From the NCBI RefSeq assembly GCF_900103505.1, contig NZ_FNIA01000027.1, positions 1-38,763 of the forward strand: DNA of 38,763 nucleotides, given 5' to 3'. Positions 1 through 38,763 of the stretch are shown piece after piece. Origin of the DNA: Haloarchaeobius iranensis. Lineage in GTDB: Archaea > Halobacteriota > Halobacteria > Halobacteriales > Natrialbaceae. The first letter of the stretch is position 1, and each line of letters starts with the position of its first letter. The position numbers and the translations under genes were made by a program. Below the pieces are notes generated by a model. The model did not search any database. It was not told where the DNA came from and saw only the letters and a list, made by a program, of their open reading frames with translations.

Positions 1-866
1 GAGACCTCCACCTTCGGATGGTACAGCGGGTCGTCCGGGCTCCGGTTCTCCGGGTACTCCGGGTAGTAGTGCTTAATCTCCTTCCCGAGCCTGTGACCTT
101 TGACCAGCTGGCCCGCGCGGGGTGTGTCGACCGTCGTCGCCACGTGATACCCTGGAAGCTTCGAGTGGTTCGCGTGGTGTCGACGGACCCCGGACCGGTC
201 GCTTTCGAGCAGCTGGTGAATCCGCTCGATAGGCCCATCCGCGGCATACACCGGACCCGACAGAGACCGCTTCGGACGGACGTACACGGCCGCGTCGTTG
301 ATGTTCGACGTGCGCGCCGGGTCCGAGAAGTATTTCCTGTGGATACCGAACGCAGCCATCGCCTCCTGAACGACGTCGAGGTACAGGTCGAAGTCGATAT
401 TCGACCCCTGAACCTGCACGTCCAGGTACGGCTGGCCGATGTCCATGTAGCCGTCTACCGACGAGACCTCGCCCGTCCCGTCGTCCTTGACCTTCATGTC
501 CGGCCAGCGCGGGCGCACCGTAATCGTGCCGCCCCGGATACGAGCCGACCGGTCCGCGCGCTCGTTGTCGTACAGGCTATCCCGCGCGACGAAGTGGACC
601 CGGAACAGGGGGACCGTTTCGAGTCCGTAGTTCGGCGCGACCGACGGGTCCGGGGGGAGGATGGGCTGGTGCTGGTAGTCGAACGACGCGGCCCATCGGT
701 CGCCGTCGAGGTTGAAGTCCGCCGTCGGTTTCCCCGACGTACTCCAGCCGTGGTGGTCCTTCCGTACCGAGTCGAGCGCGTAGTACGGCTTCAGCGCGTA
801 CCGCGTGAAGTGAAAGTGTACGTCGAACTCGTGGCACTGCGGTCGGACGAACTGCTGAAAGCTCAC
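1..866 (-). CDS. Hypothetical provirus-type protein (C-terminus beyond window)
   Basis: The frame is open from a GTG at 866 to the window edge, giving at least 288 residues with no stop. The start overlaps the stop of the methyltransferase gene by 4 bases (GTGA), which indicates translational coupling and decides the start. The protein begins MSFQQFVRPQ and is rich in Tyr, His and Asp, with aromatic motifs such as FHFTRY and KPYYALD and a block DGYMDIGQPYLDV near residues 150-165. I see no membrane segment, signal peptide or catalytic motif. Position and composition resemble conserved proteins found next to methyltransferase genes in haloarchaeal proviruses (possibly the family called DUF7845; recollection only). 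The opposite strand is also open here but reads as an Arg/Val-rich shadow. Function unknown. Confidence 0.75.
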   Translation of the reverse strand, partial: MSFQQFVRPQCHEFDVHFHFTRYALKPYYALDSVRKDHHGWSTSGKPTADFNLDGDRWAASFDYQHQPILPPDPSVAPNYGLETVPLFRVHFVARDSLYDNERADRSARIRGGTITVRPRWPDMKVKDDGTGEVSSVDGYMDIGQPYLDVQVQGSNIDFDLYLDVVQEAMAAFGIHRKYFSDPARTSNINDAAVYVRPKRSLSGPVYAADGPIERIHQLLESDRSGVRRHHANHSKLPGYHVATTVDTPRAGQLVKGHRLGKEIKHYYPEYPENRSPDDPLYHPKVEV

Positions 867-1543
867 TGCTCGACACCCCCATCAGTGGCGACGTGATAGG
901 CACCAAGCCCCTGCTGTTCACTCCGGGTGTCTCCCTCCACGGCAGCGAGCCAATGGTAGAGGAGTCGCCGGAGGTAGGGAGCAGGGACAGCGTGGCGTTT
1001 CAGTCCGCGTGCGGGCCAGTCGTGGCCGTACCCCTTCGCGAGTCGCCATCCCTCGTTAGTCCCGACCCATGCGTTTCCATGCTTTCCTTGGTCCGCGAGT
1101 GGACCGTCGTCGGGCCGGAATCGGGGAGAACGGTCGGGTTCCGGAACTGTAAACGAGGTTTCGAACGCTCGGGGGTAGTGAATCGGCATCCCGAACATCC
1201 CACCCGAGAACGTCACAGGGTCCCGAAGCGGAGCCTGTGGAACGTTCTCGATGATGTAGTGGTCGGCGTACTCGCGGCAAACACGTCGGGCGTCGTCGAT
1301 GTAATCCGGGTGTGAATCACGGTTGTTCCCGGCAGTCGCACGACTGAATCGCTGGCATGGGGGATGAGCAACCGCCAAGTCGAACGAACCGGTGATGGGA
1401 GGGTTCCGCGCATCGCCCTGAACCACGTCGCTGAACGGGTTCGTGTCAGGTTCGATGCCGACGCGAGTGACCGCGCCGTACGTGTGCAGAACCTCGTCCT
1501 CGACGCCGATGTCCGCGTACAGGTGGAGGATTTGGCGCGTCAT
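863..1543 (-). CDS. Small C5-cytosine DNA methyltransferase (virus/element type)
   Basis: A 226-residue protein beginning MTRQILHLYAD. It has the core motifs of C5-cytosine DNA methyltransferases in order: a SAM-binding GIEPD near residues 29-33, the catalytic PPCQ with Cys63, and ENV at 99-101. In this family the cysteine attacks C6 of the target cytosine and the ENV glutamate assists. At 226 residues it is much shorter than bacterial enzymes (over 300), so the target-recognition part is small, which is common in phage and provirus versions. The ATG at 1543 overlaps the stop of the upstream gene (ATGA). An earlier in-frame start at 1579 would run deep into that gene. The likely role is protecting element DNA from restriction, or an orphan modification. 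No restriction endonuclease is visible nearby. Confidence 0.85.
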   Translation of the reverse strand: MTRQILHLYADIGVEDEVLHTYGAVTRVGIEPDTNPFSDVVQGDARNPPITGSFDLAVAHPPCQRFSRATAGNNRDSHPDYIDDARRVCREYADHYIIENVPQAPLRDPVTFSGGMFGMPIHYPRAFETSFTVPEPDRSPRFRPDDGPLADQGKHGNAWVGTNEGWRLAKGYGHDWPARGLKRHAVPAPYLRRLLYHWLAAVEGDTRSEQQGLGAYHVATDGGVEQ

Positions 1544-1737
1544 CGTCGCACCTCCCAAGCGTCGGCCGCCTCGACCCACGAGCCCGACTCGGGAGCGACC
1601 AGCTTCAGCTCGTACTCGCCGCTCACCGGGTCCGTGAAGGCATCGACGCGCTCACCGGAGCGCGGCCAGTCCCACCGTGTCGTCTCTCCCGTGTGTGCGT
1701 CGTACAGGCGCGACGCACGCACGAACACGCTATTCAT
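1540..1737 (-). CDS. Small hypothetical protein of the element operon
   Basis: A 65-residue protein starting MNSVFVRASRLYDAHTG, sandwiched between the zinc-finger gene (8-base overlap) and the methyltransferase gene (4-base overlap). The content is WDWPRSGERVD followed by a strand-like SGEYELKLVAPESGSW, which suggests a small beta-rich fold. I see no membrane segment or metal-binding cysteines. An in-frame GTG at 1746 would add three residues; the ATG is preferred because it reduces the overlap. Function unknown. The evidence that it is real is the unbroken chain of overlapping genes in one direction and its low-arginine, acidic composition compared with the other frames. Confidence 0.6.
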   Translation of the reverse strand: MNSVFVRASRLYDAHTGETTRWDWPRSGERVDAFTDPVSGEYELKLVAPESGSWVEAADAWEVRR

Positions 1738-1975
1738 CGTCCTCACCCCCGCACTCGATGGCTTCGAGAGACGGAGCGACGCGCTCGGCTCCAGTGCGCT
1801 CTAGTCGACGAGAACAGCCATGCAGGTGCCCGGCTTCGGACCCGTCGGTCAGACGGGTACAGCGGGTCCCACACTCGTCACAGCGGAACTCGCGGGACGT
1901 GGTGGGAACGGGCTTCGATTGCTCACGCGCTCGGAGCTCGTCGCGCGAGATACCGAACCGACGTTCGGTACTCAC
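1730..1975 (-). CDS. Small zinc-finger protein, first gene of the element operon
   Basis: An 81-residue protein from a GTG at 1975 (MSTERRFGISRDELRARE). A GTG at 1984 would add three residues. A metal-binding region near residues 33-57 contains CDECGTRC followed by HLHGC, which fits a single zinc finger of the C-x2-C...H-x-H/C kind. The rest is charged and acidic at the C-terminus. Such small zinc-finger proteins are abundant in haloarchaeal viruses and proviruses and may bind DNA or protein; the specific role is unknown. It is the most upstream of four overlapping minus-strand genes and begins about 100 bases beyond the 3' end of tRNA-Tyr. I cannot see a convincing TATA box upstream. Confidence 0.65.
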   Translation of the reverse strand: MSTERRFGISRDELRAREQSKPVPTTSREFRCDECGTRCTRLTDGSEAGHLHGCSRRLERTGAERVAPSLEAIECGGEDDE

Positions 1976-2035
1976 GCAGACCACCCCCGAGGCGGAGCTG
2001 AGGCTCGTCGCTTAGCGTCTGAAACCGAAGTGGAG

Positions 2036-2067
2036 AAAAACCCACAGAGAGGCGCTCTCTGGGGTTT
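2036..2067 (-). terminator. Hairpin plus T-tract downstream of tRNA-Tyr
   Basis: Reading the minus strand, a stem of about 13 base pairs with one bulge (2038-2051 pairing with 2055-2067, loop GCG) is followed at once by five T residues at 2036-2040. It lies 9 bases past the mature tRNA 3' end, so it probably ends the tRNA transcript. It may also insulate the tRNA from the element operon that starts further along the same strand. Confidence 0.6.
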
Positions 2068-2075
2068 ATTTCGTA

Positions 2076-2149
2076 TCCGCCCTCCCCGATTTGAACGGGG
2101 GGCAAGTCGATCTACAGTCGACTGCTCTACCAGTCTGAGCTAAGGGCGG
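2076..2149 (-). tRNA. tRNA-Tyr (anticodon GTA)
   Basis: A complete 74-nt cloverleaf. The acceptor stem is CCGCCCT/AGGGCGG with discriminator A, the D arm is present, the anticodon stem GTCGA/TCGAC holds the loop CTGTAGA (anticodon GTA), the variable loop has 5 nt, and the T stem is CCCCG/CGGGG. The first pair is C1-G72, the identity element peculiar to archaeal and eukaryal tRNA-Tyr. CCA is not encoded. I see no intron in the anticodon loop. The 3' end faces the provirus-like genes at 1-1975, the usual arrangement when an element integrates into a tRNA 3' end. Confidence 0.96.
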
Positions 2150-2176
2150 GCGTACTCTCACGTAGTCGCCGAGTAC

Positions 2177-2184
2177 GATTTAAG
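2177..2184 (-). promoter_or_regulatory. TATA-like box of tRNA-Tyr
   Basis: On the minus strand CTTAAATC is centred about 31 bases upstream of the tRNA 5' end (2149), the spacing expected for a haloarchaeal box A. Confidence 0.55.
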
Positions 2185-2244
2185 GGTTATCATTCGCGGT
2201 CCTGACGGGGTGTAGTACGACCGGTGTCAGACGCGGCAGATAGA

Positions 2245-2252
2245 TTAAAATA
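2245..2252 (+). promoter_or_regulatory. TATA-like box of cdrL
   Basis: TTAAAATA lies about 36 bases before the cdrL ATG (2285), predicting a short leader of roughly 10 bases. It is an AT-rich island in an otherwise GC-rich stretch. Confidence 0.5.
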
Positions 2253-2284
2253 GTTGGCGCATAGAACTGTGTGCGAAAGCGGGC

Positions 2285-2797
2285 ATGAGTAAGATTACCG
2301 TGCGTGCGGACGACGAGTTGGTCGAGCGCCTGGAGGCGCGCGAGGAGTCGAAGAGCCAGCTCGTTCGGGAGGCGCTCCGTGCGTACCTCGACGACGAGCT
2401 CGCGGAGCCGTCGGGCGGGTCGTCGGACGGTCAGAACGACACGCTGGACGGGTTCCTTGCCGACCGGGTGACGGAGCTCGTGGACGAACGCGTCGCGTAT
2501 CACATGCGCACGCATCAGCAGGACGTAAACGTGAACCTCCAGTTCGAAGGAGCGACGCCGGAGCGTGCGTCGGTGTCTGACGAACCGACGGCACAACCGG
2601 AGACGGGGGACGTCGACCGGAGCTGCGGACAGTGCGGTGAGACGCTCGACGGCGACCACGTGTACTGTCCGAACTGCGGCGAGAAGGCCTCGCGGCGGGC
2701 CTTCTGTGACTGTGGCGACGAGATCCGTTCGGACTGGGGGTTCTGTCCGAGCTGCGGGCGTCGGACGCCGGCGGCGGACGTGTTGGACTCCGCGTAG
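2285..2797 (+). CDS. cdrL: CdrL-type ribbon-helix-helix regulator with zinc ribbons
   Basis: A 170-residue protein. Residues 1-45 (start MSKITVRADDELVERLEARE, then a helix QLVREALRAYLDDEL) form a ribbon-helix-helix DNA-binding domain. A charged linker (45-115) follows. The C-terminus carries two zinc-ribbon-like pairs: CGQCGE/CPNCGE and CDCGDE/CPSCGR (about residues 117-160). This layout, directly upstream of cdrS and ftsZ2, matches the cell-division regulator CdrL described in haloarchaea, where CdrS and CdrL control ftsZ2 and other division genes. The gene has its own TATA box, and a separate promoter follows its stop, so cdrS can be transcribed independently. The assignment rests on domain order and synteny, since RHH sequences themselves are not very distinctive. 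Confidence 0.85.
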   Translation: MSKITVRADDELVERLEAREESKSQLVREALRAYLDDELAEPSGGSSDGQNDTLDGFLADRVTELVDERVAYHMRTHQQDVNVNLQFEGATPERASVSDEPTAQPETGDVDRSCGQCGETLDGDHVYCPNCGEKASRRAFCDCGDEIRSDWGFCPSCGRRTPAADVLDSA

Positions 2798-2856
2798 GAC
2801 AAATCGGGGCTGTCGTCACACAAGACGACGAATCGGGGGTCGAAATAGGCGGTAGA

Positions 2857-2863
2857 TTTATTA
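2857..2863 (+). promoter_or_regulatory. TATA-like box of cdrS-ftsZ2
   Basis: TTTATTA follows a GC-rich stretch and is about 160 bases before the cdrS start. The predicted transcription start (about 2885-2890) coincides with the perfect GTAAGAC palindrome, so the cdrS-ftsZ2 transcript would have a leader of about 130 bases. Confidence 0.55.
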
Positions 2864-2883
2864 TGTATGACACTGTGCATACA
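2864..2883. promoter_or_regulatory. Inverted repeat next to the cdrS TATA box
   Basis: TGTATG and CATACA form the ends of an imperfect palindrome whose inner part (CAC-T-GTG) is also symmetric, with one unpaired base. It abuts the TATA box on its downstream side, where a bound protein would block RNA polymerase recruitment. It is a candidate operator; no binding data can be inferred from the sequence. Confidence 0.4.
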
Positions 2884-2888
2884 GTTGC

Positions 2889-3000
2889 GTAAGACGGGTG
2901 TCTTACACACTACGGATTCGGGAGAATACGGGGCTCCCGCGTACGGTTTCGGTGTGTAAGACGGAACGCGTGCGAAAGAATCCCACGCGGGACGTCTTAC
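2889..3000. promoter_or_regulatory. Cluster of four GTAAGAC boxes upstream of cdrS
   Basis: A perfect palindrome GTAAGAC-GGGT-GTCTTAC (2889-2906) is followed by GTAAGAC at 2956-2962 and its complement GTCTTAC at 2994-3000. Extended half-sites agree on roughly GTGTAAGACGG. They fill the leader between the TATA box and the cdrS start. Because the neighbouring genes encode RHH proteins, which bind short inverted or direct repeats as dimers and tetramers, these are the best candidates for CdrL or CdrS operators (inference). Confidence 0.55.
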
Positions 3001-3019
3001 CCAAAGGGGAATCAAAACC

Positions 3020-3196
3020 ATGGAGCGTGTGACACTGCGAATACCGAAGCAGCAGATCGAGGAAGTTGAACAGATGGTCGAGACGGGCGAGTACCCGAAC
3101 CGGAGCGAGGCGATCCGGTCGGCAGTCCGTGAGATGCTCAACGAGCAGAACGACCGCTCGAACGAGAAATCCCAGCGCACCTGGGCAAAGGTCTAA
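3020..3196 (+). CDS. cdrS: CdrS ribbon-helix-helix cell-division regulator
   Basis: A 58-residue protein, essentially one ribbon-helix-helix domain: the strand [12 protein letters not shown] (1-12), then the helices [13 protein letters not shown] (13-25) and [14 protein letters not shown] (27-40), with a charged tail. It lies 2 bases upstream of ftsZ2, so the two are co-transcribed and probably translationally linked. Haloarchaeal CdrS is a transcription factor that activates ftsZ2 and other division genes; disrupting its regulation gives elongated or enlarged cells (literature on Halobacterium and Haloferax). The length and position fit exactly. The multiple GTAAGAC boxes in front of it suggest regulation by itself or by CdrL. 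Confidence 0.9.
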
Positions 3197-3198
3197 CG

Positions 3199-4446
3199 AT
3201 GCAGGATATCGTCCAAGAAGCCCTCGAACACGAGGAACGAGAGCAGAAGCAGCAGGCCGACACCACGGGTGACGAGTTCGGCGATCCGCGCATCGTCATC
3301 GTCGGCTGCGGTGGCGCCGGCAACAACACCGTCAACCGACTGTACAACATCGGCGTCGACGGTGCCGACACCGTCGCCATCAACACCGACAAGCAGCACC
3401 TCAAGATGATAGAGGCCGACACGAAGATCCTGGTCGGCAAGTCCCTCACAAACGGGCTCGGCGCGGGCGGCGACCCCTCGATGGGCGAGCGCGCGACCGA
3501 GATGGCCCAGGGGACCATCAAGGAGGTGCTCGGCGACGCGGACCTCGTGTTCGTGACCGCCGGCATGGGTGGCGGGACCGGTACCGGTGCCGCCCCGGTC
3601 GTCTCCAGCATCGCGAAGGAGCAGGGCGCAATCGTCGTCGGCATGGTGTCGACGCCGTTCAACGTCGAGCGCGCCCGCACGGTCAAGGCCGAGGAAGGTC
3701 TGGAGAAGCTCCGCGAGGAGGCCGACTCCATCATCGTGCTGGACAACAACCGGCTGCTCGACTACGTCCCGAACCTGCCCATCGGCAAGGCGTTCTCGGT
3801 CATGGACCAGATCATCGCCGAGACGGTCAAGGGCATCTCCGAGACCATCACCCAACCGAGTCTGATCAACCTGGACTACGCCGACATGACGTCCATCATG
3901 AACCAGGGTGGCGTCGCGGTGATGCTCGTCGGCGAGACACAGGACAAGAACAAGACGCGAGAGGTGGTGAACGACGCGATGAACCACCCGCTGCTGGACG
4001 TGGACTACCGTGGTGCATCCGGTGGACTCGTCCACATCACGGGTGGCCCGGACCTCACGCTGAAGGAGGCCGAGGGCATCGCGAACAACATCACCGAACG
4101 GCTGGAGGCCAGCGCGAACGTCATCTGGGGCGCACGCATCCAGGAGAACTACAAGGGCAAGGTCCGCGTCATGGCGATCATGACGGGCGTCCAGAGCGCG
4201 CAGGTGCTCGGCCCGAGCACGCAGAAGCAGGCCAACAAGTCCCGCCAGGCCATCGACGGCGTCGACGAGGCTGAGTTCGAAGCCCAGCCCGGCGGTCAGC
4301 CGGTCCAGAACAGCGGCGGCGGCCAGTCCGTCAACGGCGGCGGCCAGTCCGTCAACGGTGGCGGCGACTCGAACTCCGGCAGCACCTGGGGCGACGGCGG
4401 CCAGGACGAGATCGAGCAGAACAACGGACTCGACGTCATCCGCTGA
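3199..4446 (+). CDS. ftsZ2: Cell division protein FtsZ2 (tubulin homologue)
   Basis: A 415-residue GTPase. The N-terminal extension [13 protein letters not shown] is typical of haloarchaeal FtsZ2. The nucleotide-binding domain includes [14 protein letters not shown] near residues 35-48 and the tubulin signature GGGTGTG near 123-129. The synergy-loop catalytic region follows, with LINLDYADM near 223-231. After the globular domain (to about residue 345) comes a disordered Gly/Gln/Ser/Asn linker containing a short tandem repeat, then the conserved tail GLDVIR. FtsZ2 acts with FtsZ1 and SepF in haloarchaeal division, FtsZ2 mainly in constriction. The tail sequence, synteny with cdrS/cdrL and nearby ncsA argue for FtsZ2 rather than FtsZ1 or a CetZ. 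Confidence 0.97.
4315..4356 (+). repeat. Tandem 21-base repeat in the ftsZ2 linker
   Basis: Two perfect 21-base units (4315-4335 and 4336-4356) each encode GGGQSVN and are followed by a degenerate third unit (GGGDSN). They lie in the disordered linker before the conserved FtsZ2 tail, where length variation is tolerated. Confidence 0.8.
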
Positions 4447-4476
4447 CTCGGTATCCGCACCTTCTTTCGACCCGAC

Positions 4477-4498
4477 CGGCCAGCGGCGGCGCTGGCCG
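4477..4498. terminator. Hairpin between convergent ftsZ2 and 4501 gene
   Basis: A perfect 9-bp stem CGGCCAGCG/CGCTGGCCG with a 4-base loop sits in the 54-base gap between the convergent ends of ftsZ2 and the next gene. There is no T-tract on the plus side, so a terminator role is plausible but unproven. Confidence 0.4.
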
Positions 4499-4500
4499 AC

Positions 4501-5043
4501 TCAGTCCAGCACGGACGTAAACGTCGTCTCGGACCGGAAGACGCCGGTCGCGACGGCGAACGGGTCGAGCGTCTCGTCGCCGTCGGTGACGTGCCAGTCG
4601 CCGTTCTCGACCCACTCCCAGCCGGCGTCGCGGACGAGCGTCTCACCGCAGTAGCTGCCGAACGAGCGGACGACGCGCTCGAACGCGCGTGCGTCGGCGC
4701 TTCCGTCCGAGTCCGGTTCGACACCGACGAACCGGTGCGATTCGAACCGTTCGTCGACGGCGTCGTCGAGCCGCGCGAGCGAGTCGGTCGTGAAGTCCAG
4801 GTCGTAGTCGCTCCAGAAGTCGGCACACTCCTCGGCCTCCTGGGCGAACAGCTCCGGTGGGGTCGACGGCTGCTCCGGCTCGACGGGGTCGCGGTCGGGC
4901 TGGTCGCCGTCGTCGTCGGACGGTGCGGTGGCGTACATCCGGTCGGGGTCGGCCGTCGGTGTCGCACGCTCGGCCGGGTTCTCGACCGAATCGTCCGACG
5001 GCGACGACCGCAGTAGCCTCCGTAGCGTGTCGAGCAGTCCCAT
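4501..5043 (-). CDS. Conserved hypothetical protein
   Basis: A 180-residue acidic protein from the ATG at 5043 (MGLLDTLRRLLRSS). A longer frame to 5139 has an unlikely Arg-rich N-terminus. After an amphipathic N-terminal helix comes a disordered Asp/Pro linker (15-65), then a folded domain from about residue 70 with ELFAQEAEECADFW, SLARLDDAVDERF, FERVVRSFGSYCGETLVRDA and a WEWVENGDWHV strand. The pattern of helices followed by GxYxGETL and Trp-rich strands is reminiscent of DUF3806-like or immunity-type folds, but I cannot assign a function. It is convergent with ftsZ2. A single GTCTTAC box at 5088-5094, the same heptamer repeated before cdrS, lies 45 bases upstream of the start. Confidence 0.75.
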   Translation of the reverse strand: MGLLDTLRRLLRSSPSDDSVENPAERATPTADPDRMYATAPSDDDGDQPDRDPVEPEQPSTPPELFAQEAEECADFWSDYDLDFTTDSLARLDDAVDERFESHRFVGVEPDSDGSADARAFERVVRSFGSYCGETLVRDAGWEWVENGDWHVTDGDETLDPFAVATGVFRSETTFTSVLD

Positions 5044-5187
5044 GGTCGCCGTTCCGTGGCGCGTCCCAAATCGGTTTCGGGGTGCGTGTCTTACGCGTGC
5101 GGCGGCTGCCGTGAGAGCCCCCGTGGCGTATTCCGGCACGGAAGGCGGTCTGAAAACTATAAGCGGGTGCCCCGAAGACGCTCGAAC

Positions 5188-5364
5188 ATGGCGAACACGT
5201 CGACGACCGACCGGTCCCGGTCGGCGGTGCGACGGGTGTCGACGAACGGCTGGCCGCTCGACGCCACGGCCACGCTCCTGTCGGTTCTGGTGCTCGCGGG
5301 AGCGACCGGGCTCTCGCTGACCGCCGTCGCAGCGCCGGCACCGTCGCGGGGTGGTACAGCGTGA
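5188..5364 (+). CDS. Small single-span membrane protein
   Basis: A 58-residue protein with start MANTSTTDRSRSAVRRV. A basic N-terminal half (to residue 20) is followed by one hydrophobic helix (about 26-50, ATLLSVLVLAGATGLSLTAV). The ATG lies about 30 bases after an ACTATAAG TATA-like box (5155-5162), consistent with a near-leaderless transcript, and this decides the start over an upstream ATG at 5056. Its stop overlaps the start of the next gene by 4 bases (GTGA), so the two form an operon. No family recognised. Confidence 0.55.
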   Translation: MANTSTTDRSRSAVRRVSTNGWPLDATATLLSVLVLAGATGLSLTAVAAPAPSRGGTA

Positions 5365-5633
5365 GCGGCCGGTGGCGCACTGGTGCCAGGGCGGTGACGA
5401 CGGCGGTGCTCTGTGGGACCGCCCTCACCGGCGGCGTGGCAGCCCACGGCGGCGAGACGACGGGTCTCCACGACGCACCGCTGGCACTCGGACTGTTCGG
5501 GTTCGGTGTCGTCCTCGTGGGCGTGAGCCTCTACGCCGACGCGCGGAGGGACCTCGACCGTCAGTACGTGGACGCGGGGGTCGTCGTCGGCTTCCTCGCC
5601 GTCGTGCTCGGCATCCCGGCGTACTGGCTCTAG
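5361..5633 (+). CDS. Small membrane protein, three helices
   Basis: A 90-residue protein from a GTG coupled to the preceding stop. The three hydrophobic segments are at about residues 12-29, 41-60 and 71-89. A short HGGETTGLHDAP loop between the first two contains His and Glu/Asp residues that could bind metal, but this is not diagnostic. The last helix ends at the C-terminus (AYWL). It ends tail to tail with ncsA, and the two TAG stops share the bases CTAG (5630-5633). Function unknown. It is likely expressed together with the 58-residue membrane protein. Confidence 0.65.
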   Translation: MSGRWRTGARAVTTAVLCGTALTGGVAAHGGETTGLHDAPLALGLFGFGVVLVGVSLYADARRDLDRQYVDAGVVVGFLAVVLGIPAYWL

Positions 5634-6610
5634 ACCGCCTCGAGCGAGTCGAGCAGCGAGCACTTCCGGCAGCGGTCGCGGGTCGTCGTCGCCCCGCAGT
5701 CCTCGCACTCGTGCAGGTCGGGGCCGTCGCCGTCCTCGTCGTACCGGTCCGCGAGCACGCCCGCGAGCTCCTCGTAGCCGGCCATGATGGAGTGGCGCGT
5801 GCCGGGGTGGTTCTCCTCCAGCCCGTACAGCAGCTGCTGGATCTCGGCGCGGTAGGCCTCGCTCGAGTGCGGACACTCGGTGATGTGCGCCGGGAGGTCG
5901 CGGAGGTGGCAGTAGAGGGCGACCTCCTTCTCGGGCACGTCGCGCAGCGGCTTCGCGCGCGGGACGAACTCGTCCTGGTCGCTGCGGGCGTCGTCGCCGT
6001 CGAAGCCGCCGATGGAGGCGTCGAAGTGCTTGGCCATCTGTGCCACGTCGCCCTCCAGGAAGTTCATCATCGCCGTCTGGGCCTCGTCGTCGAGGTTGTG
6101 GCCGGTCAGCAGCTTGTCCGCGCCGAACTCGTCGGCGTAGCGCTCCAGCAGGTCGCGTCGGAACACGCCGCAGTAGGCGCAGGCGGCCATGTTCTCGGGG
6201 TCGTCCTCGACCACGTCGTCCATCCGGACGCCGAACTCGTCCTCGTAGGTGACGAGCTCGTGCCGCAGCGAGAGCTCGTCGGCGAGCTCGACGCAGGCGC
6301 CGACGCTCTCGTCGCGGTAGCCCTCGATACCCTCGTGGATGGTCAGCGCGACCAGCTCGATGCGGGGGTCCTCGGCGAACGTCTCGTCGAGGATGTGGGT
6401 GAGGACGACGCTGTCTTTGCCGCCGGAGAGCCCGATGACCCACGTCTCGGGGTCGTCGGGCGTCGCGTCGCGTGGCACCAGGCCGTCCTCGCGGACGCGC
6501 TTTCGCACCCGCTTCTCGACGGTTTCGCAGAAATGCGACTCGCAGAGGTGCGCGCCGGAGTAGGCGGCGTGCATCACGGCCTCCCTTCCGCACCTGGTGC
6601 ACTCGGTCAT
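5630..6610 (-). CDS. ncsA: tRNA 2-thiolation adenylyltransferase NcsA/TtuA family
   Basis: A 326-residue protein of the TIGR00269/TtuA family. It starts MTECTRCGREAVMH with an N-terminal zinc site (CxxC...H..H), followed by the PP-loop SGGKDSVVL near residue 59 that binds ATP. The central CAYCGVFRR and GHNLDDEAQT hold the catalytic or Fe-S cysteine and the nucleotide-binding motif. The protein ends in a zinc ribbon (CEDCG...CRKC). These enzymes adenylate U34 of tRNAs for Lys, Glu and Gln before sulfur transfer from a ubiquitin-like carrier (SAMP2 in Haloferax). In known haloarchaea ncsA is a neighbour of ftsZ2, as here. A TATA-like box at 6703-6710 would also allow a leaderless start at 6673, adding 21 residues (MSEAGRTDPK); I prefer 6610 by family length. 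Confidence 0.9.
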   Translation of the reverse strand: MTECTRCGREAVMHAAYSGAHLCESHFCETVEKRVRKRVREDGLVPRDATPDDPETWVIGLSGGKDSVVLTHILDETFAEDPRIELVALTIHEGIEGYRDESVGACVELADELSLRHELVTYEDEFGVRMDDVVEDDPENMAACAYCGVFRRDLLERYADEFGADKLLTGHNLDDEAQTAMMNFLEGDVAQMAKHFDASIGGFDGDDARSDQDEFVPRAKPLRDVPEKEVALYCHLRDLPAHITECPHSSEAYRAEIQQLLYGLEENHPGTRHSIMAGYEELAGVLADRYDEDGDGPDLHECEDCGATTTRDRCRKCSLLDSLEAV

Positions 6611-6766
6611 CGCTCGTCGGTTGTCGACGGCCCGGGAAACGCGTTTCGGGTCCGTACGCCCCGCCTCGCTCATCTCGAAAGTGATTTGATACCAGATGTG
6701 TTGAAATAACGCAACGATGTACCCCTCGAACTCCCGCCGACAGCCCGTCCCCGGGCGTGAGTCCCC

Positions 6767-9211
6767 GTGACCACCCGCGACACCACCTACGTCGACCGCA
6801 CACTCCCTGGCGTGGGTGTCGCCAGGGACGCGATGGGCGAACTGGCCGCCGCGGAGCCAGCCTTCGACCTCGACGCGCTCTGTCGGGTGCTCTACCCGGT
6901 CGTCCGTGCCCGCGTCGCCTACCGGCCCGTCGACGGCTGGGCCGGCGACGACGACCACCGCCGGCACGCGTTCGTGCTCGTCGACGGCCTCGGCAAGGGC
7001 CACGAGGCCGACCTGACGTCGTACGCGGCGAGCGCCGGGAACCCCGAGCACGTCGACCTCGACGAGCGCTACGACCTGCACGGCGATGGGGGGCCGGATG
7101 CGACGCTGCCGATGCGCTTCCGGCGGTCCGACCGGGAGGCCGCCGAACTACTCCGAGCGCGTATCGAGCGCGCCGCGGACCAGGAGCCGGACGCGGTCGA
7201 GGAGCTCCGTTCGGGGCTCGGGCTTCCGGCCGACTTCTCGCCCGACGGCTTCGTCTCTGTCGACGACGTGACGCGGGTCTACCTGCCGTTCTGGGTCGCC
7301 GCGTTCACGAGCGACGAGCACCCCGACCGCTTCGGTGCCGTCCGCGAGTTCGGCACGGCCGACGGCCGGGGGCGGGTCCACGACGAGCGGTGGCTCTCGC
7401 AGTACGTCTCCGAGACGGAAGCGGTGATGGACCGGGTCCGGTCGGCCGGCCGCCTCGATGGCGCGGATGGCACCGGTCCCGCAGCCGAGCCGGCGTTCAC
7501 CGTGCCCGACGGCGTCGAACTGAACGTCGAGTCGCTGCTGGAGACCGAGCCCGGTCGCGAGTTCGCCGACGTGGGCGGCATGGCCGACCTGAAGGCGCTG
7601 CTCGAGGAGCGCGTGCTCTCGCCGCTGCGCGAGCCCGAGCGCTACCGCGAGTACGACCTCGGCGTCACGAACGGTATCCTGTTCCACGGCCCGCCGGGCT
7701 GTGGGAAGACGTACATCGCCGGCGCGCTGGCCGGCGAACTCGACCACAACTTCGTCGAGCTCTCGCCGGCGGACCTCACGAGCAAGTGGGTCGGCGAGGC
7801 CGCCGAGAACGTCCAGGACGTGTTCGCCGTCGCGCGTGCGAACCAGCCCTGTCTCGTCTTCCTCGACGAGATCGACGCGGTCGCCGCCAGCCGGGACAAC
7901 GACATGACCAACAGCGAGCAGCAGATGGTCAACCAGCTGCTGACCGAGCTGCAGGCGGTCGACGGCGAGGACGTCGTCGTGCTCGGCGCGACGAACTTCC
8001 TCGCGGACGTCGACGACGCCGTCCTCCGCTCCGGTCGCTTCGACGAGCGCATCGAGGTGCCGCCGCCGGATGCCGACGCTCGCGCCGCGATACTGCGAGT
8101 GCACCTCGCTGGCCGGCCGACGGTCGAGGACATCGACCTCTCGGGGACCGTCGAGCGCACCGAGGGCTACGCCTCGAGCGACCTCGAACTCGTCGCCGAG
8201 ACCGCTGCCCGCGAGGCCCTCGCCGAGGACTGCGCCATCGACGAGTCGCACCTGCGAGCCGCGGTCGGCGAGACGACCACCTCGATCCCCTCGTGGCTCG
8301 ACCGCTACGACCACGTCGACCCGGCCGCGGCCGCCACGGGCGTCGCGGAGGAGAACGTCCGCCAGCCGCCGGGTGTCGACCTCGACGCGGCCGACATCGT
8401 CGAGGGTGAGCCGTCGCTGACGCTCGCGGACATCGACGGCCTGCCGGACGCCGTCGAGCGCCTCCGCGAGCGCGTGCTCGCCCCGCTGTCCGACGCCGAG
8501 CGGTACGAGTCCTACGGCGTCGGGAGCCTCGACGGCGCGCTGCTGTACGGGCCGCCGGGCTGTGGCAAGAGCACGCTCTGTGCGGCCGTCGCGGGCGACC
8601 TCGGCGTCCCACTCGTCCGGGTGACGCCCGCGCGCCTCGCCGGCGACTGGGGGGACGACCCGAGTGAGGCACTCGACGCCGCCTTCGAGGTGGCCCGCGC
8701 GAACGCGCCCTGCGTCGTCCTCGTCGACGACCTCGACGTGCTCGCGGGGACCGACCACCGCTCCGGCGGTATCCCGTCGGCGTTCGCCCATCAGCTCCGG
8801 GGCGCGCTGCGAGACACCCGGGACGACGAGGTGGTCGTCCTCGGTGCCGCCACGCTGGTCGACCACGTCGCGACGGAGGTGCTCCACTCGGGCTGCTTCG
8901 ACGAACGCATCGAGGTCCCGCCGCCGGACCGTGAGCGCCGGGCCGCCGTCCTTCGCGAGCACGTCGACGACCGGCTCGTCGAGTCGGTCGACTGGCGTGC
9001 CGTCGCGGACCGCGCGGCCGGCTACGCCGTCGCCGACCTGGAGACGGTCGCGACGCTCGCGATGCGGGCGGCCCTGCGTGCCGACGGCGCGGTGACGACC
9101 GAGCGGCTGCTCGACGCGGTCGCCGAGACCGGCTCCAGCATCGAGAACTGGGCGGGGCTCGACGAGTACAGCGACAGCGACCACGGCTCCGGGTTGCGCT
9201 ACATCTCCTGA
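6767..9211 (+). CDS. Two-domain CDC48-like AAA+ ATPase with degenerate second domain
   Basis: An 814-residue protein from a GTG. Residues 1-235 are a unique N-terminal domain, not the CDC48 double-psi barrel. D1 (about 255-500) is intact: Walker A GPPGCGKT near 308, Walker B LVFLDEID near 364, and arginine-finger motif LRSGRFDE near 421. D2 (about 545-790) has Walker A GPPGCGKS near 595, but Walker B is VVLVDDLD (the catalytic Glu is Asp) and the finger motif is LHSGCFDE (both arginines lost). It therefore probably binds ATP but hydrolyses it poorly, serving a structural role. CDC48-like ATPases unfold or remodel protein complexes as hexamers; the substrate here is unknown. It is divergent from ncsA and convergent with the hydrolase at 9259. 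Confidence 0.9.
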   Translation: MTTRDTTYVDRTLPGVGVARDAMGELAAAEPAFDLDALCRVLYPVVRARVAYRPVDGWAGDDDHRRHAFVLVDGLGKGHEADLTSYAASAGNPEHVDLDERYDLHGDGGPDATLPMRFRRSDREAAELLRARIERAADQEPDAVEELRSGLGLPADFSPDGFVSVDDVTRVYLPFWVAAFTSDEHPDRFGAVREFGTADGRGRVHDERWLSQYVSETEAVMDRVRSAGRLDGADGTGPAAEPAFTVPDGVELNVESLLETEPGREFADVGGMADLKALLEERVLSPLREPERYREYDLGVTNGILFHGPPGCGKTYIAGALAGELDHNFVELSPADLTSKWVGEAAENVQDVFAVARANQPCLVFLDEIDAVAASRDNDMTNSEQQMVNQLLTELQAVDGEDVVVLGATNFLADVDDAVLRSGRFDERIEVPPPDADARAAILRVHLAGRPTVEDIDLSGTVERTEGYASSDLELVAETAAREALAEDCAIDESHLRAAVGETTTSIPSWLDRYDHVDPAAAATGVAEENVRQPPGVDLDAADIVEGEPSLTLADIDGLPDAVERLRERVLAPLSDAERYESYGVGSLDGALLYGPPGCGKSTLCAAVAGDLGVPLVRVTPARLAGDWGDDPSEALDAAFEVARANAPCVVLVDDLDVLAGTDHRSGGIPSAFAHQLRGALRDTRDDEVVVLGAATLVDHVATEVLHSGCFDERIEVPPPDRERRAAVLREHVDDRLVESVDWRAVADRAAGYAVADLETVATLAMRAALRADGAVTTERLLDAVAETGSSIENWAGLDEYSDSDHGSGLRYIS

Positions 9212-9258
9212 CGCGGTCGACCCCCGTGTCACCCGTTGTTCCCCGTCCTCTGTGTGTC

Positions 9259-9954
9259 TTAGACTGCGTCCAGCCCGCCGTCCACCGCCGCCAGCAGCTG
9301 CTCGACGTACTCGTCGCGACGGCGCGAGGAGAACAGTTCGTGGCCGCCCTCGTACACCCGAACCTGGTCGGCGTCGGCGGCCTCGCCGATGGCCCTGACG
9401 CTGACGACCTGGTCCCGGAGCGAGCAGAACACCACGGCGTCCGCGTCGACCTCAGGTCGGTTGCGGTGGCCGCGACTCGCTTCCCGAACGAACCGCGGCG
9501 ACACCTTCCCTGGGATGGCCGACAGCTGGCGGTCGGTCGTCAGCTCCCCGATGGCGCGGCGGTCGTCGACGCCCGACGGGACGAGTTTGGCACCGACCCC
9601 GAGCTTCGCGACGAGCGAGAACAGCGCGCCCTTCGACTCCGGCGGGAAGTCCCACCACGGGCTCAGGTAGGTGGTCGTCTCGGCTCCCTCGATGTACGCG
9701 GCGATGAGCCCGCCCGTGCTGTGTCCGGCGAGCCGGAACTCGCCGAGGTCCGCGCAGTACGACCGCACCGGCTCGACGTAGTCCGCGTCGAAGTCGTCGG
9801 GGAACACCGGAATCTGGAGCGCGTGGACCCGGTAGCCAGCGTCGGCGAACTGTCCGACCAGCCAGTCGACGTTCTCGTGCTCGTGGCGGTTCCCCCAGCC
9901 GAGGACGAACACCAGGTCGGACGACCCGTCCTCGTTCGTGACTCGTGCTTGCAT
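9259..9954 (-). CDS. Alpha/beta hydrolase fold protein
   Basis: A 231-residue protein starting MQARVTNEDGSSD. A TTTATG box (9979-9984) is centred 28 bases upstream, fitting a leaderless start and ruling out the longer frame to 10221. The N-terminal strand VFVLGWGN is an oxyanion-type turn. The nucleophile elbow is GHSTGG (Ser near residue 88). A late SLRDQVVS supplies the acid Asp and GGHELF the catalytic His near the C-terminus. This completes a Ser-Asp-His triad, so it is probably an esterase or lipase-like enzyme in the cytoplasm. The inserted YLSPWWDFP segment may form a small lid. Substrate unknown. Its 3' end is 47 bases from the AAA ATPase stop. Confidence 0.8.
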   Translation of the reverse strand: MQARVTNEDGSSDLVFVLGWGNRHEHENVDWLVGQFADAGYRVHALQIPVFPDDFDADYVEPVRSYCADLGEFRLAGHSTGGLIAAYIEGAETTTYLSPWWDFPPESKGALFSLVAKLGVGAKLVPSGVDDRRAIGELTTDRQLSAIPGKVSPRFVREASRGHRNRPEVDADAVVFCSLRDQVVSVRAIGEAADADQVRVYEGGHELFSSRRRDEYVEQLLAAVDGGLDAV

Positions 9955-10093
9955 ACCACGCTCGTCGAACCGGCTCGGCATAAACGCCCCAGAACTGTCG
10001 ACCCGCTGTCTCGGGTTTTCTTCCGGGTGCGCCCCCGGAGGGTCCGCCGCTGCGTCGGACACGTATTTGTGCCCTCCCCTGCAAGCCCGTGCC

Positions 10094-10525
10094 ATGCCTC
10101 CGGCGTCCCGCCGTGCGGTCCTGACCGCCGCCGTCGCGAGCCTGGGCGGCTGCCTCAGCACGTTCGACACGGTCGACGCACCCGGGACCCACCCGCCCGA
10201 CGCCGAACTCCGCCTCGACATCGAACGCCCCGGCGAGAACGGCGAACGCGTCTACGTCCACAACGACGGCGGGGTTGACGTCCCGATGCGTGGCTACACG
10301 CTCGAGTACGACGACGGTGCAGTCTACGAGTTCGACCGCCTCACGCTCGACCCCGGGAGCTGGGTCGCCGTCGAGTCGACGAGCGTCCTCGAGGGCATGG
10401 ACCGCTCCGACCCCCCGAAGTTCGTCCGCGGCGCGAACCGCGACGAACAGCTCTGCCCGGACGGCCGCGTCACCCTCGTCGGCCCTCGGGGCACCATCGT
10501 CGGCAGTACGACCTGTCCCGGCTGA
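10094..10525 (+). CDS. Tat-exported lipoprotein with lamin-tail-like domain
   Basis: A 143-residue protein beginning MPPASRRAVLTAAVASLGGC. It has a twin-arginine signal with a lipobox (LGGC, Cys20), so it should be folded, exported by Tat and anchored to the outer face of the membrane. Residues 35-143 fit a lamin-tail (LTD) beta-sandwich: RVYVHNDGGVDVPMRGYTL, a W near the middle (GSWVAVES), and a closing VTLVGPRGTIV strand. LTD domains are often found on extracellular nucleases and binding proteins; alone it is probably a binding module. A TATTTGT box centred 27 bases upstream supports a leaderless start. The longer frame to 9938 would hide the signal peptide and is rejected. Confidence 0.75.
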   Translation: MPPASRRAVLTAAVASLGGCLSTFDTVDAPGTHPPDAELRLDIERPGENGERVYVHNDGGVDVPMRGYTLEYDDGAVYEFDRLTLDPGSWVAVESTSVLEGMDRSDPPKFVRGANRDEQLCPDGRVTLVGPRGTIVGSTTCPG

Positions 10526-10711
10526 ACGGTCGGTACGTGGGTGGACGCGACCACGGTGCCCCACTGGCAGGCATCGGTCACAGCAACCGACAGCGCAATC
10601 CGGGTGCGTGCTCGCCCGGCGAGCACGAGCACCGACCAGTTCGGAGAAACCCGAAACGACGCGACATGGGTTCCACAGCACTCACGTCCCCGAACACCCT
10701 GCCGGAGAGCA

Positions 10712-11164
10712 ATGAGCGAATCGTGGCGCACCCGGCTGCAGCGGCTCGGCTTCAACCTGTGGCCGTCGTACCGGGGCACCGGCGGCCGAGTCCGGTACAT
10801 CGCCGAGGACTGGCAGGAGGTCAGAGTCGAGATCCCCCGGAACCTCCGGACGCGGAACTACATGGGGACGACGTTCGGCGGGAGCATCTACGGCGCGTGT
10901 GACCCCATCTACGCGATGATGCTCATCCAGGCGCTCCCCGACGAGTACACCGTGTGGGACAAGGCCGCCTCGGTCCGATTCCGTCGCCCGGGCACCGAGG
11001 ACCTGTACGCCCGGTTCCGCCTGCCCGACGACGAGCTGGCGAGCATCCGAGAGCGGCTGGAGCGCGAGGAGAGCATCGACCGCGAGTACGAGGTCGACGT
11101 CGTCGCTGCCGACGGGACGACCCACGCGACCGTCGAGAAGACCGTGTACGTCGGGCGGGACTGA
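10712..11164 (+). CDS. DUF4442 hotdog-fold protein (thioesterase-like)
   Basis: A 150-residue protein with start MSESWRTRLQRLGFNLWPSY. The central RNYMGTTFGGSIYGACDPIY, in which a GG loop caps a long helix, is the signature of the DUF4442/YiiD-C hotdog family. It is followed by the strands KAASVRFRRPG and TTHATVEKTVYVGR. Relatives act on acyl-CoA or acyl-carrier thioesters, but the family lacks one universal catalytic residue, so activity is inferred only. The usual length is about 150 residues, so it is complete. The 186 bases upstream hold no gene that I can support; an ATG at 10541 in the same frame gives an atypical Arg/Thr-rich extension. Confidence 0.75.
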   Translation: MSESWRTRLQRLGFNLWPSYRGTGGRVRYIAEDWQEVRVEIPRNLRTRNYMGTTFGGSIYGACDPIYAMMLIQALPDEYTVWDKAASVRFRRPGTEDLYARFRLPDDELASIRERLEREESIDREYEVDVVAADGTTHATVEKTVYVGRD

Positions 11165-11221
11165 CCGGGACGACCGCCGAGGAGCGAGGGCATTATCCAC
11201 CTCCGACGACTACCCGCGGGT

Positions 11222-11875
11222 ATGAGTCTCCCACGCGACGACGCGCTCGACCGCGTCGCGGCCATCCTCGACACCGTCGAGTCCGAGCAGCTGCCCGTGC
11301 CGGTGCGCGAGGTCTGGGTGTACGGCGACCTGGCGCTCGGGCTGGACCCCGTCGACCGCCTCGACGTCTACCTGACGAAGGACATCCTGCTCGGCGGCGA
11401 CGCCTCCCGCGCCGACGAGTTCGAGGCCGAGTACGGCGTCCAGGGCGTCGGGCAGACGGTCCGCACGGAGTGGGCCGACGCGTACCCGGAGCACCTGCGT
11501 GCGAACGCCAACGGCCACGCCGCCCCCGAGAAGTGTCTTGGTGCACACCTGCTCCCGGACGACGACGAGCCCGTCCACCTGGAGGTCTGCAACGCCAGCT
11601 TCGACGACAACGTGACTCAGCGCCTCGCCGGGGCGAAACGCCGGGAGGACTGGTCGACGCTGCTCGACCCGCGCGGCGTCTGCCTCTGGGTCGACGGCCA
11701 GCGCAGCGACGAGGCGATGCGGAAGCTCCGCGAGTCCGAACTGGCGCTCCCGACGCTCTCGCGGGCGCTCGGGATGCTCGGGCTCGAGGAGGAGCAGGCG
11801 CAGGCGGCGGCGTCGGAACTGCACGACTGGCGCGAGCAGCAGGAGGGCGCGACGGTGCGCGGGGACGTCGTCTAG
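11222..11875 (+). CDS. Conserved haloarchaeal protein
   Basis: A 217-residue acidic soluble protein (start MSLPRDDALDRVAAIL). Residues 25-55 (VREVWVYGDLALGLDPVDRL, then DVYLTKD) look like a nucleotidyltransferase-type strand-turn (GxxxLG followed by spaced acidic residues). The catalytic pattern is not complete enough to claim that enzyme class. The middle holds LEVCNASFDDNVTQRL, and the C-terminus is a helical region ending in an acidic tail. It probably belongs to a haloarchaea-only DUF family (I recall DUF7095; unverified). A TTATCC box 11193-11198 fits a leaderless start at 11222. Its TAG stop shares CTAG with the convergent transducer gene. Confidence 0.7.
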   Translation: MSLPRDDALDRVAAILDTVESEQLPVPVREVWVYGDLALGLDPVDRLDVYLTKDILLGGDASRADEFEAEYGVQGVGQTVRTEWADAYPEHLRANANGHAAPEKCLGAHLLPDDDEPVHLEVCNASFDDNVTQRLAGAKRREDWSTLLDPRGVCLWVDGQRSDEAMRKLRESELALPTLSRALGMLGLEEEQAQAAASELHDWREQQEGATVRGDVV

Positions 11876-14151
11876 TCGTCGCCGGCCTGGATCTGTCCGG
11901 GGTTCGGCGCCGCGGTCCCGGCGTCGTCGACGTCGAAGCCACGGAGCATCTCACTGAGCGACGCCGCCCGATGTGAGAGCTGTTCGACCGTCTCCGAGAC
12001 CGCCGTGACGTTCGCCGTCTGCTCCTCGGCGGCCGCCGCGACGGTCTCCGTCTCCTCGGTGGTCTGTGCCGCGATGCCGGCGGCGTCCTCGACGGCCGCG
12101 ACGACCTCCTCCGTCGTCGCCGCCTGCTGCTCGGTCGCCGCCGAGATCTCCTGCACCCCCTCGTTGGTCTCCTGGGCGTACGCGGCGACCTCGTCGAGGG
12201 CGGTGATCGCCTGCTCGATGGACTCGGCGTCGGCATCGATGCGCGCTGCCGTCCGCTGGACCTGCTGCGACGCCCGCTCGGTCTGCTCGGCGATGCGTTC
12301 GAGCCGGCGTTCGATGTCCTCGGTGGCGTTTTTCGTCTCCTGTGCGAGGTCTTTCACCTGCTCGGCGACCACGCCGAACCCGGTGGCGTCCCCCTCGCCA
12401 CCGCCGCGGGAGGCCTCGATGTTCGCGTTGAGCGCCAACATGTTCGTCTCCTTCGCCAGCCCGGAGACGAACTCGATGAGCTCGTCCACCTGCTCGACCT
12501 CCGCCTCGAGCGCCTCGATCTCGTCGACGGCTGTCTCGGACCCGGCCTCTATCTCCCGGAGTCCCTCGATTGCGTCCTCGGCGGCGTTCTGGCCGCGTTC
12601 CCCCGTCACCGCCGTCCGTTCGGCCAGGTCGGCGACCTCGTTCGAGGAGGCCGCGATCTCCTCGGTCGTCGTCGAGAGGTCCTCCATCTCCGAGGCGACG
12701 GTGCCGAGCGTGTCGCTCTGGCGTTCCGCGCCGATAGAGATCTCCTGGACGGACTCCGTGACCTGCTCCGATGCATCCTTCACCTCGGCGACGCTCTCCG
12801 CCGCGGTCTGGCTCGCGTCGTCGACCTGCGCGGCGAACTGCTTCGAGGAGCGGACCGTCTCCTCGATGTCGTCGAGCATCGCGTTGAACGACGTCGCGAC
12901 GGTGCTCATCGCCTCGGACTCGGTGTCCGGGTCGAGTCGCCGTGTCAGGTCGCCGTCCGCGCACGACTGCATCACGGTTCCGTACTCGTCTGCCGTCTCC
13001 CGGAGCTGGCGACTGAACTGCTCGGACTCCTGCCGGGCGGCTTCGGCGGTCCGGCGAGCCGCCCGTGCCTCCTCGATCTGCTCCTTCAGCGACCGCCGCA
13101 TCTCGTCGAACCCACGCGCCAGGTCGCCGAGCTCGTCCGCGCGGCTGGATTCGACCGGCGTCTCGAGGTCACCGTCCTGCAGCCGGTCAGCGCTCGCCGA
13201 GAGCCGGGAGATCGACCGGACCGTGTTCCGCCCGAGCGTGAGCCCGAACACCACCATGCCGAGGACGACGACCGCGAGCATCGCGCCGAGCTGGCGCTGG
13301 ACCGTCTGCTGGAGCGCGAACGCCGACGCCCTCGGAACGCGCGTGGTCGTCGTCCACGGCTGCGTGGTCGCCGACGCGTAGCCGACGGCCAGCTCGTTCC
13401 CGCTTCCGTTGACCGCCCCCGTGTACCCACTGCTGCCGTCCAGGGGCTGGCTCCCCACCGAGTCGTCGGTCAGCAGCACCGACGGGTCCTGTGCGAGGAC
13501 GACCTTTCCGCGGTCGTCGAGCACCCTGACCGTGTTCGCGTCACCCAGGACGACCCTCGAGAGCGCCCGGAGGTCCACGACGGAGACGATGATGGTCTCC
13601 TCGTGACTGTCGTGGATGGACCCCGGCATCCGGCTGACCAGCGCGAGCACGGGCTGGCCGGACTCCAGCCTGAACGCAGTGGTGGTGACGACGTTCGCCT
13701 CGGGTGCGGCGTCCAGTGCGCTCTGCACGTGCGTCGAGAGCGACGGCTGGACGTCCCGCGAGTCGTCACGGAAGCCGGACTGCGAACCACCGTAGACGAC
13801 GACCCGGTCGGTCGTCGTGTTCACGTAGTACGCGCCGGCTATCGCCTCCTGCTCGGCGAGCTCCGTGAGCCGACTCGTCATCACGCGGTCGTTCTCGTTC
13901 CGGAAGGCGTTCGTCCGCCGTATCGACTCCATCTGGCCGGCTGTGGTCCGGAACCAGCCGTCGATGTACTGTGTCTGTATCGAGGCCTCGTTCCGTAGCT
14001 CGGCCCTCGTGTCCTCCTCGATGGCGGCCCCGGTCGTATCGTAGATGAAGTAGCCGAACCCACCGACGATGCCGAGTAACACCACGAGCGCGAGCGTGAA
14101 CTTGACCGCGTAGCTCGTTCCGATCCGTTTGGGTAGTAGCCCCGGTCCCAT
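11872..14151 (-). CDS. Methyl-accepting chemotaxis transducer (Htr family)
   Basis: A 759-residue transmembrane receptor. TM1 is about residues 16-37. An extracellular Cache-like sensor (40-280) contains YIDGWFRTTAGQMESI and VSVVDLRALSRVVLGD. TM2 is 289-307, followed by a HAMP domain (308-360) and a second HAMP-like stretch (395-430). A long coiled coil (435-745) has its hairpin tip at VSGLAKETNMLALNANIEA (562-580), the contact site for CheA and CheW. It lacks an obvious C-terminal CheR-binding pentapeptide. It should sense an extracellular ligand and feed the Che system that steers the archaellum. The ligand is unknown, and no che genes are in the window. The gene is preceded by an AT-rich stretch (14181-14201). 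Confidence 0.95.
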   Translation of the reverse strand: MGPGLLPKRIGTSYAVKFTLALVVLLGIVGGFGYFIYDTTGAAIEEDTRAELRNEASIQTQYIDGWFRTTAGQMESIRRTNAFRNENDRVMTSRLTELAEQEAIAGAYYVNTTTDRVVVYGGSQSGFRDDSRDVQPSLSTHVQSALDAAPEANVVTTTAFRLESGQPVLALVSRMPGSIHDSHEETIIVSVVDLRALSRVVLGDANTVRVLDDRGKVVLAQDPSVLLTDDSVGSQPLDGSSGYTGAVNGSGNELAVGYASATTQPWTTTTRVPRASAFALQQTVQRQLGAMLAVVVLGMVVFGLTLGRNTVRSISRLSASADRLQDGDLETPVESSRADELGDLARGFDEMRRSLKEQIEEARAARRTAEAARQESEQFSRQLRETADEYGTVMQSCADGDLTRRLDPDTESEAMSTVATSFNAMLDDIEETVRSSKQFAAQVDDASQTAAESVAEVKDASEQVTESVQEISIGAERQSDTLGTVASEMEDLSTTTEEIAASSNEVADLAERTAVTGERGQNAAEDAIEGLREIEAGSETAVDEIEALEAEVEQVDELIEFVSGLAKETNMLALNANIEASRGGGEGDATGFGVVAEQVKDLAQETKNATEDIERRLERIAEQTERASQQVQRTAARIDADAESIEQAITALDEVAAYAQETNEGVQEISAATEQQAATTEEVVAAVEDAAGIAAQTTEETETVAAAAEEQTANVTAVSETVEQLSHRAASLSEMLRGFDVDDAGTAAPNPGQIQAGDD

Positions 14152-14321
14152 CGACGAGATGTCGATGACGTGCGAGCATCAAACTTCGTAATATTGATAT
14201 TTCCGGGCCGGTGTGTGGACGTGTCTCTCGGAACGGTTGGGTACGGGAACGTTCGGCACAGGTCACCGGGGTCGCTCGCCGTCCCGTCGTCGCCGCGCTG
14301 GTTCGAGGTTCGTCGCTGCGC

Positions 14322-15416
14322 CTAGAACCCCTCCTCGAACCAGAACGTGCCGTCCTGCTGGACGAGCTCGCCGTCGATGGTGATGTTCGAGTCCTCGCTC
14401 ATGTCGACGATCATGTCCATGTGGATGGCGGACTCGTTGCGTTCCACGTCGCAGTCCTCGGGGACGTTCTCCTCGTAGGCGCGGCCGAGCGCCATGTGGA
14501 CGGTGTCGCCCATCTTCTCGTCGAACAGCATGTTGTCGGTGAACCGGTCGATGTCGCGGTTCATGCCGATACCCAGTTCACCGAGGCGCTTTGCGCCCTC
14601 GTCCGTCTCCAGAACCGCGGCCAGCACCTCCTCGTTCTTCGCGGCGCTGAAGTCGACGACTTCTCCCTCCTCGAACTGCAGGTACACGTCCTGTACCTCG
14701 CGGCCGTGGGCCATCAGCGGCATGTCGAACAGCACCTCGCCCTCCACGCTGTCCGGCACCGGTGCGGTGAACACCTCGCCGCCGGGGAGGTTGTTCTCGG
14801 CGTGGTCGTTCTTCGCGACGGTGCCCTCGATGCTCATCACGATATCGGTGGTGTCGCCCGAGACGATGTGGACCTCGCTGCCCGCGTCGAGCTTCTCGGC
14901 CATCGGCTGCTGGAACTCGCGCTGGGCCTCCCAATCCTTGTTGATTGCAGCCCAGACGAACTCCTCGTAGGCCTCGGTGCTCATCTCGGCGTCCTGAGCG
15001 TTGCCGGGCGCGGGGTACTGCGTCCCGACCCAGCGCTTGGCCATCATCTTCGACTGGATGGGCTGGAAGAGCGTCGCCATCGCCGTGTTCTTCTCCGGCG
15101 GGATGTCGCCCTGCTCGTGTGTGTTCCGCGCGGCGCGGATGCCGACGGCCGCGTCGACGTTTTCGACCATCGCCTCGAGTGTGTCCGGAACCTCGCCGTA
15201 CACCTCGGGGTCCATCGCGTGCATGAACGCCCGGTGCGCCCGCGACGGTCGGCTCCAGACGATGGGGAACGCGCCGCGCTTCCCGATCTCCTCGTGGAGG
15301 GCTATCAGCAGGTCCTCGGCCAGCTCGCCGCCGGAGAGGAGCACCTCGTCACCGGCCTGGAGGTCGATGGAGTGGTCGACGATGATGCGTGCGTGTTCCC
15401 TGACTCTCTCGTCCAT
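14322..15416 (-). CDS. M29-family metallo-aminopeptidase, copy 1
   Basis: A 364-residue protein of the AmpS/AmpT (thermophilic aminopeptidase, M29) family. Candidate metal ligands by family spacing are Glu214 (PGGEVFT), Glu280 (LGELGIG), His307 (DTVHMAL), His332 and Asp334 (IHMDMIVD). These enzymes are cytoplasmic dimers that remove N-terminal residues with a two-metal centre. The start is fixed by a TATA-like box (GTTATCTC at 15440-15447, minus strand) 27 bases upstream of 15416. It is the last of three paralogues in the same orientation (others at 15620 and 17906). Copies 1 and 3 share longer identical stretches (RWVGTQYPAPGNAQDAEMST) than either shares with copy 2, which suggests copy 2 diverged earlier or faster. 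Confidence 0.92.
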   Translation of the reverse strand: MDERVREHARIIVDHSIDLQAGDEVLLSGGELAEDLLIALHEEIGKRGAFPIVWSRPSRAHRAFMHAMDPEVYGEVPDTLEAMVENVDAAVGIRAARNTHEQGDIPPEKNTAMATLFQPIQSKMMAKRWVGTQYPAPGNAQDAEMSTEAYEEFVWAAINKDWEAQREFQQPMAEKLDAGSEVHIVSGDTTDIVMSIEGTVAKNDHAENNLPGGEVFTAPVPDSVEGEVLFDMPLMAHGREVQDVYLQFEEGEVVDFSAAKNEEVLAAVLETDEGAKRLGELGIGMNRDIDRFTDNMLFDEKMGDTVHMALGRAYEENVPEDCDVERNESAIHMDMIVDMSEDSNITIDGELVQQDGTFWFEEGF

Positions 15417-15619
15417 ACCGATGGCTCTCCCCGACGGGAGATAACGGTTTTCAGAAGGGGAATTCTGTATAGTGGTTGATGGTTTGTTGCGGGGGAGCCC
15501 CCGCCTGCTCGACCCCGCTGGACGGCTCGTTGGCGCTCGAGACCGCCCTACTGCTCCACGGCTCGCTGGGGCTGGCCGGTCCGGTCCGAGGTTCCTCGCT
15601 GCCCCTCGGAATCGCCCTG

Positions 15620-16696
15620 CTATTCGAACCTGAACGTCCCGTCGCGCTGGACGACCTCGCCGTCGACCTCGATGAAGCTGTCCTCGCTCATGTCGACGAG
15701 CAGGTCGACGTGGAGCGAGCTCTCGTTGCCGGACATGCCCTCGGGTACGACCTCGTCGAGACAGCGCCCGAGGGCGAGGTGAACGGTGTCGCCCATCTTC
15801 TCGTCGAACAGCATGTGGTTCGTGAGCCGGTCGATGTCGCGGTTCATCCCGATGCCGAGCTCGCCCAGCCGGTCTGAGCCGTCGTCCCGGTCCAGGATCG
15901 ACCCCAGCGCCTCCTCGCCCGAGTCGGCCTCGAACTCGATGACCGCGCCGTCCTCGAACCGGAGCCAGACGTTCTCGAGCTCCTCGCCGCGGGTGACGAC
16001 GGGGAGGTCGAACAGCACCTCCCCCTCGACGCTGTCGGGGACCGGAACGGTGTACGCCTCGCCGCCGGGCAGGTTCCGCTTCGCGTGGTCGTTCCCGGCG
16101 TCCATCCCCGCGACACTCATGCGGATGTCGGTGCGGTCACCGCTGACGATGCGAACCTCGTCGGCCGGCTCCAAAATCTCCACCATCTGCTGCTGGAACT
16201 CCCGCTGTGCCTCCCAGTCCTTGTCGATGGCGTCGTAGACGAATGCCTCGTAGGCGTCGGTGCTCATCTCGGCCTCCTGGGCGTTGCCCGGCAACGGGTG
16301 CATCGTCCCGACCCACGGCATGTCGAGGTGTTCCTCCATGAGTGGCTGATTCACTTCGCCCAGCGCGTTCGACACCTCTTCGGGCACGTCGACCGTCTCG
16401 CGGGTGTTCTCCATCCCCCAGGCCATGACGAGCTTGTCCGCCGCTTCGAGGGCCGCCAGCTTGTGCTCCTTCAGCGCCGCCGCCTCGGGGTCGAACTCGC
16501 GGAGGTACGCCCTGGACGCGCGGGGACTCGCGCCGATGCGCATCGGAATCGCGTCACGCGCCCCCAGCTCCTCGTACAGCGCGACGACGAACTCCTCGAC
16601 GGCCGGCTTCGCGTCGACGAGCACCCGGTCGCCGGGCTGGACATCGAGACAGTGGTCGACGACGATGCGGGCGTGCTCCCTGATTCGGGGGTCCAT
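15620..16696 (-). CDS. M29-family metallo-aminopeptidase, copy 2
   Basis: A 358-residue paralogue starting MDPRIREHARIVVDH. The ligand-bearing motifs are all kept: GGEAYTVP, LGELGIG, GDTVHLALG and LHVDLLVD. Differences from copies 1 and 3 include PWVGTMHPLPGNAQEAE in place of RWVGTQYPAPG and a basic DAKPAVEEF near residue 30, suggesting altered substrate preference. A TTTTGTG box at 16719-16725 is centred about 27 bases upstream, so the start is 16696, not 16723. It has its own promoter, so the three copies are not simply one operon. The 203-base gap before copy 1 contains a GC-rich hairpin GCGGGGG-AG-CCCCCGC (15489-15504) and nothing coding that I can support. Confidence 0.92.
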   Translation of the reverse strand: MDPRIREHARIVVDHCLDVQPGDRVLVDAKPAVEEFVVALYEELGARDAIPMRIGASPRASRAYLREFDPEAAALKEHKLAALEAADKLVMAWGMENTRETVDVPEEVSNALGEVNQPLMEEHLDMPWVGTMHPLPGNAQEAEMSTDAYEAFVYDAIDKDWEAQREFQQQMVEILEPADEVRIVSGDRTDIRMSVAGMDAGNDHAKRNLPGGEAYTVPVPDSVEGEVLFDLPVVTRGEELENVWLRFEDGAVIEFEADSGEEALGSILDRDDGSDRLGELGIGMNRDIDRLTNHMLFDEKMGDTVHLALGRCLDEVVPEGMSGNESSLHVDLLVDMSEDSFIEVDGEVVQRDGTFRFE

Positions 16697-16753
16697 GTAC
16701 TGTGACCGTGCCGGGGGCCACAAAACGGCTCGCAGAAATCCGTTTCTGTGCGA

Positions 16754-17716
16754 TTACCGAGGGTCGGCGCCGGACCCCCCGACCATCGCGCCGGCGAGGA
16801 CGACGCAGGCCACCGTGACGAAGCCAAAGGTCCGGATGACGGCGTGGAGCAGCTGGGCCGGCTGGACGAGGAACCGGAGCTCGGGCCACGTCACCAGCAC
16901 CGGGCCGAGGAACAGGAGGACGAACCCGGCCACGGCGGTCGGGACCACGATGCCGAACACGGTCGGCCACTCGCTCGCCGGATGCCCCTCCTGTCCCCAG
17001 ACGTAGCCGAGGCCGAACGGAAGAATCCAGCTGGCGTAGAAGTTCAGTGGGAGCGCCGTCAGGGTCAGGAGCCTCAACAGCGCGCGGTCCATTTGCATCC
17101 CAAACACGGAGGCGAGGCCGAATCCGTAGCTGTGTCCCCGGGCCAGACCGGCCAACAGCCCGGCGACACCGAGCGCGATGGCCCACCGGAGCGGGATGGT
17201 GGAACCCGAACCCGGATATCGACCGGTCCGTTCAGAGACACGCTCCTGCATACGTGACTGGAAGTAGGCGACCGACGCACCACCCAGGAAGACGAACGGT
17301 GTTGCCAGTATCGGGAGCAACTCGACGAGGGCGAACCCGACCATCCCGAGCGGCCACCCGTAGGCCGCCTGCTCGGGGAACAGGAACCGGGGGAGCACGG
17401 CCACCCCGAACCCGAGGAGGTACGAGGCCGTGACGGTCCCCAGGGCGGGCAGGTACTCGGACTCCACCGACACGTCCGTGGCCCACAGGTAGCCGACGGC
17501 CAGCAGCAGGAACGGGTTCAGCACCGCCAGCAGGAGCCGCAGGTAGCGGGCCGAGAACGCCTCGGTGAGGACCGCCGGATACGTGCTGAACGCGACTGCT
17601 GCACCCTGTACCGCGCCGACCAGCAACCCGACCACACCGAGCACGGGGAGCCAACGTCGTGGATTCCCGTCCGTCCGTGCTCGGACATCCGAAACGTGTG
17701 CGTTCGTATCAGTCAT
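16754..17716 (-). CDS. Polytopic membrane protein with internal duplication
   Basis: A 320-residue integral membrane protein with about eight hydrophobic helices. The two halves resemble each other. RRWLPVLGVVGLLVGAVQG (20-38) matches LRWAIALGVAGLLAGLARG (about 175-193), and RYLRLLLAVLNPFLLLAVGY matches RALLRLLTLTALPLNFYAS plus FGLGYVWG; each half ends with a two-helix unit. This points to an ancient duplication of a four-helix unit. The loop between halves (QSRMQERVSERTGRYPG) is probably cytoplasmic by its positive charge. I recognise no family or catalytic residue. It sits between two M29 aminopeptidase genes on the same strand, 57 bases from copy 2. Transport of peptides or amino acids would fit the setting but is speculation. 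Confidence 0.75.
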   Translation of the reverse strand: MTDTNAHVSDVRARTDGNPRRWLPVLGVVGLLVGAVQGAAVAFSTYPAVLTEAFSARYLRLLLAVLNPFLLLAVGYLWATDVSVESEYLPALGTVTASYLLGFGVAVLPRFLFPEQAAYGWPLGMVGFALVELLPILATPFVFLGGASVAYFQSRMQERVSERTGRYPGSGSTIPLRWAIALGVAGLLAGLARGHSYGFGLASVFGMQMDRALLRLLTLTALPLNFYASWILPFGLGYVWGQEGHPASEWPTVFGIVVPTAVAGFVLLFLGPVLVTWPELRFLVQPAQLLHAVIRTFGFVTVACVVLAGAMVGGSGADPR

Positions 17717-17867
17717 CGGTAATCAGTTCCGTAGTACGGGACACGACTTGCTGTCCGCAGATAAACCTTGCCGGCGGGGGCGGGTCGAGGGCCGAACTGT
17801 CGGTGCACTCGATGTCTCGTCGGGCTGGTAGTCCCGACGTCGGTCGCTGCGCTCGCCGCTCGCGTTC

Positions 17868-17905
17868 CGGAGATTCTCGCTCGCTGGCGCTCGCTCCGAA
17901 TCTCC
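17868..17905 (-). terminator. Inverted repeat directly after M29 copy 3
   Basis: GGAGATTC (17869-17876) and GAATCTCC (17898-17905) are perfect complements 21 bases apart. The intervening bases are themselves partly self-complementary. The repeat touches the stop codon of copy 3 and could end its transcript. No T-tract follows on the minus strand. Confidence 0.4.
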
Positions 17906-18997
17906 CTATCCCTCGAACCCGTCCTCGAACCGGAACGTCCCGTCGCGCTGGACGACCTCGCCGTCGACCTCGATGAAGCTATCCTCGCTCATGTCGACGA
18001 TCATGTCCATGTGCATCGCGCTCTCGTTCATCGGCCGGCCGTCGGGGACGGTGTGCTCGATGGCCTGCCCGATGGCGAGATGGATGGTGTCGCCCATCTT
18101 CTCGTCGAACAGTATGTTGTAGGTGAACCGGTCGATGTCGCGGTTCATGCCGATACCGAGCTCGCCGAGGCGGCGCGCCCCCTCGTCGGTGTCGAGGACG
18201 GCCCCGAGTACGTCCTCGTTCTTCGCTGCGGAATGCTCGACGACCGCACCGTCCTCGAAGCGGAGCCAGGCGTCCACTATCTCGCGGCCCTGTGCCATGA
18301 GCGGCTTGTCGAACAGCACCTCGCCTTCGACCGAATCGGGGACGGGTGCGGTGTACACCTCGCCGCCGGGGAGGTTGAGTTCGGCGTAGTCGTTCGCCGT
18401 GACCATGCCCTCGACGCTCATCCGGATGTCGGTGGTGTCGCCGGAGACGATGTGAACCTCGTCGGCGGGGTCCAGGATTTCGACCATGTTCGCCTGGAAC
18501 TCGCGCTGTTCGTCCCAGTCCTTGTTGACGGCATTGTAGACGAACTCCTCGTAGGCGGCGGTGCTCATCTCGGCGTCCTGGGCGTTCCCCGGTGCGGGGT
18601 ACTGCGTCCCGACCCAGCGCTTGCCCATGCGTTCCTCCTGGACCGGCTTCCAGGCCTGGGCCAGCGCGCTCCGTGTCTCGGGCGGGACGTCGCCCGTCTC
18701 GCTCGTGTTCGTGTCGCCGCGGACGATGATGACGACGTCCGTCTCCTCCATCTCGGCGAGCTTGTGCTCGGGAAGCGTGAACTCGTCGGGGTCGGACGCG
18801 CGCATGAACGCCCGGCTCGCCCGCGAACTGTTGAAGCTGTAGGAGGGGTTCGCGCCGACCTCCCCAAGCTTCTCGGCGATGGCGACCACCAGGTCCTCCG
18901 CGACCGGCGGTGCGCTGACGATGACGTTGTCACCTTCCTCGACCGCTGTGGAGTGCTCGACGATAATCTCCGCGTGTTCTCGGACTCGTGGGTCCAT
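17906..18997 (-). CDS. M29-family metallo-aminopeptidase, copy 3
   Basis: A 363-residue paralogue starting MDPRVREHAEIIVEH. It retains GGEVYTAP, LGELGIG, GDTIHLAIG and MHMDMIVD, so all five expected metal ligands are present. A GTTAAC box at 19022-19027 is centred 27 bases upstream of the ATG at 18997. The much longer open frame to 19312 overlaps the regulator gene at 19054 and has an Arg/Pro-rich extension, so it is rejected. It is separated from copy 2 by the membrane protein gene. Three active-site-complete copies within 4.7 kb suggest dosage or specialised peptide trimming in an organism that uses peptides or amino acids. Confidence 0.92.
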   Translation of the reverse strand: MDPRVREHAEIIVEHSTAVEEGDNVIVSAPPVAEDLVVAIAEKLGEVGANPSYSFNSSRASRAFMRASDPDEFTLPEHKLAEMEETDVVIIVRGDTNTSETGDVPPETRSALAQAWKPVQEERMGKRWVGTQYPAPGNAQDAEMSTAAYEEFVYNAVNKDWDEQREFQANMVEILDPADEVHIVSGDTTDIRMSVEGMVTANDYAELNLPGGEVYTAPVPDSVEGEVLFDKPLMAQGREIVDAWLRFEDGAVVEHSAAKNEDVLGAVLDTDEGARRLGELGIGMNRDIDRFTYNILFDEKMGDTIHLAIGQAIEHTVPDGRPMNESAMHMDMIVDMSEDSFIEVDGEVVQRDGTFRFEDGFEG

Positions 18998-19053
18998 GTG
19001 CGACTGGACTCGCGGTCGCAAGTTAACGGTTTCCAGAAGAATCGTTCGGTCGC

Positions 19054-19965
19054 TCAGCTGGTGGTTCGCTCGGTGTCGAGGATGACACCCCGCTCGTCGA
19101 GGGTCAGGTCGAGGACCTCGTCGTCGGCCTCGACGCGGACCCGGTACCGTGGCGGGTCCGCACTCGTGCGTGTCGTCTCGCCGTCGGTGAGTAACGGGAG
19201 CGTCCACGGGAGGCGGTCGACCACGTCGATACCGTGGTCGTGGCAGAAGCCGACGAACGCGGGGTGGCGGAGGACGGCTGCACCGGCCGAGGAGCTGGTG
19301 AACGCGCCGCACCGACGGCAGGTGGTGGTGAAGGCGTAGTCGATGGACAGCTCCGTCTCCGTCGGGACGATCTCGCGGTCCAGCCGCCCCGAGCAGTCGG
19401 TACAGACGCCGCCGGTGACCAGCTCGATCATCGTGTACGTCTGGCGGGCAGCGAGCGAGAGGATGTCGTCCATGGAACGGTCGGCGGCTGCGCTCGGGGC
19501 AACCGAGGTCCGCATCACGGTGTGGTCGTTCTCGCAGCCGACTGCGACCTCGCCCGCGTCGAACGAGGCCCGGAGGCCCTCGTCACAGAACGGGCAGGTA
19601 TCGTCGAGCGGCTCCGACTCGGGGTCGACGTCGGTGTCGTACGTCCCGGCGAGGATCGCGCCCACGACCTCGCGGCCCGCGTAGCTGAGGACGTACCCCT
19701 CGTCGGTCTCCTCGACGAACCGGCCCCGGAGCTTCCCGAGGTGGTAGTTGAATCGCCCGGAGTCGTCGATGCCCGTCCGCTCGCGCAGCTCGGAGAACGT
19801 CAGCGCGCGCTCCTCCGGGTCACCCCGTCGCGCCTCGACCAGCGCCTCGAGGATGGCGACGCGCGTCTCGTCGCCGAGAGTGGCGAAGGCGTCCGAGACG
19901 GCCGCTGCGTCCTCGACTGGCTCGGTTGCGCCCTCGCGGTCCCCGGCCGTCGACTCGTCGGTCAT
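19054..19965 (-). CDS. ArsR-type winged-helix regulator with zinc-ribbon C-terminus
   Basis: A 303-residue protein (start MTDESTAGDREG; an upstream ATG at 19989 would add 8 residues). Residues 30-110 form a winged helix: AFATLGDETRVAILEALV, then LTFSELRERTGID, then a RFNYHLGKLRG recognition helix and wing. The rest carries cysteine pairs typical of zinc ribbons (CPFC...CENDH near 130-155, then CTDC and CRRC further on) and ends in a beta-rich region with FCHDHGIDVVDRLPW. Haloarchaea have many such HTH-plus-ribbon regulators (DUF7351-like; recollection). The ligand is unknown. It is adjacent to but not overlapping M29 copy 3, so it might regulate the peptidase cluster (inference from position only). 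Confidence 0.8.
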   Translation of the reverse strand: MTDESTAGDREGATEPVEDAAAVSDAFATLGDETRVAILEALVEARRGDPEERALTFSELRERTGIDDSGRFNYHLGKLRGRFVEETDEGYVLSYAGREVVGAILAGTYDTDVDPESEPLDDTCPFCDEGLRASFDAGEVAVGCENDHTVMRTSVAPSAAADRSMDDILSLAARQTYTMIELVTGGVCTDCSGRLDREIVPTETELSIDYAFTTTCRRCGAFTSSSAGAAVLRHPAFVGFCHDHGIDVVDRLPWTLPLLTDGETTRTSADPPRYRVRVEADDEVLDLTLDERGVILDTERTTS

Positions 19966-20014
19966 GGCCGAGTGCTGGGCGGCCGGCACGAAGAACCCCT
20001 AGCCGCTAACGCGG

Positions 20015-20818
20015 TCACGTTCCGGGCCCGACGCGACCCGTCGTGACGTAGAACGGCACCGTCTCGGTCCGTCGGTAGTCGCCGTCGGCGGCCTGCGCGG
20101 CTGCCTCGCGACCCATCTCGCGCCAGGACTCGCGCAGGTCGTCGTACTCTGCAGCCGAGAGCGTCGTCCGCAGACTGGCCTCGTCGCTGGCCAGGCCCGC
20201 GCCGCTGGCCTTCCGCGCGACGGCCTGCAGGTCCGCCTCGTCGTACGGCGGTGCGAGCGTCCGGGTGTGCTCGTAGCGCCGGGTCTCGACGTCGACCAGC
20301 CCGGCGGCTTCGAGGAGTCCGGCCGCGTCGCTCCCGAGCGCCGGGTCCACGTCGCTGCCGGCGATGTAGGCCGCCCGTGCCGCCCGCGCCAGCCCGGGCT
20401 CGGTGTCGACCGTCGACTCCACCGTGACGGCGGCGTTGTCCGGCTCGACCACCGCCACCCGCCGCCCGGCGACCCTGGCGAACTCACGCACCGCGACGAC
20501 GGGGTCGGGGAGGTTCACCAGCAGCGCCTGGCAGGTCACGAGGTCGACCGCGCCGTCGCTGAACGGGAGCCGGGTCGCGTCGCCCGCCACGACGGGGACG
20601 TGCTCCCGGGCCACCGCGAGCAACGCCGGGTCCGCGTCACAGCCCACCACCTGCCCGCCGGTCTCCTCGGCGAGCACCCGCGAGAACTCGCCCGTGCCAC
20701 AGCCCACGTCGAGCACGCTGTCGGCGCGCCCGAGTTCGAGCGGTTCGAGCGCCGCCCGCGAGTCGGCCCACATCCCGCTTCGGGTGTGTTCGAGGTACTC
20801 CGCGTCGAATCGTCGCAC
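20015..20818 (-). CDS. SAM-dependent class I methyltransferase
   Basis: A 267-residue protein with the Methyltransf_11/25 fold. Motif I is VLDVGCGTGEFSRVL (35-49), the acidic residue ending strand 2 is in VGCDADP (58-64), and motif II/III is VVAGDATRLPFSDGAVDLV (75-93), followed by a post-motif strand RRVAVVEPDN. The C-terminal region has EHTRTLAPPYDEADL and a closing YVTTGR strand. Small-molecule methylation is most likely; the substrate is unknown. A CTTTTGA box centred 27 bases upstream of 20818 supports a leaderless start. The gene ends 49 bases before the regulator start on the same strand, so they may be transcribed in tandem. Confidence 0.88.
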   Translation of the reverse strand: MRRFDAEYLEHTRSGMWADSRAALEPLELGRADSVLDVGCGTGEFSRVLAEETGGQVVGCDADPALLAVAREHVPVVAGDATRLPFSDGAVDLVTCQALLVNLPDPVVAVREFARVAGRRVAVVEPDNAAVTVESTVDTEPGLARAARAAYIAGSDVDPALGSDAAGLLEAAGLVDVETRRYEHTRTLAPPYDEADLQAVARKASGAGLASDEASLRTTLSAAEYDDLRESWREMGREAAAQAADGDYRRTETVPFYVTTGRVGPGT

Positions 20819-20860
20819 GGACGGGCTTGGAGGTGGGGTCTCAAAAGGGATTGGAACCGT

Positions 20861-21697
20861 TCAGACGTCCGCGCGCAGCTCCCGGACCTTGTCGACGTTC
20901 CAGGCGAAGCTGCGCCCGTCCTCGGTCGGGGTCTCGAGCACGAGCGGCACGTCACGGACCAGCTCGTGGTTGACGAACGCGCGCATGCCGTCGTCGCCGA
21001 TGTAGCCGTCGCCGATGTGGGCGTGCTCGTCCTTGTTCGTTCCGCAGTCGTGCTTGGAGTCGTTGAGGTGCACGCAGGCGAGCTTCTCGGCGCCGACCAC
21101 GTCGTCGAACTCGGCCATGGTCTCCGCGACGGCCTCGGGCGAGGAGAGGTCGTAGCCAGCGGCGAACATGTGGGCGGTGTCGAGGCAGACCTCGAGGTCG
21201 TGGGCGGACTGGTCGAGGACGCTCGCGAGGTGTTCGAACTGGCCGCCGAGCTTGGTGCCCGAGCCGGCGTCGGACTCGACGAGCACGGTCACGTCGTCGG
21301 GGACCTCCAGCTCGTCGAGCGCGCTCGCGGCGTTCTCGATGCCGCCCTCGACGCCGGCCCCGGTGTGCGCGCCGAGGTGGACGTTGACGTAGTCGATGTC
21401 GAGCGCGTCGGCGGCGTCGACCTCCTGCTGCATGGAGTCGACCGACTTCTCGCGGAGGCCGTCCTTCGGGGTACAGAGGTTGACGAGGTACGAGGCGTGG
21501 ATGACCCACGGTCCCTCGAGCGACTCCGCGGTACCGTCGCGGAACGCCGCGGCCTCCTCGTCCTCGATGGTGCCGTGGTCCCAGACCTGCGGGGAGTGCG
21601 TGAAGATCTGTCCGCAGTTGCCGCCGATTTCGAGCTGGTTCTCGACGGCGTTGTCGACACCGCCCGCGATGGAGACGTGTGCGCCTACCTTGACCAT
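20861..21697 (-). CDS. nfo: Endonuclease IV (AP endonuclease)
   Basis: A 278-residue TIM-barrel enzyme beginning [20 protein letters not shown]. Metal-site motifs appear in order: [10 protein letters not shown] (about 107-116), [21 protein letters not shown] (about 175-188), [21 protein letters not shown] (about 210-230) and a final VLETPTE. These supply the His, Glu and Asp ligands of the trinuclear zinc site. It cleaves the phosphodiester 5' to abasic sites in base excision repair. A CTTTGACC box 26 bases upstream fixes the start at 21697; the longer frame to 21916 is rejected. The normal family length is about 280. It stands alone, with same-strand neighbours at 43 and 61 bases. Confidence 0.95.
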
Positions 21698-21758
21698 ACC
21701 GACGGGTGGGGGCAGCGGGTCAAAGTGGCTTCGGAAGCGGCCGACGGCCCAACGCGGG

Positions 21759-22574
21759 CTACCGCGAGTCCTCCCGGTCGCGCACCCACGAGTCGGCGGC
21801 GTACTTCGACTCGACCAGCTCCGCGGCGGCGTCGAGTTCGCTGTCGGTCCACGCGCCCTCCGCCGCGCCAGCCCAGTCCGCCAGCGAGTCCTCCAGTGCG
21901 GTGACGAACGCCTCACGGTCGACGCCGGCCTGCTGGCGGATGCCGGTGACGCGCTCGCGGAACCGGTCCGGGGTCACGTCGTGGTCGGCGAACACGCCGA
22001 GGTGGCGGTCGGTCGCGAGGTCGAAGGAGATGGAGCCGTGCTGGATGACGGCGTCGCGCTGGCGGTACTGAGCGTTCCCCGAGAGCTTGCGCGGTTCGTC
22101 GTCGCCGTCGGCGAGCACGTCGTGCGCGGGGTGGATGCCCCGCAGATAGCAGGCGGGCTGGTGGATGCGAGGGTGCTCCTCGTCCGCGAAGTCCGCGTCG
22201 ACACCCACCGACCGGATGGCGTCAAGCACCGGCTCGCAGAGCAGCTCGTAGCAGTCCATGAGCGAGCCCGGGAGCTCGTCGGCGGGCGCGATGATGCTGT
22301 AGGAGACGTCGGCGTGGCTGTCGTGGTAGATGCCCCCGCCGCCGGTCTGGCGGCGCGTGACGTCGATTCCCTCGCGCTCGCAGAACGCCCAGTCGACGCT
22401 GTCTTCGTCCTGCTGGTAGCCCATCGAGAGACAGCTCGGCTCCCACTGGTAGACGCGGAGGGTTCGGACGCCGTCCGTCGTGGCAGACGCGGCCGCTACC
22501 TCGTCCAGCGCCATGTTCGTCGGGCCGTCGCGTGACTCCTCGCGTATCAGTCGCCACTCCCTGTCCGCAAGCAT
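21759..22574 (-). CDS. Lipoate-protein ligase A family (LplA-like)
   Basis: A 271-residue protein (start [13 protein letters not shown]) of the biotin/lipoyl ligase superfamily. It has a TNMALDE helix near 20, [15 protein letters not shown], then [20 protein letters not shown] (about 75-95), which forms the lipoyl-AMP pocket. [19 protein letters not shown] (about 160-178) contains the essential Lys. The enzyme would attach lipoate or octanoate to E2 subunits or to GcvH. A 2-oxoacid dehydrogenase E1 alpha is encoded at 37086, although not adjacent. Some haloarchaeal proteins of this family need a separate LplB or have other substrates, so the exact acyl donor is open. A CCTTTG box supports the start at 22574 over 22601. 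Confidence 0.82.
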
Positions 22575-22634
22575 ACCAGCGGGTTCGCGGGGTCCAGACA
22601 AAGGCGTTGTGTGACGCCCCTCCGCACGTCTGGC

Positions 22635-22838
22635 CTAGCCGACGTCGGTGTCGGGGGCCTCGACCGCCTCGTCGAGCCCGTCGTCGCGGGCGGTCCGTTG
22701 GACGTACGACTCGATCTCCGCGTCGACCGCGCGCTCGCTCTCGGCCGCACTCTCGTCCTGCTCGTCGACGAGCTCCGTCTCGCCGGTTACTTTCTCGAAC
22801 AGTGCGCCGTAATCCGAACCTGATTGTGTCTTGGACAT
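22635..22838 (-). CDS. Small acidic hypothetical protein
   Basis: A 67-residue protein starting MSKTQSGSDYGALFEKVTGE, followed by an acidic helix-forming region rich in Glu/Asp/Ala (DEQDESAAESERAVDAEIES) and YVQRTARDDGLDEAV. Predicted to be soluble and largely helical or disordered, without cysteines or membrane segments. In-frame starts further upstream (22916) add a TTATKPDRVSVQ segment; I favour 22838 because the upstream part reads less like haloarchaeal coding sequence. It lies divergent from rio2 with about 260 bases between the starts. Family not recognised. Confidence 0.55.
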   Translation of the reverse strand: MSKTQSGSDYGALFEKVTGETELVDEQDESAAESERAVDAEIESYVQRTARDDGLDEAVEAPDTDVG

Positions 22839-23097
22839 CGGTTGTTCCTCCGCACTTGCTGGTACGTGTGAAGCGGCTTGTACACTGACCCTATCTGGTT
22901 TGGTGGCTGTTGTCATGGTCCCGCGCCGACGGTTCGCGACCGCGGCTCGGTCACTGGAGCGTCGACGCACCGAGCGACGTGTGCCGTCCGCGGCCTGTTC
23001 CCGGCGCCTGGCAGATTTCATATCGCAATATACGATTTACGGCGGCGGGGCGCGGGGACACATCGGGCTTTTACCTCCCGGCCGGTTACGGGTCGCC

Positions 23098-24006
23098 ATG
23101 GTACAGAACGTCGCCCCGCTCGTCGCCGAGCTGGAGCCGGAGGACTTCCACCTGCTCTCGGGTGTCGAGCAGGGGATGCGCTTCTCCGAGTGGGTCCAGC
23201 GCTCGAAGATCCCGAAGTTCTCGCGACTCACCGTCGAGGAGGTCGACTACCGGCTCGACCGCTGTCTCGACCGGGGGCTGCTGGAACGCAAGACCATCCA
23301 GTACGAGGGGTACAAGCTGCAGTTCGAGGGCTACGACGCGCTCGCGCTGCACACCTTCGCGGAGCGCGACACCGTCACCGGCTTCGGCTCCTCCCTCGGG
23401 GTCGGCAAGGAGTCCGACGTGTACGAGGTACAGTCCTACCGCCCGATGGCGCTGAAGTACCACCGGGAGGGCTTCACGAACTTCCGCGAAGTGATGAAAG
23501 AGCGCGACTACACCTCCGACCGAGAGCACGTCTCCTGGCTCTACACCGCGCGAAAGGCCGCCGAGCGCGAGTACGAACGACTGGAGGCGCTCTACCCGGA
23601 CGTCTCCGTCCCCCGGCCCATCGACCACAACCGCCACGCCATCGTGATGGAGAAGATGGAGGGTGTCGAGCTCTCCCGGGCAAAGCTCGACGATGCCCAG
23701 GTCGTCGGCGTGCTGGACCTGGTGCTCGCGGAGGTGACCGAGGCCTACCGGCAGGGGTTCGTCCACGCTGACATGAGTGAGTACAACGTGTTCGTCGACG
23801 AGAGCGGCGTGACGGTGTTCGACTGGCCACAGGCGGTCGAGAGCGACCACGAGAACGCGGCCGAGTTCCTCGCGCGCGACGTCCGGAACATCGTCGGCTA
23901 CTTCGCGCGGAAGTACCCGGCGCAGGTCCCGGATATCGACGAGGAGAGTGTCGTCGCGGTCATCGAGGCCGGCGAGTTCGAGTCGGTGCGCGAGCACAGC
24001 GACTGA
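23098..24006 (+). CDS. rio2: RIO-type serine/threonine kinase Rio2
   Basis: A 302-residue protein. The N-terminal winged helix typical of Rio2 (residues 1-85, LVAELEPEDFHLLSGVEQGM) precedes the RIO kinase domain. The flexible loop GSSLGVGKESDVYEV (about 97-111) replaces the usual P-loop. A Lys follows in MALKYHREG. The catalytic loop is FVHADMSEYNVFV (Asp near 225), and VFDWPQAV holds the metal-binding Asp. Rio2 acts late in maturation of the small ribosomal subunit, as an ATPase more than a protein kinase. A GCTTTTACC box about 28 bases upstream fits a leaderless ATG at 23098; the longer frame from 22831 is rejected. The 222 bases after it (24007-24228) hold an AT-rich patch and no supportable gene. 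Confidence 0.95.
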   Translation: MVQNVAPLVAELEPEDFHLLSGVEQGMRFSEWVQRSKIPKFSRLTVEEVDYRLDRCLDRGLLERKTIQYEGYKLQFEGYDALALHTFAERDTVTGFGSSLGVGKESDVYEVQSYRPMALKYHREGFTNFREVMKERDYTSDREHVSWLYTARKAAEREYERLEALYPDVSVPRPIDHNRHAIVMEKMEGVELSRAKLDDAQVVGVLDLVLAEVTEAYRQGFVHADMSEYNVFVDESGVTVFDWPQAVESDHENAAEFLARDVRNIVGYFARKYPAQVPDIDEESVVAVIEAGEFESVREHSD

Positions 24007-24176
24007 AGCGGCCGTTTCTCCGTGTTCGAGGCACCGGGGGCGGCTGCCGGGCATCGATGTGATAAACTCTATAGTACGATATCAAGTATATCTCCGCGCG
24101 AACAGCCGCCGTCCGAGCCCCGGCCGGTCGGCCCGGGCCCCGACGTGGTTGCTGGCATCACCCGCCGGCACCGCTG

Positions 24177-24193
24177 GTCCCATCATCTGGGAC
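24177..24193. promoter_or_regulatory. Inverted repeat upstream of the first regulator-membrane module
   Basis: GTCCCA-TCATC-TGGGAC is a perfect palindrome with a 5-base spacer. It ends about 10 bases before a TATA-like GCTTTAGG (24203-24210). The same layout, CTCCCA-CGTTC-TGGGAG, precedes the exporter gene at 25096, so TCCCA-N5-TGGGA is a candidate operator of a small regulon. Confidence 0.5.
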
Positions 24194-24281
24194 AACCCGG
24201 CACCGCTTTAGGCCCGCGACGACAAGCCATGGACGACGAAGCACAGCGTAGCGACCACCAGCGGACGACTCTCAACGCCGG

Positions 24282-24734
24282 ATGCCAGAGGACTATCTCC
24301 CACACAGGCGGCTCTCGCTCATCCCGACGCGGTCGAACCCGACGTCGGAAGCGACGGGGAGGGACACGGAATCCACGGGTGACGAGGAGCCACCCGTTCC
24401 TGCCGTGCTGCAGTCGCTCGAGGACGACAAGTGCCGTGCGATACTCCGTGTACTGCGGGAGCCGAAGTCCGTCCCGGACCTCTGCGACGAGTGCGGGCTG
24501 GCGAACTCGACGGCGTATCGGAAGCTCGAACGGCTCCGTGATGCGGGGCTGGTCAGGGAGTACACCGAGGTTCGCCGGGACGGCCCGAACGCGACGCTGT
24601 ACGAACGGGACTTCACCGAGATATCGGTCCGCATCGACGAGAACGACGAGTTCTCGCTGACCGTCGACCGGCCGACCGAGGAGCCGGAGGACCGGATGGC
24701 TGCGTTCTGGTCCGAGATGCGGAGGGAGTCATGA
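24282..24734 (+). CDS. Winged-helix transcription regulator, module A
   Basis: A 150-residue protein. After a variable N-terminus (1-40) comes a winged helix: PAVLQSLEDDKCRAILRVL, SVPDLCDECGLANSTAYRKL (recognition helix) and LRDAGLVREY. A hydrophobic C-terminal strand pair follows (ISVRIDENDEFSLTV, MAAFWSEM). The homologous gene at 29242 has the same order. The gene overlaps the following membrane protein gene by 4 bases (ATGA). In this frame a TAG at 24249 precedes the ATG, so no longer protein is possible. An out-of-frame ATG at 24229 sits where transcription should start. It probably controls the module and the exporter downstream through the TCCCA-N5-TGGGA sites (inference). Confidence 0.8.
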   Translation: MPEDYLPHRRLSLIPTRSNPTSEATGRDTESTGDEEPPVPAVLQSLEDDKCRAILRVLREPKSVPDLCDECGLANSTAYRKLERLRDAGLVREYTEVRRDGPNATLYERDFTEISVRIDENDEFSLTVDRPTEEPEDRMAAFWSEMRRES

Positions 24735-25009
24735 CGGACCAACTCGTCCTCGTCCTCGGCATCGTCAAGGTCGCCGCCCTGGTGCTCGGTGGTGTCGTCT
24801 CGCTCATGGCCTACCGGGCGTACCTGAGGACCCGGCTCGACGGACTCCAGTACTTCGCGGCCGGGCTGGTGGTTATCACGCTCGGCACCTTCCTCGTGGG
24901 CGTCCTCCACCATGTCTTCGGGATTCCGAGCCTCCAGGGCATGCTCTACGAGAGCCTCGTCGCGTGCGGCGGGTTCCTGATCATGATCTACGGCCTCTAC
25001 GGCCAGTAG
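24731..25009 (+). CDS. Small membrane protein of module A (DUF7521-like)
   Basis: A 92-residue protein with three hydrophobic helices (about 4-26, 38-60 and 70-90) starting MTDQLVLVLGIVKVAALVLG. A conserved loop YRAYLRTRLDGLQYFAAGL separates helices 1 and 2. The paralogue at 29594 has YQAYRALGRYDNRPMWYLSVGL at the same place. It overlaps the regulator gene by 4 bases, so the two are made together. A membrane partner of a soluble winged-helix protein could act as a sensor or sequestering anchor, a recurrent haloarchaeal arrangement of unknown function (I recall DUF7521; unverified). The 216 bases that follow carry the exporter promoter. Confidence 0.75.
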   Translation: MTDQLVLVLGIVKVAALVLGGVVSLMAYRAYLRTRLDGLQYFAAGLVVITLGTFLVGVLHHVFGIPSLQGMLYESLVACGGFLIMIYGLYGQ

Positions 25010-25095
25010 TCCCGGTCCCTCACCGCGCTCCTGTCGAGCACGTATCGCCCGGCCACGGACAGCTGCCGGTACGTGCCTCGCACACCGGTCCGGTT

Positions 25096-25112
25096 CTCCC
25101 ACGTTCTGGGAG
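25096..25112. promoter_or_regulatory. Inverted repeat upstream of the MMPL exporter
   Basis: CTCCCA-CGTTC-TGGGAG is a perfect palindrome with a 5-base spacer. It ends about 12 bases before the TATA-like CCTTATCG (25124-25131). It has the same core and spacing as the site at 24177. Confidence 0.5.
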
Positions 25113-25225
25113 TCCTCCTTCGGTCCTTATCGCCTCCACTCGGAGAGTCGGTCGATGTTCCGTTCCACCGCACCGGTCGGACGTTCAGTGAATCGCCGCC
25201 CGTCGCCCGGCGGAGGGTGTGACCG

Positions 25226-27787
25226 ATGAGCCGCGACCTCTCGCGACGGTACGCGGACGCGCTCGTCTCGCGGAGCAGGCTCGTCGTGTTCCTGCTGGTC
25301 GTGGCCACCGTGCTCGTCGGGGCTGGCGCGGCGTTCGGAACCGACGGGGCCGACGACACCGGGGCGACCGGGGTCGACTCGGCTGAACAGGCTGCCCTCG
25401 ACGAGATCCGGGCCACCTACGGCGCCGACGATGCGCTGGTCACACAGATCGTCGTCAGGGACGGGAACGTTCTCACCCGTGACTCGCTGCTGCAGAGCCT
25501 TCGCCTGCAGCGGGCGATACGGGAGAACGACTCGATCGACCCGACGCTCCGCACGGAGGCCGGCGTCGTCGGCCCCGAGAACGTCATTGCGACCGCGGCC
25601 TACGTCGAGGCCCGACGGGCTTCCAACGGGACCGACCGGACCGGGGAACCGCCCGCACCGACGCTCGACCAGCAGATCGCGGCCCTCGAATCCCGGTCGA
25701 CCGGCGAGGTCGAGGCGCTCCTCGAGCGCGTGCTCGACCCGGAGACGCGGACGGCGGGCCGCGAACCGACGTCGTTCCTGCCGACCGACTACGAACCGGG
25801 GACGACACGTGCGGACGCGAGAGTGACGTTCGTGTTCCAGTCGCCCGAGCCGTCGGACGGGACGCCGGAGGAGGCGTACGCCGCACAGGTCGCCATCGAC
25901 TCGCTCGTCGACGAGCGCTTCGAGGACGGCTTCGTCTTCGGTCAGGGAATCGTCGACGACGCATCCTCGCGGGCCATCGGCGACAGCTTCCTCGTCATCG
26001 CGCCCGCCGCACTGGTGCTCCTGCTCGTGGCCCTCGGCCTCGCCTACCGCGACGTGGTCGACGTGCTTGTCGGGCTGTTCGGGGTCGGCGTCGTCCTGGT
26101 GTGGCTCCAGGGCGTGCAGGGCTGGCTCGGCATCCCGTCCAGTTCTATCCTCATCGCGGTCCCGTTTCTCCTTGTCGGACTGAGCATCGACTACTCGCTG
26201 CACGTCGTCATGCGCTACCGCGAAGCCCGAACGGGAGACGGTGACGCTGCGGCTGCGGACGGTGGCGTTCCGGAGCCCGCCAGCGCGATGCGTGTCGGGA
26301 TCGGCGGCGTCGTCGGGACGCTGGCGACGGCCGCGTTCACCACCGGGGTCGGCTTCCTCTCGAACTACGGGAGCCCGCTCGCCTCGATCCGCGACTTCGC
26401 CGTCCTGAGCGCCCTGGGAATCGTCGCGATGTTCGTCGTCTTCGCCGCGTTGGTACCGGCAGTCAAGGTCGAGGTCGAGCGGCTGCTCGTCCGGCTCGGA
26501 CGGGACCGCGAGCAGCGCGCGTTCGGGGCCGACTCGGGACCGGTCAAACAGCTTCTCTCGTGGAGCGCAGTGCTCTCGCGACGGCTACCGGCGGTCGTCC
26601 TCGCCGCCGCCCTACTCCTTGCCGCTGGCGGTGCCTACGGAACCACGGCGCTGGACACGGAGTTCAACCAGGCGGACTTCCTCCCGGAGGACGCCCCGGA
26701 GTGGATGGAGTCGCTCCCGGAGCCGTTCGCCCCCACCGAGTACGACGTCCGTGAGGACCTGTCGTACCTGAGCGAGAACTTCCGCCAGCGTGGCGAGGGG
26801 TCGACGGTACAGGTTCTGCTGCACGGGAACCTCACGGACCCAGCGGTGCTGGAGGCGACCGACGGTGGTTCCCTTCGCGGTTCCCGGTACACGACGGTCA
26901 CGACGGAGCCGGACGGCACCGTCGCGGTCGAGAGTCCGTCGTCGGTCCTCAGAGCCGTCGCCGCGCGGAACGAGACGGTCGCCGCGGCGGTCGCGGATCG
27001 CGACTCCGACGGTGACGGGCTCCCGGACAGGGACGTCGGTGCGATCTACGACCTCGTCTACACCGCCGCCCCCGAACAGGCGTCGTCGGTCCTCCACCGC
27101 ACGGCGGACGGTTCGTACTCGTCTGCCCGGATGACCGTCGGCGTCCGGGGCGACGCCTCGTCCCAGTCCGTCGCTCGCGATGGACGCCGAATCGCCGACG
27201 TGGTCGAGGGTACGGCACCGGTCACGGCGGTCGCGACGGGCACGCCCGTCGTCACGGCGGTCGTCCAGAGCGCGCTGTTCGAGACCCTCGCCCAGGGGTT
27301 CGTCGTGACCCTCGGTGTCATTCTGACGTTCCTCGCCGGCCTGTACTGGTGGCGACATCGCACACCCGGACTCGCGGTCGTCGTGGTCCTGCCCGTCGTC
27401 GCCGCGCTCGCGTGGCTCCTCGGAGCGATGGCGATACTCGATATCCCGTTCAACAGCGAGACTGTGGTCATCACCGGACTGGCGATCGGCCTCGGGGTTG
27501 ACTACAGCATCCACCTCACGGATCGGTTCGTCGAGGAGCGCGAGCGCCAGGCCTCGCTCGAACGGGCGCTGACGACGGCCGCCACGGGGACCGGCGGTGC
27601 GTTGCTCGGCAGTGCGGCGACGACGGCGGCGGGGTTCGGTGTGCTCGCCCTGGCACTCTCCCCGCCGCTCCACCGCTTCGGCCTCGTCACCGGACTGAGC
27701 ATCGTCTTCGCCTTCGTCAGCTGCCTCACGGTCCTGCCGTCGTTGCTCGTGCTTCGCGACCGGTTCCGTCACCGAACCGGCCCGTGA
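25226..27787 (+). CDS. MMPL/RND-superfamily exporter
   Basis: An 853-residue membrane protein with the duplicated RND layout: TM1 (20-40), a large extracytoplasmic domain (45-245), five or six helices (250-415), TM7 (about 445-465), a second extracytoplasmic domain (470-690), and a final helix bundle (690-845). Both helix bundles carry the proton-relay signature: GLSIDYSLHVVMRYRE near residue 318 and GLGVDYSIHLTDRFVEE near 754. The second outer domain contains an EF-hand-like DRDSDGDGLPDRD that may bind calcium. Relatives export lipids, hydrophobic compounds or drugs using the proton gradient; the substrate here is unknown. The TATA-like box at 25124 implies a leader of about 70 bases. The Tat lipoprotein at 27922 may be its accessory. 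Confidence 0.92.
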   Translation: MSRDLSRRYADALVSRSRLVVFLLVVATVLVGAGAAFGTDGADDTGATGVDSAEQAALDEIRATYGADDALVTQIVVRDGNVLTRDSLLQSLRLQRAIRENDSIDPTLRTEAGVVGPENVIATAAYVEARRASNGTDRTGEPPAPTLDQQIAALESRSTGEVEALLERVLDPETRTAGREPTSFLPTDYEPGTTRADARVTFVFQSPEPSDGTPEEAYAAQVAIDSLVDERFEDGFVFGQGIVDDASSRAIGDSFLVIAPAALVLLLVALGLAYRDVVDVLVGLFGVGVVLVWLQGVQGWLGIPSSSILIAVPFLLVGLSIDYSLHVVMRYREARTGDGDAAAADGGVPEPASAMRVGIGGVVGTLATAAFTTGVGFLSNYGSPLASIRDFAVLSALGIVAMFVVFAALVPAVKVEVERLLVRLGRDREQRAFGADSGPVKQLLSWSAVLSRRLPAVVLAAALLLAAGGAYGTTALDTEFNQADFLPEDAPEWMESLPEPFAPTEYDVREDLSYLSENFRQRGEGSTVQVLLHGNLTDPAVLEATDGGSLRGSRYTTVTTEPDGTVAVESPSSVLRAVAARNETVAAAVADRDSDGDGLPDRDVGAIYDLVYTAAPEQASSVLHRTADGSYSSARMTVGVRGDASSQSVARDGRRIADVVEGTAPVTAVATGTPVVTAVVQSALFETLAQGFVVTLGVILTFLAGLYWWRHRTPGLAVVVVLPVVAALAWLLGAMAILDIPFNSETVVITGLAIGLGVDYSIHLTDRFVEERERQASLERALTTAATGTGGALLGSAATTAAGFGVLALALSPPLHRFGLVTGLSIVFAFVSCLTVLPSLLVLRDRFRHRTGP

Positions 27788-27921
27788 CGGGGCCGTTCGG
27801 GCGGGAGCCGTGAACGTGGCGAGCACCGACGTTGGCTTCCGCGGTAAATAGCTTTCCCTGGCTTTCCGACCCGGTGGGTGGACTGTCCGGTATTATACTC
27901 CCTAGCATCATCCGAAACGAT

Positions 27922-29160
27922 ATGAACGGACGAGACGACGCCGACGGACCCAGCCGACGGGAGCTGCTCACCGCCGGTGCTGGCGCGCTGGCGACGGCCG
28001 GCAGCGCCTCGCTCTCCGGCTGCACTGCGGCGATGCCACCGCTCGGCCAGGAGATCCGGTACGGACGCGTCGACGTTCCCCCGGCGGACGACCCAGCCTA
28101 CCGACGCTGGGTGCCACCCGTCGATACCCAGTCCGAGAGACGGCAACCGCTCTGGCAGGACCTGATGTACACGACGCCCCGGCGGACCGGCAGCGACTCG
28201 GTCGACCGGGTCCACGTCGGGCGCGGCTTCCTCAAGTCCAGCATGGACTACTTCGGCATCGGGTACGACAACTACGATCGCGTCATCGGGAACTTCGGGA
28301 CGCTGGTCGCGGAGGTCGACGTGGACCGTTCGACGGTCGACGAAACACTGCTCGGGAGCGGTTACGAGAGACGCGGCACGTACGATGGCTACGACTGCTA
28401 CGGTCGCTCGGACCTCCCGCGCACCGTGGCCGTCGGGGACGAGGCACTCGTCTTCTCCCGGTCGTCGTCCCACGAGACGGACGTCCGTCGCATCATCGAC
28501 ACCGGCGCGGGCCGGACCGAGCCACGACACGCGCACGACGAACAGTTCGCACAGCTGACCGCGGCGGCAGGTGCACACCCGTTCACCTGGCTCGGCGTTC
28601 CCATGCCGTACGACTGGGACGCCCCGGAGACCGGCGCGCTGACCATGGCGTACGACGATTCGGCGGCTTACTTCGTCCACTACCTGCTGTTCCCAGCGGA
28701 CGAGGTGCCGACGGTGAGCCGCATCAAGGAGCAGATGACGGAGGTCCAGCGGGCCGTCGACGCCTACTCGGTCGACGTCACGCTCGACGGGAACCTCGCG
28801 ACCATCGAGATGCATCAGCCACTGGAACGCTACTTCCAGGACCTCGACGCGAACCGACTCAACCCGCAGGTCACCTGGGGCGTCGACCACGACACCGACG
28901 CCGGGACGGTGACCCTCCGGCACGAGGCAGGCGACGCCGTCGACGCGGACCTGCTGACGGTGTACGTCGACGAGGCGAACCGGAGTCGGGACCCGGCTGA
29001 CACCCAGTTCGCCGACGAGTACGGGACGGTCACCCCGGGCGACTCGCTCACCGTCGAGGTGGGTGGACTGGACGAGTTCGTCAGGCTCGTCTTCGAGAGC
29101 GCCGACGGGGACTCGTCGATGTGGCTCGTCGACTACGACCTCGATGGGCCGGACGAATGA
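27922..29160 (+). CDS. Tat-exported lipoprotein
   Basis: A 412-residue protein with start MNGRDDADGPSRRELLTAGA: a twin-arginine signal ending in the lipobox LSGC (Cys about 34), so it is a surface-anchored lipoprotein. The mature part is acidic and beta-rich (VDRVHVGRGFLKSSMDYFGIGYDNYDRVIG, read in segments; later GVPMPYDWDAPETGALTMAYD, and a C-terminal region SLTVEVGGLDEFVRLVFES). I recognise no family or catalytic motif. The ATG lies exactly where a leaderless transcript from TATTATAC (27891-27898) would start. It is placed between the exporter and module B and so is likely part of the same functional unit (inference). Confidence 0.75.
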   Translation: MNGRDDADGPSRRELLTAGAGALATAGSASLSGCTAAMPPLGQEIRYGRVDVPPADDPAYRRWVPPVDTQSERRQPLWQDLMYTTPRRTGSDSVDRVHVGRGFLKSSMDYFGIGYDNYDRVIGNFGTLVAEVDVDRSTVDETLLGSGYERRGTYDGYDCYGRSDLPRTVAVGDEALVFSRSSSHETDVRRIIDTGAGRTEPRHAHDEQFAQLTAAAGAHPFTWLGVPMPYDWDAPETGALTMAYDDSAAYFVHYLLFPADEVPTVSRIKEQMTEVQRAVDAYSVDVTLDGNLATIEMHQPLERYFQDLDANRLNPQVTWGVDHDTDAGTVTLRHEAGDAVDADLLTVYVDEANRSRDPADTQFADEYGTVTPGDSLTVEVGGLDEFVRLVFESADGDSSMWLVDYDLDGPDE

Positions 29161-29241
29161 GTGGACACGGGGTCGGACCGTCGTCCCCCTTTCACAGCGT
29201 CGCACGGTCCCGAAACCTATAGTTTCCCCCCGACAGACACG

Positions 29242-29592
29242 ATGGACGTGAGTGAGGACCCGAGTCTGGAGGCCGTCGTCGGCCTGCTGGACGACGAGTA
29301 CGCCCGTACCGTCCTCACCGCGGTCAGCACCGAACCCATGTCCGCCACTGAACTCGCAGACCACTGCGACTGCTCGCTCCCGACGGCGTACCGCCGCCTC
29401 GAACGACTCGAGTCCGCCGGGCTCGTCGCCGAACGCACGCGACCGCGCACCGACGGCCACCACGACACTGTCTACACCGCCACGCTCGACGAGGTGTCCA
29501 TCCGGCTCCGTGACGGGCGACTCCACCTGACGGTCGACCGCCGGGACGACGACCCGGCGGGCCGACTCGCCGACCTCTGGGGTGACCTCTGA
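29242..29592 (+). CDS. Winged-helix transcription regulator, module B
   Basis: A 116-residue protein with start MDVSEDPSLEAVVGLLDDEY. Winged helix: ARTVLTAVSTEPMSATELAD, then CDCSLPTAYRRLERLESAGL (recognition helix with the same STAYRKLERL/PTAYRRLERL core as module A), then a beta tail VSIRLRDGRLHLTVDR and LADLWGDL. A CTATAG box (29217-29222) lies about 25 bases before the ATG, giving a leaderless transcript. An in-frame start at 29161 is rejected for that reason. It is shorter than the module A copy because it lacks the N-terminal extension. The next gene starts 1 base after its stop. Confidence 0.8.
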   Translation: MDVSEDPSLEAVVGLLDDEYARTVLTAVSTEPMSATELADHCDCSLPTAYRRLERLESAGLVAERTRPRTDGHHDTVYTATLDEVSIRLRDGRLHLTVDRRDDDPAGRLADLWGDL

Positions 29593-29593
29593 G

Positions 29594-29908
29594 ATGTTCG
29601 GGTTCGCGTTCACCACCGTCGAACTCGCGGTCATCGCCGCGGCCTCGGCCTCCACGCTCGTCGGCCTCTACATCGGCTACCAGGCCTACCGTGCGCTCGG
29701 CCGGTACGACAACCGCCCGATGTGGTACCTCTCCGTCGGCCTCATCGTGCTGACTGCCGTGACCTACAGCGTCGCCTTCGTGGGAACCGTGCTGCTGCAG
29801 GGGCGGGTGCTCCCGCTGCCGTTCCAGGACTACTTCAGGCTGGGGGTGCGGCTCCTGCAGCTGGTCGGCCTCTCGTGCATCGCGTACTCGCTGCACATCC
29901 GCGACTGA
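29594..29908 (+). CDS. Small membrane protein of module B (DUF7521-like)
   Basis: A 104-residue protein with three hydrophobic helices (about 7-30, 44-66 and 80-100), start MFGFAFTTVELAVIAAASAS. It is the paralogue of the protein at 24731, sharing the Y-x-AYR loop and overall topology. It begins 1 base after the regulator's TGA, so translation is coupled. As in module A, a membrane protein and a winged-helix protein are produced as a pair. The 90 bases after it are AT-rich and contain the promoter of the PLP enzyme gene. Confidence 0.75.
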   Translation: MFGFAFTTVELAVIAAASASTLVGLYIGYQAYRALGRYDNRPMWYLSVGLIVLTAVTYSVAFVGTVLLQGRVLPLPFQDYFRLGVRLLQLVGLSCIAYSLHIRD

Positions 29909-29998
29909 CGACGGGAATACCTCGGAGGAATAAATTTTGGCGGACAAATTACTAAGAATTGGTAAGTTATTAGCCCGACCGTCTCGTTTTCGTGAAGC

Positions 29999-31234
29999 AT
30001 GGACGACGAACGGTCATCGAAGCGGTTCGAGACGCTCGCAGTCGCACACGGTGAGGAGGCCACCCCCGGCGCGCCGGACGTCGGCGACGTGGTCTCGCCG
30101 ATCCATCTCTCCTCGACGTTCGCCCTCCCGGGGCTGGACACGGAGATGAGCCTCGAGGACGTGGACCCGTCGAAAGGCGAGTTCCTCTACTCTCGACTCT
30201 CGAACCCGACCCGACACGCCCTCGAAGAGCGCCTCGCGGCGCTCGAGGGCGGGGAGCACGCCTTCGCGTTCTCCTCGGGCACCGCGGCCATCTTCACCAG
30301 CGTCCTCGCCGTCGTCGAGCCGGGCGACCACATCGTCGCCTTCGACGACCTCTACGCCGGCACCCGTCGGATGTTCGAGAACGTGTTCCGCGACCGGCTC
30401 GCCGTCGACGTGACGTTCGTCGACGCGACCGACACCGAGAACGTCGCGGACGCGATGACCGACGAGACCACGCTCGTCTGGATGGAGACGCCGACGAACC
30501 CCCGGATGAAGCTCTGTGACCTCTCGGCGATCGGCGAGGTCGCCGACGCCCACGACGCCGTCTTCGGCGTCGACAATACGTTCATGAGCCCGTACTTCCA
30601 GGCACCGCTCGACCTCGGCGCGGACATGGTCGCACACTCGACGACGAAGTTCATCAACGGGCACTCCGACTCCATCGGCGGCGCGGTCGTCACGAACGAC
30701 GAGGCCATCGCCGACGAGGTCGTCTTCCTGCAGCAGGTCGGCATCGGTGACGTGCTCTCTCCGTTCGACAGCTATCTCGTCCTCCGCGGGACGAAGACGC
30801 TCCCGATGCGGATGCGCGAGCACGAGGCCAACGCGACCGTCATCGCCGAGTACCTCGACGACCACGAGCTCGTCGACTCGGTGTACTACCCGGGGCTGGA
30901 GAGCCACCCGCAGCACGAGCTCGCGGGCGAGCAGATGATGGGGTACGGCGGCGTCCTCAGCTTCGAGCTCGCCGGTGGTCTCGAGGACGCGAAGGCGTTC
31001 CTCGAGCGCCTCGAGACGTTCACGCTCGCCGTCTCCCTCGGCGGCGTCGAGTCGCTCGTCGAACACCCGGCCGCGATGACCCACGAACCGGTCCCGCGCG
31101 AGGAACGCGAGGCCCTCGGCATCACCGACACCCTCGTCCGCGTCTCCGTCGGTGTCGAGCACGTCGACGACCTCGTCGCCGACCTCGACCGCGGGTTCGC
31201 CGCGCTCGAGGAGCGTATCGCGACGCCGAAGTGA
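29999..31234 (+). CDS. Cys/Met-metabolism PLP enzyme (cystathionine gamma-synthase-like)
   Basis: A 411-residue fold-type I PLP enzyme. Key motifs are YSRLSNPTRHALEERLAALEG (read as two parts, about 62-82), SSGTAAI for the phosphate, ETPTNPRMKL, VDNTFMSPYFQAPLDLGAD, and the Schiff-base Lys in HSTTKFINGHSD near residue 220. The C-terminus has SLGGVESLVEHPAAMTH, typical of cystathionine gamma-synthases, gamma-lyases and O-acetylhomoserine sulfhydrylases; sequence alone does not separate these. The ATG (29999) is 28 bases after TTATTAG (29968-29974), hence leaderless. Just upstream of that box is the AT-rich CAAATTACTAAG, which partly resembles the palindrome before the halocin-like operon. A hairpin follows the stop. 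Confidence 0.9.
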   Translation: MDDERSSKRFETLAVAHGEEATPGAPDVGDVVSPIHLSSTFALPGLDTEMSLEDVDPSKGEFLYSRLSNPTRHALEERLAALEGGEHAFAFSSGTAAIFTSVLAVVEPGDHIVAFDDLYAGTRRMFENVFRDRLAVDVTFVDATDTENVADAMTDETTLVWMETPTNPRMKLCDLSAIGEVADAHDAVFGVDNTFMSPYFQAPLDLGADMVAHSTTKFINGHSDSIGGAVVTNDEAIADEVVFLQQVGIGDVLSPFDSYLVLRGTKTLPMRMREHEANATVIAEYLDDHELVDSVYYPGLESHPQHELAGEQMMGYGGVLSFELAGGLEDAKAFLERLETFTLAVSLGGVESLVEHPAAMTHEPVPREEREALGITDTLVRVSVGVEHVDDLVADLDRGFAALEERIATPK

Positions 31235-31260
31235 CGCTATCGGCATTCTGTTAAATAGCG
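31235..31260 (+). terminator. Hairpin after the PLP enzyme gene
   Basis: CGCTAT (31235-31240) and ATAGCG (31255-31260) are perfect complements around a 14-base loop and start immediately after the TGA stop. No T-run follows directly, but the region turns AT-rich. It probably separates this gene from the halocin-like operon. Confidence 0.4.
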
Positions 31261-31334
31261 TGGACGATTCGCTTTATTGAGGGGATCTCTTTGCCCGACA
31301 ACTGTGGCCTATGCAGGCAACTGTTCGCACACAT

Positions 31335-31351
31335 CAAATTTACTAAATTTG
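31335..31351. promoter_or_regulatory. Perfect AT-rich palindrome in the halocin-like promoter
   Basis: CAAATTT-ACT-AAATTTG, with 7-base arms and a 3-base spacer, lies about 15 bases upstream of the TATA box of the operon. Such AT content is exceptional in this GC-rich window. The position fits an activator site or a strong upstream element. Confidence 0.55.
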
Positions 31352-31366
31352 AACAATATCGGAATA

Positions 31367-31374
31367 GGTATATG
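31367..31374 (+). promoter_or_regulatory. TATA box of the halocin-like operon
   Basis: GGTATATG is centred 27 bases upstream of the ATG at 31398, predicting a leaderless first gene and deciding that start over the GTG at 31389. Confidence 0.6.
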
Positions 31375-31397
31375 ATGGTGTTCGGATTGTGTATCGG

Positions 31398-32285
31398 ATG
31401 GCAAAAGACATCTCCGACAAGACTTCCCGAAGAAAATTACTATCGAAGATTGGCGTTGGTACCGCAGGGCTTGCCGGTCTTCCGGCACTGAGTACCGCCT
31501 CCGACGAGGAACGCGAACGTGCGACCAGTGCCGACTCGTCGAGGCGGCTCCTCGACGAACTCAACAACCCCCGAATCCTCCGAGCGTCCCGCAAGGAGGT
31601 CGAGATGGGTGAGGACCTGACCCTCACGTCGACGATCGTCCACACCGTGGTCGGCGACCTGATATACGTGGATATCGGCGACGAGCACAAAGGAATCCAG
31701 TTCCACCTGCAGTCGCGTGGCAGTCGAGCGGCGAGCAATCACTCGATTCCGACGCGCTACGAGGGGGTACCCGAAGGCGGGAAGGGCATTCTCCTCATCG
31801 ATGCGGCGAACACGATGGACGAGGTCGGGTACCTACGGGATGTCTCCACCGAAGAGACCGCCCGTCTGGAATCGGTCGTCGGGGTTGACGCGACACGCAT
31901 CATGTTCAATTCGACGGTGGGGCGACACGGCGGATACGAGGTGCACACCTCGGTCGAGGGTCGCGCCGGTCACCACGGTGACGCCGGTCCCACCCCGATC
32001 GACAGCGACGGAGAAGCGTACCTCGTCCCGACGGACGAGCGAGGCGACCTGCTCGAGGCGGACGTCGAACACGTCGCGGAGCCCGACGCTGTTCGGGCGC
32101 AGGGCGAGTGCCGAACCTGGGTGAACGCCTGTCTCTCATCGATTGTTACGTGTTCCGGCTGTCTGATGGCGTGTGCGTCCGTCGGCGTCGGCGCGCTCCC
32201 GATGGCACTGGCCTGTATCGCCTGCAACATGGGCTGCCATGCTGCACTTCCGACCACCTGTGGACTGGCAGTCCAGAACTGCTAA
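31398..32285 (+). CDS. Halocin C8-like precursor 1
   Basis: A 295-residue precursor. The N-terminus MAKDISDKTSRRKLLSKIGV is a Tat signal (SRRKLL, hydrophobic stretch to about residue 33). A long acidic middle domain (35-230) contains LTLTSTIVHTVVGDLIYVDI and GYEVHTSVEGRAGHHGDAG. The C-terminal 60 residues form a Gly/Ala-rich core with ten cysteines at 238, 245, 252, 255, 259, 273, 276, 280, 288 and 295, including CLMACASVGVG and CIACNMGC. Total length and layout match the halocin C8 precursor, which is about 283 residues and is split into an immunity protein (N-terminal) and a cysteine-rich peptide of about 76 residues. The probable product is a secreted antimicrobial peptide with five disulfides. 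The processing site is not obvious; it is probably between about 215 and 236. Confidence 0.8.
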   Translation: MAKDISDKTSRRKLLSKIGVGTAGLAGLPALSTASDEERERATSADSSRRLLDELNNPRILRASRKEVEMGEDLTLTSTIVHTVVGDLIYVDIGDEHKGIQFHLQSRGSRAASNHSIPTRYEGVPEGGKGILLIDAANTMDEVGYLRDVSTEETARLESVVGVDATRIMFNSTVGRHGGYEVHTSVEGRAGHHGDAGPTPIDSDGEAYLVPTDERGDLLEADVEHVAEPDAVRAQGECRTWVNACLSSIVTCSGCLMACASVGVGALPMALACIACNMGCHAALPTTCGLAVQNC

Positions 32286-32301
32286 CCCGAGGAGACAAAC
32301 G

Positions 32302-33129
32302 ATGACGAAACAACATTCGTTCGACAGACGTAACGTACTCAAATCCATCGCAGGCGCGGCGACCGGTGCCGTCGGCGTCGGTCTGGCGGGAACTGCCGGC
32401 GCACGGAGCAGCATCGCGCCGGGTGAACGAGGTATCCTCGAACTCCGGAAGGTGCAGCGCATCTATGAGGCCGCCGGTCGCCCTGCGGTCCGTCGCGGCG
32501 AGGAGTTCGTCGGGTCGGTCGGCAGGCACGACCTGACATCGTACACGTTCGAGACGGCCCTCGGAACGCTCCGGTACATCGAGTTCCGCTCTTACGAGGT
32601 CGCACAGTTCATGTTCGGTGACGACCTGCGCCGAAGCGAGCTCCCGCGGCAGTACGCGCTCGCCGCCGAGGTCGAGGACGCCTGCGTGATGAGCGACCTC
32701 GAAGGCGGTATCAACTACCTCCGATCGGCGACGGCGGAGGAGGAGCGCGGTCTCCAGCAGGCAACCGGGAAACGGGCGGACGAGACCACGATGTTCTACA
32801 GTTCGCGCCTCGAAGGCTACGGTGTGGTCACCCGCGACGAGGATCACCCGGAGAATTTCGTCGTGGACCCGACTGATGGTGTCGGCACGACGGCGAGCCG
32901 TACGCTCGCTGATGGTTCAGTCCGAACAGTCACACCGATGGAGGAGTGCAACATCTCTGCGTGTGCTGCATGTGGCGTGTTCAGCATGGCAGTCGTAGGT
33001 TGTCTGGTCGCGTGCGCCTCCGCAGGCGTCGGCAACATCGCCGCCGCAGTCGGCTGCATCGCGTGCCTCGTCGCCGCAGGAGTCGGAGTTGGATACAACT
33101 GCTCCGAATGCCTCGATACGTGCGAATAA
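32302..33129 (+). CDS. Halocin C8-like precursor 2
   Basis: A 275-residue precursor, 16 bases after precursor 1 and preceded by a GAGGAG ribosome-binding site. It has a Tat signal in MTKQHSFDRRNVLKSIAGAA, cleaved probably after the GTAGA stretch near residue 35. The middle domain (36-210) differs from precursor 1 and contains YTFETALGTLRYIEFRSY and EVEDACVMSDLEGGINYL. The C-terminal core (213-275) has ten cysteines at 216, 221, 224, 234, 238, 252, 255, 267, 270 and 274. The stretch CLVACASAGVG...CIAC keeps the spacing C-x3-C-x13-C-x2-C of precursor 1, while flanking spacings differ. The two are therefore diverged members of one family, possibly a two-peptide halocin or two activities with different targets. 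Confidence 0.8.
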   Translation: MTKQHSFDRRNVLKSIAGAATGAVGVGLAGTAGARSSIAPGERGILELRKVQRIYEAAGRPAVRRGEEFVGSVGRHDLTSYTFETALGTLRYIEFRSYEVAQFMFGDDLRRSELPRQYALAAEVEDACVMSDLEGGINYLRSATAEEERGLQQATGKRADETTMFYSSRLEGYGVVTRDEDHPENFVVDPTDGVGTTASRTLADGSVRTVTPMEECNISACAACGVFSMAVVGCLVACASAGVGNIAAAVGCIACLVAAGVGVGYNCSECLDTCE

Positions 33130-33151
33130 CCCGGTGAAAACCTGTCTCACG

Positions 33152-33361
33152 ATGAAACTGAATACCAACGTCACGCTCGCCACACTGTCGGTCCTGGGGC
33201 TGACGATGAGCGCGTACTTCCTGTACGTCTGGTTCGGCGTTCAGAGTGGAGAGAGTCAGCTGACGAACACGGAAACGGTCCTTTTACTGCTCCTGTCTGT
33301 GTTTAACGCGCTTATCGCGATCGGCTTCGGCGTCGAAGCGATCAGGCGAAGCCTGTCCTGA
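33152..33361 (+). CDS. Small two-helix membrane protein, candidate halocin immunity
   Basis: A 69-residue protein with start MKLNTNVTLATLSVLGLTMS. Helix 1 is about residues 8-28, an outside or inside loop (GVQSGESQLTNTE) follows, helix 2 is about 42-62, and it ends with a basic tail EAIRRSLS. It starts 22 bases after precursor 2 with a GGTGA ribosome-binding site, so it belongs to the same operon. Small membrane proteins encoded right after bacteriocin genes are commonly immunity or export accessories; that role is inferred from position. A start further upstream at 33089 would overlap the end of precursor 2 and is rejected. Confidence 0.65.
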   Translation: MKLNTNVTLATLSVLGLTMSAYFLYVWFGVQSGESQLTNTETVLLLLLSVFNALIAIGFGVEAIRRSLS

Positions 33362-33436
33362 TGGACGACGGGGGATTCCGAAATCCTCCTTCGCAAGACC
33401 GATAGTTCCCCCCTCCGTCTGTCGCCGTGATAGACG

Positions 33437-34099
33437 ATGGCATCCCCACCCGACCCCAGTGCCATGGAGACCGTCGCTGAGGTCCGCCTCTCGCACGACC
33501 GGTTCGTCCTCGGGTCGACCATCGCGACCCACCGAGACCTCACTATCCAGCTGACGGCGCAGGCACCGACCTCGGAGGGTGACTGGCTGCTCTTCCTGAC
33601 CGCGACGGGCGACGGCGCGGGGCGACTCGCGGAGGCGCTGGACGACGATCCCACGGTCGCCGACCCCCGCAGGCTCACCGAGACCGAGGACCACTGCGTC
33701 TACCGGGTCCGAACCGTTGCCGGGCTGCGCGTCGCCGGCGTTCTCGGCGACCTCGGCTTTCGCGTGCTCGACGTCACCAGCGACGACGGCGACTGGTGCT
33801 ATCGCATCCAGGGCCCGGACCGGAGCGCGCTCACCGCGTTCTTCGAGCACTGCCAGTCGGTCGGCATCGACCTCGACCTCGAACGGATCTACCGGGTTCC
33901 GGGCGCCGATGGCCCGGCACCACGGAGCCTCACGGACGGCCAGACCGAGGCGCTCCGACTCGCGAACGAGGGCGGTTACTTCGCGGTTCCGCGCGAGATG
34001 ACCCTCGGCGACCTCGCGGACGAACTCGACATCTCCCGCCAGGCCGCCTCCGAGCGGCTCCGCCGTGCCGTCGGTTCGCTGCTCGAGGAGACGTTCTGA
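33437..34099 (+). CDS. Bat-type HTH_10 transcription regulator
   Basis: A 220-residue protein. The N-terminal domain (10-150) is the sensor-like region of haloarchaeal bacterioopsin-activator relatives: AEVRLSHDRFVLGSTI, VYRVRTVAGLRVAGVLGDLG and GIDLDLERIYRV. The C-terminus (165-220) is the HTH_10 signature: LTDGQTEALRLANEGGYFAV, followed by MTLGDLADELDISRQAASERLRR (read in parts). A GATAG box (33401-33405) with the ATG at about +1 fits a leaderless start at 33437; an internal ATG at 33464 is possible. It begins 75 bases after the halocin-like operon and is a good candidate for its regulator (inference). A short repeat GGATT-CCGA-AATCC (33373-33386) sits in its own upstream region. Confidence 0.85.
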   Translation: MASPPDPSAMETVAEVRLSHDRFVLGSTIATHRDLTIQLTAQAPTSEGDWLLFLTATGDGAGRLAEALDDDPTVADPRRLTETEDHCVYRVRTVAGLRVAGVLGDLGFRVLDVTSDDGDWCYRIQGPDRSALTAFFEHCQSVGIDLDLERIYRVPGADGPAPRSLTDGQTEALRLANEGGYFAVPREMTLGDLADELDISRQAASERLRRAVGSLLEETF

Positions 34100-34139
34100 A
34101 TCGAAACCGTTTCACGGAGGACCCCCCGAGTCCCGGGCA

Positions 34140-35405
34140 GTGCCAGACGACGACGCCAGACAGTTCTACGCGCTCTACCTCGCCCGCTTCGCGACCGGCT
34201 TCGGCCTCGTCAGCCTCCTGACGCTGCTCCCCACATACATCACCCTGTTCGAGCCGTCGGGCTTCGTCATCGGGCTGTTCACGACGGCGTTCACCGTGGC
34301 ACAGACCGTGGCCGTCGTCCCGCTCGCGTGGGCCGGCGACCGCTACGACAAGCGGACGGTCCTGCTCGTGAGCCTCCTCGTCGGCGTCGTCGCCTACGCC
34401 GGCTTCGGTGCCATCGCCCTGTTCGAGGGAACGAGTCTCTCGTTCATCGCCGCCCGCGCGGTCCAGGGCATCGCCGTCACCGGCTCGGGGCTGATGACGC
34501 TCTCGCTCGTCGGCGAACGCTCCGCGTACGACGAGCGGGCGAGTCGCATCGGCACGGCGAACGCCGCCCGCTTCGCGGCGAGCATCGTCGGTGGCCTCTC
34601 CGCCGGCGTCGTCTACGACGCGTTCGGGTTCACCCCCATCTACACGACCATCGTCGTCATGCTCGCCGCCGTCTCGCTGTGGCTGTGGCTCGAGCTGGCG
34701 CCCGACGACACTCGAATCGAGGGGTTCCCGTTCTCCGACCTCGCGTTCAACGAACGCATCCTCACACTCTCGAGCTTCCGGTCGCAGTACGCCTTCGCCG
34801 TCACCCTCGTCCGAACGTGGGTCCCCATCTACGCCGGGGTCTCCGTCGCACAGGGCGGCCTCGGCTACGTCGGGTCCGCGTTCGCGGTCAGCATCGTGCT
34901 CACCTCCGAGAAGACGACGAACATGCTCCTCCAGCCGTACACGGGCCGGCTCTCGGACCGGTTCAACCGCTCCTTCTTCGTCTTCCTCGGTGGCACGATG
35001 TACGCCGCCGTCGCTGTCCTGGTCCCGTTCTCGCCGTTCATCGGTGACTGGCTCGGGCTGCCCGCGAGCTACCCGGTCGTGGGTGCACTGTCGGCCGCAT
35101 TCCCGGTCGTCGTCGGCATGAACATGCTGCTCGGCGTCGCGGACTCCTTCCGCGAACCCGCGAGCATGGCACTGTTCGCCGACGAGGGGAGCGACGGCAA
35201 CGGCGTCGCCTCCAGTTTCGGCGTGCGGGAACTCATCTGGCGACCCGGCAGCGTGCTCGCCCCGATGCTCGGCGGCTTCCTCATGACCGGCCCGGGGATG
35301 CACTGGGTGTTCTTCAGCGGCGGCGCGTTCGCCTTCTCCGGCGCGCTCGCGTTCCTCGGCGCGACGTGGTACACCGAGGGCCGTGGCGCCCTGACGCGCT
35401 GGTAG
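34140..35405 (+). CDS. MFS transporter
   Basis: A 421-residue protein from a GTG (VPDDDARQFYALYLARFATG); longer frames upstream overlap the regulator and are Arg-rich. It has about twelve hydrophobic helices in two halves. The characteristic MFS loop 2-3 signature appears as LAWAGDRYDKRTVLLVS near residues 60-76, and the equivalent in the second half as YTGRLSDRFNRSFFVFLGG near 275. A family-specific GIAVTGSGLMTLSLVGERS lies in the first half. Substrate unknown; drug or metabolite efflux is typical. It follows the Bat-type regulator by 40 bases in the same direction, so they may be co-transcribed. Whether it exports anything related to the halocin-like operon cannot be told, since those precursors carry Tat signals and would not need it. 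Confidence 0.9.
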   Translation: MPDDDARQFYALYLARFATGFGLVSLLTLLPTYITLFEPSGFVIGLFTTAFTVAQTVAVVPLAWAGDRYDKRTVLLVSLLVGVVAYAGFGAIALFEGTSLSFIAARAVQGIAVTGSGLMTLSLVGERSAYDERASRIGTANAARFAASIVGGLSAGVVYDAFGFTPIYTTIVVMLAAVSLWLWLELAPDDTRIEGFPFSDLAFNERILTLSSFRSQYAFAVTLVRTWVPIYAGVSVAQGGLGYVGSAFAVSIVLTSEKTTNMLLQPYTGRLSDRFNRSFFVFLGGTMYAAVAVLVPFSPFIGDWLGLPASYPVVGALSAAFPVVVGMNMLLGVADSFREPASMALFADEGSDGNGVASSFGVRELIWRPGSVLAPMLGGFLMTGPGMHWVFFSGGAFAFSGALAFLGATWYTEGRGALTRW

Positions 35406-35431
35406 CGAGCCTGGCGGAAACTGGCTGCCCC

Positions 35432-36010
35432 CTACACTCGTGGCATGTACTCCATCTCCGTCGCGACCGCGTCGCCAACCTCGTCGCCACACTCCCGACG
35501 GACGAGGTAGAGCGCGAGGTCCAGCCCCGCGGTGACGCCCCCGCAGGTGAGCACGTCGCCGTCGTCGACGATGCGCTCGTCGCGCACGTCGGCGAACACC
35601 GAGAGGTCGTCCATCGCGCTGTGGTGGGTCGTCGCCGGGCGGTTCGTCAGCACGCCCGCCGCCGCCAGCAGCATCGCGCCGGTGCAGACGCTCGCGAGCT
35701 GTGTCTCCGGGGCCAGTGTCCGGAGCACGTCCGGGATGGTCCCGTCGTCGAACTCCCGGCGCGCGCCGGGCGAGTCCGGGTCGTTCCAGCCGCCGCCGGG
35801 GACGAGGACCAGGTCCGGCTCCACGTCCTCCAGGGCCGCGTCGGGCTCGACGCACAGCCCGTGGCTGGCCGTCACGGTCGTCGGCTCGTCGATGGTGACC
35901 AGAGTCGCCCCCATCTCGCCGCCGAACTCGCCCGCCGTCTGGAACACCTCGTACGGGCCGATGGCGTCCATCTCGTCGAAACCGTCGTACAGCACGATAG
36001 CGACGTCCAT
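35432..36010 (-). CDS. DJ-1/PfpI family protein (GATase1-like)
   Basis: A 192-residue protein beginning MDVAIVLYDGFDEMDAIGPY. The flavodoxin-like fold ends strand 4 at VLVPGGGW, and the nucleophile elbow ASVCTGAMLLAAAGVLTNRP (Cys near residue 109) is followed by ATTHHSA, supplying the His. The C-terminus has VLTCGGVTAGLDLALYLV, diagnostic of the ThiJ/DJ-1 subgroup that includes isonitrile hydratases and AraC-fused sensors. Family members include deglycases, chaperones and hydratases; I cannot choose among them. It is divergent from the deoxyhypusine synthase gene with 51 bases between starts. Confidence 0.88.
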   Translation of the reverse strand: MDVAIVLYDGFDEMDAIGPYEVFQTAGEFGGEMGATLVTIDEPTTVTASHGLCVEPDAALEDVEPDLVLVPGGGWNDPDSPGARREFDDGTIPDVLRTLAPETQLASVCTGAMLLAAAGVLTNRPATTHHSAMDDLSVFADVRDERIVDDGDVLTCGGVTAGLDLALYLVRRECGDEVGDAVATEMEYMPRV

Positions 36011-36061
36011 AGCTCACCTACAAGTGTAACGCTCTTATCTGTCGGGGACGATTTTCCGACC

Positions 36062-37081
36062 ATGACCGACGACGACACCAAGGAGAACGTGGTTCCGGGC
36101 TCGGAGGAGGAGCTCGCGACACCCGACGTGCGCGGCTACGACTTCACCGGCGAGTTCGACCTCGCCGAGCTGCTCGCGAGCTACGAGACCACGGGGTTCC
36201 AGGCGACCCACCTCGCCGAGGCCATCGACATCGTGAAGCGGATGCGCGACGAGGGCGCGACGATCTACTGCACCTACACCTCGAACATCGTCTCCTCGGG
36301 CCTGCGCGAGACGCTCGCGTACCTCGCCCGCGAGGACCTCGTCGACGTGATGATCACCACCTCCGGCTCCATCACCGAGGACGTCATCAAGACCGAGAAG
36401 CCGTTCAAGATGGGCGAGTGGGACGTCGACGAGGCCGCGATGCGCGAGCGCGGCATCAACCGGCTCGGCAACATCTTCGTCCCGTCGGACCGCTACGTCT
36501 GGCTGGAGGAGTACCTCAACGACTTCTTCCCCGACTTCTTCGCCGAGGAGAAGGTCCGCACGCCCGTCGAGTTCTCGCGCGAGCTCGGCGAGACCATCGA
36601 CGACGAGCACTCCATCCTCGCGAACGCCGCCGACAACGACATCCCCATCTTCTGTCCGGCGCTCACCGACGCCGAGGTCGGCAACTTCCTCTACTACTAC
36701 AAGCAGGGCTACGACTCCGAGGTCGGCATTGAGATACTGCAGGACTACGACGACCTCATCGAGGAGGGCCTGCTCGCGGACAAGACGGGCCTCATCGTCA
36801 TCGGTGGCGGCCTCCCGAAGCACCACGCCATCATGACGAACCTGTTCCGTGGCGGCGCGGACTACGCCGTCTACATCTCGACCGGCGTCGAGGGCGACGG
36901 CTCGCTCTCCGGTGCACCGCCGGACGAGGCCGTCTCTTGGGGGAAGATCAAGGAGGAGGTGACGAACCACGTCGAGGTGAAGGCCGAGGCGACGCTCGTC
37001 ACGCCGCTGCTCGTCGCGGAGGCGTTCAAGAAGTACGAGCCGGAGCAGAGCGAGGCGGAGGCGACCGCCGCCGACGACTGA
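36062..37081 (+). CDS. dys: Deoxyhypusine synthase
   Basis: A 339-residue enzyme. Motifs in order: FQATHLAEAIDIVKRM (47-62), YTSNIVSSGLRETLAYL (about 73-89), VMITTSGSITEDVIK (about 98-112), and the C-terminal TGVEGDGSLSGAPPDEAVSW followed by GK, whose Lys forms the enzyme-substrate imine. It transfers an aminobutyl-type group to a lysine of translation factor aIF5A. Haloarchaea have little spermidine, and published work on Haloferax points to an agmatine-based route, so the donor may not be spermidine. CTTATCTG 36034-36041 is about 24-28 bases upstream of the ATG, hence leaderless. Its stop is 4 bases from the convergent E1 alpha stop. Confidence 0.95.
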   Translation: MTDDDTKENVVPGSEEELATPDVRGYDFTGEFDLAELLASYETTGFQATHLAEAIDIVKRMRDEGATIYCTYTSNIVSSGLRETLAYLAREDLVDVMITTSGSITEDVIKTEKPFKMGEWDVDEAAMRERGINRLGNIFVPSDRYVWLEEYLNDFFPDFFAEEKVRTPVEFSRELGETIDDEHSILANAADNDIPIFCPALTDAEVGNFLYYYKQGYDSEVGIEILQDYDDLIEEGLLADKTGLIVIGGGLPKHHAIMTNLFRGGADYAVYISTGVEGDGSLSGAPPDEAVSWGKIKEEVTNHVEVKAEATLVTPLLVAEAFKKYEPEQSEAEATAADD

Positions 37082-37085
37082 CTCG

Positions 37086-38192
37086 CTAATCCTCCAGCAG
37101 TTCCTCGTCGCCGAACTCCGCGTGCAGTTCGCGGAGGTACTCGCGCTGCCGGTCGAGCCGTGGCGGCCGCTCCGCGTAGGTGTCCTCGAAGATGTCGTCC
37201 GGGTCTGGCTCGAACGACTCGGCCTCCTGCACCGCGGCCTCGATTCGCTCGTCGATGTCCGCCTCGACGGCCGCGATGCCCTCCTCGTCGATGCGGCCGC
37301 TCTCCAGCATGAACGACTCCAGCCGGGGCACCGGGTCGTAGCGCTTCCACTCCTCGGTGCGCTCCTCGTCGCGGTAGACCCCGGGGTCGTCCGAGGTCGA
37401 GTGTGCGCCGAGCCGGTACTGGATGGCCTCGATCAGCGTCGGGCGCTTCTCGCCTTCGAGGGGGTCGCGCGCGCCGTCGACGGCGTCGCGGGTCACCTCG
37501 TACACCGCGAGCGGGTCCATCCCGTCGACGCGGACCCCGTCGAAGCCGTAGGCGTCCGCCTTCTGGGCGATGGTCGCGCTGCCGGTCTGCCGTTCTCTCG
37601 GTACCGAAATCGCCCACTGGTTGTTGTTGCAGAAGAAGACGACGGGCGCGTCGAAGACGCCGGCGAAGTTCATCCCCTCGTGGAAGTCACCCTCGGAGGT
37701 CGCGCCGTCGCCGAAGTGGACGAGCGAGACGCGCGTGTCGCCGTCGAGCCGTGACGCCCAGCCGTGGCCGACGGCGTGGGGAACCTGGGTCGCGATGGGG
37801 TTCGCCACCGGGAACACGTTCCTGTCTTCGAGGGTCGCGTTGCCGGACTCCGAACCCATCCAGTACTCGAGGTTCGCCGCCATCGGCGCGCCACGGGCCA
37901 GCATCGCCCCGTTCTCGCGGTAGCTGGGGAACAGCCAGTCCTCGTCGTCGAGCGCGTGGACGCTCCCCACCTGTGCGCCCTCCTGCCCGTAGATCGGTGG
38001 GTAGGTACCCATCCGGCCCTGTCGCTGGAGGGAGACTGCCTTGCGGTCGAACCGGCGGGCGAGCTTCAGGTCCTCGTAGAGGTCCCGGAGCCCGTCGTCG
38101 GAGAGGGGGACGGACGCGCCGTCGACGAGGGACCCGTCGACGTCGAGCACCCGGTGAACGTCGTCATCGTCGGTAGTGATGCCCAGAGACAT
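37086..38192 (-). CDS. 2-oxoacid dehydrogenase E1 alpha subunit
   Basis: A 368-residue thiamine-diphosphate enzyme subunit. N-terminal LYEDLKLARRFDRKAVSLQRQ (39-59, read in parts), GTYPPIYGQEGAQVGSVHAL, the thiamine-diphosphate motif GDGATSEGD followed by CNNNQWAIS (about 161-197), and the regulatory-loop region YRLGAHSTSDDPGVYRD. It would decarboxylate pyruvate or a branched-chain 2-oxoacid as part of an E1-E2-E3 complex, but needs an E1 beta partner. None is adjacent: the upstream neighbour is an esterase and the downstream neighbour is dys. A TTTTATCG box at 38225-38232 predicts a transcription start near 38200. Substrate unresolved between pyruvate and branched-chain acids. Confidence 0.92.
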   Translation of the reverse strand: MSLGITTDDDDVHRVLDVDGSLVDGASVPLSDDGLRDLYEDLKLARRFDRKAVSLQRQGRMGTYPPIYGQEGAQVGSVHALDDEDWLFPSYRENGAMLARGAPMAANLEYWMGSESGNATLEDRNVFPVANPIATQVPHAVGHGWASRLDGDTRVSLVHFGDGATSEGDFHEGMNFAGVFDAPVVFFCNNNQWAISVPRERQTGSATIAQKADAYGFDGVRVDGMDPLAVYEVTRDAVDGARDPLEGEKRPTLIEAIQYRLGAHSTSDDPGVYRDEERTEEWKRYDPVPRLESFMLESGRIDEEGIAAVEADIDERIEAAVQEAESFEPDPDDIFEDTYAERPPRLDRQREYLRELHAEFGDEELLED

Positions 38193-38272
38193 GCCAAGCT
38201 ACCTGAAACCAGGGCAGTATCTGCGATAAAACTGCCGCCAGGCACGGTCGCTGGGGGTCGTGTTGCGAGCAG

Positions 38273-38335
38273 GCGACGCGTGAACCACCGCGGAGCGGAC
38301 CACGGCGGTGGTGTCGTCGCACACGGACGCGTCGC
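38273..38335. repeat. Nested inverted repeats in a divergent intergenic region
   Basis: Outer arms GCGACGCGT (38273-38281) and ACGCGTCGC (38327-38335) enclose inner arms ACCACCGC (38284-38291) and GCGGTGGT (38305-38312), all perfect. The element lies between the divergent promoters of the E1 alpha gene and the esterase gene (267-base gap with no supportable gene). It could form a two-tier hairpin as RNA, or a cruciform or operator as DNA. Confidence 0.5.
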
Positions 38336-38459
38336 ACACCCGCTGGCCCGCGTGCGGTGACGGTCAGAGCACGCCGGCACTGGCCGCGTGATGGTTCATA
38401 AACCCCGCCCCCGTCGGGAACCTGCATCGTTATTCCGTGCTGGTGCGAAGGTCGACGCA

Positions 38460-38763
38460 GTGACAGACCTCGACCCCGCGTTCGAGCGTGCAGTCGCGGA
38501 GCTCCCCGACACCCCTGCGTGGCACGAACTCGGTGTGGAGCGTGCCAGGGCGCTGGAGGCGGAGGTGTTCTCGGGGTCGGCCGACGGCGACGTAGGGACG
38601 GCCGACCGGGCCGTCGAGCGACCGGGTGACGATGACGCGACTCCGGTCCGGCTGTACCGGCCGCCGGCGCTCGACGAGCCGGCACCGGCGCTGGTGTTCG
38701 CCCACGGCGGCGGGTTCGTCCTCGGGACACTGGACTCGGCCGACGACCTCGCGCGGCGGCTCG
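38460..38763 (+). CDS. HSL-type alpha/beta hydrolase (C-terminus beyond window)
   Basis: The first 101 residues, from a GTG at 38460 (VTDLDPAFERAVAELPDTPA). A CGTTATTCCG TATA-like box (38428-38437) about 28 bases upstream fits a leaderless start. The N-terminal cap helix region is followed by TPVRLYRPPALDEPAPALVF and the oxyanion-hole signature HGGGFVLGTLDS, characteristic of the hormone-sensitive-lipase/Abhydrolase_3 family. These are soluble carboxylesterases; the catalytic Ser-Asp-His lie beyond the window edge. Confidence 0.82.
   Translation, partial: MTDLDPAFERAVAELPDTPAWHELGVERARALEAEVFSGSADGDVGTADRAVERPGDDDATPVRLYRPPALDEPAPALVFAHGGGFVLGTLDSADDLARRL

Follow-up and report, generated by a model that had tools for sequence, protein, structure and literature searches.

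The cdrL-cdrS-ftsZ2 locus and its GTAAGAC boxes

The window analyzed here, meaning the whole 38,763-nucleotide stretch of contig NZ_FNIA01000027.1 of Haloarchaeobius iranensis, carries cdrL, cdrS and ftsZ2 on the same strand (Table 1). Haloarchaeobius sp. FL176 has a CdrS protein identical to the one encoded here. TATA elements are predicted ahead of both cdrL and cdrS-ftsZ2, and the purine-rich GGGGAAT just before the cdrS start codon is a possible ribosome site. A tRNA-Tyr gene (2076-2149, minus strand) lies immediately upstream of cdrL. The minus-strand ORFs to its left (1-1984) may belong to an integrated element, and one of them resembles a DNA methyltransferase by eye, with no match in Pfam.

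Four exact copies of the heptamer GTAAGAC, two in each orientation, lie between 2889 and 3000, as the initial annotation had reported, in a 137-bp region for which shuffling predicts ~0.0075 copies (2.13 per 38.8 kb). A fifth copy, at 5088-5094, stands alone, upstream of a minus-strand ORF that matches nothing in Pfam, and is consistent with chance. Boxes 1 and 2 form the dyad GTAAGAC-N4-GTCTTAC over the predicted transcription start. It had been described as a perfect palindrome; its 7-bp inverted arms are indeed perfect, but the GGGT spacer is asymmetric. Similarly, the palindrome said to touch the TATA box does exist as TGTATG-N8-CATACA but is not conserved beyond loci L004 and L005.

Table 1. 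Genes, boxes and predicted elements of the cdrL-cdrS-ftsZ2 locus (window positions)
Feature	Position	Strand	Basis or remark
Putative CdrS-type operator in the cdrL promoter, GTACGAC-CGGT-GTCAGAC	2215-2232	+	11-bp spacing; direct reading
Predicted cdrL TATA element, TTAAAATA	2244-2251	+	sequence inspection
cdrL	2285-2797	+	RHH_1 and double zinc ribbon; Pfam PF01402, PF12773
Predicted cdrS-ftsZ2 TATA element	2857-2864	+	starts 32 bp ahead of box 1; 32-35 bp spacing in most of 80 loci
TATA-adjacent imperfect dyad, TGTATGAC-ACTG-TGCATACA	2863-2882		confined to Haloarchaeobius/Halorubellus
Predicted RNA three-way junction	2889-3000	+	MFE -51.2 kcal/mol, z -3.18; covariation
Box 1, GTAAGAC	2889-2895	+	candidate operator half; 5' strand of predicted RNA helix P1
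Box 2 (GTCTTAC on +)	2900-2906	-	candidate operator half; 5' strand of predicted helix P2
Box 3, GTAAGAC	2956-2962	+	3' strand of predicted P2, partner of box 2
Box 4 (GTCTTAC on +)	2994-3000	-	3' strand of predicted P1, partner of box 1
P1 of predicted junction	2889-2896/2993-3000	+	box 1 with box 4
P2 of predicted junction	2899-2911/2951-2963 and inner stem	+	box 2 with box 3
P3 of predicted junction (hairpin)	2967-2972/2984-2989	+	covariation
Purine-rich GGGGAAT just 5' of the start codon	3006-3012	+	conserved in alignment A1
cdrS	3020-3196	+	58-aa RHH protein; Pfam PF01402
ftsZ2	3199-4446	+	Pfam PF00091, PF12327

Conservation of the array in haloarchaea

The GTAAGAC dyad at cdrS is present in essentially every haloarchaeon read. 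A genome census found it with an N4-5 spacer in 275 of 292 genomes, 274 of them with a single copy, and the reversed control gave 0 matches. In the 16 readable genomes without this pattern, the dyad at that position is an N2, N3, N6 or one-off variant, and the dyad coincided with cdrS in all 22 palindrome-positive genomes compared. One genome (G239) holds a second copy in an A+T-rich stretch of another contig, away from cdrS, which we take as chance. The boxes had been expected in close relatives and they are there, with exact copies of box 1 in 118 of 119 haloarchaeal cdrS loci, of boxes 2 and 4 in 112 each and of box 3 in 77.

Eighty named haloarchaeal loci share a common layout. Most of them have the dyad 32-35 bp downstream of the beginning of the TATA element, a spacing that fits a predicted transcription start before box 1. 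Ahead of the ATG, the third box lies at ~45-65 nt and the fourth at ~20-30 nt, with GGGGAA following. Upstream of the TATA element, 80 of 119 loci have an exact box (0.5% by chance), in either orientation; the Haloarchaeobius iranensis window is without it. Of the array, basal lineages (L086 and L099) have just this upstream box and the dyad over the predicted start, without boxes 3 and 4.

The start-site dyad as a candidate operator for CdrL

Boxes 1 and 2, often joined by the box upstream of the TATA element, look like a candidate DNA operator, most likely for CdrL. The genomic pattern agrees with this assignment, as there is one dyad per genome and cdrL, located by tblastn, adjoins cdrS in 117 of 119 haloarchaeal loci; it does so in none of the 16 non-haloarchaeal loci examined. 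ChIP-seq of CdrL in Hbt. salinarum gave the cdrS-ftsZ2 upstream region as the only reproducible site (PMC7439475), in agreement with one dyad per genome. The comparison with published CdrL peaks suggested by the initial annotation leads to the same region as the dyad, although the peaks were called in 200-bp bins, with individual boxes below their resolution. This site resembles the array in its promoter, its neighboring regulator gene and its single occurrence per genome; the main text of PMC7439475 gives no motif or box, and the box, the dyad layout and the RNA role are proposed here. Genome G018, taken as Hbt. salinarum on account of a pNRC200 segment at 100% identity, has the array (L085) with box 1 changed to GTGAGAC. 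Across loci, the dyad spacer ranges from 2 to 6 bp, more variation than a single rigid dimer pair would suggest.

CdrL does not accompany the box everywhere. It was not found in G001, G007 and G093 by a profile search that detects CdrL in genomes of the same family (G010 and G220), and all three keep the array and the predicted fold despite its absence. CdrL thus cannot be the whole explanation, and the array has a CdrL-independent role, probably as RNA. The genomes that have lost CdrL are small haloarchaeal ones (2.1-2.2 Mb; L117 and L122, the loci of G093 and G007, and also G001), and CdrS stays in them together with the leader array.

CdrS and the sister box GTCNGAC

The initial annotation had offered CdrL or CdrS as binders of the array. 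Of the two, CdrS is the less likely, as its reported targets ftsZ1 and dacZ carry GTCNGAC and not GTAAGAC. From promoter sequences, CdrS appears to use this sister box in pairs 11 bp apart, with putative sites in the promoters of ftsZ1, dacZ and cdrL and, where relatives have no cdrL, in that of cdrS. The letters of the box were re-derived here by footprinting of promoters and were not taken from Fig. 4C of PMC8406309. In 20-21 haloarchaea, exact GTCAGAC occurs in 16 of 21 ftsZ1 promoters and 9 of 20 dacZ promoters (~0.5 expected) and GTAAGAC in none of either; two GTCNGAC heptamers at 11-bp spacing are typical. As only 9 of 20 dacZ promoters have the box, the motif rests mainly on ftsZ1. The genome of Haloarchaeobius iranensis has only two exact dyads of the GTCNGAC type, one of them preceding ftsZ1. 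In cdrL promoters GTCAGAC was found in 69 of 116 cases against 2.3 expected.

While ftsZ1 and dacZ are among the CdrS ChIP-seq targets of Hfx. volcanii, the cdrS promoter is absent from that list (PMC8406309 Table 1); the cdrL promoter is not among the reported sites either (PMC8406309). The CdrS motif of Hfx. volcanii (PMC8406309) is akin to GTAAGAC in being a related heptamer that occurs in 11-bp pairs, upstream of ftsZ1 and dacZ. However, the GTCNGAC-N4-GTCNGAC dyad sits upstream of the TATA element, whereas GTAAGAC in the cdrS promoter sits over the predicted start site.

The relationship between the two boxes may be explained by their history. Sixteen loci of the same phylum outside the haloarchaea, all without an adjoining cdrL, have 32 exact GTCNGAC in their cdrS promoters where 0.3 would be expected; of 100 pair distances, 82 fall on a multiple of 11 bp. 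This suggests that, in the lineage gaining CdrL, an ancestral CdrS-type array probably turned into GTAAGAC, and did so only at the cdrS promoter. The ribbon residues are R-V-T-L-R in 119 of 119 haloarchaeal CdrS proteins and K-I/V-T-F/V-R in CdrL. We take these to be the equivalents of the Arc contact residues, and the difference fits a small shift in the recognized box.

The operators of the MetJ/Arc/CopG/NikR class consist of short repeated, locally palindromic boxes, and these regulators share the RHH fold with CdrS and CdrL. The array departs from them in its one-turn (11-bp) spacing, in GTAAGAC being asymmetric where GTCNGAC, of which it is a variant, is palindromic, and in the predicted folding of the transcribed operator as RNA.

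Elsewhere in the Haloarchaeobius iranensis genome, a one-mismatch dyad, GGCAGAC-TCGC-GTCAGAC (L171, C53:9382-9399), precedes an Orc1/Cdc6-type gene (Pfam), a hint that CdrS and replication initiation may be connected; chance would account for about one-third of such one-mismatch sites.

A predicted three-way junction in the leader RNA

Because the boxes are mutually complementary, pairing between them is expected in any case, and the variable positions next to them are the informative ones. At the neighbors of boxes 1 and 4 and of boxes 2 and 3, native combinations pair more often than swapped ones; for the rival pairing, the flanks of boxes 3 and 4 gave no consistent excess of native over swapped. 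Compensatory double changes counted on the protein tree reached 28 in the P2 arms against 0-9 for slid partners and 7 in the P1 extension against 0-2. The covariation score of alignment A1 was 0.203, compared with at most 0.123 for slid versions, and 0 of 500 shuffles reached it. Shuffles of phylogenetically related sequences can give inflated covariation, and for this reason slid controls and a count on the tree were added. In P3, six of six pairs change on both sides (alignment A1); a register one base off was discarded, having 32.1% of cells paired against 67.5% in the final one. The core pairs of P1 are invariant and therefore speak neither for nor against this helix.

Folding energies point in the same direction. 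The median fold z was -3.74 over 119 leaders, and the junction was lower in energy than the rival hairpins in 76 of 80. These hairpins, box 1 with box 2 and box 3 with box 4, were rejected for that reason and for their lack of consistent flank covariation. RNAalifold, unaided, chooses the pairing of box 1 with box 4, and GTCTTGC variants of box 4 retain their pair with box 1 through G.U. A covariance model, R1, found one place in each haloarchaeal genome tested, CdrL-less ones included, and none in the basal families f5 and f11 or in four non-haloarchaeal genomes. As R1 was built with the P3 register one base off, its searches depend mostly on P1, P2 and the boxes.

Boxes 3 and 4 are thus better explained as RNA, judging from these patterns. 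The initial annotation had seen them as cooperating protein sites in an array bound over more than 100 bp. This is not supported: they behave as RNA partners of boxes 2 and 1, and the distance from box 1 to box 4 takes 27 values between 71 and 123 bp with no helical phase, on which ground cooperative helical phasing of all four boxes was rejected.

Like autoregulatory leaders and riboswitches, the cdrS leader has a predicted, covariation-supported multi-helix junction immediately before the start codon. It differs from known ones in that an Rfam search gave no family at the gathering score (one sub-threshold match is ascribed to chance). The invariant columns of alignment A1 are the boxes and the start region, and no invariant unpaired core was seen among them. 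The cdrS gene of Hfx. volcanii carries a 5' UTR. Since 72% of the coding transcripts of this organism are leaderless, and structured leaders are considered not typical of haloarchaea (PMC4983044), a conserved structured leader would be unusual.

A proposed dual role for the array

Conservation, uniqueness and pairing with compensatory change together favor, with fair though incomplete confidence, a model where the array does both jobs, as a DNA operator, most likely of CdrL, and as a transcribed three-way-junction RNA. One short sequence would then probably control the division genes at two levels. We infer the identity of the binder and the effects of binding and folding. At the DNA level, an RHH protein, most likely CdrL, would sit on boxes 1 and 2 over the start site, joined in most relatives by one more box or dyad immediately upstream of the TATA element, and occupancy of this putative operator would block or modulate initiation of cdrS-ftsZ2 transcription. 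At the RNA level, the first ~112 nt of the mRNA would form the junction, boxes 3 and 4 complementing boxes 2 and 1. The closing helix P1 would bring the 5' end together with the stretch immediately ahead of the ribosome site and so probably sets 5'-end stability, CdrS translation or both; the fold may protect the mRNA or determine how CdrS is translated. For its part, CdrS probably acts on cdrL, ftsZ1 and dacZ through GTCNGAC, and a loop from CdrS to cdrL and back to cdrS-ftsZ2 is possible. DNA recognition would maintain boxes 1 and 2, and complementarity to these would maintain boxes 3 and 4; basal lineages keep only the DNA part.

Could a single level be sufficient? If all four boxes were CdrL or CdrS sites cooperating over the leader, RNA pairing would be a mere by-product of inverted repeats. 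Such an operator would account for one heptamer in all four boxes, for the conserved box upstream of the TATA element in either orientation and for the basal lineages with this box and the dyad. However, DNA recognition does not predict that the variable arms beside boxes 2/3 and 1/4 covary, the spacing between boxes 1 and 4 lacks a helical phase and the GTCTTGC variants of box 4 preserve a pair through G.U, and we regard this explanation as distinctly improbable. A little less probable still is the converse, that the boxes serve only as strands of a structured leader acting on stability or translation and are not read as DNA by any protein. The covariation and the retention of the element in CdrL-less genomes (z -4.5 and -4.25) agree with it, but the conserved box upstream of the TATA element is outside the transcript, box 1 is invariant in sequence itself, beyond what complementarity requires, and the CdrL ChIP peak falls in this region (PMC7439475).

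A third alternative concerns the binder only and is compatible with the RNA part: CdrS rather than CdrL might occupy the GTAAGAC dyad and regulate its own gene. The survival of the array after CdrL loss would fit, as would the ancestral GTCNGAC arrays, through which CdrS probably already binds the cdrS promoter in relatives without cdrL. This is rather unlikely, as CdrS targets carry GTCNGAC, never GTAAGAC, and the cdrS promoter is missing from the Hfx. volcanii CdrS list (PMC8406309).

The dual role also admits a more speculative version, which we put forward as doubtful but somewhat better placed than any of these alternatives. The RHH operator would itself be the strand of a riboregulator, boxes 3 and 4 having evolved as its complements; GTA-A-GAC, one half of it CdrS-like, might be read by a CdrS-CdrL heterodimer, so that regulator ratio and fold would together time division.

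The presence of CdrL at this region was already known from ChIP. What is added here are exact candidate sites for CdrL and CdrS, the proposed feedback loop and a class-wide predicted structured leader RNA in a group for which such leaders are considered rare, all of which bears on how archaea time cell division through cdrS-ftsZ2. The GTAAGAC box and the leader structure were not found in the open-licence literature searched. Ribo-seq analysis suggests post-transcriptional control of the cdrS-ftsZ2 operon in Hbt. salinarum (PMC8303175).

Outside the haloarchaea, the cdrS leader of one locus (L136) has an 18-bp perfect hairpin ~15-55 bp before cdrS. Its ends are a GTCTGAC box and a GTCAGA box; as the hairpin ends on operator boxes, RNA pairing of such boxes may predate the haloarchaea.
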